A DNA stretch of 64,000 nucleotides. Origin: Sphingomonadaceae bacterium. Lineage in GTDB: Bacteria > Pseudomonadota > Alphaproteobacteria > Sphingomonadales > Sphingomonadaceae. The translations under genes were made by a program, and so were the position numbers. The notes below the pieces were generated by a model that searched no databases, was not told the DNA's origin, and was given only the letters and a program-made list of their open reading frames with translations. Positions within the stretch are counted from its first letter, which is position 1. Every line of letters begins with the position of its first letter. Location: the NCBI GenBank assembly GCA_947463325.1, contig CANHQT010000001.1, positions 62,001 through 126,000 on the forward strand, read 5' to 3'. Of the stretch, positions 1 through 64,000 are shown one piece after another.

Positions 1-1791
1 GCACAGCGGCTAGCCGACCTGCGTGCCGAAGTGGCGCGGCAGGGGATAGACGGCTTCATCATCCCGATCAGCGACGAGCATATGAGCGAATATGTCGGCG
101 CCTATGCGCAGCGGCTGCAATGGCTGACCGGATTCAACGGATCAGCAGGGACGGCAGCGGTGCTGACCGATCGTGCGGCGATTGCAGTTGATGGGCGCTA
201 CGAGATCCAGGTGCGCGATCAGGTACCGGGCGATCTGTACGACTATGTCGATATCCCGGGTGCAAGCCTGTCGGATTGGCTCACGGGCGCGGCGCATGAA
301 GGTGCTCGTATCGGCTACGACCCCTGGCTGCATGGGGAACCTTGGGTACAGGCGATGGCAAAGGCGCTGAAGCCTGCGGGTGCGCAGATGGTGCCGGTCA
401 CCGCCAATCCGGTCGATGCGGTTTGGGCCGACCAGCCTGCGCCGAGCGATGCGCCTGCCATTGTTCAGACGGACGCGCTCGCCGGCCGGACATCGGCGGA
501 AAAGCGGGCCGAGATCGCCGAATGGCTCAAATCCAAGAAGCTCGATGCAACGGTCGTCACGGCGCTCGATTCGATCGCCTGGCTGTTCAACATCCGGGGC
601 GCGGACGTCTCCCGCACGCCGGTCGTGCTCAGCTTTGCTCTGCTCCATGCCGATGGCACCGCCGACCTGTTCGTCGATGAAGCCAAGCTGACGGCAGAGG
701 TGCGCGCGCATCTCGGCAATGCCGTGCGTGTCCATCCGCGCGCTGCCTTTGCGACAAGCCTCGACCATATGGCGGGCAAGCGCGTGGCCGCCGACCCCGC
801 CTTCACCGTAGAGGCGATCATCGCCCGACTCGAAGCGGCGGGTGCCACTGTGGAGCGGATGCGCGACCCATGCATCCTCCCCAAGGCGGTAAAGAACCCG
901 GTCGAGGTCGCCGGCATGAAGGCCGCGCATGAGCGTGACGGTGCGGCGCTCAGCCGCTTCTTGCGCTGGGTCGAGGCCGAAGCGCCCAAAGGCCATGTCG
1001 ATGAGCTTTCTGCCGCTGCCCGGCTTGAAGCTTTCCGCCGCGAGGATGCGATGCTCGCCGACCTTTCGTTCGACACCATATCGGGTGCCGGGCCCAATGG
1101 CGCGCTGATGCACTATCGCGTCAGTCCCGAGACCAACCGCCCGCTGGAAACGGGTACCCTCTATCTCGTCGATTCAGGCGGCCAGTATCGTGACGGCACC
1201 ACTGACGTCACCCGCACAATCGCCGTCGGCACACCGACAGAGGAAATGTGCCGGCGCTTCACCCAAGTCCTGAAGGGTCACATCGCACTCGCCACCGCCG
1301 TCTTCCCTGCTGGAACCCGGGGGAGCCAGCTCGACACGCTGGCGCGCATGCATCTGTGGGCCGATGGCGTCGATTATGGCCATGGCACCGGCCATGGCGT
1401 CGGCCATTTCCTGTCAGTGCATGAAGGGCCGCAGCGCATAGCCAAGTCCGCCGGCGGGCAGGCGGGTACCGAGGAAGTGCTGCAGGCCGGCATGATCCTT
1501 TCCAACGAGCCAGGCTATTACAAGCCCGGCCATTACGGCATCCGCATCGAAAATCTGGTGCTGGTGGTCGAACGGGCGGTCGAGGGGGCCGAGCATGCCA
1601 TGCTCGGCTTCGAGACGATCACCTTCGCGCCGATTGATCGCGCGCTGATCGACCTCGAGCTTCTGACAGGGCCTGAACAGCGCTGGGTGGATAGCTATCA
1701 CGAGGCGGTGAAAGCCAAAGTCGGTCCGCTGCTCTCGGGCGAGGATCGCGTCTGGCTCGACGCCGCCTGCGCGCCGCTCGGCACCGCCTGA
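1..1791 (+). CDS. Aminopeptidase P / M24 family Xaa-Pro aminopeptidase (5' end outside window)
   Basis: ORF is open to the window edge upstream of the listed start (AQRLADLRAEVARQGIDGF...); M24 metal-site context DSGGQYRDGTTDVTRT, GHGTGHGVGHFLSVHEGP, SNEPGYY. Confidence 0.93.
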   Translation, partial: AQRLADLRAEVARQGIDGFIIPISDEHMSEYVGAYAQRLQWLTGFNGSAGTAAVLTDRAAIAVDGRYEIQVRDQVPGDLYDYVDIPGASLSDWLTGAAHEGARIGYDPWLHGEPWVQAMAKALKPAGAQMVPVTANPVDAVWADQPAPSDAPAIVQTDALAGRTSAEKRAEIAEWLKSKKLDATVVTALDSIAWLFNIRGADVSRTPVVLSFALLHADGTADLFVDEAKLTAEVRAHLGNAVRVHPRAAFATSLDHMAGKRVAADPAFTVEAIIARLEAAGATVERMRDPCILPKAVKNPVEVAGMKAAHERDGAALSRFLRWVEAEAPKGHVDELSAAARLEAFRREDAMLADLSFDTISGAGPNGALMHYRVSPETNRPLETGTLYLVDSGGQYRDGTTDVTRTIAVGTPTEEMCRRFTQVLKGHIALATAVFPAGTRGSQLDTLARMHLWADGVDYGHGTGHGVGHFLSVHEGPQRIAKSAGGQAGTEEVLQAGMILSNEPGYYKPGHYGIRIENLVLVVERAVEGAEHAMLGFETITFAPIDRALIDLELLTGPEQRWVDSYHEAVKAKVGPLLSGEDRVWLDAACAPLGTA

Positions 1792-1792
1792 C

Positions 1793-2266
1793 ATGAATCG
1801 CGATTGGTGGAAGGTGCCGCGCGAGCGGTTCGCGGTGCGGCATGACGTGCGCGTGCGTTATAATGAGATCGATGGCCAGGGCATCGTCTTCAACGGCAAC
1901 TATCTGATTTACGCTGACATCGGCGTGACAGAACTGTTCCGCGCGATGGGTGAAGGCCAGCCGGGTGCCTTTTTCGCGCAATATGGCACGGACATCGTCG
2001 TCGTGAATGCCGAGCTCGACTATCATGCCTCGGCCGAACTCGATGACATGATCACCATCGCCGCGCGGGTTGCACGCTTCGGCCGCACCAGCTTCACCAT
2101 CCACGTCGCTGTGTTCCGCGGAGACGAACGGATGACCGACATGGCGTTGACCTATGCCCATGTCGAGGCAGACCGCAGCCGTGCAACGCCCCTTCCCGCC
2201 ATGTTCATCGCCGACGTTCGCGATTTTCAGCCCGATCCGCCTGAACAGGCAGCGCCGCGCAACTGA
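1793..2266 (+). CDS. Acyl-CoA thioesterase, 4HBT (YbgC/FadM-like) family
   Basis: 157 aa; VRYNEIDGQGIVFNGNYLIYADIGVTELFR hot-dog fold thioesterase signature. Confidence 0.85.
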   Translation: MNRDWWKVPRERFAVRHDVRVRYNEIDGQGIVFNGNYLIYADIGVTELFRAMGEGQPGAFFAQYGTDIVVVNAELDYHASAELDDMITIAARVARFGRTSFTIHVAVFRGDERMTDMALTYAHVEADRSRATPLPAMFIADVRDFQPDPPEQAAPRN

Positions 2267-2290
2267 CAACCCAGCCCTCTTCGCAAACGC

Positions 2291-2318
2291 AAAAAAAGGG
2301 CCGCCCGAAAGCGGCCCC
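2291..2318 (-). terminator. Rho-independent terminator of the phosphomannomutase/phosphoglucomutase gene
   Basis: On the minus strand GGGCCGC-TTTCGG-GCGGCCC followed by a 7-T tract. Confidence 0.75.
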
Positions 2319-2426
2319 TTGAGGAGGATTGGGAGAGAGTGCCTCGAAAGGCACTGCATTTATGGGTGTCGGCAGCTCATGCTGCAACTGCGAAGAATTC
2401 AAGCGTGATTGCATTTATTGCAACGA

Positions 2427-3812
2427 TCAATGTGCCGCTTGAGGCCCCCTGACCACGCCGCTCGCCGCGAGCTGCCCATCAATTTCCGCGACAAGCCGCG
2501 CGAGTCCGGCCTCGTCCCCAGCCTCCGCACGCGCGACCAGCACATCCTGCGTGTTCGATGCACGCAGCAACCACCAGCCGTCCGTGGTGGTTACGCGCGC
2601 GCCGTCGGTACGATCAACATTGGCGCCGGAAGCGGTTAGCCGGTCGAGCACTTCCTCGACCACCGCGAATTTGCGGCTCTCGTCGACCTGAAAGCGCATC
2701 TCGGGCGTATTGACCATCGGCGCCATAGCACCGCGCAGTTCGGTGATCGACTTGCCGAGCTTGCCGGCAGCTTCGATGAGCTGGACGGCGGCGTAAAGCG
2801 CATCATCAAAGCCGTACCAACGATGCTTGAAGAAGATATGGCCGCTCATCTCTCCTGCGAGAGGCGAGTCCACTTCCTTCATCTTCGCCTTGATCAGGCT
2901 GTGGCCGGTTTTCCACATCATCGGTTGGCCGCCCAATGCGGCTACACGCTCGAATAAGGCCTTGCTGGCCTTCACGTCGGCAATGATCGTGCCGCCGGGC
3001 ACATCCTTCAGCACCATTTCGGCATAGATCTGCAGCAGCTGGTCTCCCCAGATAACGCGACCTTCACCGTCAATCGCCCCGATCCGGTCCCCGTCCCCAT
3101 CGAAAGCGACGCCGAAGTCGAGCCGTCTCTCCGCGACGAGGCGACGTAGGTCAGCGAGGTTTTTCTCCTCCGTCGGATCAGGGTGGTGATTGGGGAAATG
3201 GCCGTCAACATCGGTGAACAGGGTGAAATGCTCGCCCGGCAGGCGCCGCGCCAGCGCCTCGACCACGGGGCCGGCTGCGCCGTTTCCAGCATCCCAGCCG
3301 ATCCTCAATGCAGGGCCCGAAAATCCTTCGAGCAACCGATCGACATAGGCATCGAACAGATCGTGCTGCCCGACCGTTCCTTCCCTTGTTTCCCAGTCAC
3401 CAGCGGCGGCCATGCGGCCCAAGGCCTGAATGTCGCCACCGAAAAACGGGGCACCCTGGCATACCATCTTGAAGCCATTGTAATCGGGGGGATTATGGCT
3501 GCCGGTTATCTCTATCCCGCCATCAGCCTCTAGATGATGGACCGCAAAATAGAGCATGGGGGTGGGTGACTGACCAATCACGGTCACGTCGCACCCGCTC
3601 GCCGCCAGGCCGGCAACGAGAGCTTCTGCGAGCATCGGCGAGGACAATCGGCCATCATAGCCAACGACAACGCGGCCACCGCCGCGACGACGGATTACCG
3701 TGCCAAAGCTGCGTCCGATCGCCTCCGCATCTGCGGCGTGCAAACTTTTCCCGACCACGCCGCGGATGTCATATTCGCGCAGCAGCGTCGCATCAAAATC
3801 ATGTCCAACCAT
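2427..3812 (-). CDS. Phosphomannomutase/phosphoglucomutase (PgmG/AlgC-like)
   Basis: YDIRGVVG start, [18 protein letters not shown] catalytic serine loop, [12 protein letters not shown] metal loop. Start chosen at [18 protein letters not shown] rather than the ORF-track start 3851. Confidence 0.93.
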
Positions 3813-3834
3813 AGCAACCCTTCTGGTCCGTGGG

Positions 3835-4644
3835 TCAAGAAACGGCAGCAAGCGCGGCGTTCACGCCGGTCCCCACCATTGGCAATGACAAACCCGCCAG
3901 CATCTCGCGCAATTCCTGCCGAGCGGCGATGTGGCTGGTACCGAGTTCACCAAGATGGCCCCGATCCAGCAAGGTCAGACCGGATGGAAACAGCTCTCGG
4001 AAAATGACACGCTCGGACAGGCCCGGCACGACGCGGAATCCGACACGGCGAGCAAGTTCGCCCATCGCCTGTCCCACGCGGCGCATGTTGCGCGCCTCCA
4101 TATGCTGGACGCGATTCCTGAGCACGACCCAGTCGATGGTTCCGCCATCAACCTGCGCGCGCGTCTTGCGCGCATTCCAAATGAGCTCGGCGTAAAAGCT
4201 GGGGCGAAGCACCTTAAAGCTTTCGGCATCGACATGGCCGATGAGGTCGAAATCAACGAAACTGTCGTTCATCGGCGTCACCAGCGTGTGCGCCATTGTC
4301 GCCATGTGACGGGCAAGCGGATCATCACGCCCCGGTGTGTCCACGACCAGAAAGTCGGCGCCGTCCATGAGGGTGGCAAGCTTTGCACCAAGCTGATCAA
4401 TCGGCGCCCCGCCGAAGACATCAAAGCGCGGGGTGGGCAGATTGACCCCGCGCCGGAGCGCCGTCTGCGTCCGGTTCTCAAGATAGCGGTAGAAAGTGCG
4501 CTGGCGATGATCGAGATCCAGCCCAGAAACACGCGCGCCAAGCGAAGCGAGCGCCACAGCGACATGCACGGCGCAGGTCGACTTACCGGTTCCGCCTTTT
4601 TCATTGGCGAACACAACAATGTGCGGGCTGGCGGAGCTGGTCAT
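3835..4644 (-). CDS. mipZ: Division-plane positioning ATPase MipZ-like (ParA/MinD superfamily)
   Basis: [12 protein letters not shown] Walker [53 protein letters not shown] match remembered Caulobacter MipZ motifs; start at [11 protein letters not shown]. Confidence 0.88.
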
Positions 4645-4739
4645 GATATGCAACGGGCCTTGACGAGACAGGAAGGGGCTGGCGCGACAAAACTATGCCG
4701 CGTTGCCACGCCCCGCTCCCTTAAGCGAGGACAGGGGCG

Positions 4740-5606
4740 TTGCAAACCATCCGTCAGCTACCAGCATTGCGCGCCGCAATCGCCGCGCTGAAACAGGATG
4801 GTGGGCGAGTTGCCTTCGTGCCGACAATGGGCGCGTTGCACGAAGGCCATCTGACACTGGTGCGCGAGGCACGCCGGCAAGCGGATCATGTCGTTGCATC
4901 GATCTTCGTAAACCCGACCCAATTCGGGCCCAATGAGGACCTCGACGCCTATCCTAGGCGTGAGGCGGAGGATGCCGCCCTGCTCGCTGGCGAAGGCGCA
5001 GCACTGCTGTGGGCCCCCGATGCAGCGACTATGTATCCCCAGGGGCACGCCACGAAAATCAGCGTCAGCGGCCTCGATTCCATGCTGTGCGGCGCGGCCC
5101 GGCCGGGCCATTTCGACGGGGTCGCGACTGTCGTTGCCAAACTGTTCAATCAGGTAAACCCGGACCTCGCCCTGTTCGGGGAGAAGGACTGGCAGCAGCT
5201 GGCAATAATCCGGCGGATGGCAACCGATTGCGATTTTGCACTGGAGATCGCAGGCGTGCCGACCGTGCGTGAGGCAGATGGTCTCGCCATGTCCTCGCGC
5301 AATGCCTATCTTTCCCCCGACCAGCGCAGGGCGGCGGCCGCATTGCCCCGTGCGCTCAATGCCGCATCCCTGGCTATCGCTGCAGGGGCGGATGTTCCGG
5401 ATACGCTGGGCCGCGCAAAGCAGATGCTGCTCTCTTCAGGGTTCGGTTCAATTGATTATCTCGACCTGCGAGACGGCTCGACACTTGCCGATTCGGCCAT
5501 ATGCCACCCTGACGCGCGCCTGTTCGTCGCAGCGCGGATCGGGACAACAAGGCTGATCGACAATATCGCCGTTGGCCAAGAAATCCCGGGAGCAGGGCAG
5601 GGTTAA
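4740..5606 (+). CDS. panC: Pantothenate synthetase (pantoate--beta-alanine ligase)
   Basis: VPTMGALHEGHLTLV, SIFVNPTQFGPNEDLDAYPR, FGEKDWQQL; TTG start. Confidence 0.96.
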   Translation: MQTIRQLPALRAAIAALKQDGGRVAFVPTMGALHEGHLTLVREARRQADHVVASIFVNPTQFGPNEDLDAYPRREAEDAALLAGEGAALLWAPDAATMYPQGHATKISVSGLDSMLCGAARPGHFDGVATVVAKLFNQVNPDLALFGEKDWQQLAIIRRMATDCDFALEIAGVPTVREADGLAMSSRNAYLSPDQRRAAAALPRALNAASLAIAAGADVPDTLGRAKQMLLSSGFGSIDYLDLRDGSTLADSAICHPDARLFVAARIGTTRLIDNIAVGQEIPGAGQG

Positions 5607-5682
5607 CGTCGTTAACCATTTGTTGACCGTGATTCGACAATCTCCGTTTCGGGGCAAATCTGCTCCGAATTGGGGTAATATC

Positions 5683-5994
5683 ATGGCTATCCGTCTTACT
5701 GCCGCGAACAACCTGTTCGATGTCAATCTTGCTGCCGCAGCGCGCGGTGATGCACAGGCCTATTTCGATCTTGGAATGGCCTTTTCCACTGGCACCGAAG
5801 GGGCTGAGGTCGACATGATCGAAGCACATAAATGGTTCAACCTCGCCGCCCTGGCGGGTGTTCGCGAAGGAAGCCAGCTGCGTACCGAGATTGCGGCCGA
5901 AATGAGCCGCGAGGAAATTGCGGAAGCGCAACGGGCCGCTCGGGCATGGATCCAATCATTGAGCGGCAATGAAGCGAGCCGCCGCGCTGCCTGA
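5683..5994 (+). CDS. SEL1-like (tetratricopeptide-like) repeat protein
   Basis: AQAYFDLGMAFSTGTEGAEVDMIEAHKWFNLAALAGV repeat; start at MAIRLTAANN. Confidence 0.75.
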   Translation: MAIRLTAANNLFDVNLAAAARGDAQAYFDLGMAFSTGTEGAEVDMIEAHKWFNLAALAGVREGSQLRTEIAAEMSREEIAEAQRAARAWIQSLSGNEASRRAA

Positions 5995-6008
5995 GCAGGG
6001 CCCGCAAC

Positions 6009-7154
6009 CTAGGCCTGCTTGAAGGGCAGATGCCCCGCGAGCCAGCCAGCCTCCTGCTCCGCCGCTGCCCGTTCGCGTTCCAGAAAATCGCTGACCGCCG
6101 CGCGAAAACCGGGGTGGGGTATATAATGCGCCGACCAGGTCGGCACCGGTTCATAGCCACGCGCCAGCTTGTGACCACCCTGTGCCCCCGCCTCGACACG
6201 CGAAAGGCCGTGATCCAGGGCCCATTCAATGGCGCGATAATAGCAAAGCTCGAAATGGAGGTGCGGCACCTCTGCAAGGCAGCCCCAATAGCGGCCATAG
6301 AGCGCCTGTGAGCCAATCAAATTCAGGGCAGAAGCGAACGGCCGGCCACCGTTCCGGTCATACGCGACGAAGAGCAGCAGCCGGTCGCCCATGCGCTCCC
6401 CCATCAGATCAAATGCCGCACGGGTGAGATAGGGCTGACCCCATTTGCGCGCGCCTGTATCCTGATAACAGGCCCACATGAGGTCCCAATGGTGCGGACG
6501 GATCGCATCACCGGTCAGCGCCTCGATCTGGACAGCCGCATTGGCAGCCGCGCGTTCCTTGCGGATATCCTTCCGCTTGCGTGAGGCGAGTGCACCGAGG
6601 AAACCATCGAAATCGCCATAACCCCGGTCGAACCAGTGGAACTGGCTGTCGCGGCGAATCAGCCAGCCAGCCGCTTCGAACATCGCAACTTGATCGGGCG
6701 CCACAAAGGTAACGTGAGCAGATGAAAAGTCATTCTGCTGGACCATCGCTTCAAGTGCGGCAATCAGCGCGGGCGCCTGTTCAGCACGCCCCAGCAAACG
6801 CGGGCCAGGCACGGGAGTGAACGGCACCGCAACCTGCAGCTTGGGATAATAGGCACCGCCGGCACGGGTCCAGGCGTCGGCCCAGCTGTGGTCGAACACA
6901 TATTCGCCCTGGCTGTGGCTCTTCACATAGGCAGGCGCGGCGGCAAGGAGCGTCCCGCGGGCGTCTTCGACGAGCAACGGGGCGGATTGCCAGCCAGTGC
7001 CCGGTCCAACGCTCCCGGATTCTTCCAGCAGCGAGAGGAAGGCGTGGCTGACAAAGGGGTCATCACTGCCCGCGAGCACATCCCAGCATGCAGCATCGAT
7101 CGACGCCACACCGGATGCAACTCGTGCAAGAATCGCGGGATCCGCCTCTGCCAT
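6009..7154 (-). CDS. GNAT/FemAB-like N-acetyltransferase (peptidogalycan biosynthesis-like, DUF482/PF04339)
   Basis: SLLEESGSVGPGTGW, RRDSQFHWFDRGYGDFDGFLGALASRKRKDIRKER, ARGYEPVPTWSAHYIPHPGFRAAV family motifs. Start uncertain (7154 or 7178). Confidence 0.88.
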   Translation of the reverse strand: MAEADPAILARVASGVASIDAACWDVLAGSDDPFVSHAFLSLLEESGSVGPGTGWQSAPLLVEDARGTLLAAAPAYVKSHSQGEYVFDHSWADAWTRAGGAYYPKLQVAVPFTPVPGPRLLGRAEQAPALIAALEAMVQQNDFSSAHVTFVAPDQVAMFEAAGWLIRRDSQFHWFDRGYGDFDGFLGALASRKRKDIRKERAAANAAVQIEALTGDAIRPHHWDLMWACYQDTGARKWGQPYLTRAAFDLMGERMGDRLLLFVAYDRNGGRPFASALNLIGSQALYGRYWGCLAEVPHLHFELCYYRAIEWALDHGLSRVEAGAQGGHKLARGYEPVPTWSAHYIPHPGFRAAVSDFLERERAAAEQEAGWLAGHLPFKQA

Positions 7155-7195
7155 GCGTCTGATATGGGCGCATGGCATCGTCGTGGAAAGGCGGC

Positions 7196-7660
7196 CTAGT
7201 CGCGAACCTTGACGATGGCGTCGATTTCCACCGCCGCGCCACGCGGCAGGGCAGGAACGCCGACCGCACTGCGTGCATGGCGTCCGGCATCACCGAATGC
7301 GAGCTGCATCAGTTCCGATGCGCCATTGGCGACTTCGGGCTGGCGAGCGAAATTGGGGGTCGAGGTGACAAAAACACCGAGCTTCACCACCCGTTCAACT
7401 CGATCAAGGCTGCCGAGCGCCTTCTTCATTTGAGCGAGCAGCATGAGGCCGCACAGCTCGGCGGCGGCGCGACCCGCATCGACATCCATATCGTCCCCCA
7501 ACCGTCCCGAGACGACCGCGCCGTCACGGAAGGAGACTTGGCCGGAAATGTGGAGAAAGCCGCCCACCTCAACCGTTGGAACATAGGCCGCTATCGGCGC
7601 GAGCGCTTCGGGCAGCTGATGCCCGGCAGCGGCCAGGCGAGCGTCAACAGTTTCAGTCAT
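7196..7660 (-). CDS. RidA family protein (YjgF-like)
   Basis: 154 aa; VGGFLHISGQVSFRDGAVVSGRLG, RVVKLGVFVTSTPNFARQPEVANGAS, ARSAVGVPALPRGAAVEIDAIV. Confidence 0.92.
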   Translation of the reverse strand: MTETVDARLAAAGHQLPEALAPIAAYVPTVEVGGFLHISGQVSFRDGAVVSGRLGDDMDVDAGRAAAELCGLMLLAQMKKALGSLDRVERVVKLGVFVTSTPNFARQPEVANGASELMQLAFGDAGRHARSAVGVPALPRGAAVEIDAIVKVRD

Positions 7661-8304
7661 CAGACAATCTCCTCAATAGGTGCGGGCAGGCCAGCGCCGA
7701 GCCGCGACGCGAGCCAGGGCTCGGCTTCGGCCCAGCTATCAATCCGCGCATGGGCATGCCGGCCGGCGGGAATCTTGGGTGCAATGACCGGCTCACCCAC
7801 CATGTGCAGTCGCCAAACCTCGGGTGCGGCGGCAGCCACGGAAGAATGATGCTGCGGCAAATCATCAACAAATGCGGCGACTGGCGGCCCGAGCTCATCG
7901 AGCAACCGGCGCACCGGATCACCCTTGCCCCCGCGGCTGCCAATCACACGATAGGGCATGCCTACAGCTTCAAGCTGGCGGGTGCGGGCCTCTGCATGAT
8001 CGGGACCGACATTGGTGAGGATAACAATATCCGCAGTCTCTCCAAGCCGCGCCAGTGCGGCGGCGGCACCGGCAATCTCATACTGCCGGTGCATTTCGCG
8101 CGCGAAGAAACCGTCAAGCAGCGGCCAAACCTCTGCCGCTTCGAGCGGGGTACCACATGTCCGGCGTTTGAGCGCGTTGGCGAAGGTCGCATCCTCCAGC
8201 GCGAAGTCGATATCATGATCATCCGACAGCCAGGCACCGAACGGAACGACCATGTGCATCAGCACCTCGTCGCAATCGGTTATGAGCAAAGGGCGCGACA
8301 TCAT
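7660..8304 (-). CDS. HAD family hydrolase
   Basis: LLITDCDEVL motif I-like, VILTNVGPD motif II, GKGDPVRRLLDELGPPVAAFVDDLPQHH motif III/IV. Confidence 0.8.
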   Translation of the reverse strand: MMSRPLLITDCDEVLMHMVVPFGAWLSDDHDIDFALEDATFANALKRRTCGTPLEAAEVWPLLDGFFAREMHRQYEIAGAAAALARLGETADIVILTNVGPDHAEARTRQLEAVGMPYRVIGSRGGKGDPVRRLLDELGPPVAAFVDDLPQHHSSVAAAAPEVWRLHMVGEPVIAPKIPAGRHAHARIDSWAEAEPWLASRLGAGLPAPIEEIV

Positions 8305-8585
8305 TCTCCTCCCAAGCGGCGCACGGCATCAACGATGTCGAGCGGGGTACAATCGAGCGCACGGGCGCAAGCAATCAAATCGGGCTCGTGATCGGCAAGA
8401 AATTGCCCGGTCGCCACCAGAACCTCCGAATCAGTCGCGCGGGCGCGCAACTCGGCACCCTCAAGGCCGGTCACGGCAAGCAGCCGATTCGCCCGATCGT
8501 CATCGGCACAAATCCACGCCATCGCACCCAGCAACAAAGCAGTCGCGTCGTGGCGCGGAGCCGGAGCGGGACGAAAGGGATCCAT
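8301..8585 (-). CDS. DUF3572 family protein
   Basis: MDPFRPAPAPRHDATALLLGAMAWICADDDRANRLLAVTGL..., start of HAD gene overlaps its stop; internal start used. Confidence 0.72.
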   Translation of the reverse strand: MDPFRPAPAPRHDATALLLGAMAWICADDDRANRLLAVTGLEGAELRARATDSEVLVATGQFLADHEPDLIACARALDCTPLDIVDAVRRLGGE

Positions 8586-8694
8586 TGCGGGGCGCTGCTG
8601 CCATTGCGATTGTCTGGGCATTGCCCTTGGCTTATGCCAACGCGCGCGGCAAGCGGGCATCGCGCCTCGAATTACGACGGGATGGCAGCAGGAC

Positions 8695-9075
8695 ATGAGC
8701 GGAAACAACGGCAGCGGAAAGCGCGTGCTCGTCGTCGAAGACAATGAGCTGAACCTGCGTCTTTTCTGCGATCTGCTCACCGCACATGGCTACATTGCTG
8801 AACCCGTGCGCGACGGGCGTGACGCGATGGCGCGCGCCGCCGAGGTAAAGCCGGATCTCGTTATCATGGACATCCAGTTGCCGCACGTCAGCGGTCTCGA
8901 CCTTATTGCCGCTCTCAAAGCCGATCCTGCGCTGGCAACCGCACCGATTCTCGCGGTGACCGCCTATGCCGGGCGTGACGATGAGGCACGCATCCGCGCG
9001 GCGGGCGCGGAAGGGTATGTGTCTAAGCCGATTTCAGTGATCCGCTTTGTCGAAGCGGTTGAGGCGCTGGTCTAA
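8695..9075 (+). CDS. divK: Single-domain response regulator, DivK-like
   Basis: VLVVEDNELNLRLFCDLLTAHGY, DLVIMDIQLPHVSGLDLI, AVTAYAGRDDEARIRAAGAEGYVSKPISVIRFVEAVEAL; very DivK-like. Confidence 0.85.
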   Translation: MSGNNGSGKRVLVVEDNELNLRLFCDLLTAHGYIAEPVRDGRDAMARAAEVKPDLVIMDIQLPHVSGLDLIAALKADPALATAPILAVTAYAGRDDEARIRAAGAEGYVSKPISVIRFVEAVEALV

Positions 9076-9090
9076 ACCATCCCGGGGACA

Positions 9091-9119
9091 AAACGAAAAA
9101 GGACGGCATTGTGCCGCCC
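9091..9119 (-). terminator. Rho-independent terminator downstream of rpmG
   Basis: Minus strand GGGCGGC-ACAAT-GCCGTCC followed by TTTTTCGTTT. Confidence 0.65.
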
Positions 9120-9214
9120 TCTTGAAGCTTTATTCCCGCCATTGGGGGATTCGAAGCCCCGGCCTTCGCCCGGGCTCAAGCAAAGCTCCGCGCCTGGCTG
9201 TGCCAGGCCCGGCC

Positions 9215-9382
9215 TTACTTGATCTTCGCTTCCTTGAACTCGACGTGCTTGCGCACAACCGGATCATATTTGCGGAAGTTCAGCTTCTCGGTCTGAGTGC
9301 GGGGGTTCTTCTTGGTGACATAGAAGAATCCCGTGTCAGCGGTGCTGACCAGCTTGATCTTGACGGTGGTCGGCTTGGCCAT
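9215..9382 (-). CDS. rpmG: 50S ribosomal protein L33
   Basis: [55 protein letters not shown], 55 aa. Confidence 0.98.
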
Positions 9383-9567
9383 GACCCGTATCCCTCGGCG
9401 CGAATCTGCAAAAAAGAAAAGGGGCAGCCGCGAAGCCGCCCGCAAGTCGGGGGCCATTGGCGCTTTGCCGTGTGCTTGTCAAGCATGCGGCACCCCGCAA
9501 AGGCCCTTAGCGCCGTGTTAACCGTTGCAGACGCAGTCTCCTGGGCATCGTCAGGAGACCAGTTCCT

Positions 9568-9891
9568 ATGCCGATGTCAGAAGCTCGCGCCGCGGATGTC
9601 CGCAACCAACTGCATCAGCGCATCGCCGCAATTGCAGGGCTGCGTTCAAACCTCGATCACCGCCAACTGGTCGAAGGGATAGACGATATCCGGTCAATGG
9701 CCCAATCGAGCGGATTCGGCACCGTCGCCTGCATCGCAGGCCGACTCGAAAGCGCGTTGGCACGCGAAACCGGCAGCGCGACCTTGCTTTGCTATCTCGA
9801 CGCCATGGACGATGCTGTGAAACTGGAGCCTGTGCGGGCCGAGACGCAGGTCGCTCTGCTCGCCTCCATCGCGCTGCGCGTCGGGCACTGA
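9568..9891 (+). CDS. Small hypothetical protein, possibly HPt-like fold
   Basis: 107 aa helical protein; GIDDIRSMAQSSGFGTVACIAGRLESAL resembles the HPt core but lacks the phospho-His. Confidence 0.5.
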   Translation: MPMSEARAADVRNQLHQRIAAIAGLRSNLDHRQLVEGIDDIRSMAQSSGFGTVACIAGRLESALARETGSATLLCYLDAMDDAVKLEPVRAETQVALLASIALRVGH

Positions 9892-9946
9892 CGCAGCGGC
9901 CAACCGGGTCTTGCCCCGGCCAGCATCCTGCCGCATTCCGATAGCC

Positions 9947-10501
9947 ATGGCCGCCCTGATGATAACCCTCATCGCTTGCGCGCTTGCCGCGACTGGCGGC
10001 CGGTGGTGGCAGATTGCCGCCGTTGCAGCACGGCATGGCATCGCTGGTCAGGTCTCGATACTGGCAGGTGTTGCCCTGGTCGCGCTTGCCGCCGGCTGGC
10101 TCGGCCAGACCACACATGAGGAAGTGGCGGGCCGGGGCATGATGCTGTTCCTTGCGATTGCCCTGCTGCTTGCCGGCGGGTCTGCGCTATGGCCTGTGCG
10201 GCCCCTACACCCAAAGTTGGAGGCTTCGGTGCGGGGGCCGGTTAGCGGCTTCGTCATCGCGCTTGCGGCACTGATCAGTGATAGCGGGCCGTTCATCATC
10301 TTGGCCGCTGCGGCTTGGACCGGAGAATGGATGCTAGCCGCCGCTGGAGGCGCAGCCGGTCTTGCGGCGGCAGCGGTGGCCGCCTTCATGCTGCCAGCCA
10401 ATTCCATGAGCGACTGGATCACCGGTGCCCGGCGGACTGCAGGGGCATTGTTCCTGATCGTCGGTGCCGTGACAGCGCTGGCCGCTCTCGGCTTGCTTTG
10501 A
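9947..10501 (+). CDS. Hypothetical membrane protein, degenerate TMEM165/GDT1-like
   Basis: Multiple hydrophobic helices; ALAATGGRWWQIAAVAARHG aligns by eye with ALAEIGDKTMLLAILLACRFG of the adjacent GDT1 protein. Confidence 0.6.
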   Translation: MAALMITLIACALAATGGRWWQIAAVAARHGIAGQVSILAGVALVALAAGWLGQTTHEEVAGRGMMLFLAIALLLAGGSALWPVRPLHPKLEASVRGPVSGFVIALAALISDSGPFIILAAAAWTGEWMLAAAGGAAGLAAAAVAAFMLPANSMSDWITGARRTAGALFLIVGAVTALAALGLL

Positions 10502-10564
10502 ATTGCCCGAACGCAAGGGCTGACTTCAACTTGACCATTTGGCTGCAGCCAGCCTAGGGCCACG

Positions 10565-10735
10565 TCACTCACCACCGGGGAGTAGCCAGCGGCGCCGGGC
10601 CATGGGCTCAGGCGTCGGGGCCGCATCAACATGCTTGGCCGAAAGGTCATGGTGCGGCCGGGACAGCGTTATGCGCGCCTGTCCAAGGCAAGACCGCTGA
10701 TGATGGGCCTTTCCGCCACGCCGGGCGGGAAAGGC
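10565..10735 (+). promoter_or_regulatory. yybP-ykoY-like manganese riboswitch
   Basis: GGGGAGTAGCC (10577-10587), ATCAACATGC (10625-10634) with a GGCCGAAAGGTC hairpin, and CAAGGCAAGACC (10684-10695), in the canonical order; followed by a TMEM165/GDT1 gene. Hairpin gcctttccgcc/gggcgggaaaggc follows. Confidence 0.8.
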
Positions 10736-10779
10736 GCATTGTCGTTGCGCGTCAATTCCGCCCGGCCGGACCGAAACCC

Positions 10780-11355
10780 ATGGATGCCTTTCTTTCTTCC
10801 ACCCTGATCGTTGCGCTTGCCGAAATCGGCGACAAGACCATGCTGCTTGCCATCCTGCTTGCATGCCGCTTCGGCAAACCGCTGCAGATTGTAGCCGGCA
10901 TCCTGGTCGCAACCATTGCCAATCACCTGCTCGCCGCCGCCGCCGGAGTGTGGCTGGCCGACACGATAGAGACATATTGGTTCCAGATCGCCGTCGCAGT
11001 CGGTTTCATCGTCATGGCTGCCTGGACGCTGATCCCCGACAAAATTGACCAGGACGAGTCCGGCACCGCCTATGCCGGTGGCAGCGCATTTCTGGTGACG
11101 CTGGTCGCTTTCTTCATCGCAGAGATGGGGGACAAGACGCAGGTGGCCACTGTTGCATTGGGCGCGCAGCATCAATCGCTGCTGTGGGTCACGCTCGGCA
11201 CCACGCTGGGCATGATGATCGCCAATGTGCCCGCGGTGTTCCTGGGCGATCGGATCACGCAGATGCTGCCGATGCCCGTCATCCGCATCGCGGCGGCGTC
11301 GGTATTGGCATTGACCGGCATTTGGGCACTGTGGCTGGCACTCTCGGCAGGCTGA
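10780..11355 (+). CDS. TMEM165/GDT1 (UPF0016) family transporter, probable Mn2+ exporter
   Basis: Two signature motifs: ALAEIGDKTMLLAILLACRFGKP and FFIAEMGDKTQVATVALGAQ. Confidence 0.93.
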   Translation: MDAFLSSTLIVALAEIGDKTMLLAILLACRFGKPLQIVAGILVATIANHLLAAAAGVWLADTIETYWFQIAVAVGFIVMAAWTLIPDKIDQDESGTAYAGGSAFLVTLVAFFIAEMGDKTQVATVALGAQHQSLLWVTLGTTLGMMIANVPAVFLGDRITQMLPMPVIRIAAASVLALTGIWALWLALSAG

Positions 11356-11406
11356 AGAACAAAAAAATAGGAACCGCGCCATGCATCCCCATGATAGCAG
11401 GCAACG

Positions 11407-12999
11407 ATGCGTGCCTTTGCTGAGCTCATTGACCGGCTGATCTACACATCGAGCCGCAACGCCAAGCTGCGGCTGATCGGCGATTATCTGCGCGCCACCC
11501 CTGACCCCGATCGTGGCTGGGCGCTCGCGGCGCTGACCGGGACAGTCGACCTGCCGGCGATCAAACCTGCGGTCATCCGCGCCATGATCGAGGAGCGCAT
11601 TGACCCTGTCCTTTACCGCATGAGCCGCGACTATGTCGGCGATACGGCGGAAACAGTGGCGCTGCTGTGGCCCGATAGCGGGAAGGAATATGGGGACATC
11701 GGGCTTGCCGAAGCGATCGCACGGATGGAGAGCGCCAAGCGCGGCGAGGGTGCAGCCCTGCTCGCCACGATGCTCGACCAGCTACCCTCCGACTCCCGCT
11801 ATGCGCTGATCAAACTGGCCAGCGGTGCCATGCGCGTCGGCGTATCAGGCAGGATGGCGCGCACCGCCTTCGCAGAGGCCTTTGGGCGCGATCTCGATGC
11901 AGTCGAAGAAGTCTGGCACGCACTTCGACCGCCCTATGCCGAGCTGTTTGCGTGGGCCGAAGACCGCGGAGAGCTGCCGGACCTTGCCAACCTGCCATTA
12001 TTCCGCCCGTTCATGCTCGCCCATCCGCTCGAGGAGGATGCGACGCCAGACCTCGGCGAATTCGCCGCCGAGTGGAAGTGGGATGGAATTCGCATCCAAT
12101 TGGTGCGGCGCGGCGATGAAGTCAGGCTGTTCAGTCGCGGTGGCGACGACATCACTGCCGCTTTCCCAGAGGTCGCCGCCGATTTCGCTGTAGAGGCCGT
12201 GCTTGACGGCGAATTGCTGGTGCGCGGCAGCGTGCAAGGCGGCGAAAAGGGCGGTGCAGCAAGTTTCAATGCTCTGCAGCAAAGATTGGGTCGCAAGACG
12301 GTGAGTGCTGCGATGCTGCGCGACGCGCCGGCGTTTGTCCGCCTCTACGACGCACTCGACATCACCGGAGAGGATCTGCGCCCGCTGCCGTGGAGCGAGC
12401 GACGTGAGCGGCTCGAAGCGCTGATGCCGCAACTCGATGCACAAAGGTTCGATCTGTCGGCGCTGATAGACGCCAAGGATTTCGCTGAACTGGCATTGCT
12501 CCGCGCTCAGGCCCGCGACACGGCGATCGAAGGCCTGATGCTTAAGCGCCGCGATGCCCCGTATGTCGGGGGCAGACGAGTCGGCCTTTGGTACAAGTGG
12601 AAACGCGATCCGCTGACCGCCGATTGCGTACTGATGTATGCCCAGCGCGGCAGTGGCAAGCGCTCCTCCTTCTATTCGGACTATACCTTTGGCTGCTGGA
12701 CCGCTGACCCTGCCGAGGGGGGCCAATTGCTTCCGGTCGGCAAGGCCTATTCCGGGTTCACCGATGAAGAACTACGGTGGATCGACAAATTTGTGCGCGC
12801 ATCGACTGTGGCGCGCTTCGGCCCGGTCCGCGAAGTGGAAAAGACGCTGGTGTTCGAAGTGGCTTTCGATTCGCTGCACCGATCGAGCCGGCACAAGTCC
12901 GGCCTCGCCATGCGCTTTCCCCGCATATCCCGCATCCGGCGCGACAAGCCTGCCAGCGAAGCAGACCATATCGCGACACTGGCAGCCATGGCGGATTGA
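11407..12999 (+). CDS. ATP-dependent DNA ligase (cisplatin/ligase-associated DNA damage response type)
   Basis: EWKWDGIRIQLVRRG nucleotidyl-lysine motif, DGELLVRG, EGLMLKRRDAPYVGGRRVGLWYKWKRDP. Confidence 0.95.
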   Translation: MRAFAELIDRLIYTSSRNAKLRLIGDYLRATPDPDRGWALAALTGTVDLPAIKPAVIRAMIEERIDPVLYRMSRDYVGDTAETVALLWPDSGKEYGDIGLAEAIARMESAKRGEGAALLATMLDQLPSDSRYALIKLASGAMRVGVSGRMARTAFAEAFGRDLDAVEEVWHALRPPYAELFAWAEDRGELPDLANLPLFRPFMLAHPLEEDATPDLGEFAAEWKWDGIRIQLVRRGDEVRLFSRGGDDITAAFPEVAADFAVEAVLDGELLVRGSVQGGEKGGAASFNALQQRLGRKTVSAAMLRDAPAFVRLYDALDITGEDLRPLPWSERRERLEALMPQLDAQRFDLSALIDAKDFAELALLRAQARDTAIEGLMLKRRDAPYVGGRRVGLWYKWKRDPLTADCVLMYAQRGSGKRSSFYSDYTFGCWTADPAEGGQLLPVGKAYSGFTDEELRWIDKFVRASTVARFGPVREVEKTLVFEVAFDSLHRSSRHKSGLAMRFPRISRIRRDKPASEADHIATLAAMAD

Positions 13000-13103
13000 T
13001 CCGCACCACGACGCTGCTTTGACGACAGTCATGGAACAGACAGGAAAACTGCGTTAGCGTCGTCTCCGGCCAGATCATCCGGACCAGAAACAGGGGAAAA
13101 AGC

Positions 13104-13964
13104 ATGAAGGCAATTGCAGCGAAGCTCGCGATCGGGGTCGCGATCCTGGCGGTTTCGATGCCGGCGAGCGCGCAAAACCGCGCGCGGACTGCGCCTCCTC
13201 CGACCATCGCGATCGGCCAGACCGTTGAAGGAGAGATTGGCGCGCCGACTGGCGCATGCCCGGCGCCCGACCCGCGCATTCGCGCCTATCGCTTCACCGT
13301 GCCCAACAACAGCCGCATCGAAATCGTGATGCGCGCGGACGATTTCGACACTCTGGTCGAACTCGGCCAGATGGACGGATGCACCTTCAATTCGCTCGGC
13401 TCCAACGATGATGGTTCCGGACCCGAAGATGGCCTCAACAGCCGCCTGATCGCCAACCTGACCGAAGGCGGCGAGTATGTGATCCATGCCAAGTCACTCG
13501 GCGAGGACGGCACAGGCAAGTTCAGCCTGTCGCTCAACACCCTGCCCCCGCCACCGGCAGAACCGGCGCCGGTGCCGATCGCGATCGGAGAAACAAGGGA
13601 AGGCACACTCGACGCGCAGGATGCGGTGATCGACGAAGGCTATGGCGATACAATCATTGTCGATTCGGCACGCCCCTATGAATTCTACAGTTTCAGCGGG
13701 CGCGCGGGCCAGGAATATGAAATCACCATGGTGTCCGACGAATTCGACAGCTTCCTCGAAATCGGCACGATGAGCCCGCTGGGCTTCAGCATCGCCGACA
13801 GCAATGATGATGGTGCCGGCGAGGATGACGGGCTCAACAGCCGCCTGCGCGTGCTTTTCCGCCGTGATGGCGAGATGGTGGTTCGGGTCAGCCCACTCAG
13901 TGCAGCAACCGGAGCCTTTAAACTGACCGTGGCTGAGGCACAGCCTGAGGCTGCCAACGACTGA
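13104..13964 (+). CDS. Secreted protein with two PPC-like domains
   Basis: Signal peptide ending ASAQ; duplicated domain with (I/L)GSNDDGSGPEDGLNSRL and ADSNDDGAGEDDGLNSRL. Confidence 0.7.
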   Translation: MKAIAAKLAIGVAILAVSMPASAQNRARTAPPPTIAIGQTVEGEIGAPTGACPAPDPRIRAYRFTVPNNSRIEIVMRADDFDTLVELGQMDGCTFNSLGSNDDGSGPEDGLNSRLIANLTEGGEYVIHAKSLGEDGTGKFSLSLNTLPPPPAEPAPVPIAIGETREGTLDAQDAVIDEGYGDTIIVDSARPYEFYSFSGRAGQEYEITMVSDEFDSFLEIGTMSPLGFSIADSNDDGAGEDDGLNSRLRVLFRRDGEMVVRVSPLSAATGAFKLTVAEAQPEAAND

Positions 13965-13986
13965 GCACATCCCCAGTCGGGCAAGC

Positions 13987-14025
13987 AAAAGGGCCCGGGA
14001 GCGCAAGACTCCCGGGCCCTTTTTA
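13987..14025. terminator. Bidirectional rho-independent terminator between convergent genes
   Basis: 11-bp perfect stem GGGCCCGGGAG-CGCAAGA-CTCCCGGGCCC flanked by AAAA and TTTTT. Confidence 0.9.
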
Positions 14026-14045
14026 CGGGAATGTCCGGTGAAGGA

Positions 14046-14861
14046 TTATTCCCCCGCGAGATTGACCGCAGAATATTTTCCGCGATCGTCGACCTCGATA
14101 TCGAAGGCAACCCGGTCGCCTTCATTCAGGCTGTGCATCCCGGCGCGCTCGACAGCGCTGATGTGCACGAAACAGTCGGCACCGCCATCGTCGCGCTTGA
14201 TGAAACCAAAGCCCTTCGAGCTGTTGAAGAACTTGACCTCGCCCGACGCACGCTCACCGGTCAGCTGCCGGCGCGCACGTTGCGGCCGCTCAGCCGGAGC
14301 ATCGACGGCGAGATGTTCGCCGGTGATCTTCAGCTCGGTCGCGGAAATGCGGCCATTGCGGTCAACCAAGGTGAAGGCGAGAGTCTGCCCGGAAGCAAGC
14401 CCTTCGAGGCCGGCCTGTTCGACCGCACTGATGTGAACGAACACATCTTCTTCGCCGTCATCACGAGCGACGAAGCCGAAGCCCTTGTCCCGGTTGAAGA
14501 ATTTGACGACGCCAGTGCCTTCGCCAACCACCTGGGCCGGCATCTGCGGGCGCGGTCCGCGGTTGAAACCACCGCCGCCGCCGCCACGATCGCCGCCGCC
14601 GAAACCGCCACCAGGACGTCCGCCGCCACCATAGCCGCCGGCACCACCACCGCCGCCGCCAAAGCCGCCGCGGTCACGATCGCCGAAGCCACCGCCAGAC
14701 CGTCCACCACCGAAATCGCCGCCGCCAAAGCCGCCGCCGCGCGGAGCATCGCCGAAGCCGCCACCGCCGCCGTAGAAGTCACCGCCACCGAAATCGTCGC
14801 GCTTACCGCCCCGACGATGACCACTTTTGCCGCCACCGCGGCGTTCCCTGTCAAAACTCAT
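14046..14861 (-). CDS. Cold-shock domain protein: Gly-rich N-terminus plus two CSDs
   Basis: MSFDRERRGGGKSGHRRGGK...; two CSDs GTGVVKFFNRDKGFGFVARDDGEEDVFVHISAV and ASGEVKFFNSSKGFGFIKRDDGGADCFVHISAV. Confidence 0.93.
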   Translation of the reverse strand: MSFDRERRGGGKSGHRRGGKRDDFGGGDFYGGGGGFGDAPRGGGFGGGDFGGGRSGGGFGDRDRGGFGGGGGGAGGYGGGGRPGGGFGGGDRGGGGGGFNRGPRPQMPAQVVGEGTGVVKFFNRDKGFGFVARDDGEEDVFVHISAVEQAGLEGLASGQTLAFTLVDRNGRISATELKITGEHLAVDAPAERPQRARRQLTGERASGEVKFFNSSKGFGFIKRDDGGADCFVHISAVERAGMHSLNEGDRVAFDIEVDDRGKYSAVNLAGE

Positions 14862-15110
14862 GCGCCAACCAATACTCGAATTGTCCGTCCTGCCCAACTG
14901 GTCAACCACCCCGAACGGACGGGTTTGCGGCGCCACGAATCCGGAAAAGACGTTTTCCGGTCGGGCGCAACATATCGCAAATCCGCGATTGTGCGAAGGA
15001 AAATTGCATGCTGCCCAGCTGGCCAGAAGGCGCGGCAAAGCTGCACTGTTCTTGCGTGTCAGAATTCCCGCCATTGAGGGGCGGGGCTTTGTGGCCTAAG
15101 GCCTTGCCTC

Positions 15111-15731
15111 ATGACTGTGTATTTCCATGAAGAAGATCTGCCTGAAGGCGTTCTTTCCGGCGATGGCGCGCTCGCCATCGATACCGAAACGATGGGGCTG
15201 CAACCCGGCCGTGATCGGCTTTGCATTGTCCAGATCAGCGACGGCGGACCAGATCAACATCTCGTGCGATTTGCTCCGGATAGCGACTATGCCGCGCCAC
15301 GGTTGCGCGCAATATTGGCCGACCGCAATCGCCTCAAAATCTATCATTTCGCCCGTTTCGATCTGGCCGTCATGGAACGCTATCTGGGGGTCGAGGCCGG
15401 CCCGGTTTATTGCACCAAAATCGCGTCACGGCTGACGCGCACGTACGCCGACAGGCACGGCCTGAAGGAATTGGTGCGAGAGCTGCTGGGACAGGAGTTG
15501 TCCAAGGTGCAGCAGTCGAGCGACTGGGGGGCGCCTGAGATTAACGAGGCGCAGCGCGATTATGCGGCCAGCGACGTCCGCTTCCTCCATCAGCTCAAGG
15601 CCGCATTCGACATCCGCCTCGAACGCGAAGGCCGGATGGCAATGGCGCAGGCCTGTTTCGATTTCCTGCCGGTGCGCGCGCGGCTCGACCTCGCGGGCTG
15701 GCCCGAAACCGACATTTTCGCACACAGCTGA
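15111..15731 (+). CDS. Ribonuclease D (3'-5' exonuclease DEDD family)
   Basis: AIDTETMGLQPGRDRLCIVQI, YHFARFDLAVME, QRDYAASDVRFLHQL. Confidence 0.92.
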   Translation: MTVYFHEEDLPEGVLSGDGALAIDTETMGLQPGRDRLCIVQISDGGPDQHLVRFAPDSDYAAPRLRAILADRNRLKIYHFARFDLAVMERYLGVEAGPVYCTKIASRLTRTYADRHGLKELVRELLGQELSKVQQSSDWGAPEINEAQRDYAASDVRFLHQLKAAFDIRLEREGRMAMAQACFDFLPVRARLDLAGWPETDIFAHS

Positions 15732-15742
15732 AAGAGTCGCGC

Positions 15743-16381
15743 ATGTCCGTTCAGGCCGATGTCGAACGCAGCCGTCGCCGGCACTGGGCGGCCGCCGGAG
15801 GATCGCACGACCGGGTGGTGCGGGTGCTGCAACTCGGCCTTCCCGCGGCTGTCGGCGCGCTTGCGGCTGTGCTTCTGTTCGCGCCGTTCAGCCAGAGCAG
15901 CGAGATCGGCTTCCTGCTCGCCAAAGATTCCATTGATGTCGCCCCGCAGCGCATGCGCGTGGAAGCGGCACGTTATACCGGCAGCGACAGCCAGGGCCGC
16001 CCGTTCAGCCTGACTGCGGCCAGCGCCGTTCAGCGGAGTGCCGCAGATCCCGTGGTGCGCCTCAACAACCTGTCGGCAATGATCATCCTCGATGAAGGGC
16101 CGGCCACGCTCAATGCCGAGGCAGGGCGGTACGACCCCTCCGCCGAGCGGGTCACTGTCGATGGCCCGCTGCGCTTTGTCGCTGCTGACGGTTACAGCAT
16201 CGAAACCGGCGATGTCGGAATCGACCTCAAGGCGCGAACGCTGGCCAGCAACCGTGCGGTGAGTGGACGCTTGCCGATCGGAAGTTTCTCCGCCAACCGG
16301 CTGCGAGCCGATCTGGCGGAGCGCACAGTCACACTTTCAGGCAACGCGCGCCTCAGGATCGAACAAGGAGTTGTGCGATGA
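15743..16381 (+). CDS. lptC: LPS export ABC transporter periplasmic protein LptC
   Basis: N-terminal TM helix; PFSLTAASAVQRSAADPVVRLNNLSAMIILDEGPATLNAEAGRYDPSAERVTVDGPLRF; located directly before lptA-lptB. Confidence 0.88.
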   Translation: MSVQADVERSRRRHWAAAGGSHDRVVRVLQLGLPAAVGALAAVLLFAPFSQSSEIGFLLAKDSIDVAPQRMRVEAARYTGSDSQGRPFSLTAASAVQRSAADPVVRLNNLSAMIILDEGPATLNAEAGRYDPSAERVTVDGPLRFVAADGYSIETGDVGIDLKARTLASNRAVSGRLPIGSFSANRLRADLAERTVTLSGNARLRIEQGVVR

Positions 16382-16959
16382 TCGCAGCGACACAGCGCGG
16401 CAGGATGCTGCAAGGCCTGAGTGCCATTGGGGGCTTTGCCGTCACTGCGGCCGTGCTGGCGGCCAGCGGTCTGATGCCCGCCGCGCAGGCGCAAGATCTC
16501 ATCAACCACAACAGCAACGCGCCGGTCGAATTCGCCGCCGACTCCATAGAGGTGCAATCGCGGGCCGACCGCGTGGTGGTGGCAGGCAATGTCGTCGTGC
16601 AGCAGGCGGGCCTGACATTGACCGCGGCGCGGCTTACTGTGGCGTACAGCGATGCCAATGGCGTTGACGTCAACCGGCTTGATGCGCTGGGTGGCGTTAC
16701 CGTCACCAAAGGCGGGGATCGCGCCCGCGGCGACAGCGCTATTTACGATCTCGATCGACGGCTGATCACGATGCTCGGCAATGTCGAACTGACCCAGGGA
16801 GCCAACCGGCTGAGCGGGAACCGCCTGGTGATCGATCTCGCCAGTGGTCGTGCCAGTGTTGACGGGCGGGCAGGTGCCGCATCGCCTTCGGCGCCAGGTG
16901 CCGCCACGGATTCGCAAGGGCGGGTGACCGGTCGTTTCGCTGTGCCGGAACGCAACTGA
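16378..16959 (+). CDS. lptA: LPS transport periplasmic protein LptA (OstA-like)
   Basis: NAPVEFAADSIEVQSRADRVVVAGNVVVQQAGLTLTAARLTVAY; gene context. Confidence 0.9.
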   Translation: MIAATQRGRMLQGLSAIGGFAVTAAVLAASGLMPAAQAQDLINHNSNAPVEFAADSIEVQSRADRVVVAGNVVVQQAGLTLTAARLTVAYSDANGVDVNRLDALGGVTVTKGGDRARGDSAIYDLDRRLITMLGNVELTQGANRLSGNRLVIDLASGRASVDGRAGAASPSAPGAATDSQGRVTGRFAVPERN

Positions 16960-17058
16960 GCCCGTCAATCCTGCCGATCATCGATACGCAGGGTTGATTT
17001 CCATGCAATTATCCTGCCAGACTTTGAGCGTGTAGCGCAGCCATCGCCGAAGCGGCTG

Positions 17059-17862
17059 ATGAGCGCGCTTGGACGGGACCTTATGTTGACCGAAACCATC
17101 CTTGCCTCTGAACCCACGGAGAGTGTCGATGGCGCTATCGCGCGCGGCCTTTCGGTCGTCAGCCTCGCCAAAAGCTATGACCGGCGAAGCGTGCTTTCTG
17201 ACGTCTCTCTCTCAGTCGCGCGTGGTGAGGTAGTCGGCCTGCTCGGGCCCAATGGCGCGGGAAAAACCACCTGCTTCTATTCGGTCATGGGACTGGTGAA
17301 GCCCGATTCGGGTCGCATCATGCTCGACGGGTCGGACATTACGCCGCTTCCGATGTACCGGCGCGCCATTCTGGGCCTCGGCTATCTGCCGCAGGAAACC
17401 TCCATCTTCCGGGGCATGACGGTCGAACAGAATATCAGTGCTGTGCTCGAACTGGTCGAACCAGACCAGGACGCACGGCGTGCACGATTGGAACAACTGC
17501 TCGACGAGTTCGGTCTGGCCCGGCTGCGGTCTTCACCGGCGATGGCCCTGTCCGGTGGTGAACGGCGGCGCTGCGAGATCGCCCGGGCCCTTGCTGCCAA
17601 CCCCTCGATCATGCTGCTCGATGAGCCTTTCGCGGGCATCGATCCCATTTCCATCGCCGACATCCGCGATCTGGTAAAGGAACTGAAGACGCGCGACATT
17701 GGCGTGCTCATCACTGACCACAATGTCCGCGAAACCCTCGATATCGTCGACCGCGCCTGCATCATCTACGATGGCCGTGTGCTGTTTTCCGGATCACCGG
17801 CGGAACTGGTGGCAGACCCCGAAGTTCGCCGTCTTTACCTTGGCGAAGGATTCTCGCTTTAG
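17059..17862 (+). CDS. lptB: LPS export ABC transporter ATP-binding protein LptB
   Basis: GLLGPNGAGKTTCFYSVMGLV, GYLPQETSIFRGMTVEQN, LSGGERRRCEIARALA, LITDHNVRETLDI. True start may be 17083. Confidence 0.96.
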   Translation: MSALGRDLMLTETILASEPTESVDGAIARGLSVVSLAKSYDRRSVLSDVSLSVARGEVVGLLGPNGAGKTTCFYSVMGLVKPDSGRIMLDGSDITPLPMYRRAILGLGYLPQETSIFRGMTVEQNISAVLELVEPDQDARRARLEQLLDEFGLARLRSSPAMALSGGERRRCEIARALAANPSIMLLDEPFAGIDPISIADIRDLVKELKTRDIGVLITDHNVRETLDIVDRACIIYDGRVLFSGSPAELVADPEVRRLYLGEGFSL

Positions 17863-17877
17863 AGAGCGAACCCGGCC

Positions 17878-19332
17878 ATGGCGCTCGCTCCCCGCCTCGA
17901 CCTCAGGCAATCGCAATCGCTGGTAATGACGCCGCAGCTGCAGCAGGCGATCCGCCTGCTTGCACTGTCGAACCTTGAACTCGAAGCCGCGATTGCGGAG
18001 GAAATGGCCAACAACCCGCTGCTGGCCGATGCAGGCGAAGGCAGCGAAGCCGCGGCTCCGCTCACGTCAGATGCCGCAACATCGACAGACCAATTGCTCG
18101 AAGCCGGGGTCAGTGCGGCGGCCGATACGCTCGATGTCGACCTGGCAGCCGATACTTTTCACCATGATTCGGGCAGCGACGCGCTGTGGGAAGGCGCCAG
18201 TTCGGGCAGCGGTGACGGCGAGGGGTTCGATTTCGACAGCGTCGGCGGGCAGGCCCTGTCGCTGCGCGATCACCTGCTGGCGCAGGCAGGCGAAACTCTC
18301 GGCGGGCCGGCGCTTGGCATCGCTACCGCATTGATCGAGTCGATCGATGAGGCAGGCTATTGCGACGCCGACCTCACGGACCTTGCCATGCGCCTCGGCG
18401 TCGCGCGCGCACGGGTCGAGGATGTGCTGCACGTTATCCAGACATTCGATCCCACTGGCGTCGGCGCACGCGATCTGGCCGAATGCCTCGCCCTGCAGGC
18501 GAAGGAAGTCGACCGTTACGACCCCTGCATGGCGCGGCTCATCGACAATCTCGACCTGCTGGCAAAGGGCCAGGTGGCGCAACTAAAGCGTCTATGCGGG
18601 GTCGATGACGAGGATTTGGCGGACATGATCCGCGAACTGCGCGGCTATGATCCAAAACCCGGCCTGCGCTTCGCCCGAGACGAGGCAACGCCTGTCGTGC
18701 CCGATGTGTTTGTGCGACGAACCGTGAGCGGATGGTCCGTCGAAATCAACAGCGCCACCCTTCCCCGTTTGCTCGTCAACCGTCGCTACTATGCCGAACT
18801 GTCGGCCGGTGCAGGCAAGGGGCCTGGCAAGGCTTGGCTGCAGGAACGGCTGGCCAGCGCCAACTGGCTGGTCAAGGCGCTGGACCAGAGGCAGCAGACG
18901 ATCATCAAGGTGACGCAGGAAATTGTGCGCCAGCAGGAAGGCTATTTCCTCTATGGTGTCGGCGCGCTGCGCCCGCTGACGCTGCGGCAGGTGGCAGACG
19001 CAATCAGCATGCACGAATCAACGGTGAGCCGGGTCACCAGCAACAAATATGTTCACTCGCCCCGCGGCCTCAACGAACTCAAATATTTCTTCTCCAGTGG
19101 CGTAATGGGATCGGACGGCGAAGGCGGCATGTCTGCCGAGGCAGTGAAAAGCCGCATCCGCGCGCTGATCGAAGCCGAGGATCCCAAAGCGATCCTGTCC
19201 GACGACACGTTGGTCGAGATGCTTGGCAAAGAAGGGTGCGAGATCGCCCGGCGCACAGTCGCCAAATATCGTGAGGCCATGGGCATCGGTTCGAGCGTTC
19301 AGCGCCGCCGCGCCAAGGCAATCGGAATGTGA
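17878..19332 (+). CDS. rpoN: RNA polymerase sigma-54 factor
   Basis: LRQSQSLVMTPQLQQAIRLLALSNLELEAAI and the RpoN box RRTVAKYREAMGI near the C-terminus. Confidence 0.98.
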   Translation: MALAPRLDLRQSQSLVMTPQLQQAIRLLALSNLELEAAIAEEMANNPLLADAGEGSEAAAPLTSDAATSTDQLLEAGVSAAADTLDVDLAADTFHHDSGSDALWEGASSGSGDGEGFDFDSVGGQALSLRDHLLAQAGETLGGPALGIATALIESIDEAGYCDADLTDLAMRLGVARARVEDVLHVIQTFDPTGVGARDLAECLALQAKEVDRYDPCMARLIDNLDLLAKGQVAQLKRLCGVDDEDLADMIRELRGYDPKPGLRFARDEATPVVPDVFVRRTVSGWSVEINSATLPRLLVNRRYYAELSAGAGKGPGKAWLQERLASANWLVKALDQRQQTIIKVTQEIVRQQEGYFLYGVGALRPLTLRQVADAISMHESTVSRVTSNKYVHSPRGLNELKYFFSSGVMGSDGEGGMSAEAVKSRIRALIEAEDPKAILSDDTLVEMLGKEGCEIARRTVAKYREAMGIGSSVQRRRAKAIGM

Positions 19333-19340
19333 GGGGTGGA

Positions 19341-20000
19341 ATGACCGTAAAGCTGATCGCTGCCTTCCTGTCGCTGACGCTGGTCGCAGCCCCCGCACAC
19401 GCTCAAGGCGCCGGTGTCATGGACTCGCCATCAGCCACGCCTGCCGCCGAACCCGCAGCGGTGCTGCCGCGCGTCACATTGGAAACGGCGCTGGGCGCTG
19501 TGGTGATCGAACTGGAAACGACACGCGCGCCTCTCTCCGCCGGGACATTCCTACGCTATGTCCGGGACGGTCGGCTGAACGGCACTGGCTTCTATCGCGC
19601 GCTTGATCTGGGGCGCGGCTATGGTCTGGTCCAGTTCGGGACGCGAAATGATCGCGCAAGGACATTGCCGCCGATTGCCCATGAACCGACCAGCGCCACC
19701 GGCCTGTCGCACACGTCCGGCGCAATCAGCCTGGCGCGCGGTGCGCCGGGGACGGCAGCAGGCGATTTCTTCATTGTCATCGGCGATCTCGTCAGCCTCG
19801 ATGCGCAACCGCCGGGATCAAGCAGCGATCCGGAGGGTTTTGCGGTGTTCGGCCGCGTGGTCGAGGGGATGGACGTGATCCGCGCCATCCTATCCCAGCC
19901 AACGGACCCCAATTCCGGCGAAGGGGCGATGCGCGGGCAGATGCTGGCGAGCCCGGTGATCATTTCAACGACGCGGATTAACGCAGAGACCGCGCCCTAA
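19341..20000 (+). CDS. Peptidyl-prolyl cis-trans isomerase, cyclophilin type (secreted)
   Basis: Signal peptide; LGAVVIELETTRAPLSAGTFLRYVRDGRLNGTGFYRAL, GAISLARGAPGTAAGDFFIVIGD. Confidence 0.87.
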   Translation: MTVKLIAAFLSLTLVAAPAHAQGAGVMDSPSATPAAEPAAVLPRVTLETALGAVVIELETTRAPLSAGTFLRYVRDGRLNGTGFYRALDLGRGYGLVQFGTRNDRARTLPPIAHEPTSATGLSHTSGAISLARGAPGTAAGDFFIVIGDLVSLDAQPPGSSSDPEGFAVFGRVVEGMDVIRAILSQPTDPNSGEGAMRGQMLASPVIISTTRINAETAP

Positions 20001-21043
20001 TCATCCTCATCATCATAATGGGCGAGGTGCAGCGCGCGGGCCTTAATCTGACGGGTCATGCACCAGTGCACCAATGCATCGTCGCGCCCGTGCGTCACCC
20101 AGACCTCGGCGGGCGATATCTCTTCAATCGTCGCGGTAAGCTCGTCCCAATCGGCATGATCGGAGACGATCAAGGGCAGCTCGACGCCGCGTTGCCGAGC
20201 ACGCTGGCGCACCCGCATCCAGCCCGAGGCCATCGCGGTAACCGGATCGGGCAGACGGCGCGACCAGCGGTCAGCAAGGGCGGACGGCGGAGCGAGGATG
20301 ATTTCCCCGGCCAGCGCATTCTTGGGCATGCCCGCAACCGGCAGAACGTCCCCCAGATCGATGCCGTGATCGCGATAAAGGTCGGTCAGCCGGGCGAGCG
20401 CGCCGTGGATATAGAGCGGCCGATCATAGCCGACGGCGCGCAATTCCCCCTTCAGCCGCTGTGCCTTGCCGAGTGCATAAGCGCCGACGAGGATCGCACG
20501 GTCAGGGTTGGCGGCGCGGGCATGCGTGAGCTTGGCCACTTCATCTGCGGTAGGCGGATGGCGGAATACGGGAAGGCCAAAGGTCGCTTCAGTGATGAAC
20601 ACATCACAAGGCACCGGGTGGAATGGTGCGCAGGTGGGGTCGGGACGGCGCTTGTAATCACCTGAAACGACGATCCGTTCGCCATCGCGTTCAAGCAGGA
20701 TCTGCGCCGATCCAAGCACATGCCCGGCCGGATAGAAGCTCGCGGTGACACCGCCGCCAACATCAATGGCCTCGCCATAGGTGATGGGCGCCGCATGGCC
20801 GGCGATCTGGTCACCATAGCGCACGCTCATGATTGCCAGCGTTTCGGGGGTAGCCCAAACCGCGCCATGACCGCCGCGCGCATGATCGGCATGACCATGG
20901 GTCACCAGCGCTCGGGCAACGGGAACCGCAGGATCGATCCAGATATCGGCAGAGGGGATGTAGATGCCCTCCCGCCGCGCCTCCAGCCAGCGGCCATAGC
21001 GGCTGCCCGGACTTTCCGGCGTGACTGCTGCATGCATCTCCAT
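19997..21043 (-). CDS. Ligase-associated DNA damage response exonuclease (metallo-beta-lactamase/beta-CASP fold)
   Basis: VTHGHADHARGGHGAVWATPETL, FYPAGHVLGSAQILLERDGERIVVSGDYKR, VSDHADWDEL. Start approximate (21037-21079). Confidence 0.9.
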   Translation of the reverse strand: MEMHAAVTPESPGSRYGRWLEARREGIYIPSADIWIDPAVPVARALVTHGHADHARGGHGAVWATPETLAIMSVRYGDQIAGHAAPITYGEAIDVGGGVTASFYPAGHVLGSAQILLERDGERIVVSGDYKRRPDPTCAPFHPVPCDVFITEATFGLPVFRHPPTADEVAKLTHARAANPDRAILVGAYALGKAQRLKGELRAVGYDRPLYIHGALARLTDLYRDHGIDLGDVLPVAGMPKNALAGEIILAPPSALADRWSRRLPDPVTAMASGWMRVRQRARQRGVELPLIVSDHADWDELTATIEEISPAEVWVTHGRDDALVHWCMTRQIKARALHLAHYDDEDD

Positions 21044-21052
21044 TCGCCCTAT

Positions 21053-23476
21053 ATGGCAAGTGTGACTCATGATTCCCACTTGCCCCCGGTCTTTGCCGAC
21101 TGGTTTGCCACCAAGGGCTGGCGCCTGCGGTCACATCAGCAGGCGATGATCGCGGCAGCGGAAAGCGGCAGCCACGCGCTGCTGGTGGCTGCAACCGGCG
21201 CGGGCAAGACACTTGCCGGCTTCCTGCCGAGCCTGATCGGCATTGCTGCGCGCGGCGGCGGAGAAGGGGTGCACACCCTCTACATCAGCCCGCTCAAGGC
21301 TCTGGCGACCGACGTACAGCGCAATTTGCTGACGCCCATTGAGGATATGCAGCTGCCAATCCTGGTGGAGACGCGCACCGGCGACACACCGGGCGATCGT
21401 CGTGCGCGGCAGAAGGTGAACCCACCCGACATCTTGCTGACCACGCCCGAATCGCTGTCGCTGCTGCTCAGTCATGAGGATGCGGCTCGATTCTTCGCCT
21501 CGCTGGACACGGTGGTGATCGACGAGGTGCACGCCTTTGGCACCGGCAAGCGCGGTGACCTGTTGCAGTTGGCGCTGAGCCGATTGCAGGCAATCCGTCC
21601 ATCGCTGCGAAGGGTGGGCCTTTCGGCAACGGTGGCGGACACTCGCGCCTGGAGCGACTGGCTGGCGCCCGGCGGTGATGGCACACAGGTGACACTGGTC
21701 GAAGGCGAAGCGGGCACCGAGCCAGACATCCGCATCCTGTTGCCTGAAAACCGCGTGCCTTGGTCGGGCCATTCGGGGAAATATGCCGCGCATGCGGTGA
21801 TGGCGGAGATCGCCGCGCACCGCACCACCATCGTCTTCTGCAACACGCGCGGGCTTGCCGAGCTGATCTTTCAAGAATTGTGGAAGGCCAATGACCGCGG
21901 CCTGCCTATCGGCATCCACCACGGCAGTCTCGACATAGAAGCACGGCGGCGGGCCGAGACGGCGATGGCCGAAGGGCGGCTGCGCGCTCTGGTGGCGACA
22001 TCGAGCCTCGATCTCGGGCTCGACTGGGGCGATGTCGATTGCGTCATCCAGATGGGCGCGCCCAAGGGGGCATCGCGCCTCATTCAGCGCATCGGCCGCG
22101 CCAACCACCGGCTCGACGAGGCATCGAAGGCGATGGTTGTACCGGGCAACCGTTTCGAATGGCTGGAAGCACGCGCCGCTCTCGATGCTGTGGCGGCCGG
22201 TGAGCGCGATCCCGACATTTTCCGACCCGGCAGCCTCGACGTGCTGGCGCAGCACATCACCGCTGTCGCCTGTTCCGGGCCGTTCGGCGAGGACGATCTG
22301 TTTGCCGAGGTGCGCACAGCCTTGCCCTATCGTACGCTCGATCGGGAAACGTTCGACCGCACCTTGGGCTTCGTGCGCGACGGCGGCTATGCGCTGAAGG
22401 CCTATGACCGGTTCCGCCGCCTCGCACCTGCGGGGCCGGGCCAATGGCGCATAGCATCACCCCGTTTTGTCCAGCAGCACCGCATGAACGCCGGCATCAT
22501 CGTCGACGCGCCGACACTGAAAGTGCGGTTCCGCAACGGCCGCACGCTGGGAACGGTCGAGGAATATTTTGCATCGACGCTGATGCCGGGCGACACATTT
22601 TATTTCTCCGGCATCGCGCTGGAGGTGGAGGGGGTGAAGGGCACCGATCTCCTCGTCCGCGCAACCGCGCGGCCAGCACGCATTCCCACTTATGTCGGCG
22701 CGCGCATGGCGCTCACGACCAATCTCGCGATGCGGGTGCGGGAGATGATTGCCGATCCTGGCGGTTGGGCCGCCTATCCCGCTGACGTGCAGGAATGGCT
22801 GACCATGCAGCATCGCCGATCCCGCCTGCCACAGCCGGGCGAACTGCTGGCGGAGACATTTCCGCACGAGGGACGGCATTACTGGCTGCTCTACCCGTTC
22901 GAAGGGTGGAACGCGCATCAGGCGCTAGGCATGTTGCTGACGCGGCGGATGGAGCGCGCGGGGCTGCAGCCGCTGGGATTTCAAGCAACTGATTATGCAC
23001 TCGCCATATGGAGCGTAAAGCCTGTCCGCGATCCCGGCCGGCTCCTCGATGCGACCATCATGGCCGACGAATTCGTCGAATGGGTCGAACGATCGCACCT
23101 TCTCAAGCGCGCCTTCCGCGAGGTGGCGGTGATCGGAGGCCTTGTCGAACGCCAGCATCCAGGGCTCAGGAAGACCGGGCGGCAGGTAACCTTCTCCACC
23201 GACCTCATTTTCGATGTTCTGATGCGGTACCAGCCAGACCATCTGCTGATCGAAGCCGCATGGGCCGATGCGCGGGCGCGACTGACGGATGTCGGGCGAC
23301 TGGGCGACCTTATCGAACGCGCCGCACCGACACTGGTGCATGTGCCGCTCGAACGAATCAGCCCGCTGGCAGTGCCGGTGCTGGTGCTGATCGGGCGCGA
23401 AAGCGTGAGCACCGAAGCAACTGACGATGCGATGCTGGCGATGGAGGCGGAACTGGTCGGCGCGGCGATGGGATGA
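21053..23476 (+). CDS. lhr: Ligase-associated DNA damage response DEXH-box helicase (Lhr-Core)
   Basis: LLVAATGAGKTLAGFLPSL, VVIDEVHAFGTGKRG, VATSSLDLGLDWGDVDCVIQMGAPKGASRLIQRIGRANHRLD. ORF-track start at 20720 is an over-extension into the divergent gene. Confidence 0.95.
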   Translation: MASVTHDSHLPPVFADWFATKGWRLRSHQQAMIAAAESGSHALLVAATGAGKTLAGFLPSLIGIAARGGGEGVHTLYISPLKALATDVQRNLLTPIEDMQLPILVETRTGDTPGDRRARQKVNPPDILLTTPESLSLLLSHEDAARFFASLDTVVIDEVHAFGTGKRGDLLQLALSRLQAIRPSLRRVGLSATVADTRAWSDWLAPGGDGTQVTLVEGEAGTEPDIRILLPENRVPWSGHSGKYAAHAVMAEIAAHRTTIVFCNTRGLAELIFQELWKANDRGLPIGIHHGSLDIEARRRAETAMAEGRLRALVATSSLDLGLDWGDVDCVIQMGAPKGASRLIQRIGRANHRLDEASKAMVVPGNRFEWLEARAALDAVAAGERDPDIFRPGSLDVLAQHITAVACSGPFGEDDLFAEVRTALPYRTLDRETFDRTLGFVRDGGYALKAYDRFRRLAPAGPGQWRIASPRFVQQHRMNAGIIVDAPTLKVRFRNGRTLGTVEEYFASTLMPGDTFYFSGIALEVEGVKGTDLLVRATARPARIPTYVGARMALTTNLAMRVREMIADPGGWAAYPADVQEWLTMQHRRSRLPQPGELLAETFPHEGRHYWLLYPFEGWNAHQALGMLLTRRMERAGLQPLGFQATDYALAIWSVKPVRDPGRLLDATIMADEFVEWVERSHLLKRAFREVAVIGGLVERQHPGLRKTGRQVTFSTDLIFDVLMRYQPDHLLIEAAWADARARLTDVGRLGDLIERAAPTLVHVPLERISPLAVPVLVLIGRESVSTEATDDAMLAMEAELVGAAMG

Positions 23477-23549
23477 TCGCCCCCGCTGACAGACTTGATT
23501 GCTTCGGACGTGCAGCTACGCTGGGTACGGGGCGAAACGGAGGGAAGCA

Positions 23550-24758
23550 TTGCGTATTTCGGTCATCATCGGTGCGGCCCTGCTTGCCGCCTGTTCACCT
23601 TCTCCCGCGCCGCAGGCGGCGCAGCCCGAAAGTGCGGCGACTCTGCATGAGCGGATCCTGACGCTCGACACGCATCTCGATACGCCGATCCATTTCGAAC
23701 GGCCGGGCTGGAATTTTGCCGAACGGCGCAGCTTTGAAACCGATCTCAGCCATGTCGATCTGCCGCGCATGCGCGAAGGCGGGCTCGATGGCGGCTTCTT
23801 CGTGCTTTATACCCCGCAGGGTCCGACAGATGAGGCCGGCCTTGCCAATGCCAAGGCGCGCGCGGACAGGCGGCTCGCGGCGATGCTGCGCACGCTGGAA
23901 GTCAACAGCAGCGAGATTGCGCTGGCGACCCGCGCCGAGCAGGCAGAAGAAATCGCGCGCAGCGGCCGCCGCATCGCCTTCCTTGCGGTCGAGAACAGCT
24001 ATCCGCTGGGCAACAGTGTAGCGGGCCTTTCCGACTGGTATCGGGCGGGCATCCGCATGGCAGGGCCGGTACATAATGGCGGCAACCAGTTCGGCGATTC
24101 TGCGAATGGCGGGACGCAGCGCTGGGGCGGACTTTCCCCGCTGGGGCGCGAGTGGGTACGCGAAATGAACCGGCTGGGCATGATCATCGACGGCAGCCAT
24201 GCCTCCGATGCAGCGCTGGATCAGTTGATGGCGCTTTCCACGACGCCGGTGATCCTCTCCCACTCTGGCCTCAAGGTGATCTTCGACCATCCCCGCAACA
24301 TCAGCGACGACCAGTTGCGCGCGCTGGCGGCACAAGGGGGCGTGCTGCACATCAATTCCGTGTTCCTCACCCGCTACAATATGACCGACCGGCGGCGGCC
24401 TCTGTCTGACCGCATGAACCGGATGAGCGAGATGACCCCCGAGCAACAACGCGCACTCGCTTTGGAATGGGCAGCACTCGATCGTGAGGAGCGGGTGAAT
24501 GACACAGGCTTTGATACCTTCATGGCCGCGCTGCTGCACTGCCTGCGCGTTGCAGGTGTCGACCATTGCGGTATCGGCGCCGACTGGGATGGGGGCGGCG
24601 GCGTACGTGAGTTTGAAGATGTCACTGCCTTGCCCCGCATCACTGCACGGCTGATCGAAGCTGGCTACAGCGCAGCGGACGTCGAGAAGATCTGGAGCGG
24701 CAATATCCTGCGCGTGATGCGGCAGGTGGAAGCCTACGCGAGCCGGACAGCCCGGTGA
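23550..24758 (+). CDS. Membrane dipeptidase, peptidase M19 family (lipoprotein)
   Basis: Lipobox LLAACS; LTLDTHLDTPIHF, GLSDWYRAGIRMAGPVHNGGNQFGDS, GIGADWDGGGGVREFEDV; TTG start with AGGGAAG upstream. Confidence 0.88.
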   Translation: MRISVIIGAALLAACSPSPAPQAAQPESAATLHERILTLDTHLDTPIHFERPGWNFAERRSFETDLSHVDLPRMREGGLDGGFFVLYTPQGPTDEAGLANAKARADRRLAAMLRTLEVNSSEIALATRAEQAEEIARSGRRIAFLAVENSYPLGNSVAGLSDWYRAGIRMAGPVHNGGNQFGDSANGGTQRWGGLSPLGREWVREMNRLGMIIDGSHASDAALDQLMALSTTPVILSHSGLKVIFDHPRNISDDQLRALAAQGGVLHINSVFLTRYNMTDRRRPLSDRMNRMSEMTPEQQRALALEWAALDREERVNDTGFDTFMAALLHCLRVAGVDHCGIGADWDGGGGVREFEDVTALPRITARLIEAGYSAADVEKIWSGNILRVMRQVEAYASRTAR

Positions 24759-24836
24759 TTGCGCTCATGCCAAGCCAAGCGTAGCATTGCCGAGACAATC
24801 GGCAGGAGGTGAGGGGCCTGGCCGACGGGGAGAGCG

Positions 24837-25880
24837 ATGATGGCAAGCCATCTGATGCGGCGCCTTTCGATCATAACCTCAGCGGCCATTCTGGCATCAA
24901 CGCCAGCCCGCGCACAGGATGTGCCGACGGTCCTGCCATCGACCGAAGCGTCAGATTTGACGGCACAGACGCTCCAGCCTCTGCTCGTCCAGCCGATCAT
25001 TCTCGACCGCGCCGATCGCATGACCTTGCCCGTCCATATCAACGGGTCCGGGCCCTATGGCTTTATCGTGGATACCGGTGCTGAACGCACAGTCATTTCC
25101 AATGAACTGGCAAGCAGACTGAACCTCGCGTCCGCAGGTCGCGCGCGGGTCATTGGCATTGCAGAGATTGTCACTGCCGATCTGTTCCATGCGCGGAACA
25201 TCACGCTGCGCAGCCTATCGCTCGGCGATTCCGTTGTGCCCGCCTTTTCTCAATCCAATATCGGCGGCCCGGGCTTGATCGGCATCGACAGCCTCGAAAA
25301 CCACCGACTGCTGATCGATTTCACCACCAATCGCATGGATATATTGCCCGCCCAGGCGGGCCGCCGCCAGCGGCGCGAATCCGATCTCGATGGTGACCAG
25401 ATCGTCGTCACCGCGCGGCGACGGGCAGGACGAATGATTCTGTCGAATGCCCGGCTGGGCAATACGCGGGTCGAGGTCATCCTCGATACAGGCGCTCAAA
25501 CCAGCGTCGGCAATCTGGCCCTGCAGCGCGCTGTGCGCCGTGAAGGCGCGCGCACCGGCAGGGGAGCGAGCGGGGAACTGACCAGCATCACCGGTGCGAC
25601 ACTGGCCGTGCGCGTCGGACAGATAGAACAGATCAGTGTCGGCGGGTTCGACTTTACTGACCTGCCGGTCGCTTATGCGGATTCGCCAGCATTCACCTAT
25701 CTTGGGCTCGGCCGGCGGCCGGCCTTGCTGCTAGGCATGGATGCGCTGCGATTGTTTGACCGTGTATCGATCGATTTTGCCAACCGCCGGGTCATCTTCG
25801 ACCTGCCTGATCAGGTGCGCAGACAGTCTGGCTCGCAGCTGGCTGAGCAAGGGGGTGCGACAGCGCCCGAACGACTCTGA
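24837..25880 (+). CDS. Secreted retropepsin-like aspartic protease with two DTG domains
   Basis: FIVDTGAERTVIS and VILDTGAQTSVGN plus LIGIDSLENHRLLIDF / LLGMDALRLFDRVSIDF second-half motifs. Confidence 0.85.
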   Translation: MMASHLMRRLSIITSAAILASTPARAQDVPTVLPSTEASDLTAQTLQPLLVQPIILDRADRMTLPVHINGSGPYGFIVDTGAERTVISNELASRLNLASAGRARVIGIAEIVTADLFHARNITLRSLSLGDSVVPAFSQSNIGGPGLIGIDSLENHRLLIDFTTNRMDILPAQAGRRQRRESDLDGDQIVVTARRRAGRMILSNARLGNTRVEVILDTGAQTSVGNLALQRAVRREGARTGRGASGELTSITGATLAVRVGQIEQISVGGFDFTDLPVAYADSPAFTYLGLGRRPALLLGMDALRLFDRVSIDFANRRVIFDLPDQVRRQSGSQLAEQGGATAPERL

Positions 25881-25929
25881 CGGAATATCGTCCGGATTTG
25901 TGATTGCAGGCATGTGTGCAGCAGCATAG

Positions 25930-26634
25930 GTGCCCCGCGTGAGCCATGAGTTCAACTTTGGCGGCCAGCATTTTGCCTTTGCCGGCCCGCGTGCGCTGTA
26001 CTGGAAGGAACGGCGCGCTCTGCTCGTCGCCGACCTGCATCTCGAAAAGGCGAGCTGGTTCGCGGCCCGCGGGCAAATGCTGCCTCCCTATGACAGCCGT
26101 GAAACGCTGGCCCGGCTGACCGCGCTGGCAGACGAGCGCCAGCCCGCCGAAATATGGGCATTGGGAGACAGTTTCCACGATGATGCCGGGCCCGGACGGC
26201 TCGATGCAGATACCATCCAGCAGATCGAACATTTGGGTCGCGGAAGGCAGATCATCTGGATTGCCGGCAATCATGATGGCGGCGCAGCCGTGCCGGGTGA
26301 CCGCATTGACGAGGTCATCATCGACGGCATCATTTTGCGACATGAGGCCCGCGCTGATGAAATCCGGCCCGAACTGTCAGGCCATTATCACCCCAAGGCG
26401 CGGGTGCGCAGCGGCGGGCGACAGATGTTCCGGCCCTGTGCTGCATATGGCAATAACCGATTGATCCTGCCCGCTTTCGGGTCCCTGACCGGTGGGCTGG
26501 ACATCGTTGATCCAGCGATCCGGCGGTGGCTTGGTGCGGATGGTGAGGCCATGGTTTGGACCGAACAGCGGTTGCTGCGCCTCCGGATTGAGACCGCCGC
26601 GCACTGTGGCTTGAAAGTCGCACAATCGCGCTAA
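25930..26634 (+). CDS. pdeM: Ligase-associated DNA damage response endonuclease PdeM (metallophosphoesterase)
   Basis: LLVADLHLEKASWFAARGQMLPPYDSRETLARL, WALGDSFHDDAG, WIAGNHDGG, LSGHYHPKARV, LPAFGSLTGGLD. Confidence 0.93.
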   Translation: MPRVSHEFNFGGQHFAFAGPRALYWKERRALLVADLHLEKASWFAARGQMLPPYDSRETLARLTALADERQPAEIWALGDSFHDDAGPGRLDADTIQQIEHLGRGRQIIWIAGNHDGGAAVPGDRIDEVIIDGIILRHEARADEIRPELSGHYHPKARVRSGGRQMFRPCAAYGNNRLILPAFGSLTGGLDIVDPAIRRWLGADGEAMVWTEQRLLRLRIETAAHCGLKVAQSR

Positions 26635-26754
26635 TCCGTTACGGCGCGCACACTATCATTTGGCACCTGCCAGCGTTTTTCATAAATGCGGTTTGTTGAG
26701 AACAGGCGCGACACAAGCATTGCGCCACCGGTTTCGAGGATGAGGAGAGACATT

Positions 26755-29556
26755 ATGGCTACCCGTTCGATGCGCGCACCGCTGCGCGCCATGCTGCTGA
26801 CCGCCAGCCTTGTGGCGCTAAGCACCCCCGCACTGGCGCAAGACGCCGCTGCTCAAGACGAAGCCGCTGAAGAAAATACCGGCGATATCGTGGTCGTGGC
26901 GCAGGGCCGCGCCCAGCTGCTCGCCGACGTTCCGGTCGCCGTATCTGCCGTTTCGGCTGAAACGCTCGCCAACTCCGGCGCCAACGACATCCGCCAGCTC
27001 AACCAGGTGGCACCGTCACTGCTCGTTTCCTCGACCGGTTCGGAAGCCAACGGCTCGGCCCGTATTCGCGGCATTGGCACCGTCGGTGACAACCCCGGCC
27101 TCGAAAGCTCGGTCGCAGTATTCATTGATGGCGTCTATCGTTCGCGTTCGGGTATCGGCCTCAACGAACTTGGCGAAATCGAGCGCGTCGAAGTGCTTCG
27201 CGGGCCGCAGGGCACTCTGGGCGGCCGCAACGCCTCCGCCGGTATGATCAGCATCATTTCCAAGCGCCCCGACTTCGATTTCGGCGCGAATGTGGAAGCG
27301 ACCTACGGCAATTACGACTTCATGCGCCTTTCCGGCAGCATCACCGGCCCGTTGAGCGAAACGCTCGCCGGCCGTATCGACGGTGTCTATGTCCGCCGCG
27401 ACGGTTTCTACACCGACCCGCAGAACAACACTGACGTCAACGACCGCAACCGCTACTTTGTGCGCGGCCAGCTGCTGTGGGAGCCGACCGATGCGCTCTC
27501 CTTCCGCCTGATCGGTGACTATACCAGCCGCGACGAAAAATGCTGCGGTGCCATCTATGTCGACAACACAGTCAACGAGTTCATCGGCGACCTCAACAAC
27601 CCGTCAACGCCCCTTTCCAACGGGCTTCCGGCCCCGAATACGGGGCCTCAAGCCAACGGCAACAACATCATCAACGTCCTGCGTGACCTAGGTCAGCCGA
27701 TTGCCGGCTTCTCGCCCGGTTATGACCGCACGCTCTATGTCAGCCCGGGCCGCTCCTTTGCCGGTGAGACCACAGATTACGGCGTCAGCCTGGAAGTGAA
27801 CTGGGATCTGGGCGGGGCCAACCTCACCTCGATCACCGGTTATCGCGACTACAAGTCCGGCCAGGGTTCGGACACCGACTATGGTCGGGTGGACGTCCTG
27901 TTCCGTACCCCGAGCGACAATGCTTTCCGCCAGTTCAAGACCTTCAGCCAGGAACTGCGCCTCCAGGGTGAAGCCTTTGACGGCACGCTCGACTGGCTCA
28001 TCGGTGCCTTTTACGCTGACGAAGATCTGACGGTGCAGGATAATCTGCGCTTCGGCACGCAATATGGCCGGTTCGCAACATGCCGCGTGATTTCCGGCGG
28101 CGGTCTCGCCGGCCTCTATTCGCCGACCAACCCGGGCTGCGTCGTTCCAGGCGTCGGCCCCGCGACTCTCGCCGCCGCAACTGGCGGCGGGCAGACCGGC
28201 ACCGACATCGCCAACGGCTTTGCGCTGCTCGATACGCTCAACAATCGCGGTTCGACCATCGACCGTTATTTCCAGAACAGCCGCAACTGGGCGCTGTTCA
28301 CGCACAACATCATCAACATCACCGACACGCTCGATGTCACGCTGGGCCTGCGCTACACCAACGAGCGCAAGCGCTTCAACGCGACCTTCGGCAACGACAA
28401 CACGGTCTGTACGGCCCTTCAAGGGTCGCTGACCGATGACCTCGTCAGCCCCAACGCCACCGCGCGTGCGCTGGCCGGTGCGCTCATCGGCCTCGGCTGC
28501 CAGGGCAACTCGACTGCTGAACTTAACGGTGTCTCGATCCGCGACAGCCGCAGTGAAGACGAATTGACCGGGACAGCGATCGTTTCCTGGCGTCCAACCG
28601 ACGATCTGATGGTCTATGCGAGCTATTCGCGTGGCTACAAGGCAGGCGGCTTCAACCTCGACCGGTCGGCGCTCAAGGCTCCGATCGCGCTGGTGAACGG
28701 CGTGCCGACTTCGACCTTCGCCGCTCTCGGTGGGGCACAGGCACTCGTTGGCAACCTGCAGTTCGATCCGGAACTGGTTGATGCCTATGAACTGGGCGCA
28801 AAATATTCGACCCGCGAGTTCAGCCTGTCGGCCGCTCTGTTCCGCCAAGACTTCTCGAACTTCCAGCTCAACACCTTCAACGGCACGGTCTTCCTCGTGC
28901 AGACGGTGAACGGTTGCTCGGTCGACAACGGCGCGGCGGACCGGGATCTCTCGGCAACCACCGGTGCCTGCGCAGCCGGCGACGTGACCTATGGTGTGCG
29001 CTCGGAAGGTCTGGAGCTCGAAGCGGCCCTGACGCCTGATCCTGACTTCCGCATCGCTGCGGGCCTTACCTATACGAACACCCGGTATCAGGACAGCTTG
29101 GTCGGCAACCGCCTCGGCGCGCCGCTCGATCCGGCGCTGCGGATGCTGCCCGGCGACAATCTGTCGAACGCACCGGAGCTGGTGACCACCGCATCGGTCA
29201 CTTGGACGCCGGAGCTCGGCAGCAGCGGGCTTTCGGGCCTGTTCTATGTTGATGCCCGCACGACCAGCGACTTCAACACCGGTTCTGACCTGTTCCCGCA
29301 GAAGGAACAGGACGGCTTCACCATCGTCAATGCGCGTATCGGTCTGCGCGGTCCGGATCAGGCCTGGGCCGTCGAACTGTGGGCGCAGAACCTGTTCAAC
29401 ATCAACTACGCCCAGGTGGCGTTCAACTCGCCGTTCCAAGCGGGCACCACCGCGGCACCGTTTGTCGATCCCCAGTATCCGGGCGGTCGCCAGCTGTTCT
29501 CGATGTTCCTTGCAGAACCGCGGACCTACGGCATCACGCTGCGCGGTCGGTTCTGA
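26755..29556 (+). CDS. TonB-dependent receptor
   Basis: Signal peptide, plug (VPVAVSAVSAETLANSGANDIRQLNQVAPSLLV), RVEVLRGPQGTLGGRNASAGMISIISKRP, C-terminal YGITLRGRF. Confidence 0.96.
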   Translation: MATRSMRAPLRAMLLTASLVALSTPALAQDAAAQDEAAEENTGDIVVVAQGRAQLLADVPVAVSAVSAETLANSGANDIRQLNQVAPSLLVSSTGSEANGSARIRGIGTVGDNPGLESSVAVFIDGVYRSRSGIGLNELGEIERVEVLRGPQGTLGGRNASAGMISIISKRPDFDFGANVEATYGNYDFMRLSGSITGPLSETLAGRIDGVYVRRDGFYTDPQNNTDVNDRNRYFVRGQLLWEPTDALSFRLIGDYTSRDEKCCGAIYVDNTVNEFIGDLNNPSTPLSNGLPAPNTGPQANGNNIINVLRDLGQPIAGFSPGYDRTLYVSPGRSFAGETTDYGVSLEVNWDLGGANLTSITGYRDYKSGQGSDTDYGRVDVLFRTPSDNAFRQFKTFSQELRLQGEAFDGTLDWLIGAFYADEDLTVQDNLRFGTQYGRFATCRVISGGGLAGLYSPTNPGCVVPGVGPATLAAATGGGQTGTDIANGFALLDTLNNRGSTIDRYFQNSRNWALFTHNIINITDTLDVTLGLRYTNERKRFNATFGNDNTVCTALQGSLTDDLVSPNATARALAGALIGLGCQGNSTAELNGVSIRDSRSEDELTGTAIVSWRPTDDLMVYASYSRGYKAGGFNLDRSALKAPIALVNGVPTSTFAALGGAQALVGNLQFDPELVDAYELGAKYSTREFSLSAALFRQDFSNFQLNTFNGTVFLVQTVNGCSVDNGAADRDLSATTGACAAGDVTYGVRSEGLELEAALTPDPDFRIAAGLTYTNTRYQDSLVGNRLGAPLDPALRMLPGDNLSNAPELVTTASVTWTPELGSSGLSGLFYVDARTTSDFNTGSDLFPQKEQDGFTIVNARIGLRGPDQAWAVELWAQNLFNINYAQVAFNSPFQAGTTAAPFVDPQYPGGRQLFSMFLAEPRTYGITLRGRF

Positions 29557-29580
29557 TAAAAGGCATCAGCTGAAACGACG

Positions 29581-29606
29581 GGGGCTCGCCGGCAACGGCG
29601 GGCCCC
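29581..29606 (+). terminator. Probable terminator hairpin after the TonB-dependent receptor
   Basis: GGGGCTCGCCG-GCAA-CGGCGGGCCCC; only a weak T tract follows. Confidence 0.5.
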
Positions 29607-29631
29607 TTCGCTTTGCGGCCCTTGTCCCGGC

Positions 29632-30324
29632 CTAGCCGCGCGACCCGAACAGCGCCGTGCCGACGCGAATATGTGTCGCGCCGAGCCGCACCGCAGTCGG
29701 ATAATCGCCCGACATACCCATGCTGAGGCCGGTCAGGCCGTGATCATCGGCCAACTTGGCTAGCAAAGCGAACCATGGTGCCGGCTCACGGTCGAGGGGG
29801 GGCACAGTCATTAGGCCGATGACCGGAATATCGGCCGCCCGCGCGTCACCAAGCAGCGCGTGGAGCGCGGCCGGGGAACAACCGCCCTTGCCGCTTGCGC
29901 CTTCGAGATTGACCTGCAGAAAACAGTCTGGACGACGGCCCGCGCGGTCCATCGCACGCGCCAACGCAGCGACCAAGGACGGCCGGTCGAGCGAGTGGAT
30001 GCAGTCGAACAGGCGCACAGCCTCATCAGCCTTATTCGACTGTAACTGGCCGACCATATGCAACCGGATATCAGGATACGCCGCGCGCAGCTCTGGCCAT
30101 TTGGCCTCCGCCTCCTGCACCCGGTTTTCGCCGAAGACCCGTTGGCCGGCGGCAATCAACGGCACGATCGCATCTGCACCGTGCGTCTTTGAAACGGCAA
30201 TCAGTGTCACGTCATCCGCATGACGCCGCGCATCGGCAGCGGCCCGCGCAATTTGTGCACGGACATCAGCTAGCCGCGCTGCCGCATCTACACGTTCATT
30301 GTCTGGGCAGGCTGGATCAGTCAT
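29632..30324 (-). CDS. YggS family pyridoxal phosphate-dependent enzyme / PLP homeostasis protein
   Basis: LIAVSKTHGADAIVPLIAAGQRVFGENRVQEAEAKW, HMVGQLQSNKADEAVRLFDCIHSLDR, LSMGMSGDYPTAVRLGATHIRVGTALFGSR. Confidence 0.95.
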   Translation of the reverse strand: MTDPACPDNERVDAAARLADVRAQIARAAADARRHADDVTLIAVSKTHGADAIVPLIAAGQRVFGENRVQEAEAKWPELRAAYPDIRLHMVGQLQSNKADEAVRLFDCIHSLDRPSLVAALARAMDRAGRRPDCFLQVNLEGASGKGGCSPAALHALLGDARAADIPVIGLMTVPPLDREPAPWFALLAKLADDHGLTGLSMGMSGDYPTAVRLGATHIRVGTALFGSRG

Positions 30325-30341
30325 GCGCGCGGGCTATAGGT

Positions 30342-30914
30342 ATGACGATGCGTGCCCGCCAGCCCAAACCCGCCCATGTTCCGCGCCTGTGGCTCATGGC
30401 GGATGCCCGCATCGCAAGTGACCTGCCCCGGATCATCGCAGCAATGCCAGCGCGCTCAGCGGTGGTGGTGCGGCCCTACGCCCTCGGTAATGCCGGGAAG
30501 GAGGCGTCATTGCGCCCGCTGCGGAGAATCGCTCTGGCCAAGCGCCACCTCTTGCTTCTTGCCGGGCCGGGTGACGACCGCGCCTATCACGGGCGGCACG
30601 GTTTTCGCGGTCACGCAAAAAGCACCCCTGTCAGTGCCCCTGTCCATAACCGACGTGATTCAGAGCGGGCGCGCAAAGCCGGCGTCGCTATTGTGCTGAT
30701 CTCCCCGGTTTACGGAACGAGATCACATCAGGACGCGCGCCCTATCGGTCGTAGGGGATTTGGGTCGCTGGCAGCACAAACACGGGGTCTCGCCATCGCC
30801 CTCGGCGGCATGGATGCGGAGCGATTCAGAAAACTACGGAACGACGGTGCCCATGGATGGGCAGCCATCGACGCCTTTGCGCGCGATCAGAAGCGGAACT
30901 GGGTTCCCACATAG
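30342..30914 (+). CDS. Thiamine phosphate synthase-like protein
   Basis: Small ThiE/TenI-like barrel: LWLMADARI...SAVVVRPY..., HNRRDSERARKAGVAIVLISPVYGTRSH, GLAIALGGMDAERFRKL. Confidence 0.72.
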   Translation: MTMRARQPKPAHVPRLWLMADARIASDLPRIIAAMPARSAVVVRPYALGNAGKEASLRPLRRIALAKRHLLLLAGPGDDRAYHGRHGFRGHAKSTPVSAPVHNRRDSERARKAGVAIVLISPVYGTRSHQDARPIGRRGFGSLAAQTRGLAIALGGMDAERFRKLRNDGAHGWAAIDAFARDQKRNWVPT

Positions 30915-31588
30915 ACCGCCTGACTATCTCGCCGTTCATCAGTCAGCGGGGCGAGCCGGTCATTTTCACGCTGGAGGCGGACACCGGCGGTCAGATCAAC
31001 GTTGCGCGACAAACGATAGCTGCCGGTCACGTCGACCGAATAAGCGCGATCAGGATCGAGTGCACGTTCCGAGCTGCCCGGCAGCGAACGGCTGTCCAGT
31101 CGCATATCGGCCCCGAAGCGCGACGGCCGCGATGTCGGATCAACCGGACGGCTGACCTGCGGGAGCGCCGAGATATCGACATTTTCACGCGAGACATTGC
31201 TGACAAAGGCGGTGTAGCCGACCGCCGAACCGAGCCGGTAAGTTACGGGTGTGATGGCAATGGCCTGTGGCTGGCGATCGCTGTCCGACGACTTGGACGT
31301 GACCGACATCGGCGTCACGCGGCGTACCAGCGTGACTGCGCGATTTTCCGAGCGCGGCATTGCAGGGGTGAAGCGGAAGCTTCGACGCGCCTCTGCCGAC
31401 AGGTTGGCATAGCGCTCAAGGAGTGCGGGCTCACCTGTAGCAGGGGTGAAGCGGCCGACCAGCGCAGAGAGCGCGCCTGCACGATCACGGGCGGCGCCGT
31501 CGAGCGCGCTGAGTGCGGGAGACGCAGCAAGACCGGCGAAGGCCAAGGCCCCCGCAGCAGCTATCGCAAAGGTGCGATCGGTCATCAT
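30887..31588 (-). CDS. Hypothetical secreted/outer-membrane protein
   Basis: Signal-like N-terminus; amphipathic C-terminal strands ending AVYVGTQFRF. Confidence 0.6.
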   Translation of the reverse strand: MMTDRTFAIAAAGALAFAGLAASPALSALDGAARDRAGALSALVGRFTPATGEPALLERYANLSAEARRSFRFTPAMPRSENRAVTLVRRVTPMSVTSKSSDSDRQPQAIAITPVTYRLGSAVGYTAFVSNVSRENVDISALPQVSRPVDPTSRPSRFGADMRLDSRSLPGSSERALDPDRAYSVDVTGSYRLSRNVDLTAGVRLQRENDRLAPLTDERRDSQAVYVGTQFRF

Positions 31589-31852
31589 TCGCGAAACGAC
31601 TCCAACTCTGAACAGCTTAATATCATCATCCTTGGGATGCTTTCCAGTGCCACAACTCCTTTATCAAAGGACTGTTGCATGGATGCACAGTTTTGCCGGT
31701 CCGGCCAAGCACCCTGTGATGCTTGCCCCGCTGCATCACGGCGGCTAGAAGCCGCTGGAACCCGGTAGCGATGGAGCGCAAACGTGCCCATGCATCATCA
31801 TCCGGGCATTGATGGATGTGCCTCAGGGCACCAGAGGATTTCGAGCCCGGCC

Positions 31853-32314
31853 ATGATCTTTTCCCGCCCGACACGCAGCTTTTCCCCGGCGCGCACCGCC
31901 ATGTTGACGGTTTCGGGTGCGCTCGTGCTGACAGGGTGCGGTGGACGTGACCGGGCAGCACCAGATCTTGCTGCCAGCCAAGTGACGACAATCGGCGTCA
32001 ACGCCTATCTCTGGCGTGCCTCGCTCGATGCCCTGTCCTTTGCGCCACTGGTGCAGGCCGATTCGAACGGCGGCGTGATCGTGACCGACTGGTACGCCAA
32101 TCCCGGCAATCCCGGCGAGCGCGTCAAGCTGACCGTCGCCATCCTCGATCGCGATCTGAGGGCTGACGCTCTGCGCGTATCAGGCGCGCGACAGGTTGCG
32201 CAGGGCGGCGCATGGGTTGACGCCCCGCTCGCCGCCGCAACGGTGCAGCGCATCGAGGAAATCATCCTTACCAAGGCGCGCGACCTGCGCCGCACGGCGC
32301 TTGCCGGCGACTGA
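31853..32314 (+). CDS. DUF3576 domain-containing lipoprotein
   Basis: Lipobox VLTGCGG; IGVNAYLWRASLDALSFAPLVQADSNGGVIVTDWYANPGNPGERVKLTV. Confidence 0.85.
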   Translation: MIFSRPTRSFSPARTAMLTVSGALVLTGCGGRDRAAPDLAASQVTTIGVNAYLWRASLDALSFAPLVQADSNGGVIVTDWYANPGNPGERVKLTVAILDRDLRADALRVSGARQVAQGGAWVDAPLAAATVQRIEEIILTKARDLRRTALAGD

Positions 32315-32365
32315 TCCGCCGCAGGCCATGCCTGCCTTGAAGACTGACGCGACAGGATCGAGACG

Positions 32366-34897
32366 ATGACCGACCAGCGGTTTAACCCGATGGCCGCCGA
32401 CGGCCGGTGGCAAGCGGCATGGGAAGAGGGTGGCACATTCCGGGCCGACCGCTTCCCTGAACGGCCACCCGCTTATGTGTTGGAGATGTTCCCTTATCCG
32501 TCAGGGCGCATCCACATGGGCCATGTGCGCAACTATACGATGGGCGATGTGATCGCCCGCACCAAGGTGATGACCGGCCACGCTGTTCTGCATCCGATGG
32601 GCTGGGACGCGTTCGGCATGCCGGCCGAAAATGCGGCGATGGAAAAGAAGGTCCACCCCGGCAGCTGGACCTATGCCAATATCGACCAAATGCGCGCGCA
32701 GCTCAAACGGCTCGGCCTCGCCATCGACTGGAGCCGCGAGCTCGCCACCTGCGACCCGGCCTATTACGGCCATGAGCAGGCGTTGTTCCTCGATCTGATG
32801 GAAGCCGGCCTCGTCACGCGCAAGGAAAGCTACGTCAACTGGGATCCGGTCGACATGACCGTGCTCGCCAACGAGCAGGTTATCGACGGGCGCGGCTGGC
32901 GCTCGGGTGCGCTCGTCGAGCGGCGCAAACTGAGCCAGTGGTTCCTGAAGATCACTGACTTTGCTGACGAGTTGCTCGATGGGCTGGGAACGCTTGACCA
33001 GTGGCCCGAAAAGGTTCGCACGATGCAGGAAAACTGGATCGGTAAGAGCCAAGGGCTCGAATTCCGTTTCCGCTTCCCCGCATCCGATGACGGCATTGCG
33101 GTGTTCACCACCCGGCCCGATACGCTGTTCGGCGCCAGCTTCGTAGCGGTCGCACCGGATCATCCGCTGGCCGAACAACTTGCCGCCAATGCGCCCGAGT
33201 TAGCCGAATTCATTGCCCGCTGCCGCGCCAGCGGCACCGCACAGGCGGAGCTGGACACGGCAGAGAAGCTGGGCTTCGATACCGGCCTTTCCGTCGAACA
33301 TCCGCTCGACCCCAACTGGCATCTGCCGGTGTGGGTCGTGAATTATGTGCTGATGGATTATGGTACCGGCGCCATCTTCGGTTGCCCAGCGCATGACCAG
33401 CGCGACATTGATTTCGCCCGCAAATATGACCTGCCTGTGATCCGCGTCGTCGCGGACGGGGACGATAGCGACCCGCATTTCGCAGGCGACGAGGCCTTCA
33501 CCGGACCGGGGCGCATCGTCAATTCGCACTTCCTCAACGGCATGAGCATCGCCGATGCCAAGGCCGCAGTAATCGCGCGTGCCGAGCAGGAAGGGTGGGG
33601 CGAAGGCAAGACCGTATGGCGCCTGCGCGACTGGGGTGTCAGCCGCCAGCGCTATTGGGGCACGCCTATCCCGGTGATCCATTGCGACAGCTGCGGTGCC
33701 GTGCCGGTACCGAAGAACCAACTGCCGGTCGTTCTGCCTGAAGATGTCAGCTTTGATACGCCCGGCAATCCGCTCGACCGGCACCCGACCTGGAAGTATG
33801 TCGATTGCCCCTCCTGTGGTGCAGCCGCGCGCCGCGAAACCGACACGCTCGACACCTTCGTCGATTCCTCCTGGTATTTCCTGCGCTTCGCCAGCCAGCC
33901 CGGCGACGCCCCCTTCAATCCGACGGAAATCGCGCGCTGGATGCCGGTCGGCCAGTATATTGGCGGTGTGGAGCATGCGATCCTGCATCTGCTCTACGCC
34001 CGGTTCTGGACACGGGCACTGGCACGGATCGGCAAGATCGACGTGAAGGAACCGTTCGCCAACTTGTTCACGCAAGGGATGGTGACGCACGAAACCTACG
34101 CTTTACGCGAAAGCGCTGATGCTCAGCCGCTCTATCTGACCCCAGAGGAAGTCATCCGGACCGGCACTGGCGCCACGCACCGTGAAACCGGGGCGCCGAT
34201 TGAGGTCGGGCGGGTGATCAAAATGTCCAAGTCCAAAAAGAATGTGGTCGATCCCGACGCGATCATCGACCAGTTTGGAGCGGATGCAGTGCGCTGGTTC
34301 ATGCTGTCAGACAGCCCACCCGAGCGCGATCTGGAATGGTCGGTGGCCGGGATCGAGGGCTGCTGGCGCTTTGTGCAGCGTATGTGGCGGATTGCGGCTG
34401 CGCCAAGTGGGGCCAGCGGAGAGCGCGACACCAGCCTCGACCGGCTGGCGGCAAAGACCGTCGCCGGCGTCACCGCCGATATCGATGCGCTCGCCTTCAA
34501 CAAGGCGGTAGCAAAGCTTTATACGCTGGCCAACGCGCTCGAAAAGGCAAACGCCGGGCCGAGCCGCGACAATGCAGTGCGCGCCGCCGTGCTGCTGATC
34601 GCACCGATGATGCCGCATCTAGCCGAGGAAATCTGGGCGCATTGGGGCGAGGTGGGGCTGATCGCCGATGCAGCCTGGCCCATCGCTGACCCGGCACTGC
34701 TCGTGGAGGATGAGGTGACCATCGCGCTGCAGGTGATGGGCAAGCTCAAGGACACGGTGACGGTGGCCAAGGGACTCGACAAGGCAGCGCTGGAGGAAAT
34801 CGCGCTCGGCAACGAGAAGGTCCAGCGCACGCTCGACGGGGCAACCCCGAAAAGAGTGATTGTCGTCCCGGACCGCTTGGTCAATATCGTGGCATGA
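32366..34897 (+). CDS. leuS: Leucyl-tRNA synthetase
   Basis: [55 protein letters not shown]. Confidence 0.99.
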
Positions 34898-35424
34898 CCG
34901 CGCGCCGAGCCCTTGCACTTGCTGTTCTGAGCACCGCTCTGGGCGCAACGGTGAGTGGATGCGCGCTGCAGCCGCTCTATGCCGGTGGCAGCCGCAGTGC
35001 GGTGGCCACTACGCTAGCGGGCGTTTCAGTTTCACAGATCGAGGGCGAGGCTGGCTGGCTGGTGCGCAATGCGCTGCGCGACCGGCTGCGCACAGCGGGA
35101 ACACCGGAAACGCCGTCGCGCTATCGCATCGACATCCGGCTCGATGACCGCATTGCCGGCTTTGCCGTGCGTCGGGACGATTCGGTGACACGCGAACGAC
35201 GGACCTTGCGGGCGCGCTGGCAACTGGTTGACACGGTCGCGGGCACAACCTTGGTTGACGCGACAGTCGCATCGGACAGCGGCATCGATGTCGTCGGCAG
35301 CGAGTTCGCGACCATCGCCGCGGAACGCACTGCGCTGGAACGGCTCGCTGAGGATATCGCCGACCAGATCGTCGCACAGGTTGCGCAATATGCGCAGAGC
35401 CGGGACAGGGAAGCAGGGCGCTAA
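34894..35424 (+). CDS. lptE: LPS assembly lipoprotein LptE
   Basis: Lipobox [13 protein letters not shown]; position between leuS and holA. Confidence 0.85.
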
Positions 35425-36479
35425 TGCAGGCCAAGGGGGCTGCCGCAACGCAGGCTCTTGCCCGCCCTGATCCGGCCATCAGGCTGTATGTGCTGGGCGG
35501 GCCGGACGAATCCGGATCACGCGCGCTCGCAGCCTCGCTTGGCAAGGCGATGGGCCCCGATGGGGAACGCATTGACATCCCCTCTTCGAAGTTGCGCGAC
35601 GATCCAGCAACGCTGACGGATGAGGCCGCAGCCATCGGCATGTTCGGTGGGCGTCGCTGGGTTCTGGTGACGCTAATGTCCGGGGGCGGTGATGAAGTGA
35701 TGGCAGCGGCCACCGCCCTGCTTGAGGCGCCGGCCGCCGGAAATCCGGTGGTGATCATCGGATCCGGCATCACCGCCAAATCCAAGATTGCGAAATTGGC
35801 CGCAACACATCCAGCGGCAATGCTGGTAATCTCCTGGCCGCCTGACATGCGCGATGCAGGGCGGCTGGCCAATGATTTCGCAGCCCCGCTAGGTCTCGAA
35901 CTCGACCCCAAGGTCGCACAGGCAATTGCCCAGTCATGCAACGGCGATCGCGGGTTGATCGAGCGCGAGACGGAAAAGCTGGCGCTCTATTGCGATGCCT
36001 CTCCATCCGCGCGCAAACGCGCTGGGGCAGATGATTGGGCCGCAATCGGCGCGGGGATGAGCGACGGGGATATTGGGCCGCTGATTGATGCCGTTCTGGA
36101 TGGTCAGTGCCGCAGCCTCCCTCCGCTGTTCGCGGCTATGGAAGCCGACGGCAGCGGCGACATCCGCCTGCTACGCGCTTTTGCTAGGCGCACGGTCGAT
36201 CTGGCCGCACTGCGCGTCCATGTCGAGGAAGGGGCAAGCCCCGGGCGTGTCATCGAAAGCCATGGGCGCAGCATATTCTGGAAGGAAAAGGATGCAATCA
36301 CGCGCCAGCTGGGCCTTTGGAGCGCGGATGCGTTGGCTTGGCTGGCGGGCGAATTGCTGCGCATCGAGCGGGCAATGAAAGGTGATGCCGGCAATGCGAT
36401 GTTGCTGCTGCGGGCCGGCCTGCTCGACATCGCCCGCCGCGCTGCGGCTGCAAGAGGCAATGGCCAACGTTATTCGTAG
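35424..36479 (+). CDS. holA: DNA polymerase III subunit delta
   Basis: LYVLGGPDESGSRALAASLGKAMG, MFGGRRWVLV, IAQSCNGDRGLIERETEKLALY; leuS-lptE-holA order. Confidence 0.92.
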   Translation: MQAKGAAATQALARPDPAIRLYVLGGPDESGSRALAASLGKAMGPDGERIDIPSSKLRDDPATLTDEAAAIGMFGGRRWVLVTLMSGGGDEVMAAATALLEAPAAGNPVVIIGSGITAKSKIAKLAATHPAAMLVISWPPDMRDAGRLANDFAAPLGLELDPKVAQAIAQSCNGDRGLIERETEKLALYCDASPSARKRAGADDWAAIGAGMSDGDIGPLIDAVLDGQCRSLPPLFAAMEADGSGDIRLLRAFARRTVDLAALRVHVEEGASPGRVIESHGRSIFWKEKDAITRQLGLWSADALAWLAGELLRIERAMKGDAGNAMLLLRAGLLDIARRAAAARGNGQRYS

Positions 36480-37039
36480 CTGACAGTCACGTCGATGCGG
36501 CCACGGTAGTCACCATAAGCCTCCCCGTCGAGATCGAGACGTCCCCCGAAAGCGAATTCGAGGCGGCCGTCAGGACCTAACCGGGCAAGCGGCGGCAGGT
36601 TGGCGGAAATATCTGTCACCCGAACAACATGGCCTGAGGAGGCGGTCAACATGACCTCGGCCGGCAGCCCGATCCTGACAGTCCGACCCGGCGTCCCACT
36701 CACCATCACGCGCCCCGAAAAACCATAACCACCAATCGGCGCGACGCGGCCGACAGCGGAGCCACCACCATCAGGGTCAATCCTAACGCTTCCACCACCG
36801 CGCCCTGCAACCAGGCGTGAAAAATCCAGATCGGCGATCACTTCGATGCGCAGCGGTAAGGCGCGCCGGTCATCTGTGATTGGTTGAACCAGCGCGGACG
36901 TTTCCGCACTGCACAAGAGGCATTGCGCAGAGGCGGGCATAGGCGCAATCATGACGATGATCATGGCCACGACTGCGGGTTGCGCGAAACGGGCACGCAG
37001 AGGCGTACGACGCCGACGACTGGTCCATCGATCGGACAT
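36470..37039 (-). CDS. DUF4402 domain-containing protein
   Basis: RIEVIADLDFSRLVAGRGGGSVRIDPDGG...GYGFSGRVMVSGTPGRTVRIGLPAEVML...YRGRIDVTVSYE. Confidence 0.72.
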   Translation of the reverse strand: MSDRWTSRRRRTPLRARFAQPAVVAMIIVMIAPMPASAQCLLCSAETSALVQPITDDRRALPLRIEVIADLDFSRLVAGRGGGSVRIDPDGGGSAVGRVAPIGGYGFSGRVMVSGTPGRTVRIGLPAEVMLTASSGHVVRVTDISANLPPLARLGPDGRLEFAFGGRLDLDGEAYGDYRGRIDVTVSYE

Positions 37040-37112
37040 GGCTGAGCTACTAAGCGATTCATGGTAAAGGAAGGGTTGCATTGACCGACTGCCCGAGAGC
37101 GAAGCCGACGCC

Positions 37113-38180
37113 ATGACGCACGCGCCACCGCAGGTCTCCATCGGCGCGATTGCCTGCGCCCGACCCGACCACGACATCCATCATGCCTTCATCAATTGGG
37201 CGGTCGACCAGGTTTCGGACCCGCGTGAACGGCGCCTGTTCGAGCGGATGGCGGCGCGATCGGGGATCGACCATCGCTGGTCGGTACTGCCACCGACAGT
37301 GAGAGGCGGATCGCCCGTGGACGTCGGCGGATTCTATGCCCTCCCTAGTCCGCCGCCCGCATCCGTGCGGATGCACGCCTATGCCGCCCATGCTCCTGAA
37401 CTGGCGCTGGCGGCCATCGAGAAACTGGATATCGATGTGCGCAGCGCCACACATATCGTGGTGGCTAGCTGCACCGGATTCATCGCGCCCGGTATTGACC
37501 AGATACTGGCGCGCAAACTGGGGCTGGCAGCTTCGGTTGAGCGACTGCTGATCGGGTTCATGGGCTGCTACGCGGGCGTTACTGCCCTTCGGACAGCCCG
37601 GCACATCGTACGCTCGGAACCGCGCGCCAAAGTGCTGGTGGTGTGCGTCGAGCTTTCTACGCTCCACCTTGAACAAACCGGCGCCATCGAACCACTGCTG
37701 GCCATGCTGCAATTCAGTGATGGCGCCGCTGCTGCCTGGGTAAGCGCTGACGATGGGCCGATCATGCTCGGCGATGGGTTGAGCCTCGCGCTACCGCAGT
37801 CGGAGGATTTGATCCGCTGGGACATCACCGAGGCTGGCTTTGTCATGCGGCTTTCCGGCGAAGTCCCGCATCGCATCGAAGCCGCGCTGAGCGAAGATGC
37901 GGCACGCAACGCATTGTTCGGTTCGGCCATGCCAGCGAACCTCGCTGTCCATGCCGGGGGCCGGTCAATCCTCGATGCCGTCGAGCGCGCTCTGGAGCTT
38001 GACCCCGCGGCACTGGAGTCAAGCCGCGCCATTTTATGTGAATCAGGAAACATGTCGTCCGCAACGGTCCTGTTCGTGATCGAACGCATGCTTCGCAATG
38101 GTGCAACCGGACCGGGTCTTGCGTTGGCGTTCGGTCCCGGTCTCGCCGCAGAAGCTATCGGCCTCGATTTCGGCGCATGA
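37113..38180 (+). CDS. Type III polyketide synthase (chalcone/alkylresorcinol synthase-like)
   Basis: VVASCTGFIAPGID active-site Cys, LIGFMGCYAGV, ESGNMSSATVLFVIERML. Confidence 0.93.
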   Translation: MTHAPPQVSIGAIACARPDHDIHHAFINWAVDQVSDPRERRLFERMAARSGIDHRWSVLPPTVRGGSPVDVGGFYALPSPPPASVRMHAYAAHAPELALAAIEKLDIDVRSATHIVVASCTGFIAPGIDQILARKLGLAASVERLLIGFMGCYAGVTALRTARHIVRSEPRAKVLVVCVELSTLHLEQTGAIEPLLAMLQFSDGAAAAWVSADDGPIMLGDGLSLALPQSEDLIRWDITEAGFVMRLSGEVPHRIEAALSEDAARNALFGSAMPANLAVHAGGRSILDAVERALELDPAALESSRAILCESGNMSSATVLFVIERMLRNGATGPGLALAFGPGLAAEAIGLDFGA

Positions 38181-38890
38181 ATCCGCTGACTCCCCTCGGG
38201 ACCCGCCTGGAGCGCGAGGAAGAGATGGATGCCGTCGATCTGTCCGATGAGCGCTATGCCCGCGTGCTGGGCGATCTATCGCGGATCAACCGGTTGACGC
38301 TCGCCGCTCGCCCGACCCTCGCCTTTGTTGACAGGCTGCTCTCCCGCCATCCCAAGAGCGCAGGCCCGCTGCGCCTGCTCGACGTCGGCTTCGGCGCGGG
38401 AGACATGCTGCGTCATATTGCCAGACTTGCCCGCAGGCGCGGGCGCGACGTTGAGCTGGTCGGCATCGATCTCAACCCTCGCAGCGAGGCAATCGCCCGT
38501 GCAGCGACGCCGAAGGGGGCACCGATCCGCTGGCAGACCGGCGATTATCATGATCTCGCCGGTGGGGGCTGGCATGGTGTGATATCGAGCTTGGTTGCGC
38601 ACCACATGACCGATGGCGAGCGAGGAGAATTCCTGCGCTTCATGGAGAATGAGGCGCGCATCGGATGGCTGGTCAATGATCTGCACCGTCAGCGCCTCCC
38701 TTTTGCGGGCTATCCGCTGCTGGCGCTGTTGGCTGGTGTCGATCCCATCGTCCGCCGCGATGGCCAATTGTCGATCGGCCGGGCTTTCAAGCCGCATGAG
38801 TGGAATGCCATGCTCGTCGAGGCGGGCGTCGAGGGCGCCCGGATCGAGCGATGGTTCCCTTGGCGGCTGTGCGTGGTGCGTTACCAATGA
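38177..38890 (+). CDS. Class I SAM-dependent methyltransferase
   Basis: LRLLDVGFGAGDMLRHIARLARRRGRDVELVGIDLNPRSEAIAR; 4-nt overlap with the PKS gene. Confidence 0.9.
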   Translation: MNPLTPLGTRLEREEEMDAVDLSDERYARVLGDLSRINRLTLAARPTLAFVDRLLSRHPKSAGPLRLLDVGFGAGDMLRHIARLARRRGRDVELVGIDLNPRSEAIARAATPKGAPIRWQTGDYHDLAGGGWHGVISSLVAHHMTDGERGEFLRFMENEARIGWLVNDLHRQRLPFAGYPLLALLAGVDPIVRRDGQLSIGRAFKPHEWNAMLVEAGVEGARIERWFPWRLCVVRYQ

Positions 38891-39978
38891 ACCGGCCGCT
38901 GATCATCGGCGCGGGCATTGCCGGAAGCGCAGCTGCCATCGCGCTCGCAAAGGCTGGCGAACGTCCATTGATCCTCGAACGCAGCCGCGAGACCGGCGAT
39001 GCTTTGTGCGGTGGATTTCTGTCCTGGGCGACGCTGAAGGCGCTCAACCAGCTGGGCGTTAGCCCCGAAACGCTGGGCGGACATGCTGTCGGAAAGGTGC
39101 GCATCCATGCCGGCGGTCGCATCGCCGAAGCCCGAGTGCCTGCGCCCGGAATGGGGCTCTCACGTCACCGGCTGGATACGGTGCTGCTGGATCAAGCGAT
39201 ACAATCCGGAGCAGCAATCGAACGCGGTGTTGCTGTCCGCAGTGCTGACGCAACAGGAGCCGAGACGGGCGACGGTGCGACCTTGGCAGCCCCGGCACTA
39301 TTCCTTGCTGCCGGCAAGCATGGGTTGCGCGGTCATCCTCGTCCCGCCCCGGGCAGCGCCGCGCGCGATCCGGTTGCCGGCCTTCGTCAGCGGCTGGGCG
39401 CAGGGCCGGCCCTTGCGGCCATGACCGGCGACGCTGTCGAACTGTTCCTGTTCGATCGTGGTTATGCCGGGCTGGTGTTGCAGGAGGATGGCACCGCCAA
39501 CCTTTGCCTTGCTGTGCACAAGTCGCGCCTGGCGGAGGCCGGCGGGCAACCCGAACGGCTGCTCGAACAATGGAGGGGGCAATCGGCAGCGCTCGCAGCG
39601 CGCCACGATGCCGCGAAGAGCCTTGGCGCCATAGATGCCATTGGCGCGGTTCCCTATGGCTTTGTCGCTCCGGGTAGCAATCCTGATGCCCCGTGGAAGC
39701 TGGGCGATCAGGCGGCGTGCATCCCTAGCCTGGCCGGCGAAGGCATGGGCATAGCGGTGACGAGCGCCATTTCCGCCGCGACGTCATGGCAGAACGGTGA
39801 GGCGGCAGGCCACTGGCAAGCAGGGTTTGCGCGCCGGCTTGCGATGCCGATGGCGGCAGCGCGCACCATCTGGTGGGCAGGCGAGAGCCCGCGAATAACC
39901 GCACTTGCCGTGCCGTTACTGGGTTCAATGCCAGCGATCACGCGGGGGATAGCAGCAATGACGCGTGTGGCGGGTTGA
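38887..39978 (+). CDS. FAD-dependent oxidoreductase (geranylgeranyl reductase/monooxygenase-like)
   Basis: [59 protein letters not shown]; 4-nt overlap with the methyltransferase. Confidence 0.9.
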
Positions 39979-40010
39979 TTCAGGCAGCATGCGCGCTCAT
40001 CTTGCGGCAC

Positions 40011-40412
40011 ATGGACAAAATAAACCTCACCGAGGCCGAATGGCGGGAGCGGCTTGGCGCCGAGCGCTATCATGTGCTGCGCGAACATGGCACGGAACGA
40101 GCCTTCACCGGACGATTTAATGTCCACAAGGCCGATGGCGTCTATGTCTGCGGCGGCTGCGGAGCCCCTTTGTTCGATAGCGGCACCAAATATGACAGCG
40201 GTTCCGGCTGGCCTAGCTTCTTCCAACCAATCAGCGATGACGTCGTGACGATCTACCGCGACACCAGCCATGGCATGATCCGTGACGAGGTGCGCTGTGC
40301 TCGTTGCGATGGGCATCTCGGCCATGTCTTCCCCGATGGGCCAGCACCCACTGGCCTCAGATTCTGCATGAACAGCGCCAGCCTTGACTTCGAAAGCCGC
40401 GACGAAGCGTGA
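40011..40412 (+). CDS. msrB: Peptide-methionine (R)-S-oxide reductase
   Basis: [62 protein letters not shown]. Confidence 0.98.
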
Positions 40413-40470
40413 CGGATAGCATCTTTCCATGCTTGTGGTGGCGGTAGCGGAGGCCTAATCAGGCGACCGC

Positions 40471-42555
40471 ATGGCTCGATCCCCCCGGTCACGGACCTCG
40501 TCCGCCGCTCCCCAGCAATCGCGTTTCCGGCGTCTCGCAACGCGTACCCTCAAATGGGGGCTGGCGATTGGTGCGCTGCTGACAATCATCCTTGCCATCG
40601 CGGTCGGGGTTGCAGCGTCAAACCTGCCAAGCTTTGAAGAGCTAAAGCGCTCCCCCAACGGCCAGACGATCCGCGTACGCGACATTAATGGCGCAGTGAT
40701 CGTGTCGATCGGCCCCGCCTATGGTCGCTGGATGCCGATGGAGGAAATGCCGGAGGTTATGCAGCAGGCAATGATGGCCGTGGAAGATCGCCGTTTCCGC
40801 TATCATCCTGGGGTTGATCCTATCGGCATTGCCCGCGCGCTCTATGTGACAGCCACTGGCGGGGGGCGCTTGCGCGCAACATCGACGATCACCCAGCAGT
40901 TGGCGCGTAACATCTTTCTGTCCAACACCCGCACGCTCGACCGCAAAGCGCGTGAAGCGGTGCTGGCCTTTGCGCTCGAATGGAAATTCTCCAAGGACGA
41001 GATCCTCGAACTCTATCTCAACAAGGTTTACTTCGGGGGCGGCAGCTATGGCGTTGATGCTGCATCGCGCCGGTTTTTTGGCCATGGCGCTGAGGAATTG
41101 AACCTTTCAGAGGCCGCGATCATCGCCGGGTTGGTAAAGGCCCCGTCTCGCTATTCCCCCACAGCCGATGCGCAAGCAGCGTTAAGCCGGGCGGATGTGG
41201 TTCTTGACGTCATGGTCGATGCCGGCGCGATCACCCCCACCGAACGCGCCGCAGCCGCGCCAGCCGATGTGCAGCTCGCTTCCGAACCCAACCAGAATAG
41301 CGCTCGCTACTTCACCGACTGGGCATTGCCGCAACTCGATACGCTGATCGACGAGTCGGCCGAGCCGCTGGACGTATGGACGACGCTCGATCTCGACATG
41401 CAACGCTCCGCGACCGCAGCAATCCAAGCCAATACCCCCGGTGGTGCACAAGGTGCGATGATCGCGCTCGATCGGGACGGCGCCGTGCGGGCGATGGTCG
41501 GCGGGCGGGATTATGTGACGTCCAACTATAACCGCGCGACTACGGCCCAGCGCCAGCCCGGGTCTGCCTGGAAACTGTTCGTCTACATGGCTGCACTCGA
41601 GACAGGCTATCGGGTTGATGATGCAGTGGTGGATGAGCCTGTGACCATCGATGGCTGGAGCCCGCGCAACAGCAACGGACGTTTCTCGGGCGAAATGGAT
41701 ATCCGCACCGCTTTTGCCTATTCGATCAACACGGTTGCCGCCAAGATCGGCCAGTCTATCGGCACGAGCGCCATCGCATCAATGGCACGCCGATTTGGCA
41801 TCACAAGTGAGCTCAACAACCACCCGTCGATGGTGCTCGGCACAGCGGACGTGCGGCTGATCGATATGACCGCCGCTTTCGCTGCTGTGTCCGCCGAAGG
41901 ACGTGCGATCCAACCCTACGGCATTTCGCGCGTGACGACGGCCGGTGGCGAACTGCTCTACGAACGCCGCCCCGAACCTGCACAGCAACTGGTCGACAGT
42001 TGGGTGGCAGCAGGCATTACCGACCTGCTGCAGACGGCGGTCAATACCGGTACCGGCCGCGCCGCCCAGATTGGCCGGCCGGTCGCAGGCAAGACGGGCA
42101 CGACGAGCAGCAACAAGGACGGCTGGTTCCTTGGCTTTTCGAGCGGGATCACCACAGGTGTATGGATGGGCAGGGACGACGCCCGGGCAGTCGGCGGATT
42201 GCAGGGGGGCGCCGCGCCGGCACGCGCCTTTGCCGATTTCATGCGCGTCGCCGTCGCCAACCGGCCAGTGGAGCCGTTCAACACAGAGGTTGAACTCCCG
42301 CAATGGCAGCTTGAAAGCGACGAAGAAGCCTATTTCGGCGAACCGGGTATGGAACTGCCGGTCGACGAAAATGGTATGCCGATCCAAATCGAGCCCGATT
42401 ATGGCGCGAACGATGGGGTCACGGTTGAAGGCGAAGGCGCTAAACCGGGCGAAACCCCGCCAGCAAAGCCGAAACTCAATGAACGCTGGATCGACGAGAT
42501 GACGGGAAGGCGGGCCCAGCCACCGCCGCGCCCTTCAGGCCCCGTCGTTGAATAG
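40471..42555 (+). CDS. Penicillin-binding protein 1A family (transglycosylase/transpeptidase)
   Basis: AVEDRRFRYHPGVDPIGIARAL, STITQQLARNIFLS, RQPGSAWKLFVYMAAL, GKTGTTSSNKDGWFLGF. Confidence 0.96.
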   Translation: MARSPRSRTSSAAPQQSRFRRLATRTLKWGLAIGALLTIILAIAVGVAASNLPSFEELKRSPNGQTIRVRDINGAVIVSIGPAYGRWMPMEEMPEVMQQAMMAVEDRRFRYHPGVDPIGIARALYVTATGGGRLRATSTITQQLARNIFLSNTRTLDRKAREAVLAFALEWKFSKDEILELYLNKVYFGGGSYGVDAASRRFFGHGAEELNLSEAAIIAGLVKAPSRYSPTADAQAALSRADVVLDVMVDAGAITPTERAAAAPADVQLASEPNQNSARYFTDWALPQLDTLIDESAEPLDVWTTLDLDMQRSATAAIQANTPGGAQGAMIALDRDGAVRAMVGGRDYVTSNYNRATTAQRQPGSAWKLFVYMAALETGYRVDDAVVDEPVTIDGWSPRNSNGRFSGEMDIRTAFAYSINTVAAKIGQSIGTSAIASMARRFGITSELNNHPSMVLGTADVRLIDMTAAFAAVSAEGRAIQPYGISRVTTAGGELLYERRPEPAQQLVDSWVAAGITDLLQTAVNTGTGRAAQIGRPVAGKTGTTSSNKDGWFLGFSSGITTGVWMGRDDARAVGGLQGGAAPARAFADFMRVAVANRPVEPFNTEVELPQWQLESDEEAYFGEPGMELPVDENGMPIQIEPDYGANDGVTVEGEGAKPGETPPAKPKLNERWIDEMTGRRAQPPPRPSGPVVE

Positions 42556-42558
42556 GAT

Positions 42559-43278
42559 TTAGCTGAAATCCACCGCATGGAGCGCTGCCCCGTGGGTGCG
42601 CAGCCATTCCCGTCCCAGCCGCCCTTTTTCGCCACCCAGCCGGTCCGCCAGCTGATGGAATGCGGGGCCATGATTCATATGCGCTAGATGCGCCACTTCA
42701 TGCGCGACGATCGCATGACGGACGAATGCGGGTGCCATGGCAAGCCGCCAGCTATAGCGGATCGCCCCTGATGAGGAACAACTGCCCCAACGGGCGCGGG
42801 GATCTCCCACGCCGACACGCGTGACATTTAGGCCGGCTTGCTGCGCCATGCTGCGGGTAGCGGGGTCGAATTCAGCCAAAGCGCAGCCCTTCATCCAGCG
42901 CGCGATACGCTGCCCGAGCGTTTGGTCAGGCCCCCCCACCCTCAAAGTGGTCCCATCGATCTGCGGCTGTCTCGGCAATGCTGGATCCCATGCGATCAGC
43001 AGCCCTGATCCCTGCCAAGGCAGCGTGACCCCCGGTGATACTCGAAGCGGCCGCGGTCTCGGGCGGTCAAGCTGAGTCATCACCCAATCGCGCTGCTGCT
43101 CGACCCAACTGCGTGCGCGGGCCAGCGAATGACGCGGAGGCAGCGTCAACTTTAGTTCGCCCTTCGGTGCGTCGAGCCGCAACCGTAACCGACGCGACGC
43201 CGGGTGACGGAGTACCCGCACGGGGAGCACCAAATCCCCGACCGCCAACGGGAAATCCTCTGCTGCAGCCTCAGACAC
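42559..43278 (-). CDS. YgjP-like/SprT-like zinc metallopeptidase (DUF45)
   Basis: PRARWGSCSSSGAIRYSWRLAMAP, VAHEVAHLAHMNHGPAFHQL; GTG start at 43278 proposed (ORF track starts 43314). Confidence 0.87.
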   Translation of the reverse strand: MSEAAAEDFPLAVGDLVLPVRVLRHPASRRLRLRLDAPKGELKLTLPPRHSLARARSWVEQQRDWVMTQLDRPRPRPLRVSPGVTLPWQGSGLLIAWDPALPRQPQIDGTTLRVGGPDQTLGQRIARWMKGCALAEFDPATRSMAQQAGLNVTRVGVGDPRARWGSCSSSGAIRYSWRLAMAPAFVRHAIVAHEVAHLAHMNHGPAFHQLADRLGGEKGRLGREWLRTHGAALHAVDFS

Positions 43279-43720
43279 AGCGATCAACGATATGATGCTC
43301 AAGCGGTCCTGCATCGACCTCGCTGACTGTCCAGCCCACTACCGATTCGCCAACATGGTGAACGGCATCCCGATCACCGCACAGGAGGTAATGCCATTCG
43401 GGCAAAGGCTGGCCTTCCGCCCGCAACCGATAGGCACAGGTCATAGGCAGCCAGGGCAGATCGCGCACCTTTTCCGGGGTCAGCTGCAAGCAGTCGGGTA
43501 CCTGACGTTTGCGGTTACGATAGTCAGTGCACCGTCCGGTCGTGCGGTCGAGCAGCCGGCACGCCACATTGGTCGGATAGATGCGGACTTCCTCCGCCTC
43601 CTCATCCTCCACCTCGACCTTGTGCAGGCAGCATTTGCCGCACCCGTCGCACAAAGCCTCCCATTCGTCCCGGCTGATCTGGTCGATCGGCCGTTCCCAA
43701 AAAGGCGTATCCGCTTTCAC
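43271..43720 (-). CDS. YcgN family cysteine-cluster protein (UPF0260)
   Basis: WEALCDGCGKCCLHKVEVEDEE, VACRLLDRTTGRCTDYRNRKRQVPDCLQL, LPMTCAYRLRAEGQPLPEWHYLLCGD. Confidence 0.93.
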   Translation of the reverse strand: MKADTPFWERPIDQISRDEWEALCDGCGKCCLHKVEVEDEEAEEVRIYPTNVACRLLDRTTGRCTDYRNRKRQVPDCLQLTPEKVRDLPWLPMTCAYRLRAEGQPLPEWHYLLCGDRDAVHHVGESVVGWTVSEVDAGPLEHHIVDRCV

Positions 43721-44343
43721 TGCACCCAGCGGTCGAGTTCGGCCGCCACGATATCGGGCGTGCCTTCGTTTACGTCGACGGTACGGATATCATCGACCGG
43801 GATGAGCGCGAGCGGCTCGCCCGCGGGACCCATCAGATAGGCGAGCTGGGTATGACCCACGATGTAATTGTCGGGTGTCGACCCTTCCTGCTTAACGTAG
43901 GAGACGACATATTTGCGCGCGACATCGGCGATTTGCTCCGGTGTCCCGGAAAGGCCGATCAGCCTGGGGTGGAAGTTGCGGACATAGGTAGCCATGGCCT
44001 CAGGCGTATCCCGCTCGGGATCCACGGTTATCATGATCGGTTGGATCTTGCGTGCGCGCTCGGCATCCTGTCGCTCGAACTGCCCTAAACCAAGCATCAG
44101 ATAGTTGAGATCGACCGGGCAAACGTCCGGGCAGTTGGTGAAGCCAAAATAGACAAGGCGATACTGGCCGGCGAAATCGCTATCACTGACAGGCTGATTC
44201 CCTTCGCCAACAAGCGTGAACGACCCGCCAATGCGGGCGCCTTCGAGCGGAGGGCGCTCGACCGGCTGTGGGGAAGAGCAGGCGGCGGTGAGGAGGAGGG
44301 TTGCACCAGCAAGCAGGGGCGCGATAGGAGAAAATTTATTCAT
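43717..44343 (-). CDS. SCO family protein (SCO1/SenC, copper chaperone)
   Basis: Lipobox LTAACSS; YFGFTNCPDVCPVDLNYLM, MITVDPERDTPEAMATYV, IVGHTQLAYLMGPAGE. Confidence 0.93.
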   Translation of the reverse strand: MNKFSPIAPLLAGATLLLTAACSSPQPVERPPLEGARIGGSFTLVGEGNQPVSDSDFAGQYRLVYFGFTNCPDVCPVDLNYLMLGLGQFERQDAERARKIQPIMITVDPERDTPEAMATYVRNFHPRLIGLSGTPEQIADVARKYVVSYVKQEGSTPDNYIVGHTQLAYLMGPAGEPLALIPVDDIRTVDVNEGTPDIVAAELDRWVQ

Positions 44344-44414
44344 GGTGCGCTCAGCCTTGCTTTGGCAGTGACGCGTCGTCAACCGCCGCATGCGGTGAAG
44401 GATGGTCAACCCCG

Positions 44415-45032
44415 ATGATTGCATTCCGCTTCGCACTGCTGGCTTCGATTGGTGTGGCCGTAACAGGCATGGCTGTGTCCAGCGCACCCGCCGCAGCGCA
44501 GATGTTTTCCGCTGGCTATCAGTTTCTTGAAGCCGTGCGCGAGCGTGACGGTACCAAGGCGACCGAACTGCTCGGCGGTCCCGGCGGCGCAACCCTCGTC
44601 AACACCCGTGATGTCACCAGCGGCGAAACAGCACTCCACATCGTCGTCGCGCGGCGTGACATGGTTTGGATCCGCTTCCTGTTACAGCGCAGAGCTGATT
44701 CCAACATCGCCAACCGCGAGGGCCTTACCCCACTGATGGCGGCCACGCAGATCGGTTTCATCGACGGTGTACAGGCATTGGTGGGCGGCGGGGCACGCGT
44801 GAATGGTACCAATTCGCGCGGCGAAACGCCGCTGCACATTGCCGTTCAGCGTCGTGATTTACCAACTGTTCAGGCACTGATGGCGCTGGGCGCGGATGCC
44901 ACCATCCAAGACAGCGTAACTGGCAAATCACCGCTCGATTATGCCCGCGAAGACGGCCGGTCTGCCTCGATCGTCGCAGCGCTCACCGCGCCGCCCCGTT
45001 CGCCCGCAGCCCCGGTGGCCGGTCCGAATTGA
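44415..45032 (+). CDS. Ankyrin repeat protein (secreted)
   Basis: Signal peptide; GETALHIVVARRD, EGLTPLMAATQIGFIDGVQALVGGGARVNGTNSRGETPLHIAVQRRD. Confidence 0.87.
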   Translation: MIAFRFALLASIGVAVTGMAVSSAPAAAQMFSAGYQFLEAVRERDGTKATELLGGPGGATLVNTRDVTSGETALHIVVARRDMVWIRFLLQRRADSNIANREGLTPLMAATQIGFIDGVQALVGGGARVNGTNSRGETPLHIAVQRRDLPTVQALMALGADATIQDSVTGKSPLDYAREDGRSASIVAALTAPPRSPAAPVAGPN

Positions 45033-45035
45033 GGC

Positions 45036-45527
45036 CTACAGGCTCGCCTCTTCTCCTTTCGCTAAATCAGGATCGATGCCGAACATCGTGCGGCGCATAG
45101 CGATCCTGCCGATGCGTAAATGCTCCACCCGGCGGCGCGCAGCGACGAGCGGGTATTCGGTTGCCGGTCGCACCAGGCAGGCTTCATATCTGTCAGCCAC
45201 AATCAAACCGCAGCGCTCAGGGCATCGTTCGCTATCGTCGGTGAGTGCAGGATCAACATCTGGCCCCACCGCCCAATAAAAGCGATCACACCAGGGCAGA
45301 TAGTCCAGCCATTTACGGTCGCCCAAGAAATCCGCGCGCGATACCTTGATCTCAACAATGCTGATCATGCCTTTGCCATCGATCGCCAGCATGTCTGCGC
45401 GGCGGCCATTTGGCAGCGGAACCTCACACAGCACCACCTGCCCTTGCGCATGAAACAACCGCGCAATGCCGCGCGCGACATCCGCGGCGGCGCAGGGTGT
45501 AGAGGGAAGGGCGGCACGCGATGCCAT
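45036..45527 (-). CDS. MmcB family DNA repair protein (DUF2028)
   Basis: RADMLAIDGKGMISIVEIKVSRADFLGDRKWLDYLPWCDRFYWAVG. Confidence 0.9.
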   Translation of the reverse strand: MASRAALPSTPCAAADVARGIARLFHAQGQVVLCEVPLPNGRRADMLAIDGKGMISIVEIKVSRADFLGDRKWLDYLPWCDRFYWAVGPDVDPALTDDSERCPERCGLIVADRYEACLVRPATEYPLVAARRRVEHLRIGRIAMRRTMFGIDPDLAKGEEASL

Positions 45528-45556
45528 TGGTGGAGAGTAACCACCATCGAGAACAA

Positions 45557-45596
45557 AGCAAGACCCCGGTGCGGAGAGCCGCACCGGGGTCTTGCT
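45557..45596 (-). terminator. Long hairpin terminator-like element
   Basis: 18-bp perfect stem AGCAAGACCCCGGTGCGG / CCGCACCGGGGTCTTGCT with a 4-nt loop, just downstream of the SleB-like gene on the minus strand. Confidence 0.7.
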
Positions 45597-45611
45597 CGGA
45601 TCATGTCTCAA

Positions 45612-46229
45612 TCAGCGATAAAAGACGTGATTGCCCAGTCGCGCCACACGCGGGCGATTCCAGCCCGGTGACACGCGCGTTGCGTGAAAGAACATCGCCC
45701 CCGGCACAGGGTTGTGCCACTGTTCCTCACTGGCGATCCGGGCAATAGCAACAGCAGTCCGCCACTGGGCGCTTTCACGCGGAGTGGGAACGACGCCGCG
45801 GCGCACAAAGGAAAACTGGCCAGGCTGCGTCAGAACACCGCAATTCGTGGTCGCAAAGCGGCCTGAATCGGCACGCGCAAGAATGACATGCGCCACAGCG
45901 AGCTGGCCTTCGAGCGATTCGCCTTTTGATTCGTAATAGATGCCCGACGCGAGGCACCGCATCTCCTCTGTTTCCGGTGCGCGATAATCGATCGACGCGA
46001 CCAGCTCTGAGAGGCTTTCGTGGCGCCGTTCAGCGTCCATTTCCGTTTCGAGGAGAGCATCGACCGGCTGGCTGGCGTCGGCAGGAACAGTCATCTGCAC
46101 GACGGGGGTCGATTCAAAAACAACATCGCCGGGACGGTCCTGCGCAAGGCCGGGAACAGTCAGGGCGGTAACGGTCAGGGCGGTGAGCCCGACAGCGGCT
46201 GCCGAAGCAGCACGGAAAATACGACTCAT
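45612..46229 (-). CDS. Cell wall hydrolase, SleB-like
   Basis: RCLASGIYYESKGESLEGQLAVAHVILARADSGRFATTNCGVLTQPGQFSFVRRG, PGAMFFHATRVSPGW. Confidence 0.92.
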   Translation of the reverse strand: MSRIFRAASAAAVGLTALTVTALTVPGLAQDRPGDVVFESTPVVQMTVPADASQPVDALLETEMDAERRHESLSELVASIDYRAPETEEMRCLASGIYYESKGESLEGQLAVAHVILARADSGRFATTNCGVLTQPGQFSFVRRGVVPTPRESAQWRTAVAIARIASEEQWHNPVPGAMFFHATRVSPGWNRPRVARLGNHVFYR

Positions 46230-46434
46230 TTGTTCTTCAAACTGGGCGGGAGGATCCGGTTTCGGCGCGGTTACCTGATGGTAAGCGGCGACGGACCTCG
46301 TCCTTCCGACTGCGTGTTTGCCTGCGATCCCGGTCCGGATCAGGTCTGATACCCCGGGGAGAGGAGTAAACAGACGCGCTGGGCAACCTTCGCTCTTTCT
46401 GGTGCGCGGCGGTTGAGTGCCGCGGCGCGATCAG

Positions 46435-46785
46435 TCAAGCCGAACCGATCGTTTCAGCGGCGAAGCGTTCCGCCTCTGCGATGTCCAGTTCGATAATCCA
46501 GAGATCGGGATCGAGCCGGGCCCGTTTTTGCAAGCGGTCTTGGTGATCGGCAGCATCGCCTTCCGCGCGCTCGGAAACGAGACGCCAAGCCAGCTTTCCA
46601 TCATTGCCGGTCGCCTGTTCCAGCGTCAGACGCGGCTGACCACGGTCGGCGCATTCAATGATGATCGCACCGGCATCGGCATCGCCCTTGCGCAGCACTG
46701 CCGCAAAGCCCCCCTCAGCCTGCACCCGGCGGATAAGGGCGGAAACCAGCATGACACTCGTAAGGCGCGGTGGCCGCTCATCCAT
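46435..46785 (-). CDS. DUF1491 family protein
   Basis: LTSVMLVSALIRRVQAEGGFAAVLRKGDADAGAIIIECADRG...DPDLWIIELDIAEAERF. Confidence 0.8.
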   Translation of the reverse strand: MDERPPRLTSVMLVSALIRRVQAEGGFAAVLRKGDADAGAIIIECADRGQPRLTLEQATGNDGKLAWRLVSERAEGDAADHQDRLQKRARLDPDLWIIELDIAEAERFAAETIGSA

Positions 46786-47245
46786 CGGAGGGGGTATAGC
46801 CTGGCAAGGAAGACAGGGCGAACGAAGAGCGCATGAAGGTACCAGTACCGCGCGCCACTTCCTCACCATCAGCGTCGACTAGGCGTGCATCGGCAACAAA
46901 AACCCGTTTGCGGCCGCTGATCCACCGGCCATAGGCGATGACGGGGCCTTCACGCAGGGGTCGGGTGAACAGGAGATTAAAGGCGGTGGTCAGCAGGAAA
47001 CGATCGTTCACCAAACTGTTGGCAGCATAGAAAGCCGCATCGTCCAGCATCTTGAAATAGGCGGTGCCGTGGGTGGCCCCCGCAGCATGAAAATAGTCGC
47101 TGCAGACATCGAAACGAATCTCCGCCTCTCCCGGTGCGGTTATCGTCAGCTGCGAAGGAAACAGTCGATTGACCGGCGCAACGGCATAGAGCGACTCAAG
47201 AGCCCGAAAATGCGCAGCCTCGCCCGCTGAGACACCCCCTGTCAT
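46778..47245 (-). CDS. PaaI family thioesterase
   Basis: FHAAGATHGTAYFKMLDDAAFYAANSLVNDRFLLTTAFNLLFTRPLREG. Confidence 0.8.
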   Translation of the reverse strand: MTGGVSAGEAAHFRALESLYAVAPVNRLFPSQLTITAPGEAEIRFDVCSDYFHAAGATHGTAYFKMLDDAAFYAANSLVNDRFLLTTAFNLLFTRPLREGPVIAYGRWISGRKRVFVADARLVDADGEEVARGTGTFMRSSFALSSLPGYTPSDG

Positions 47246-47251
47246 GGGCGA

Positions 47252-47719
47252 TCAGGCCGCGTCACGCGCCTCGTCTCCAGTCAGGATTGCGTAGAGCGCC
47301 TCTGCGCTGCGCGCGCCGCGCAGGCGAGCGACAGCCGCTTCATCGCGCAGGAAACGGGACACCTGAGCCAATGCCTTCAGATGATCGGCGCCCGCATCGA
47401 CCGGAGACAGAAGGACGAAAGCAAGATCTACGGGCAGAGCATCGACGGCATCGAAATCGACAGGCTTTGCCAGCTGAATGAAAAGACCGCGGACGCCAGA
47501 CAGGCCTGCGATACGCGCATGGGGAATCGCCATGCCGCGACCGAAAGCGGTTGATCCAAGGCGCTCGCGCTCAAGCAAAGCCTCAGTGACCTCGCTGGCA
47601 TCAAGGCCAAGCGCGGACGCGGCCAGCTGACCAGCGAGCGGAAAGAATGCACGCTTGGAATCAACCGCTTGCTGCGCACGAACCGTGGCGGGATAAACAA
47701 GATCGGAAAGGCGATTCAT
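47252..47719 (-). CDS. ptsN: PTS IIA-like nitrogen regulatory protein
   Basis: GMAIPHARIAGLSGVRGLFIQLAKPVDFDAVDALPVDLAFVLLSPVDAGADHLKALA. Confidence 0.92.
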   Translation of the reverse strand: MNRLSDLVYPATVRAQQAVDSKRAFFPLAGQLAASALGLDASEVTEALLERERLGSTAFGRGMAIPHARIAGLSGVRGLFIQLAKPVDFDAVDALPVDLAFVLLSPVDAGADHLKALAQVSRFLRDEAAVARLRGARSAEALYAILTGDEARDAA

Positions 47720-47861
47720 CGGGAGATGGTCATTCTTTTCATGGGGTCAGTCGCAGGATCAACAGTGATTTCCCCGCCGGTACGACCAATGCCCTAAAAG
47801 GGACTGTGCGGGCGGGCCCATAGACCCAGCCGCGCCAAAATGCCAGTAGCGAAACGGACAA

Positions 47862-48437
47862 TCAGTCCCTGCGCGGCTCGACCCAGCCGATTGTGCCATC
47901 GGACCGCCGATAAACCATGTTGTGAGCGCCGGTGGCGCCATTCACGAACAACAGCGCGGTTGTATTGCGCAAATCGAGCATCATGACTGCATCGGAGACA
48001 CTTGCGGTCGGCACATCGACACGCGTTTCGGCGATAATTGCGGGCGCATCACCTGCCTCGCTATCCTCCTCGCCTGCATCGAACACGGTGTAACCTGCAT
48101 CGAGGTCGAGCTCGCCGGGCAAGGGAGGGGCGCCGTTTCCGCCCTTGTCATGCAACCGCCGCATATAGCGGCGCAGCTGCTTTTCGATCTTATCCGCTGC
48201 GCCCTCGAAAGCGACATGCGCATCGCGCGCGCTGTGGTGACCTTTGAGCACCACGCCCTGCATCACATGCGATACGATGTCACAGGTGATCGAATCATGC
48301 GGCCCTCGGCCGAAGGTGGCCTGCGCGGAAATCGCTCGCGAGAAATATTTGTCGGCAATGGCGTTCATCCGGTCCACGACATGGGTTTGCAGTGCGGCGC
48401 CTGTATCGATCTGATGCCCGGAAACGCGGATATCCAT
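47862..48437 (-). CDS. hpf: Ribosome hibernation promoting factor, long form
   Basis: MDIRVSGHQIDTGAALQTHVVDRMNAIADKYF; C-terminal domain AVMMLDLRNTTALLFVNGATGAHNMVYRRSDGTIGWVEP. Confidence 0.95.
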   Translation of the reverse strand: MDIRVSGHQIDTGAALQTHVVDRMNAIADKYFSRAISAQATFGRGPHDSITCDIVSHVMQGVVLKGHHSARDAHVAFEGAADKIEKQLRRYMRRLHDKGGNGAPPLPGELDLDAGYTVFDAGEEDSEAGDAPAIIAETRVDVPTASVSDAVMMLDLRNTTALLFVNGATGAHNMVYRRSDGTIGWVEPRRD

Positions 48438-48560
48438 TGCCTATCTCCTTCATGGTGCCAGCAGGCACCGGCCGTTTCGATGCATGGGGCGACCTTTTCC
48501 GTCGCGTCCCATCAATGTTTCCCCCGCTTTCTCTTGAACCCCTTCTCTGTCTCTTTTCTC

Positions 48561-49262
48561 TTAATCAGCGAGCCATAATGCATCTTTTATCCCGGCAACA
48601 AATGCGGCGTGCCGGGCAAGTTCTTCGCGGCTGGCCGCATGCGGCCTGGGTGCACGAAATGTGCGTTGGGCCGGAACAGCGGTGACCAAGTCGGCTTTCG
48701 CTGCGCCGCGTTCTTGGGTCTGGGCTCCGGAAAGGCCAAGGCCAATCTGCCGACCGCCCGTCATTTCGATGTAAAGCTGCGCCAGCAGTTCTGCATCGAG
48801 TAATGCGCCATGCTTGACGCGGTGGCTGCGATCGATGCCATAGCGGGTGCAAAGGGCGTCAAGGCTATGTTTGGCGCCCGGATGAAGCTTGCGCGCCATG
48901 GCTACGGTATCAACCATTCGCGCCAGATCGATCGGGGGCAGGGAGCAACGCTTGAGCTCGGCGTTGAGAAAACCGAAATCGAACATCGCATTGTGCGCGA
49001 TCAGCACGGCATCATCACTCAGAAATGCGAGTAAATCCTCAGCAATGTCCGCGAACAGCGGCTTGTCCGCCAGAAAGGCATCGGAAAGGCCATGCACGGC
49101 CTGCGCCTCGGCAGGCATCGACCGTTGCGGGTTGATATAAGCGTGGAAGGTGCGGCCCGTTTCGACGCGTCCGACCAGCTCAATGCAGCCGATCTCCACC
49201 AGCCGGTCATCACCTCCGGAATTGAGCCCCGTTGTTTCGGTATCGAAGACAATCTCGCGCAT
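48561..49262 (-). CDS. dnaQ: DNA polymerase III subunit epsilon
   Basis: MREIVFDTETTGLNSGGDDRLVEIGCIELV, LIAHNAMFDFGFLNAEL, HRVKHGALLDAELLAQLYIEMTGG. Confidence 0.97.
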   Translation of the reverse strand: MREIVFDTETTGLNSGGDDRLVEIGCIELVGRVETGRTFHAYINPQRSMPAEAQAVHGLSDAFLADKPLFADIAEDLLAFLSDDAVLIAHNAMFDFGFLNAELKRCSLPPIDLARMVDTVAMARKLHPGAKHSLDALCTRYGIDRSHRVKHGALLDAELLAQLYIEMTGGRQIGLGLSGAQTQERGAAKADLVTAVPAQRTFRAPRPHAASREELARHAAFVAGIKDALWLAD

Positions 49263-49272
49263 CTGACGGTGA

Positions 49273-49899
49273 CTATGCGCCCCTCTCTTCACGGAGGCAA
49301 GCGACGACGCGGGCTAATTGGTCGCGGGTTTCCTCCAGCGATGTCCCGGTATCAATCATAAAGTCGGCACGGGCGCGTTTCTCCTGGTCGGGGGTCTGAC
49401 GCGCGAGAATTTCCTCGAACTTCGAGGCCGTCATGCCGGGCCGGGCGAGCACGCGGCGACGCTGTTCCTCGTGTGGTGCCGACACGACCATGATCCGGTC
49501 GACAAGGCTCCAGCCGCTTTTTTCGAACAACAGGGGAATGTCGAGCACCACCAGCGGCTGATCGCGATTGGCCGCCATGAATTCGGCCTGCGCTTCTGCC
49601 ACGGCCGGATGAACGATGCGTTCGAGCCGTGCGAGGGCAGAGTCATCCCCGAATACCCTTGCGCCCAAAGCAGGCCGGTCGACGCCATCAGGACCAGTGG
49701 TCCCGGGAAAAGCTGCCTCGATAGCCGGGAGGAGAGCCCCGCCCGGCCCTTGCAGCCGGTGCACCTCGGCATCGGCGTCGAAAACCGGCACGCCCATCTC
49801 TCGCAACATCTGTGCGGCCGCAGATTTGCCCATGCCGATCGATCCGGTGAGGCCTATCAGCAGCGGGCGGTTATTCGGCGGCGGTGGATTATTTGTCAT
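49273..49899 (-). CDS. coaE: Dephospho-CoA kinase
   Basis: LIGLTGSIGMGKSAAAQMLREMGVPVFDADAEVHRL, VVLDIPLLFEKSG. Confidence 0.97.
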   Translation of the reverse strand: MTNNPPPPNNRPLLIGLTGSIGMGKSAAAQMLREMGVPVFDADAEVHRLQGPGGALLPAIEAAFPGTTGPDGVDRPALGARVFGDDSALARLERIVHPAVAEAQAEFMAANRDQPLVVLDIPLLFEKSGWSLVDRIMVVSAPHEEQRRRVLARPGMTASKFEEILARQTPDQEKRARADFMIDTGTSLEETRDQLARVVACLREERGA

Positions 49900-50738
49900 G
49901 CGATCAACTTCGCGCGCAACAGTTCGTCATCGGCGGGCGGTGTGACCCCAAAGAAACATTCAAAGGCGAGCGCCGCCTGGCCGATCAGCATGTCGAGCCC
50001 GTCAATCGTGACAAGGTCGCGGGCATCCGCCTGTGCCAAAAGTTTCGTAACGAGCGGGGCATAGACGCAGTCGTAGACGATGGCATCGTCGGGCAACGGG
50101 CTGAGATCAATGTCCAAAGGCGGTTGGCCAGTCATGCCAAGCGAACTTGCGTTCACAACCAGCGCCGCGGCAGGGAGGCGGCTGCCGAGCGGCAGTGCCT
50201 GACCTTTGAGACCGAAGGCGGCAAGCAGGGCGCTCGCCTTCAAAACGTTGCGGTTCAGAATGGTGACCGGCCCGACCTCTGATTTGGAGAGGGCGAATAA
50301 CACCGCCCGCGCAGCACCCCCTGCGCCGACAACCACGACCGGCATTCCTTCCAGATTGGCATCGGCCAACGGAGCAAAGAATCCACCGGCATCAGTATTG
50401 GTAGCAAACAGGCTGCCATCACCGGCCCGTGCGATCGTGTTTGCCGCACCTATCGATGCGCGGACTCCGCCGGGGTCAGGAACATGATCAAGCACAGCAA
50501 GCTTGTGCGGTAGGGTAACGTTGCATCCGCGCCAATCAGGGTCAGCTGCACGACGCTCGAGATAGACGCCAAGATCCTCCGCGCAAACATGGCAGGCCCG
50601 ATAACTGCCTGCGATGCCGGTTGCCACCAGCCAATGGTTGTGAATCAGCGGGGATTTGGAATGAGCGATGGGATCGCCGATCACTTCTGCATAAGGCCCG
50701 CCAGGACCCGGTGTATCCAGGGTTGCAATGGCGCTCAT
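49896..50738 (-). CDS. aroE: Shikimate dehydrogenase
   Basis: VIGDPIAHSKSPLIHNHW, CNVTLPHKLAVLDHV, NTDAGGF, VVVGAGGAARAVLFAL, NASSLGMTGQPPL. Confidence 0.96.
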   Translation of the reverse strand: MSAIATLDTPGPGGPYAEVIGDPIAHSKSPLIHNHWLVATGIAGSYRACHVCAEDLGVYLERRAADPDWRGCNVTLPHKLAVLDHVPDPGGVRASIGAANTIARAGDGSLFATNTDAGGFFAPLADANLEGMPVVVVGAGGAARAVLFALSKSEVGPVTILNRNVLKASALLAAFGLKGQALPLGSRLPAAALVVNASSLGMTGQPPLDIDLSPLPDDAIVYDCVYAPLVTKLLAQADARDLVTIDGLDMLIGQAALAFECFFGVTPPADDELLRAKLIA

Positions 50739-51328
50739 GCCGGCATTTCCCCTCGTTCGCGAAGATATCCGAGCAGGGGCAGTAGCGGCATGCCGAGGAT
50801 GGCAAAATGATCACCCCGCACGCGATCGAACAGCTGAACGCCTGGTCCCTCCAACCGAAAACAGCCAACGCAACCAGCGATCGCTGGCCATTCTTCATCA
50901 AGATAGGCTTCGATGAACTCCGCCGACAGTGAACGTACCATCAGCCGGGCCTCTTCAACATGGCGCCACACCGGCCGACCACCTTCTGCTACGACCACGG
51001 CGCTCACCAAAGTCATCGTACGACCGGAGAAGAGCGCGAGATGGCGGGCAGCTTCGGCACGGTCAGCTGGCTTCTCGAACAGCCGCCCATCGACAGCAAC
51101 CACAGAATCACTGCCGACCACCAATGCTGCGCTGTGAGCGAGCGAGATTTTCACCGCTTTCAGCTCGGCCAGCGCGTCGGCGACCTGTCGTGGACCGTGA
51201 CCCTCGGCGAGCAGCGCATCCTTGACCGCGCTCTCGTCGACATGCGCGGGCATTGCTTCATAGGCAACAGCAGCGGCATCGAGCATTGCCCGCCGACTGG
51301 CACTTTGCGAGGCAAGTATGACCGTCAT
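50735..51328 (-). CDS. maf: Maf-like nucleoside triphosphate pyrophosphatase
   Basis: VILASQSASRRAMLDAAAVAYEAMPAHVDE, VVGSDSVVAVDGRLFEKP, YLDEEWPAIAGCVGCFRLEGPG. Confidence 0.94.
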   Translation of the reverse strand: MTVILASQSASRRAMLDAAAVAYEAMPAHVDESAVKDALLAEGHGPRQVADALAELKAVKISLAHSAALVVGSDSVVAVDGRLFEKPADRAEAARHLALFSGRTMTLVSAVVVAEGGRPVWRHVEEARLMVRSLSAEFIEAYLDEEWPAIAGCVGCFRLEGPGVQLFDRVRGDHFAILGMPLLPLLGYLRERGEMPA

Positions 51329-52152
51329 ACCGAGCCCTGCAATCTTTGTGCGCGGCGGTCCTCACACAGTTTGATAATCGCTGCTGCGGTTTCTTCGATC
51401 GATCGCCGTGTGACATCGATCACCGGCCAGTCATTGTCGGCAAACATGCGGCGCGCATAGGCGATTTCGCGCTTCACCGCTTCCTCGTCGGCATAGCTGG
51501 TCTCACGCGTTTCGCCGAGCGCTGAGAGGCGGTTGCGGCGCACAGCCACCAAACGATCCGGGCTGGTGGTGAGGCCTACGACAAGAGGATTTCCGAGCGA
51601 GAACAATGTGTCCGGTGGCGGGGATTCCGGGACTATGGGGATGTTCGCGGTCTTGTAACCGCGATTAGCGAGATAGATGGATGTCGGTGTTTTCGATGAA
51701 CGCGACACGCCGGCAAGGACAATGTCGGCATCTTCCCAACCTTCAGGCGACACGCCGTCATCATGCGCCATGGTGTAATGGATTGCCTCCACCCGTGCAA
51801 AATAGGCGGCATCGAGCATATGTTGCCGACCTGGCCGTGCTTTGGCTTCCTGGCCTAACATGCGCGACAATGCGTCGGTCACCGTGTCGAGGGCAGGAAC
51901 GACGGGCAAGCCGAGTGCAAGGCACCGCCGTTCAAGCTCTGCACGCAAATCCCGATTGACCAGTGTGAATAGCACCAGCCCGGGATTGTCAGCGATTTCC
52001 GTCAGGATACGTTCGAGATGTGGGCGATTGCGCACCATCGGCCAAAAATGGCGCGTTACGGAAACATCATCGAACTGGGCGAGCGCGGCTTTGGCGATAT
52101 TTTCCAGCGTCTCGCCGGTGGAGTCGGAGAGGAGGTGCAAATGCAGCTTCAT
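51325..52152 (-). CDS. ppsR: Pyruvate,phosphate/water dikinase regulatory protein (kinase/pyrophosphorylase, DUF299/RP001-type)
   Basis: LHLLSDSTGETLENIAKAALAQF, EAIHYTMAHDDGVSPEGWEDADIVLAGVSRSSKTPTSIYLANRGYKTANIPIVP. Confidence 0.95.
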   Translation of the reverse strand: MKLHLHLLSDSTGETLENIAKAALAQFDDVSVTRHFWPMVRNRPHLERILTEIADNPGLVLFTLVNRDLRAELERRCLALGLPVVPALDTVTDALSRMLGQEAKARPGRQHMLDAAYFARVEAIHYTMAHDDGVSPEGWEDADIVLAGVSRSSKTPTSIYLANRGYKTANIPIVPESPPPDTLFSLGNPLVVGLTTSPDRLVAVRRNRLSALGETRETSYADEEAVKREIAYARRMFADNDWPVIDVTRRSIEETAAAIIKLCEDRRAQRLQGSV

Positions 52153-52421
52153 CCCGCCTTCTTTGTGGATGGTCTGTGGATAAGGCAAGGGACGCTTTTG
52201 ATCAGCAATTCTTATCCTCGGCACTTCCGATTCCATCCACAGGCAAGTCCCCGGGTGGCCTGCTCCATCCACAGCCTGTGGATAGCGAGGATGAAAAACA
52301 CGACTCGCGCTGCTTCCATGAGTCGTTTTTACCTAGCTGTTGGCAAAGCCGGCACAGCCGATTATGCCCCCATCATCCCGCCCCCAACAGATTCCAACAT
52401 GAAAGAAAGAGTCTAATTTTT
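52153..52421. other. oriC: Candidate chromosomal replication origin (oriC) with DnaA-box cluster
   Basis: DnaA-type nonamers: TGTGGATGG 52164-52172, TGTGGATAA 52175-52183 (perfect reverse TTATCCACA), CCATCCACA 52233-52241 and 52265-52273, TGTGGATAG 52277-52285; ppsR/RP001-hemE junction; coding strand diverges here. Confidence 0.8.
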
Positions 52422-53465
52422 ATGGGGACATGCCCGCCAGCACTTGTCGACAATGCAATCATGGCCGTGCTGCGCGGCGAGCGGATTGATCCTCCACCGA
52501 TGTGGCTGATGCGTCAGGCCGGACGTTATCTGCCTGAGTATCGCGCCTTGCGGGCGGACAAGGGTGGGTTTCTCGAACTGGTGCATGACAGCGAGGCGGC
52601 ATGCGAAGTGACAATCCAGCCGCTGCGCCGGTTCGATTTCGATGCCGCCATCCTGTTTTCGGATATCCTTGTGGTGCCGCACGCCATGGGACAGGATCTG
52701 TGGTTCGAGGCGGGCGAAGGACCACGGTTGGCTCCCCGGATCGCGGAAACGGCACTGGAAACGTTGAAACCTGCGCCTGAGAGGTTGGAGCCGGTTTATC
52801 AGACAATCCGTCTGCTCAAAGCTGCTTTGCCTGCCGGGCGGGCGCTGCTTGGCTTTGCCGGCAGCCCCTGGACGATTGCGACCTATATGGTCGATGGACA
52901 GGGTTCCAAGGATCATGGTGCCGCACGACGGATGGCCTATGCCGACCGCGAGCGTTTTGCCGCGCTGATTGAGGCTATTGTCGAAGCGACGACCGATTAT
53001 CTCATCCGTCAGGTCGAGGCCGGGGTCGATGCAGTGCAGTTGTTCGACAGTTGGGCGGGCAGTCTTGCTCCGGACGAGTTCATGCGCTGGGTGGTTGAGC
53101 CCAATCGGGCGATTGTCGACCGGTTCCGGGCCGCCTGTCCAGGGGTGCCAGTGATCGGATTCCCCAAGGGTGCGGGTGCCAAGCTGCTTGATTATGCGAT
53201 CGCGGTGAAACCCGATGCACTAGGCGTGGATGAAACCATTGATCCGGTTTGGGCGGATCGGATGTTGCCCGCTGGCCTCCCCGTGCAGGGCAACCTCGAT
53301 CCTCTGCTTTTAGTAGCCGGGGGTGATGCACTTGATGCCGGGATTGACCGTATCCGTGCCGCTTTTGCCAATCGCCCGCATATCTTCAACCTCGGCCACG
53401 GTATCGTGCCTGACACGCCGATCGCGCATGTCGAGCAGTTGGTACAGCGGGTAAGGGGCGGTTGA
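52422..53465 (+). CDS. hemE: Uroporphyrinogen decarboxylase
   Basis: PPMWLMRQAGRYLPEYRALR, FDFDAAILFSDILVVPHAMG, GFAGSPWTIATYM, VQLFDSWAGSL, QGNLDPLLL. Confidence 0.97.
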   Translation: MGTCPPALVDNAIMAVLRGERIDPPPMWLMRQAGRYLPEYRALRADKGGFLELVHDSEAACEVTIQPLRRFDFDAAILFSDILVVPHAMGQDLWFEAGEGPRLAPRIAETALETLKPAPERLEPVYQTIRLLKAALPAGRALLGFAGSPWTIATYMVDGQGSKDHGAARRMAYADRERFAALIEAIVEATTDYLIRQVEAGVDAVQLFDSWAGSLAPDEFMRWVVEPNRAIVDRFRAACPGVPVIGFPKGAGAKLLDYAIAVKPDALGVDETIDPVWADRMLPAGLPVQGNLDPLLLVAGGDALDAGIDRIRAAFANRPHIFNLGHGIVPDTPIAHVEQLVQRVRGG

Positions 53466-53920
53466 TGCTGGAAGGCGCGGTGGGTTTTCTCGGGGCGGCC
53501 TATTTATGGGTCCTCGCGCTACATGTCATCTTTGTCATCTTCCTGATGGCAGCGCTGTTCATGATGCCACGCTTTTTCGTTTATCATCAGGAATCGGAAC
53601 CGGGCTCTGCTGAAGAAGCGCGCTGGGTTGATCGTGAAGACAAGTTGCGCACCATTATCCTCAATCCGTCAATCGTCGTTGTCTGGATATTGGGCTTGAT
53701 GCTGGCGGCTAATGGCGGATTTTGGTTCGACGGCTGGTTCATCGTGAAATTTTTGCTGGTACTCGCACTGGGTGCCTATCACGGCTGGATCATCAGCTAC
53801 ATGAAGGCGCTGGCACGCGGGGAGCGCCGTATGACCGGCAAGCAATTGCGGCTGTTCAACGAAGTGCCTGGGCTGGTCGTTATCCCCGTGGTCCTGCTCG
53901 TCTTTGCGAAGCCCTTCTGA
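53465..53920 (+). CDS. hemJ: Protoporphyrinogen oxidase HemJ-like membrane protein
   Basis: AYLWVLALHVIFVIFLMAALFMMPRFFVYH, VKFLLVLALGAYHGWIISYMKALARGERRMTGKQLRLFNEVP. Confidence 0.92.
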   Translation: MLEGAVGFLGAAYLWVLALHVIFVIFLMAALFMMPRFFVYHQESEPGSAEEARWVDREDKLRTIILNPSIVVVWILGLMLAANGGFWFDGWFIVKFLLVLALGAYHGWIISYMKALARGERRMTGKQLRLFNEVPGLVVIPVVLLVFAKPF

Positions 53921-54109
53921 CGATTGGTCCACTGCAGGCGAATTGACAGCCACAGTCGCCAGCCATAGAGGCAAGCGCACGGCGGGCGTGCCCATGCAGC
54001 AGGCCCGACGATCCTCATAATGCGCATCGACAGGCATCCTGCCGTCGACCCGGCGGCCCTCATCATGACTTTGGCCCCCTAAAGCGCCTTCCCACCGAAA
54101 GACACGATT

Positions 54110-55366
54110 ATGCATCTCAAATCCCTGAAGCAGAAGGCGCCGGCCGAACTGGTCGAAATGGCCGAAGAGCTTGGCGTCGAAGGCGCTTCGACCCTGCGTA
54201 AACAGGATCTCATGTTCTCGATCCTCAAGGCGATGGCCGAGGATGGCGAGGAAATCACCGGATCGGGCACCATCGAAGTGCTCGCCGACGGTTTCGGATT
54301 TCTGCGCAGTGCTGAGGCCAATTATCTGGCTGGTCCGGACGACATTTATATCAGCCCCAATCAGGTGCGCCGCCATGGCCTGCGCACTGGAGATACAGTC
54401 GAAGGTGAAATTCGCGCACCCAAGGATGGGGAGCGCTATTTTGCGCTCACGAAGCTCCTCAGCGTCAATTTCGATGATCCGGAGGCGGTGCGCCACCGCG
54501 TCAATTTCGACAATCTGACGCCGCTCTATCCTGACGAGAAGCTGACCCTCGATACGATTGATCCGACACAAAAGGATCTTTCAGCGCGAGTCATCGATCT
54601 CGTCAGCCCGCAGGGTAAGGGCCAGCGCGCGCTGATCGTTGCGCCGCCGCGCACCGGCAAGACCGTGCTTCTCCAAAACATCGCCAAGGCGATCACGGAC
54701 AATCACCCAGAGGTGTTCCTGATCGTCCTTCTGGTTGATGAGCGGCCCGAGGAAGTTACCGACATGCAGCGCAGCGTGAAGGGTGAGGTCGTCTCCTCGA
54801 CCTTCGATGAGCCTGCATCACGCCACGTCCAGGTTGCCGAAATGGTGATCGAGAAGGCCAAGCGTCTGGTCGAGCATAAGAAGGATGTCGTCATCCTGCT
54901 CGATTCCATCACGCGCCTCGGCCGCGCTTACAACACCGTTGTGCCGAGCTCAGGTAAGGTGTTGACCGGTGGTGTCGATGCCAATGCGCTACAGCGGCCG
55001 AAGCGTTTCTTTGGTGCTGCCCGTAACATCGAGGAAGGCGGATCGCTGTCGATTATTGCCACGGCCCTCATCGATACCGGATCGAAGATGGACGAGGTCA
55101 TCTTCGAAGAGTTCAAGGGCACCGGTAACTCGGAAATCGTTCTCGACCGCAAGGTTGCGGACAAGCGCATCTTCCCCGCGCTCGACGTCGGCAAATCCGG
55201 CACGCGCAAGGAAGAGCTGCTGGTTGAGAAGAACAAGCTCAGCAAGATGTGGGTGCTGCGGCGCATCCTCATGCAGATGGGCACTGTCGACGCGATGGAA
55301 TTCCTGCTCGACAAGATGAAGAATTCCAAGACCAACGAGGATTTCTTCGAAAGCATGAACCAGTAA
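54110..55366 (+). CDS. rho: Transcription termination factor Rho
   Basis: [78 protein letters not shown]. Confidence 0.99.
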
Positions 55367-55468
55367 GGAGGCCCGCGTCGCCCTGCAGCCGGAACGATCC
55401 GGCGCGGGCGGCATTGGGCAGGGGATGGGCGGCCCGGTCAGGGCCGTTGTGGCAGGGACAGGACAGCA

Positions 55469-56200
55469 ATGCTGATCGAATGGATGGCGCACGCCGCGAG
55501 TGCGGCGGGCGCCGGCTTAGGCGGGCCTATGGAGATGTGGGCGGCGATCGTCCGGGATTTCTCCAACATCACTGATCCCGGCGCCTTTGCCGCTTTCCTT
55601 CAGGTTCTGGCCATCGATCTCGTTCTGGCGGGGGACAATGCGATTGTAGTCGGCGCGCTGGCGGCCGGCCTGCCTGCCGAGCAGCGGCGCAAGGTCATCA
55701 TCATCGGCATTCTGGCGGCGCTGGTGCTGCGTATCGCCTTTGCCCTCGTCGTCACGCAGCTGATGGCCATTGTCGGCCTCATCTTCATCGGTGGGCTGCT
55801 GCTGGTCTGGGTAGCCTGGAAAATGTGGCGCGACTTGCGCGACCACAGCAGCGACTCCCCCGGCTCGCCTGAAATCGCGGGCGACGAGGATTCGGGTCTG
55901 AGGCCCGCCAAGAGCTTCGTCGGCGCGGCCTGGGCCGTCGCGGTAGCCGATGTCAGCATGAGCCTCGACAATGTGCTCGCGGTGGCCGGCGCGGCGCGGG
56001 AGCATCCCGGGATCCTTATCGTCGGCCTCATCTTCGCTGTCGGGCTGATGGGCATCGCGGCCAACATCATTGCCAAATATATCGAGCGCTACCGCTGGAT
56101 CGCCTACATTGGCCTTGCGGTGATCGTCTATGTCGCGGTCAAGATGATCTATGACGGCTGGGTCGACCCGCGCGTTGGCATCGGCACGCTGTTCGGGTGA
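55469..56200 (+). CDS. TerC family integral membrane protein
   Basis: LQVLAIDLVLAGDNAIVVGALAAGLP, AVAVADVSMSLDNVLAVAGAAREHP. Confidence 0.95.
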   Translation: MLIEWMAHAASAAGAGLGGPMEMWAAIVRDFSNITDPGAFAAFLQVLAIDLVLAGDNAIVVGALAAGLPAEQRRKVIIIGILAALVLRIAFALVVTQLMAIVGLIFIGGLLLVWVAWKMWRDLRDHSSDSPGSPEIAGDEDSGLRPAKSFVGAAWAVAVADVSMSLDNVLAVAGAAREHPGILIVGLIFAVGLMGIAANIIAKYIERYRWIAYIGLAVIVYVAVKMIYDGWVDPRVGIGTLFG

Positions 56201-56246
56201 GAGTTATGGGGGCGCGGAACAATTTCACGCCCCCACTCACTAACGC

Positions 56247-56693
56247 CTAGCCCGCCTTGGCGAGTTGGGCTCCCATCTTTTCCCACAGCATGTTCACCGC
56301 CTTGAGCGGACGCACCATCACCTTGAAATCCTTGACCATTCCATCATTGTCAAAGGTGACGAGGTCGATGCCGTTGATGACAATGCCGTCGATGGTCGCG
56401 GTGAATTCCATCATCAGATTGTCGCCGTCGACCAGCTCCCGCACATAGGTGAAGCTGGGCTCCGCGCCGAGCACATGGCTGGCGGCATGCAGATAGGCGA
56501 ACACCTTTTCCCGGCCATGCTGGGGGGTGTGGACCACGGGCGAGTGGAACACCGCATCCTCCGCCAGCATCGCCATCAGCGCTTCGGGGGATTTCCCCCC
56601 GCTGAAATAGGCGTGCCAGCGAGCCTTGCCGGCTTCCGCGGCCGCGCCGGCTTGCGGGCGGGAAACGCCCCCTGAAGACTCACCCCCGCTCAT
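56247..56693 (-). CDS. SnoaL/NTF2-like nuclear transport factor family protein
   Basis: WHAYFSGGKSPEALMAMLAEDAVFHSPVVHTPQHGREKVFAYLHAASHVLG. Confidence 0.82.
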   Translation of the reverse strand: MSGGESSGGVSRPQAGAAAEAGKARWHAYFSGGKSPEALMAMLAEDAVFHSPVVHTPQHGREKVFAYLHAASHVLGAEPSFTYVRELVDGDNLMMEFTATIDGIVINGIDLVTFDNDGMVKDFKVMVRPLKAVNMLWEKMGAQLAKAG

Positions 56694-57382
56694 GCCAGAT
56701 GCTCCGCGAAAAAGGCCATTGTCCGGCTGTCTGCCAGATTGGCGCCTGCCTCGTCACGCCGGTCGCCCATCTCGGTCGCGAAACCGTGGTCGAGGCCGGG
56801 ATAATCGTGCAGCGTCACCTTCGGGTGCGGATCGAGTGCGGCGTGGATCGCCGCTTGTGCCTCCGGGCCGACGAAATGATCGGCGGTGGGGATGTGCAGC
56901 ATCAGCGGATTGGCGATGGCGTGTGCCTCACCCAGCATGGTGTCGATCATCACGCCATAATAGCCGACCGATGCGTCGATATCGGTGCGCGCCGCGGCCA
57001 TATAGGCCAGCCGCCCGCCGAGGCAGTAGCCGACCAGACCGACCTTGGTGACCGGCGCATGGCCAGCGATTCCGGCCCGAATTGCGCGGATCACCGCCTC
57101 AATGTCGAGCACGCCGTCATTGGGATCATATTGGCCGAAATAGCCCAGCGCCTGCTGGAACTGCTCGGGGACGTCGGGATCAAGCTCGACGCCTGGGGCA
57201 AAGCGCCAGAAGATTTCAGGCGCAACCGCAAGATAGCCCTCTGCAGCAAGCTTGTCGCACTTGCCGCGGATACCGGCGTTCACGCCGAAAATCTCCGGCA
57301 CGACGATGATCGCGGCACGCGCCGTGCCCGAAGGGGCAGAGACATGGACGCCCATGTCACCGACTTTGGCATTGGTACTCAT
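56690..57382 (-). CDS. Dienelactone hydrolase family protein
   Basis: AIIVVPEIFGVNAGIRGKCDKLAAEGYLAVAPEIF, KVGLVGYCLGGRLAYMAAA, DHGFA. Confidence 0.93.
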   Translation of the reverse strand: MSTNAKVGDMGVHVSAPSGTARAAIIVVPEIFGVNAGIRGKCDKLAAEGYLAVAPEIFWRFAPGVELDPDVPEQFQQALGYFGQYDPNDGVLDIEAVIRAIRAGIAGHAPVTKVGLVGYCLGGRLAYMAAARTDIDASVGYYGVMIDTMLGEAHAIANPLMLHIPTADHFVGPEAQAAIHAALDPHPKVTLHDYPGLDHGFATEMGDRRDEAGANLADSRTMAFFAEHLA

Positions 57383-57876
57383 TGCTCGACTCCTGTTGAA
57401 TGGCGCGCCTCATGGGCGATCAGCCAGGCTTTGGTGGATGGGCCGTCTCCGGCGCTGTATTTCTCTGCTGCGCTGCCGCTAGAGGTGATCCGGTGGCAGG
57501 GGATGACGATGGGATAGGGGTTACGCGCACAGGCACCACCCACCGCGCGCGCGCCACTTGATACACGCTGCGCTAGCGCGCCGTAGCTTATGGTCTCGCC
57601 ATAGCCGACGCTGGCGATAGCCTGCCGCAGCGCTTCGCCGCGCTTGCTCTTGAGTGGAACCAGCGGGAGATCGAATGCGGTGCGCGTGCCGGCGAAATAG
57701 TCGCTGATCTGATGCGCAGCATCGGCAACCGGGCTGTCCGGCGGCGCATCGCCAGCGCCCCCATCCTGCTCGTCCTGGCCCAGAATATGGATACGATGGA
57801 TCGATCGCGAATCCCCGCTGATCACCACCTGCCCGATGGGGGTTTGCAAGCATATTGAATGCGGGACATAAGCCAT
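57379..57876 (-). CDS. Methylated-DNA--protein-cysteine methyltransferase
   Basis: VGYGETISYGALAQRV, GGACARNPYPIVIPCHRITSSG with the PCHR active site. Confidence 0.95.
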   Translation of the reverse strand: MAYVPHSICLQTPIGQVVISGDSRSIHRIHILGQDEQDGGAGDAPPDSPVADAAHQISDYFAGTRTAFDLPLVPLKSKRGEALRQAIASVGYGETISYGALAQRVSSGARAVGGACARNPYPIVIPCHRITSSGSAAEKYSAGDGPSTKAWLIAHEARHSTGVEQ

Positions 57877-57929
57877 CGCTCTAGCCTAGCAGCCGAGGGA
57901 CCGTCGGCTCAAGCGGAAGAGGCGCAACC

Positions 57930-58196
57930 ATGCAGATCAAGATCACCGTCGATTGCACTCCACAGGAAGCGCGCGAATTTCTCGGCCTGCCGGACGTGTC
58001 GCCGCTGCATGACATCTATCTCGATCGCATGAAGGAGATGATGGAAAAGGGCATCACTCCTGACATGGTGGGTGATCTGGTCAAAAACTGGTCGAGCATG
58101 GGCGATGCCGGCATCGCAATCGCCCAGCAGCTGTTCGGACAATTGGGCAGCACACTGACCGGCGGGCTCGGCGGCAAGAAGGGCGGCCAGAGCTGA
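57930..58196 (+). CDS. DUF6489-like small protein
   Basis: MQIKITVDCTPQEAREFLGLPDVSPLHDIYLDRMKEMMEKGITPDMVGDLVKNW. Confidence 0.72.
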   Translation: MQIKITVDCTPQEAREFLGLPDVSPLHDIYLDRMKEMMEKGITPDMVGDLVKNWSSMGDAGIAIAQQLFGQLGSTLTGGLGGKKGGQS

Positions 58197-59500
58197 CGCC
58201 CCTCCTCTCCGACACGATTTTTGCCGTTTCCAGCGGGGCGCCACCTGCCGCGCTAGCGGTGCTGCGCATTTCCGGGCCCGTGGCGTCCGTCGCGCTGACT
58301 GCGCTGGCTGGCACTTTGCCCGCCCCACGCCGCGCGAGTTTGCGCCGGATCAGCAACGCGCAGGGGGTCGAGCTTGATCGTGCTGTCGTGCTTTGGTTTC
58401 CCGGGCCCAACACTGCGACCGGCGAGGATATCGCGGAAATACACGCTCATGGCGGGCGGGCGGTGGTGCGGGCGATTGAAGCTGCGCTGGCTGCTTTGCC
58501 CGGTCTGCGCGGTGCCGAACCCGGCGAGTTCACCCGGCGCGCGGTCCTCAACGGCCGGATGGATCTTGCCGAGGCCGAAGGGCTTGCCGACCTGCTGGCA
58601 GCGGAGACCGAGGCGCAGCGCCGCCACGCCTATGCGCGCAGCACCGGCGCTTTGTCGCATGCGGTTGAGGGCTGGCAAGCAGAGCTGCTCGCTATTTCGG
58701 CTCAGGTCGAGGCGTTGCTCGATTTCGCGGACGAGGATGATGTCGGCGCTGAGCGTGCCGCCACGGATGCTATCCGGGCGCGTGTCCATATGCTGGCACA
58801 GACCATGGCCGATGCACTGGCAGTGCCGCCGGCGGAGCGGCTTCGTGATGGGATATTGGTCGCGATCGCTGGGCCGCCAAATGCCGGAAAATCAACTCTT
58901 CTCAATACTTTAGCGCAAAGAGAGGCGGCGATTGTTTCCCCCATAGCGGGTACCACACGTGATGTGATCGAGGTGCCGCTGGCCATTGACGGGCTGGCGT
59001 TTCGCTTCGCGGACACGGCAGGTTTGCGCGAGGAGACCGATGATGCTGTCGAAGCGATCGGCATTTCCCGCGCGGCAGCGCTGGTGACGGCATCGGATCT
59101 GTTGTTGTGGCTTGGCGATCCCGCGAACGCACCTGATCACCCGCACCTCTGCCGAATTCGAGCCAAGGCTGACCTTTCCAATCCCGGTGCTGCGCAAGAC
59201 GATAGCGCGGACGTGATCCTTTCTGCCAGGACAGGGGAGGGGATGGCCCAGTTGCGGCAGTGGATTGTTGCTCATGCTCGGGCGCTGTTACCGGGTGAGG
59301 GCGATGTGGCGCTCGACCAACGTCACCGGCTGCTGCTTGGCGAAGCGTGCGATGCCCTGCGCGGCGATTGGCGTGACGATCTGCTTCTTTTGGCCGAGCA
59401 GTTGCGCATGGCGCGGCTTGCGGTCGACCGCATCACTGGTCGCGCTGGCACCGAAGCGATGTTTGATGCCCTTTTTGGACGGTTTTGCATCGGCAAGTGA
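58193..59500 (+). CDS. mnmE: tRNA uridine-5-carboxymethylaminomethyl(34) synthesis GTPase MnmE
   Basis: (L)[29 protein letters not shown]-terminus; [48 protein letters not shown]-terminal FGRFCIGK. Start codon unresolved (CTG 58193 vs GTG 58259). Confidence 0.95.
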
Positions 59501-59502
59501 CC

Positions 59503-59520
59503 TTGTTCCACGTGGAACAA
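59503..59520. promoter_or_regulatory. parS: parS site 1
   Basis: Perfect palindrome TTGTTCCACGTGGAACAA between mnmE stop and mnmG start. Confidence 0.93.
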
Positions 59521-59574
59521 GCGGTCTGCCTCGATTCTTCTCATCGGGGCTCCGACCAGCTATGGCGCCGGGCA

Positions 59575-61437
59575 ATGCATGAATTTGACATCATTGTTGT
59601 CGGCGGCGGTCATGCCGGGGTCGAGGCGGCCTGTGCTGCCGCGCGCGCGGGGCAGGGTGATGGGTTGCGCGTCGCTTTGCTCACCTTTGACGCGGCCAAG
59701 ATCGGCGCAATGTCCTGTAACCCCGCTATCGGTGGATTGGGCAAGGGCCATTTGGTTCGGGAAGTTGACGCGCTTGATGGTGTGATCGCCCGCGCCGCCG
59801 ACGCTGGGGCGATACACCACCGCATGCTGAACGCATCGAAGGGTGCGGCCGTTCAAGGGCCGCGCGTTCAGGCCGACCGCAAGCTGTTCGGGGCAGAAGT
59901 CCGGCGCATCGTTGCTGCCCAGCCTGGCTTGTCAGTGATCGAAGGCGAAGCAGCGGCTCTCGATTTGGCGGGTGGCGGGGTTTCAGGACTGGTGCTGGCC
60001 GACGGGAGGCGAATTGCTGCAAGGGCGATTGTGCTGGCGACCGGCACTTTTCTCGGCGGGCGGATGTTCCGCGGGGAAGAGGTCTTGGAGGGTGGTCGCA
60101 TCGACGAGGCTGGAGCCCACCGGTTGGCGCGGCAGCTGCGCGATGCGGCGTTGCCGATGGCCCGCCTCAAGACGGGTACGCCGCCGCGCCTCGATGGTCG
60201 CACCATCGACTGGGCACGCCTGGAGGAGCAGCCGAGCGACACAGGTGACTGGACCATGTCGGCGATGACTAGCCGCCGGCAGGTGTCGCAGGTCAGCTGC
60301 TTCATCACACGGACCAACATTGCGGTCCATGACCTGATTCGTGAGAACCTCCATCGTTCACCGATGTTCACCGGGGCGATTGGCGCCCAGGGGCCGCGCT
60401 ATTGCCCATCGATTGAGGACAAGATCCACCGCTTCGCTGACCGCGACTCACATCAGATCTTTCTGGAACCGGAGGGGCTGGACACGCATCTCGTATATCC
60501 GAACGGCATTTCCACCTCGTTGCCAGCCGATGTGCAGCATCAGATGCTTCGCCTGATGCCGGGCCTTGCGGCCGTGGAGATGGTCGTCCCTGGTTATGCC
60601 GTGGAATATGACCATATCGATCCCCGCGCACTTGATCGGACGTTGATGGTTCGCGCTATTCCCGGGCTCTATTGTGCTGGCCAGATCAACGGCACTACGG
60701 GCTATGAGGAAGCCGCAGCGCAGGGACTGTGGGCCGGAACCAACGCGGCGCTGGCGGTGCTTGGGCGCGACCCCTTCCTGCTCGATCGCTGGCAGGCCTA
60801 TATGGGCGTGTTGATCGATGATCTGGTTCTGTCTGGGGTGAGCGAGCCCTATCGCATGCTCACCGCGCGCGCCGAACATAGGCTGCGCTTGCGGGCCGAC
60901 AATGCGGAGGCGCGCTTGTCTGCCGTTGGCATCACTTCCGGTCTGATTGGGGCGCAGCGAAGCGATCTTATAGAGCGGCACAATAGTCAGCGCGTGACAG
61001 CAGCGGAGATTCTGGCGCGGCCCGTGGACTCTGCAACCCTTCGTGGCGCGGGCATTCCCATTCCCGGGGATGGCGAGCGGCGGTCACTGGCTTATTGGTT
61101 GGGTGCGGCCGATCCCGCAGCGTGGCAGGTGCTCGTGTCCGCCGCATCCGGCCTGGCGGACATAGACGCAGCAGTGCTGGCCGAACTGGTGGAAGACGCG
61201 CGCTATGCCCCCTATGTCGCCCGGCATGAGGCAGAGCAGAGGGCACTCGCAGCCAATGAACGAATCACACTCGATCCGGCTATCGATTATCGGGCGATCG
61301 CCGGACTTTCGAACGAGATGGTCGAACGATTGGATCGTGCGCGGCCAGAAACATTGGGGCAAGCGGGCCGTGTGCCGGGCGTGACACCCGCCGCCCTTAC
61401 CGCCATTCTCGCCCACAGCCGGCGTACCGCTGCGTGA
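59575..61437 (+). CDS. mnmG: tRNA uridine-5-carboxymethylaminomethyl(34) synthesis enzyme MnmG
   Basis: [68 protein letters not shown]-track start 59485 rejected. Confidence 0.98.
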
Positions 61438-62081
61438 CTCAATTGCTGACGACTGAAGCTGAGGCGCGCGCCTATGTTGAAGCCCTCCCGGGTGTTTCAC
61501 GTGAAACGATGGATCGGTTGGATTGCTTCGCGCAACTGCTCGCGGAAGAAAATGCCCGGCAAAATCTCGTAGCAAAGGCGACGCTGGGTGATGCCTTTTG
61601 GGTTCGACATTTGGCGGATAGCGCTCAACTGCTTCGGTTGGCACCAGATGATGCCCGTGACTGGATCGATTTGGGGAGTGGTCCGGGTTTGCCTGGCCTA
61701 GTCATCGCAATCCTGTCCGAGTCGCTGCAGGTGACATTGGTTGAATCCCGACGACTGCGCTGCGCATTTCTCAGGGCGGTTGTTGCACAGCTCAGTTTGG
61801 GTGATCGGGTCACGGTCTCTGAGCAGCGGGTAGAGGGCATGATACCGCGCGCCTATGGGGTGATTTCGGCCCGCGCGTTCGCTCCCCTGCCCCGTCTTTT
61901 GGGCGGCGCCCGTCATTTGTCCGGGCCCGGGACGATTTGGCTGCTTCCCAAGGGAAAAAATGCGGTTAATGAGCTTTCAGCACTTCCGCAAAACTGCCAG
62001 AGAATGTTCCACGTGGAACAGAGCCTGACAGACCAGGAGGCGCGGATTCTCGTCGGTGATGGTGTTCCACCACCCCTTTGA
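61434..62081 (+). CDS. rsmG: 16S rRNA (guanine527-N7)-methyltransferase
   Basis: [40 protein letters not shown]; directly after mnmG. Confidence 0.95.
61493..61508. promoter_or_regulatory. parS: parS site 2 (inside rsmG)
   Basis: TGTTTCACGTGAAACG, 15/16 match to TGTTTCACGTGAAACA; encodes part of GVSRET. Confidence 0.9.
62005..62020. promoter_or_regulatory. parS: parS site 3 (inside rsmG)
   Basis: Perfect palindrome TGTTCCACGTGGAACA; encodes part of MFHVEQ. Confidence 0.92.
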
Positions 62082-62101
62082 GCCGGAAACGGACGCACGG
62101 C

Positions 62102-62884
62102 ATGATTCGAATCGCCATAGCCAATCAGAAAGGCGGGGTCGGAAAGACCACGACTGCGATTAACTTGGCGACCGCGCTCGCAGCGAGCGGTTGGCGGACC
62201 CTGCTGATCGATCTTGATCCGCAGGGCAATGCTTCGACGGGCCTTGGTATCGCGGCGGCCAATCGGGACCTGTCCTCCTACGACGTGCTGGGCGGCGAGG
62301 CGTCGATCTCCGAGGCCGCCATTGCTACCCGGATTCCTCGGCTAGACATCGTGCCGGCGACGGTCGACCTTTCGGGGTCAGAAATTGAGCTGGTGGGTGC
62401 CAGTGATCGCACGCACCGCCTGAAGGGCGCGCTTGATGCCGTTCCGGCGGGGCAGTGGGATATCTGCCTGATTGATTGTCCGCCGTCGCTCGGGCTTCTC
62501 ACCCTTAACGCATTGATTACAGCTGATTCTATCTTGGTGCCTCTGCAGTGCGAGTTTTTCGCCCTCGAAGGCCTCAGCCAGCTGCTGCAGACGGTCGAGC
62601 GTATCCGTGCGCGGTTTAATTCCGATCTGGCCATTCTCGGTGTGGCGTTGACGATGTTCGACCGACGCAACCGGCTGACCGATCAGGTGGCGGCTGATGT
62701 TCGGGAATGTTTGGGCGGAATCGTGTTCGACAGCGTCATTCCTCGAAATGTGCGCCTGTCCGAGGCGCCTAGCCATGGGCTTCCTGCATTGGTCTATGAT
62801 CATCGCTGCGCAGGATCGCTGGCCTATATTGAGCTGGCCCGCGAGGTGATCGCGCGCCTGCCGTCACTTAAGAAGGCTGCCTGA
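62102..62884 (+). CDS. parA: Chromosome partitioning ATPase ParA
   Basis: MIRIAIANQKGGVGKTTTAINLATALAASGWRTLLIDLDPQGNASTGLGI; LIDCPPSLGLLTLNAL. Confidence 0.98.
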   Translation: MIRIAIANQKGGVGKTTTAINLATALAASGWRTLLIDLDPQGNASTGLGIAAANRDLSSYDVLGGEASISEAAIATRIPRLDIVPATVDLSGSEIELVGASDRTHRLKGALDAVPAGQWDICLIDCPPSLGLLTLNALITADSILVPLQCEFFALEGLSQLLQTVERIRARFNSDLAILGVALTMFDRRNRLTDQVAADVRECLGGIVFDSVIPRNVRLSEAPSHGLPALVYDHRCAGSLAYIELAREVIARLPSLKKAA

Positions 62885-62885
62885 G

Positions 62886-63827
62886 ATGAACGGAGACCGG
62901 CCCGACCAATCGGCTGCTGCTCCACGCGCAAAGCGCCCTGCAGGGCTCGGGCGGGGCCTTTCGGCTTTGCTCGGCGATATACAGGTCGACGCACCGGTCC
63001 ACAGCGCGCCGGGTACCCCCACCCGCAACGGCCTAGCCATGCTGCCGATTGCCGAGGTCCACCCGCATCCTGATCAGCCACGTCGCCATTTTGATGAAAA
63101 TGCGCTCGCCGAGCTTGCTGATTCAATCGCGGCGCGGGGACTGGTTCAGCCTATCCTCGTCCGCCCCGCTCCCGACGGTAATGGCTGGCAACTGGTCGCT
63201 GGTGAGCGGCGCTGGCGCGCTTCTCAGCGGGCCGGATTGCACCAGATTCCGGCGATCGTGCGGGACCTTGATGACAGCGATACCTTCACCATTGCGCTCA
63301 TCGAGAATATCCAGCGTCAGGATCTGACGGCCATCGAAGAAGCGCAGGCTTATGCCCGAATGCGCGATCAACTGGGCCATGGCCAGGATGCCATTGCGCA
63401 GATGACAGGCAAGTCGCGCAGTCATATCGCCAATATCTTGCGCCTGCTCGACCTTCCGGAAAGCATCCGTGAGCTGGTGTCCACTGGCCAGATCGGTATG
63501 GGGCATGCGCGAGCGCTGATCGGTTATCCCGATGCGGAGGCATTGGCTCGTACGATTGTCTCCAAGGGGCTTTCGGTGCGTAAGGTTGAGGCGCTGGTCC
63601 GCGCAGCGCGCAATGCCAGCGCAAGTGCGGCCAGATCAGCTGCGCGCCCCGCCGCGCCCTCGCCGGATGCTGACATTGCTGCGCTCGAGCGGCATCTTTC
63701 AGACCTTTTGGGGGTGGCCGTGCGAATCGTTCATCAGACCGATCATCGCGGTAGCCTAACGCTTGATTATAGCAGCCTCGAACAGCTGGACATGTTGTGC
63801 CAGCGCCTCACAGGCGAGCAGTTCTGA
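62886..63827 (+). CDS. parB: Chromosome partitioning CTPase/DNA-binding protein ParB
   Basis: GLGRGLSALLGD, HPHPDQPRRHFDENALAELADSIAARGLVQPILVRP, GERRWRASQRAGLHQIPAIV, LIENIQRQDLTAIEEAQAY, SRSHIANILRLLDLP. Confidence 0.98.
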   Translation: MNGDRPDQSAAAPRAKRPAGLGRGLSALLGDIQVDAPVHSAPGTPTRNGLAMLPIAEVHPHPDQPRRHFDENALAELADSIAARGLVQPILVRPAPDGNGWQLVAGERRWRASQRAGLHQIPAIVRDLDDSDTFTIALIENIQRQDLTAIEEAQAYARMRDQLGHGQDAIAQMTGKSRSHIANILRLLDLPESIRELVSTGQIGMGHARALIGYPDAEALARTIVSKGLSVRKVEALVRAARNASASAARSAARPAAPSPDADIAALERHLSDLLGVAVRIVHQTDHRGSLTLDYSSLEQLDMLCQRLTGEQF

Positions 63828-63982
63828 ACTTAACTATCTGTTTAAACGTCTAAAAATTTCCTAACGCTCCGGTAACCATAGCGGGCAGCGAATCCTGAAC
63901 CTGTCACCATTTATACCGGCATGGCTCGCCGGCTGTCCGGATGGGCGGACAGAGTAACGGGTAATCAAGGGACCACATTCAC

Positions 63983-64000
63983 ATGAGCAAGTTCATGCAT
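63983..64000 (+). CDS. Start of a truncated ORF (MSKFMH...), possibly a Flp/Fap pilin
   Basis: ATGAGCAAGTTCATGCAT at the window edge with an AAGGGACC upstream; identity is a guess from six residues. Confidence 0.3.

Follow-up and report, generated by a model that had tools for sequence, protein, structure and literature searches.

The ppsR-hemE gap as the predicted chromosomal replication origin in a small sphingomonad-type genome

hemE-side origins and the setting of the gap

A chromosomal origin of replication (oriC) linked to hemE has been described for Rickettsia. In Caulobacter crescentus, experiments mapped the origin (Cori) to the stretch between hemE and COG1806; it contains five sites each for DnaA and CtrA and a single IHF site (PMC1914354). 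An earlier sequence-only reading of the present DNA cited the Caulobacter oriC as lying next to hemE and the RP001 gene. The Caulobacter parS lies about 8 kb from Cori (PMC6399470). For Sphingopyxis granuli TFA, a hemE-side oriC has been proposed that holds several conserved DnaA boxes together with a DNA unwinding element (DUE), and DoriC predicts hemE-side origins for most Sphingomonadaceae (PMC4741004).

Here, several independent lines of evidence show where replication most probably starts in a small genome of the sphingomonad type. The gap between ppsR and hemE (52153-52421) in the window, meaning the whole 64-kb stretch of DNA analysed, is very probably the chromosomal oriC (probability about 0.94), where DnaA is predicted to bind and replication to fire. 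The case rests on position, a cluster of DnaA boxes, conservation, a skew switch and the proximity of parS. Since hemE-linked origins are already described in Caulobacter, Rickettsia and Sphingopyxis, this represents a further case and an ordinary find. The Cori-type features are all found here, namely the neighbours (hemE and COG1806/DUF299), a DnaA-box cluster (five in Cori), an AT-rich region, a strand-composition switch (in keto skew) and close parS sites (7.3-9.8 kb here, about 8 kb in C. crescentus), and several GANTC sites are also common to both (PMC1914354, PMC6399470). S. granuli TFA and other Sphingomonadaceae share the hemE-side gap, the DnaA boxes, the proposed DUE and the surrounding gene order; nothing basic differs from the S. 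granuli TFA oriC, the host here being another, small (2.29 Mb) sphingomonad.

The gap and its boundary genes are as follows.

51325-52152, minus strand: ppsR (DUF299/COG1806/RP001), left boundary gene (NCBIfam NF003742, 331.9 bits)
52153-52421, no strand: predicted oriC, the entire ppsR-hemE gap (DnaA-box cluster, skew switch, conservation, nearby parS)
52422-53465, plus strand: hemE, uroporphyrinogen decarboxylase, right boundary gene (TIGR01464, 387.6 bits)

The gap is 269 bp long and corresponds to C1:114153-114421 on contig C1 (237 kb), the assembly comprising 57 contigs for a genome of 2.29 Mb. Both flanking genes named in the sequence-only reading were confirmed by NCBIfam, and the most likely start of hemE is at 52422. 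To the right of hemE lie rho, mnmE and mnmG (NCBIfam), then rsmG, parA and parB, named from sequence. Open frames cross the gap, but what is conserved in it are boxes and blocks, with changes in length, and not a coding pattern. Among the 58 loci found with PpsR, hemE adjoins ppsR in the same divergent arrangement in 56, with a gap of 281-474 bp. No tRNA was found within the 64-kb window, and its sole Rfam match lies outside the gap: a manganese (yybP-ykoY) riboswitch at 10565-10684 (RF00080, 50.9 bits versus a gathering score of 45).

DnaA boxes, conserved blocks and the AT-rich end

We counted as DnaA-box-like any nonamer that differs from TTATCCACA at no more than two positions. The boxes and the other blocks of the gap are listed below.

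52164-52172, minus strand: DnaA-box-like nonamer CCATCCACA, 2 mismatches (consensus scan)
52175-52183, minus strand: perfect DnaA box TTATCCACA (top strand TGTGGATAA), one of four perfect copies in the genome
52212-52220, plus strand: weak DnaA-box-like nonamer TTATCCTCG, 2 mismatches (consensus scan)
52233-52241, plus strand: DnaA-box-like nonamer CCATCCACA, 2 mismatches (consensus scan)
52265-52285: head-to-head DnaA-box pair CCATCCACAGCCTGTGGATAG (52265-52273 plus, 52277-52285 minus), the best-conserved block in the gap
52286-52293, plus strand: G-rich block right after the box pair (cGGGGA in relatives), from conservation
52384-52399, plus strand: two CCAACA repeats 10 bp apart (bottom strand TGTTGG) beside the AT-rich stretch, of putative role
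52399-52423, no strand: AT-rich stretch, probable DUE (80% A+T in 25 bp)

Six DnaA-box-like nonamers thus lie within 122 bp (52164-52285), one of them perfect, one with a single mismatch and four with two. The sequence-only reading had listed five and was one short: its perfect box (52175-52183) and its one-mismatch box (52277-52285) stand, and the two-mismatch boxes number four, not three. This is the densest 122-bp window on the 237-kb contig, with at most three boxes elsewhere and a background of 1.19 per kb. The 7-mer ATCCACA occurs five times in the box stretch, once in the remaining 63.7 kb of the window and 223 times in the 2.29-Mb genome; by a Poisson estimate, finding five copies within 120 bp at any place in the genome has a probability of about 2e-7. 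The tight inverted pair at 52265-52285 occurs once genome-wide, and the only other inverted box pair no more than 30 bp apart has a 15-bp spacer. No copy of TGATCCACA, which we take to be the Caulobacter-type box consensus, was found in the gap.

In many bacteria oriC adjoins dnaA. This common adjacency would speak for an origin elsewhere, for instance at dnaA on contig C27, the gap region being merely origin-like; the assembly is moreover fragmented, and the ATCCACA positions rest on the first 100 of the 223 matches. We regard such a location as very improbable, because dnaA is surrounded only by weak, scattered boxes without a cluster, as expected for Sphingomonadales, in which dnaA is not conserved near ori (PMC8116508), and because the parS sites and the skew switch (see below) mark the ppsR-hemE gap.

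Across 27 aligned Sphingomonadales relatives, the conserved elements of the gap are the leftmost TGTGGATAA-like box, the head-to-head pair CCACAGgCTGTGGATA with cGGGGA behind it, a repeat of the CCAACA type and the AT-rich end. TCCACA, as in the box at 52233-52241, is present in the gap of 55 of 56 relatives. The motif CCAAC lies close to the hemE end in 29 of 37 relatives, and the CCAACA repeats might serve as a single-strand DnaA contact or as an element of the hemE leader. Two CAAC copies 2-8 bp apart near the AT-rich end were also observed in 14 of the 37, against 0.28 expected from shuffles.

The AT-rich stretch that the sequence-only reading had noticed before hemE is real: the best 25-mer, at 52399, reaches 80% A+T, a level met by a fraction of 1.7e-5 (less than 0.002%) of the 25-bp windows of contig C1. 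It lies more than 100 bp from the last DnaA box. In the basal unwinding system, DnaA-trios lie at most 16 bp from a DnaA box, and the published search pattern for them is very permissive (PMC8287927).

The boxes could instead serve DnaA only in regulating the divergent ppsR and hemE promoters, with replication starting elsewhere. Both promoters must indeed fit in the gap, and DnaA doubles as a transcription factor in Caulobacter (PMC3193534). Such a purely regulatory role is nevertheless most unlikely: it is here that the skew switch comes together with the AT-rich element and the exclusive parS cluster, and no equally close inverted box pair exists elsewhere in the genome. Furthermore, a promoter and terminator scan of the gap found nothing, no sigma-70-like promoter passing. 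A TTGGCA-17-TATGCC pair at 52340-52368 may be a weak hemE promoter; TTGGCA is exact in just 13 of 37 relatives.

Strand composition and partitioning sites

Skew was computed on contig C1 and on 160-kb stretches from six relatives (five of them Sphingomonadales) centred on the ppsR-hemE junction, and the significance of the switch was assessed with 300 shuffles of 2-kb blocks. The sequence-only reading had named a skew minimum far from 52.2 kb as grounds for rejecting its call, a check that the call passed in keto skew. The cumulative keto (G+T) skew of contig C1 reaches its minimum at C1:113342, about 0.9 kb from the gap midpoint, with keto skews of -0.023 to the left and +0.034 to the right, a switch reached by none of the 300 shuffles; the GC-only skew, in which the signal is weaker, dips broadly and is lowest 18 kb from the gap. 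In the six relatives, the centred keto minimum lies at -7.7 kb (8 of 300 shuffles), -1.4 kb (0), -8.1 kb (4), -1.1 kb (47), +3.0 kb (105) and +0.2 kb (0) from the junction, the switch being weak and non-significant singly in two of the six (47 and 105 of 300 shuffles). The best uncentred change point is elsewhere in two relatives. Sampling of the 3.0-Mb scaffold of Sphingomonas sp. AX6 gave no clean skew across the genome, and this scaffold was set aside. The divergent ppsR/hemE pair may contribute part of the local switch.

The partitioning elements lie to the right of the gap.

59505-59518, no strand: parS-like site GTTCCACGTGGAAC (palindrome search)
61494-61507, no strand: parS site GTTTCACGTGAAAC, perfect palindrome (palindrome search)
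62006-62019, no strand: parS-like site GTTCCACGTGGAAC (palindrome search)
62078-63827, plus strand: parA (62078-62884) and parB (62886-63827), chromosome partitioning, named from sequence

The parS palindrome TTYCACGTGRAA has three copies in the whole 2.29-Mb genome, all within 59505-62019 of the window, 7.3-9.8 kb from the ppsR-hemE gap, and none elsewhere. One is near the mnmE-mnmG junction, another near the junction of mnmG with rsmG, and the third within rsmG. The keto skew, these sole parS sites, parA/parB, the gene order and the conservation of the gap all support the assignment as oriC made in the sequence-only reading.

From the anatomy of the gap and from established origins, we infer that DnaA binds the gap, that unwinding takes place at its hemE end and that replication fires in both directions. 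DnaA-ATP would assemble on the boxes, starting from the perfect one (52175-52183) and from the conserved head-to-head pair (52265-52285). Once formed, this complex would melt the AT-rich stretch next to hemE (52399-52423), where the helicase would be loaded and from which replication would proceed outward both ways. The new origins would be segregated by ParB sitting on the three parS sites 7-10 kb off.

CtrA, IHF and CcrM sites

Whereas Cori is bound by CtrA at five sites and by IHF at one, the gap here matches neither consensus. CtrA sites (TTAA-N7-TTAA) are absent from the gap and occur in only 2 of the 56 relatives. The strict IHF consensus WATCAANNNNTTR, degenerate sites being outside this search, has no match in the gap or in any of the 56. 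The absence of CtrA sites fits the dispensability of CtrA in Sphingomonas melonis (PMC8116508). Sphingomonad origins thus keep the Caulobacter address and not the CtrA and IHF sites, and CcrM sites are plentiful in them.

52229-52413, no strand: five CcrM-type GANTC sites, at 52229, 52302, 52320, 52390 and 52409 (motif count)
52302-52306, no strand: CcrM site GACTC, closely following the box pair (GANTC at the aligned position in 18 of 27 relatives)

The density of GANTC is 18.6 per kb in the gap versus a contig mean of 1.7 per kb, the motif being scarce across the window (133 observed versus 277 expected). The ppsR-hemE gaps of 38 Sphingomonadales, with the S. paucimobilis group entered once, hold 141 GANTC versus 42.6 in shuffles, a 3.3-fold enrichment, and seven other palindromes of equal base make-up number 11-61 each in the same gaps. 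In the S. paucimobilis group there are 9-11 GANTC per gap of about 303 bp, versus some 2-2.7 per kb in the locus around it, and the fixed GANTC bases are invariant at 84% of positions versus 67% for the other gap positions. As a rough control, intergenic GANTC runs at about 1-3 per kb with a home-made gene caller; these densities are only rough because the caller missed hemE in the genome itself and failed to place the origin gap in two relatives. Enrichment of GANTC in intergenic regions in general is known (>1.5-fold; PMC3973325). For sphingomonad origins, we found no published report of it within a limited literature search, and the accessible part of the Sphingopyxis account mentions neither GANTC enrichment nor the absence of CtrA/IHF sites nor the proximity of parS (PMC4741004). 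All nine genomes searched (this one and eight others) encode CcrM-type RAMA proteins, and GcrA was found in this genome.

The oriC of Escherichia coli bears Dam/SeqA sites. The likeness is one of analogy only, an adenine-methylation motif being clustered in the origin (GATC there, GANTC here), and the methyltransferase (CcrM here), the motif and the gene neighbourhood are all different. We know of no SeqA-like partner for GANTC/CcrM. The enrichment hints at control linked to methylation, and it is conceivable, though rather doubtful, that sphingomonad origins without CtrA sites use clustered GANTC instead of CtrA against re-initiation, like GATC/Dam in E. coli. This control role is a speculation worth testing, since GANTC sites are known in Cori and yet deletion of ccrM left Caulobacter replication control undisturbed (PMC3973325). 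A GANTC-rich origin allows one to ask whether origin methylation limits initiation where CtrA does not.

Clustering of GANTC at the origin was also seen in the loci L016, L018, L020, L023-L027, L029-L031, L033 and L034. Outside the window, C1:228430-228926 and C1:236567-237070 each reach 6 GANTC in 269 bp, one of them with the tandem run GATTCGAATCGAATC.
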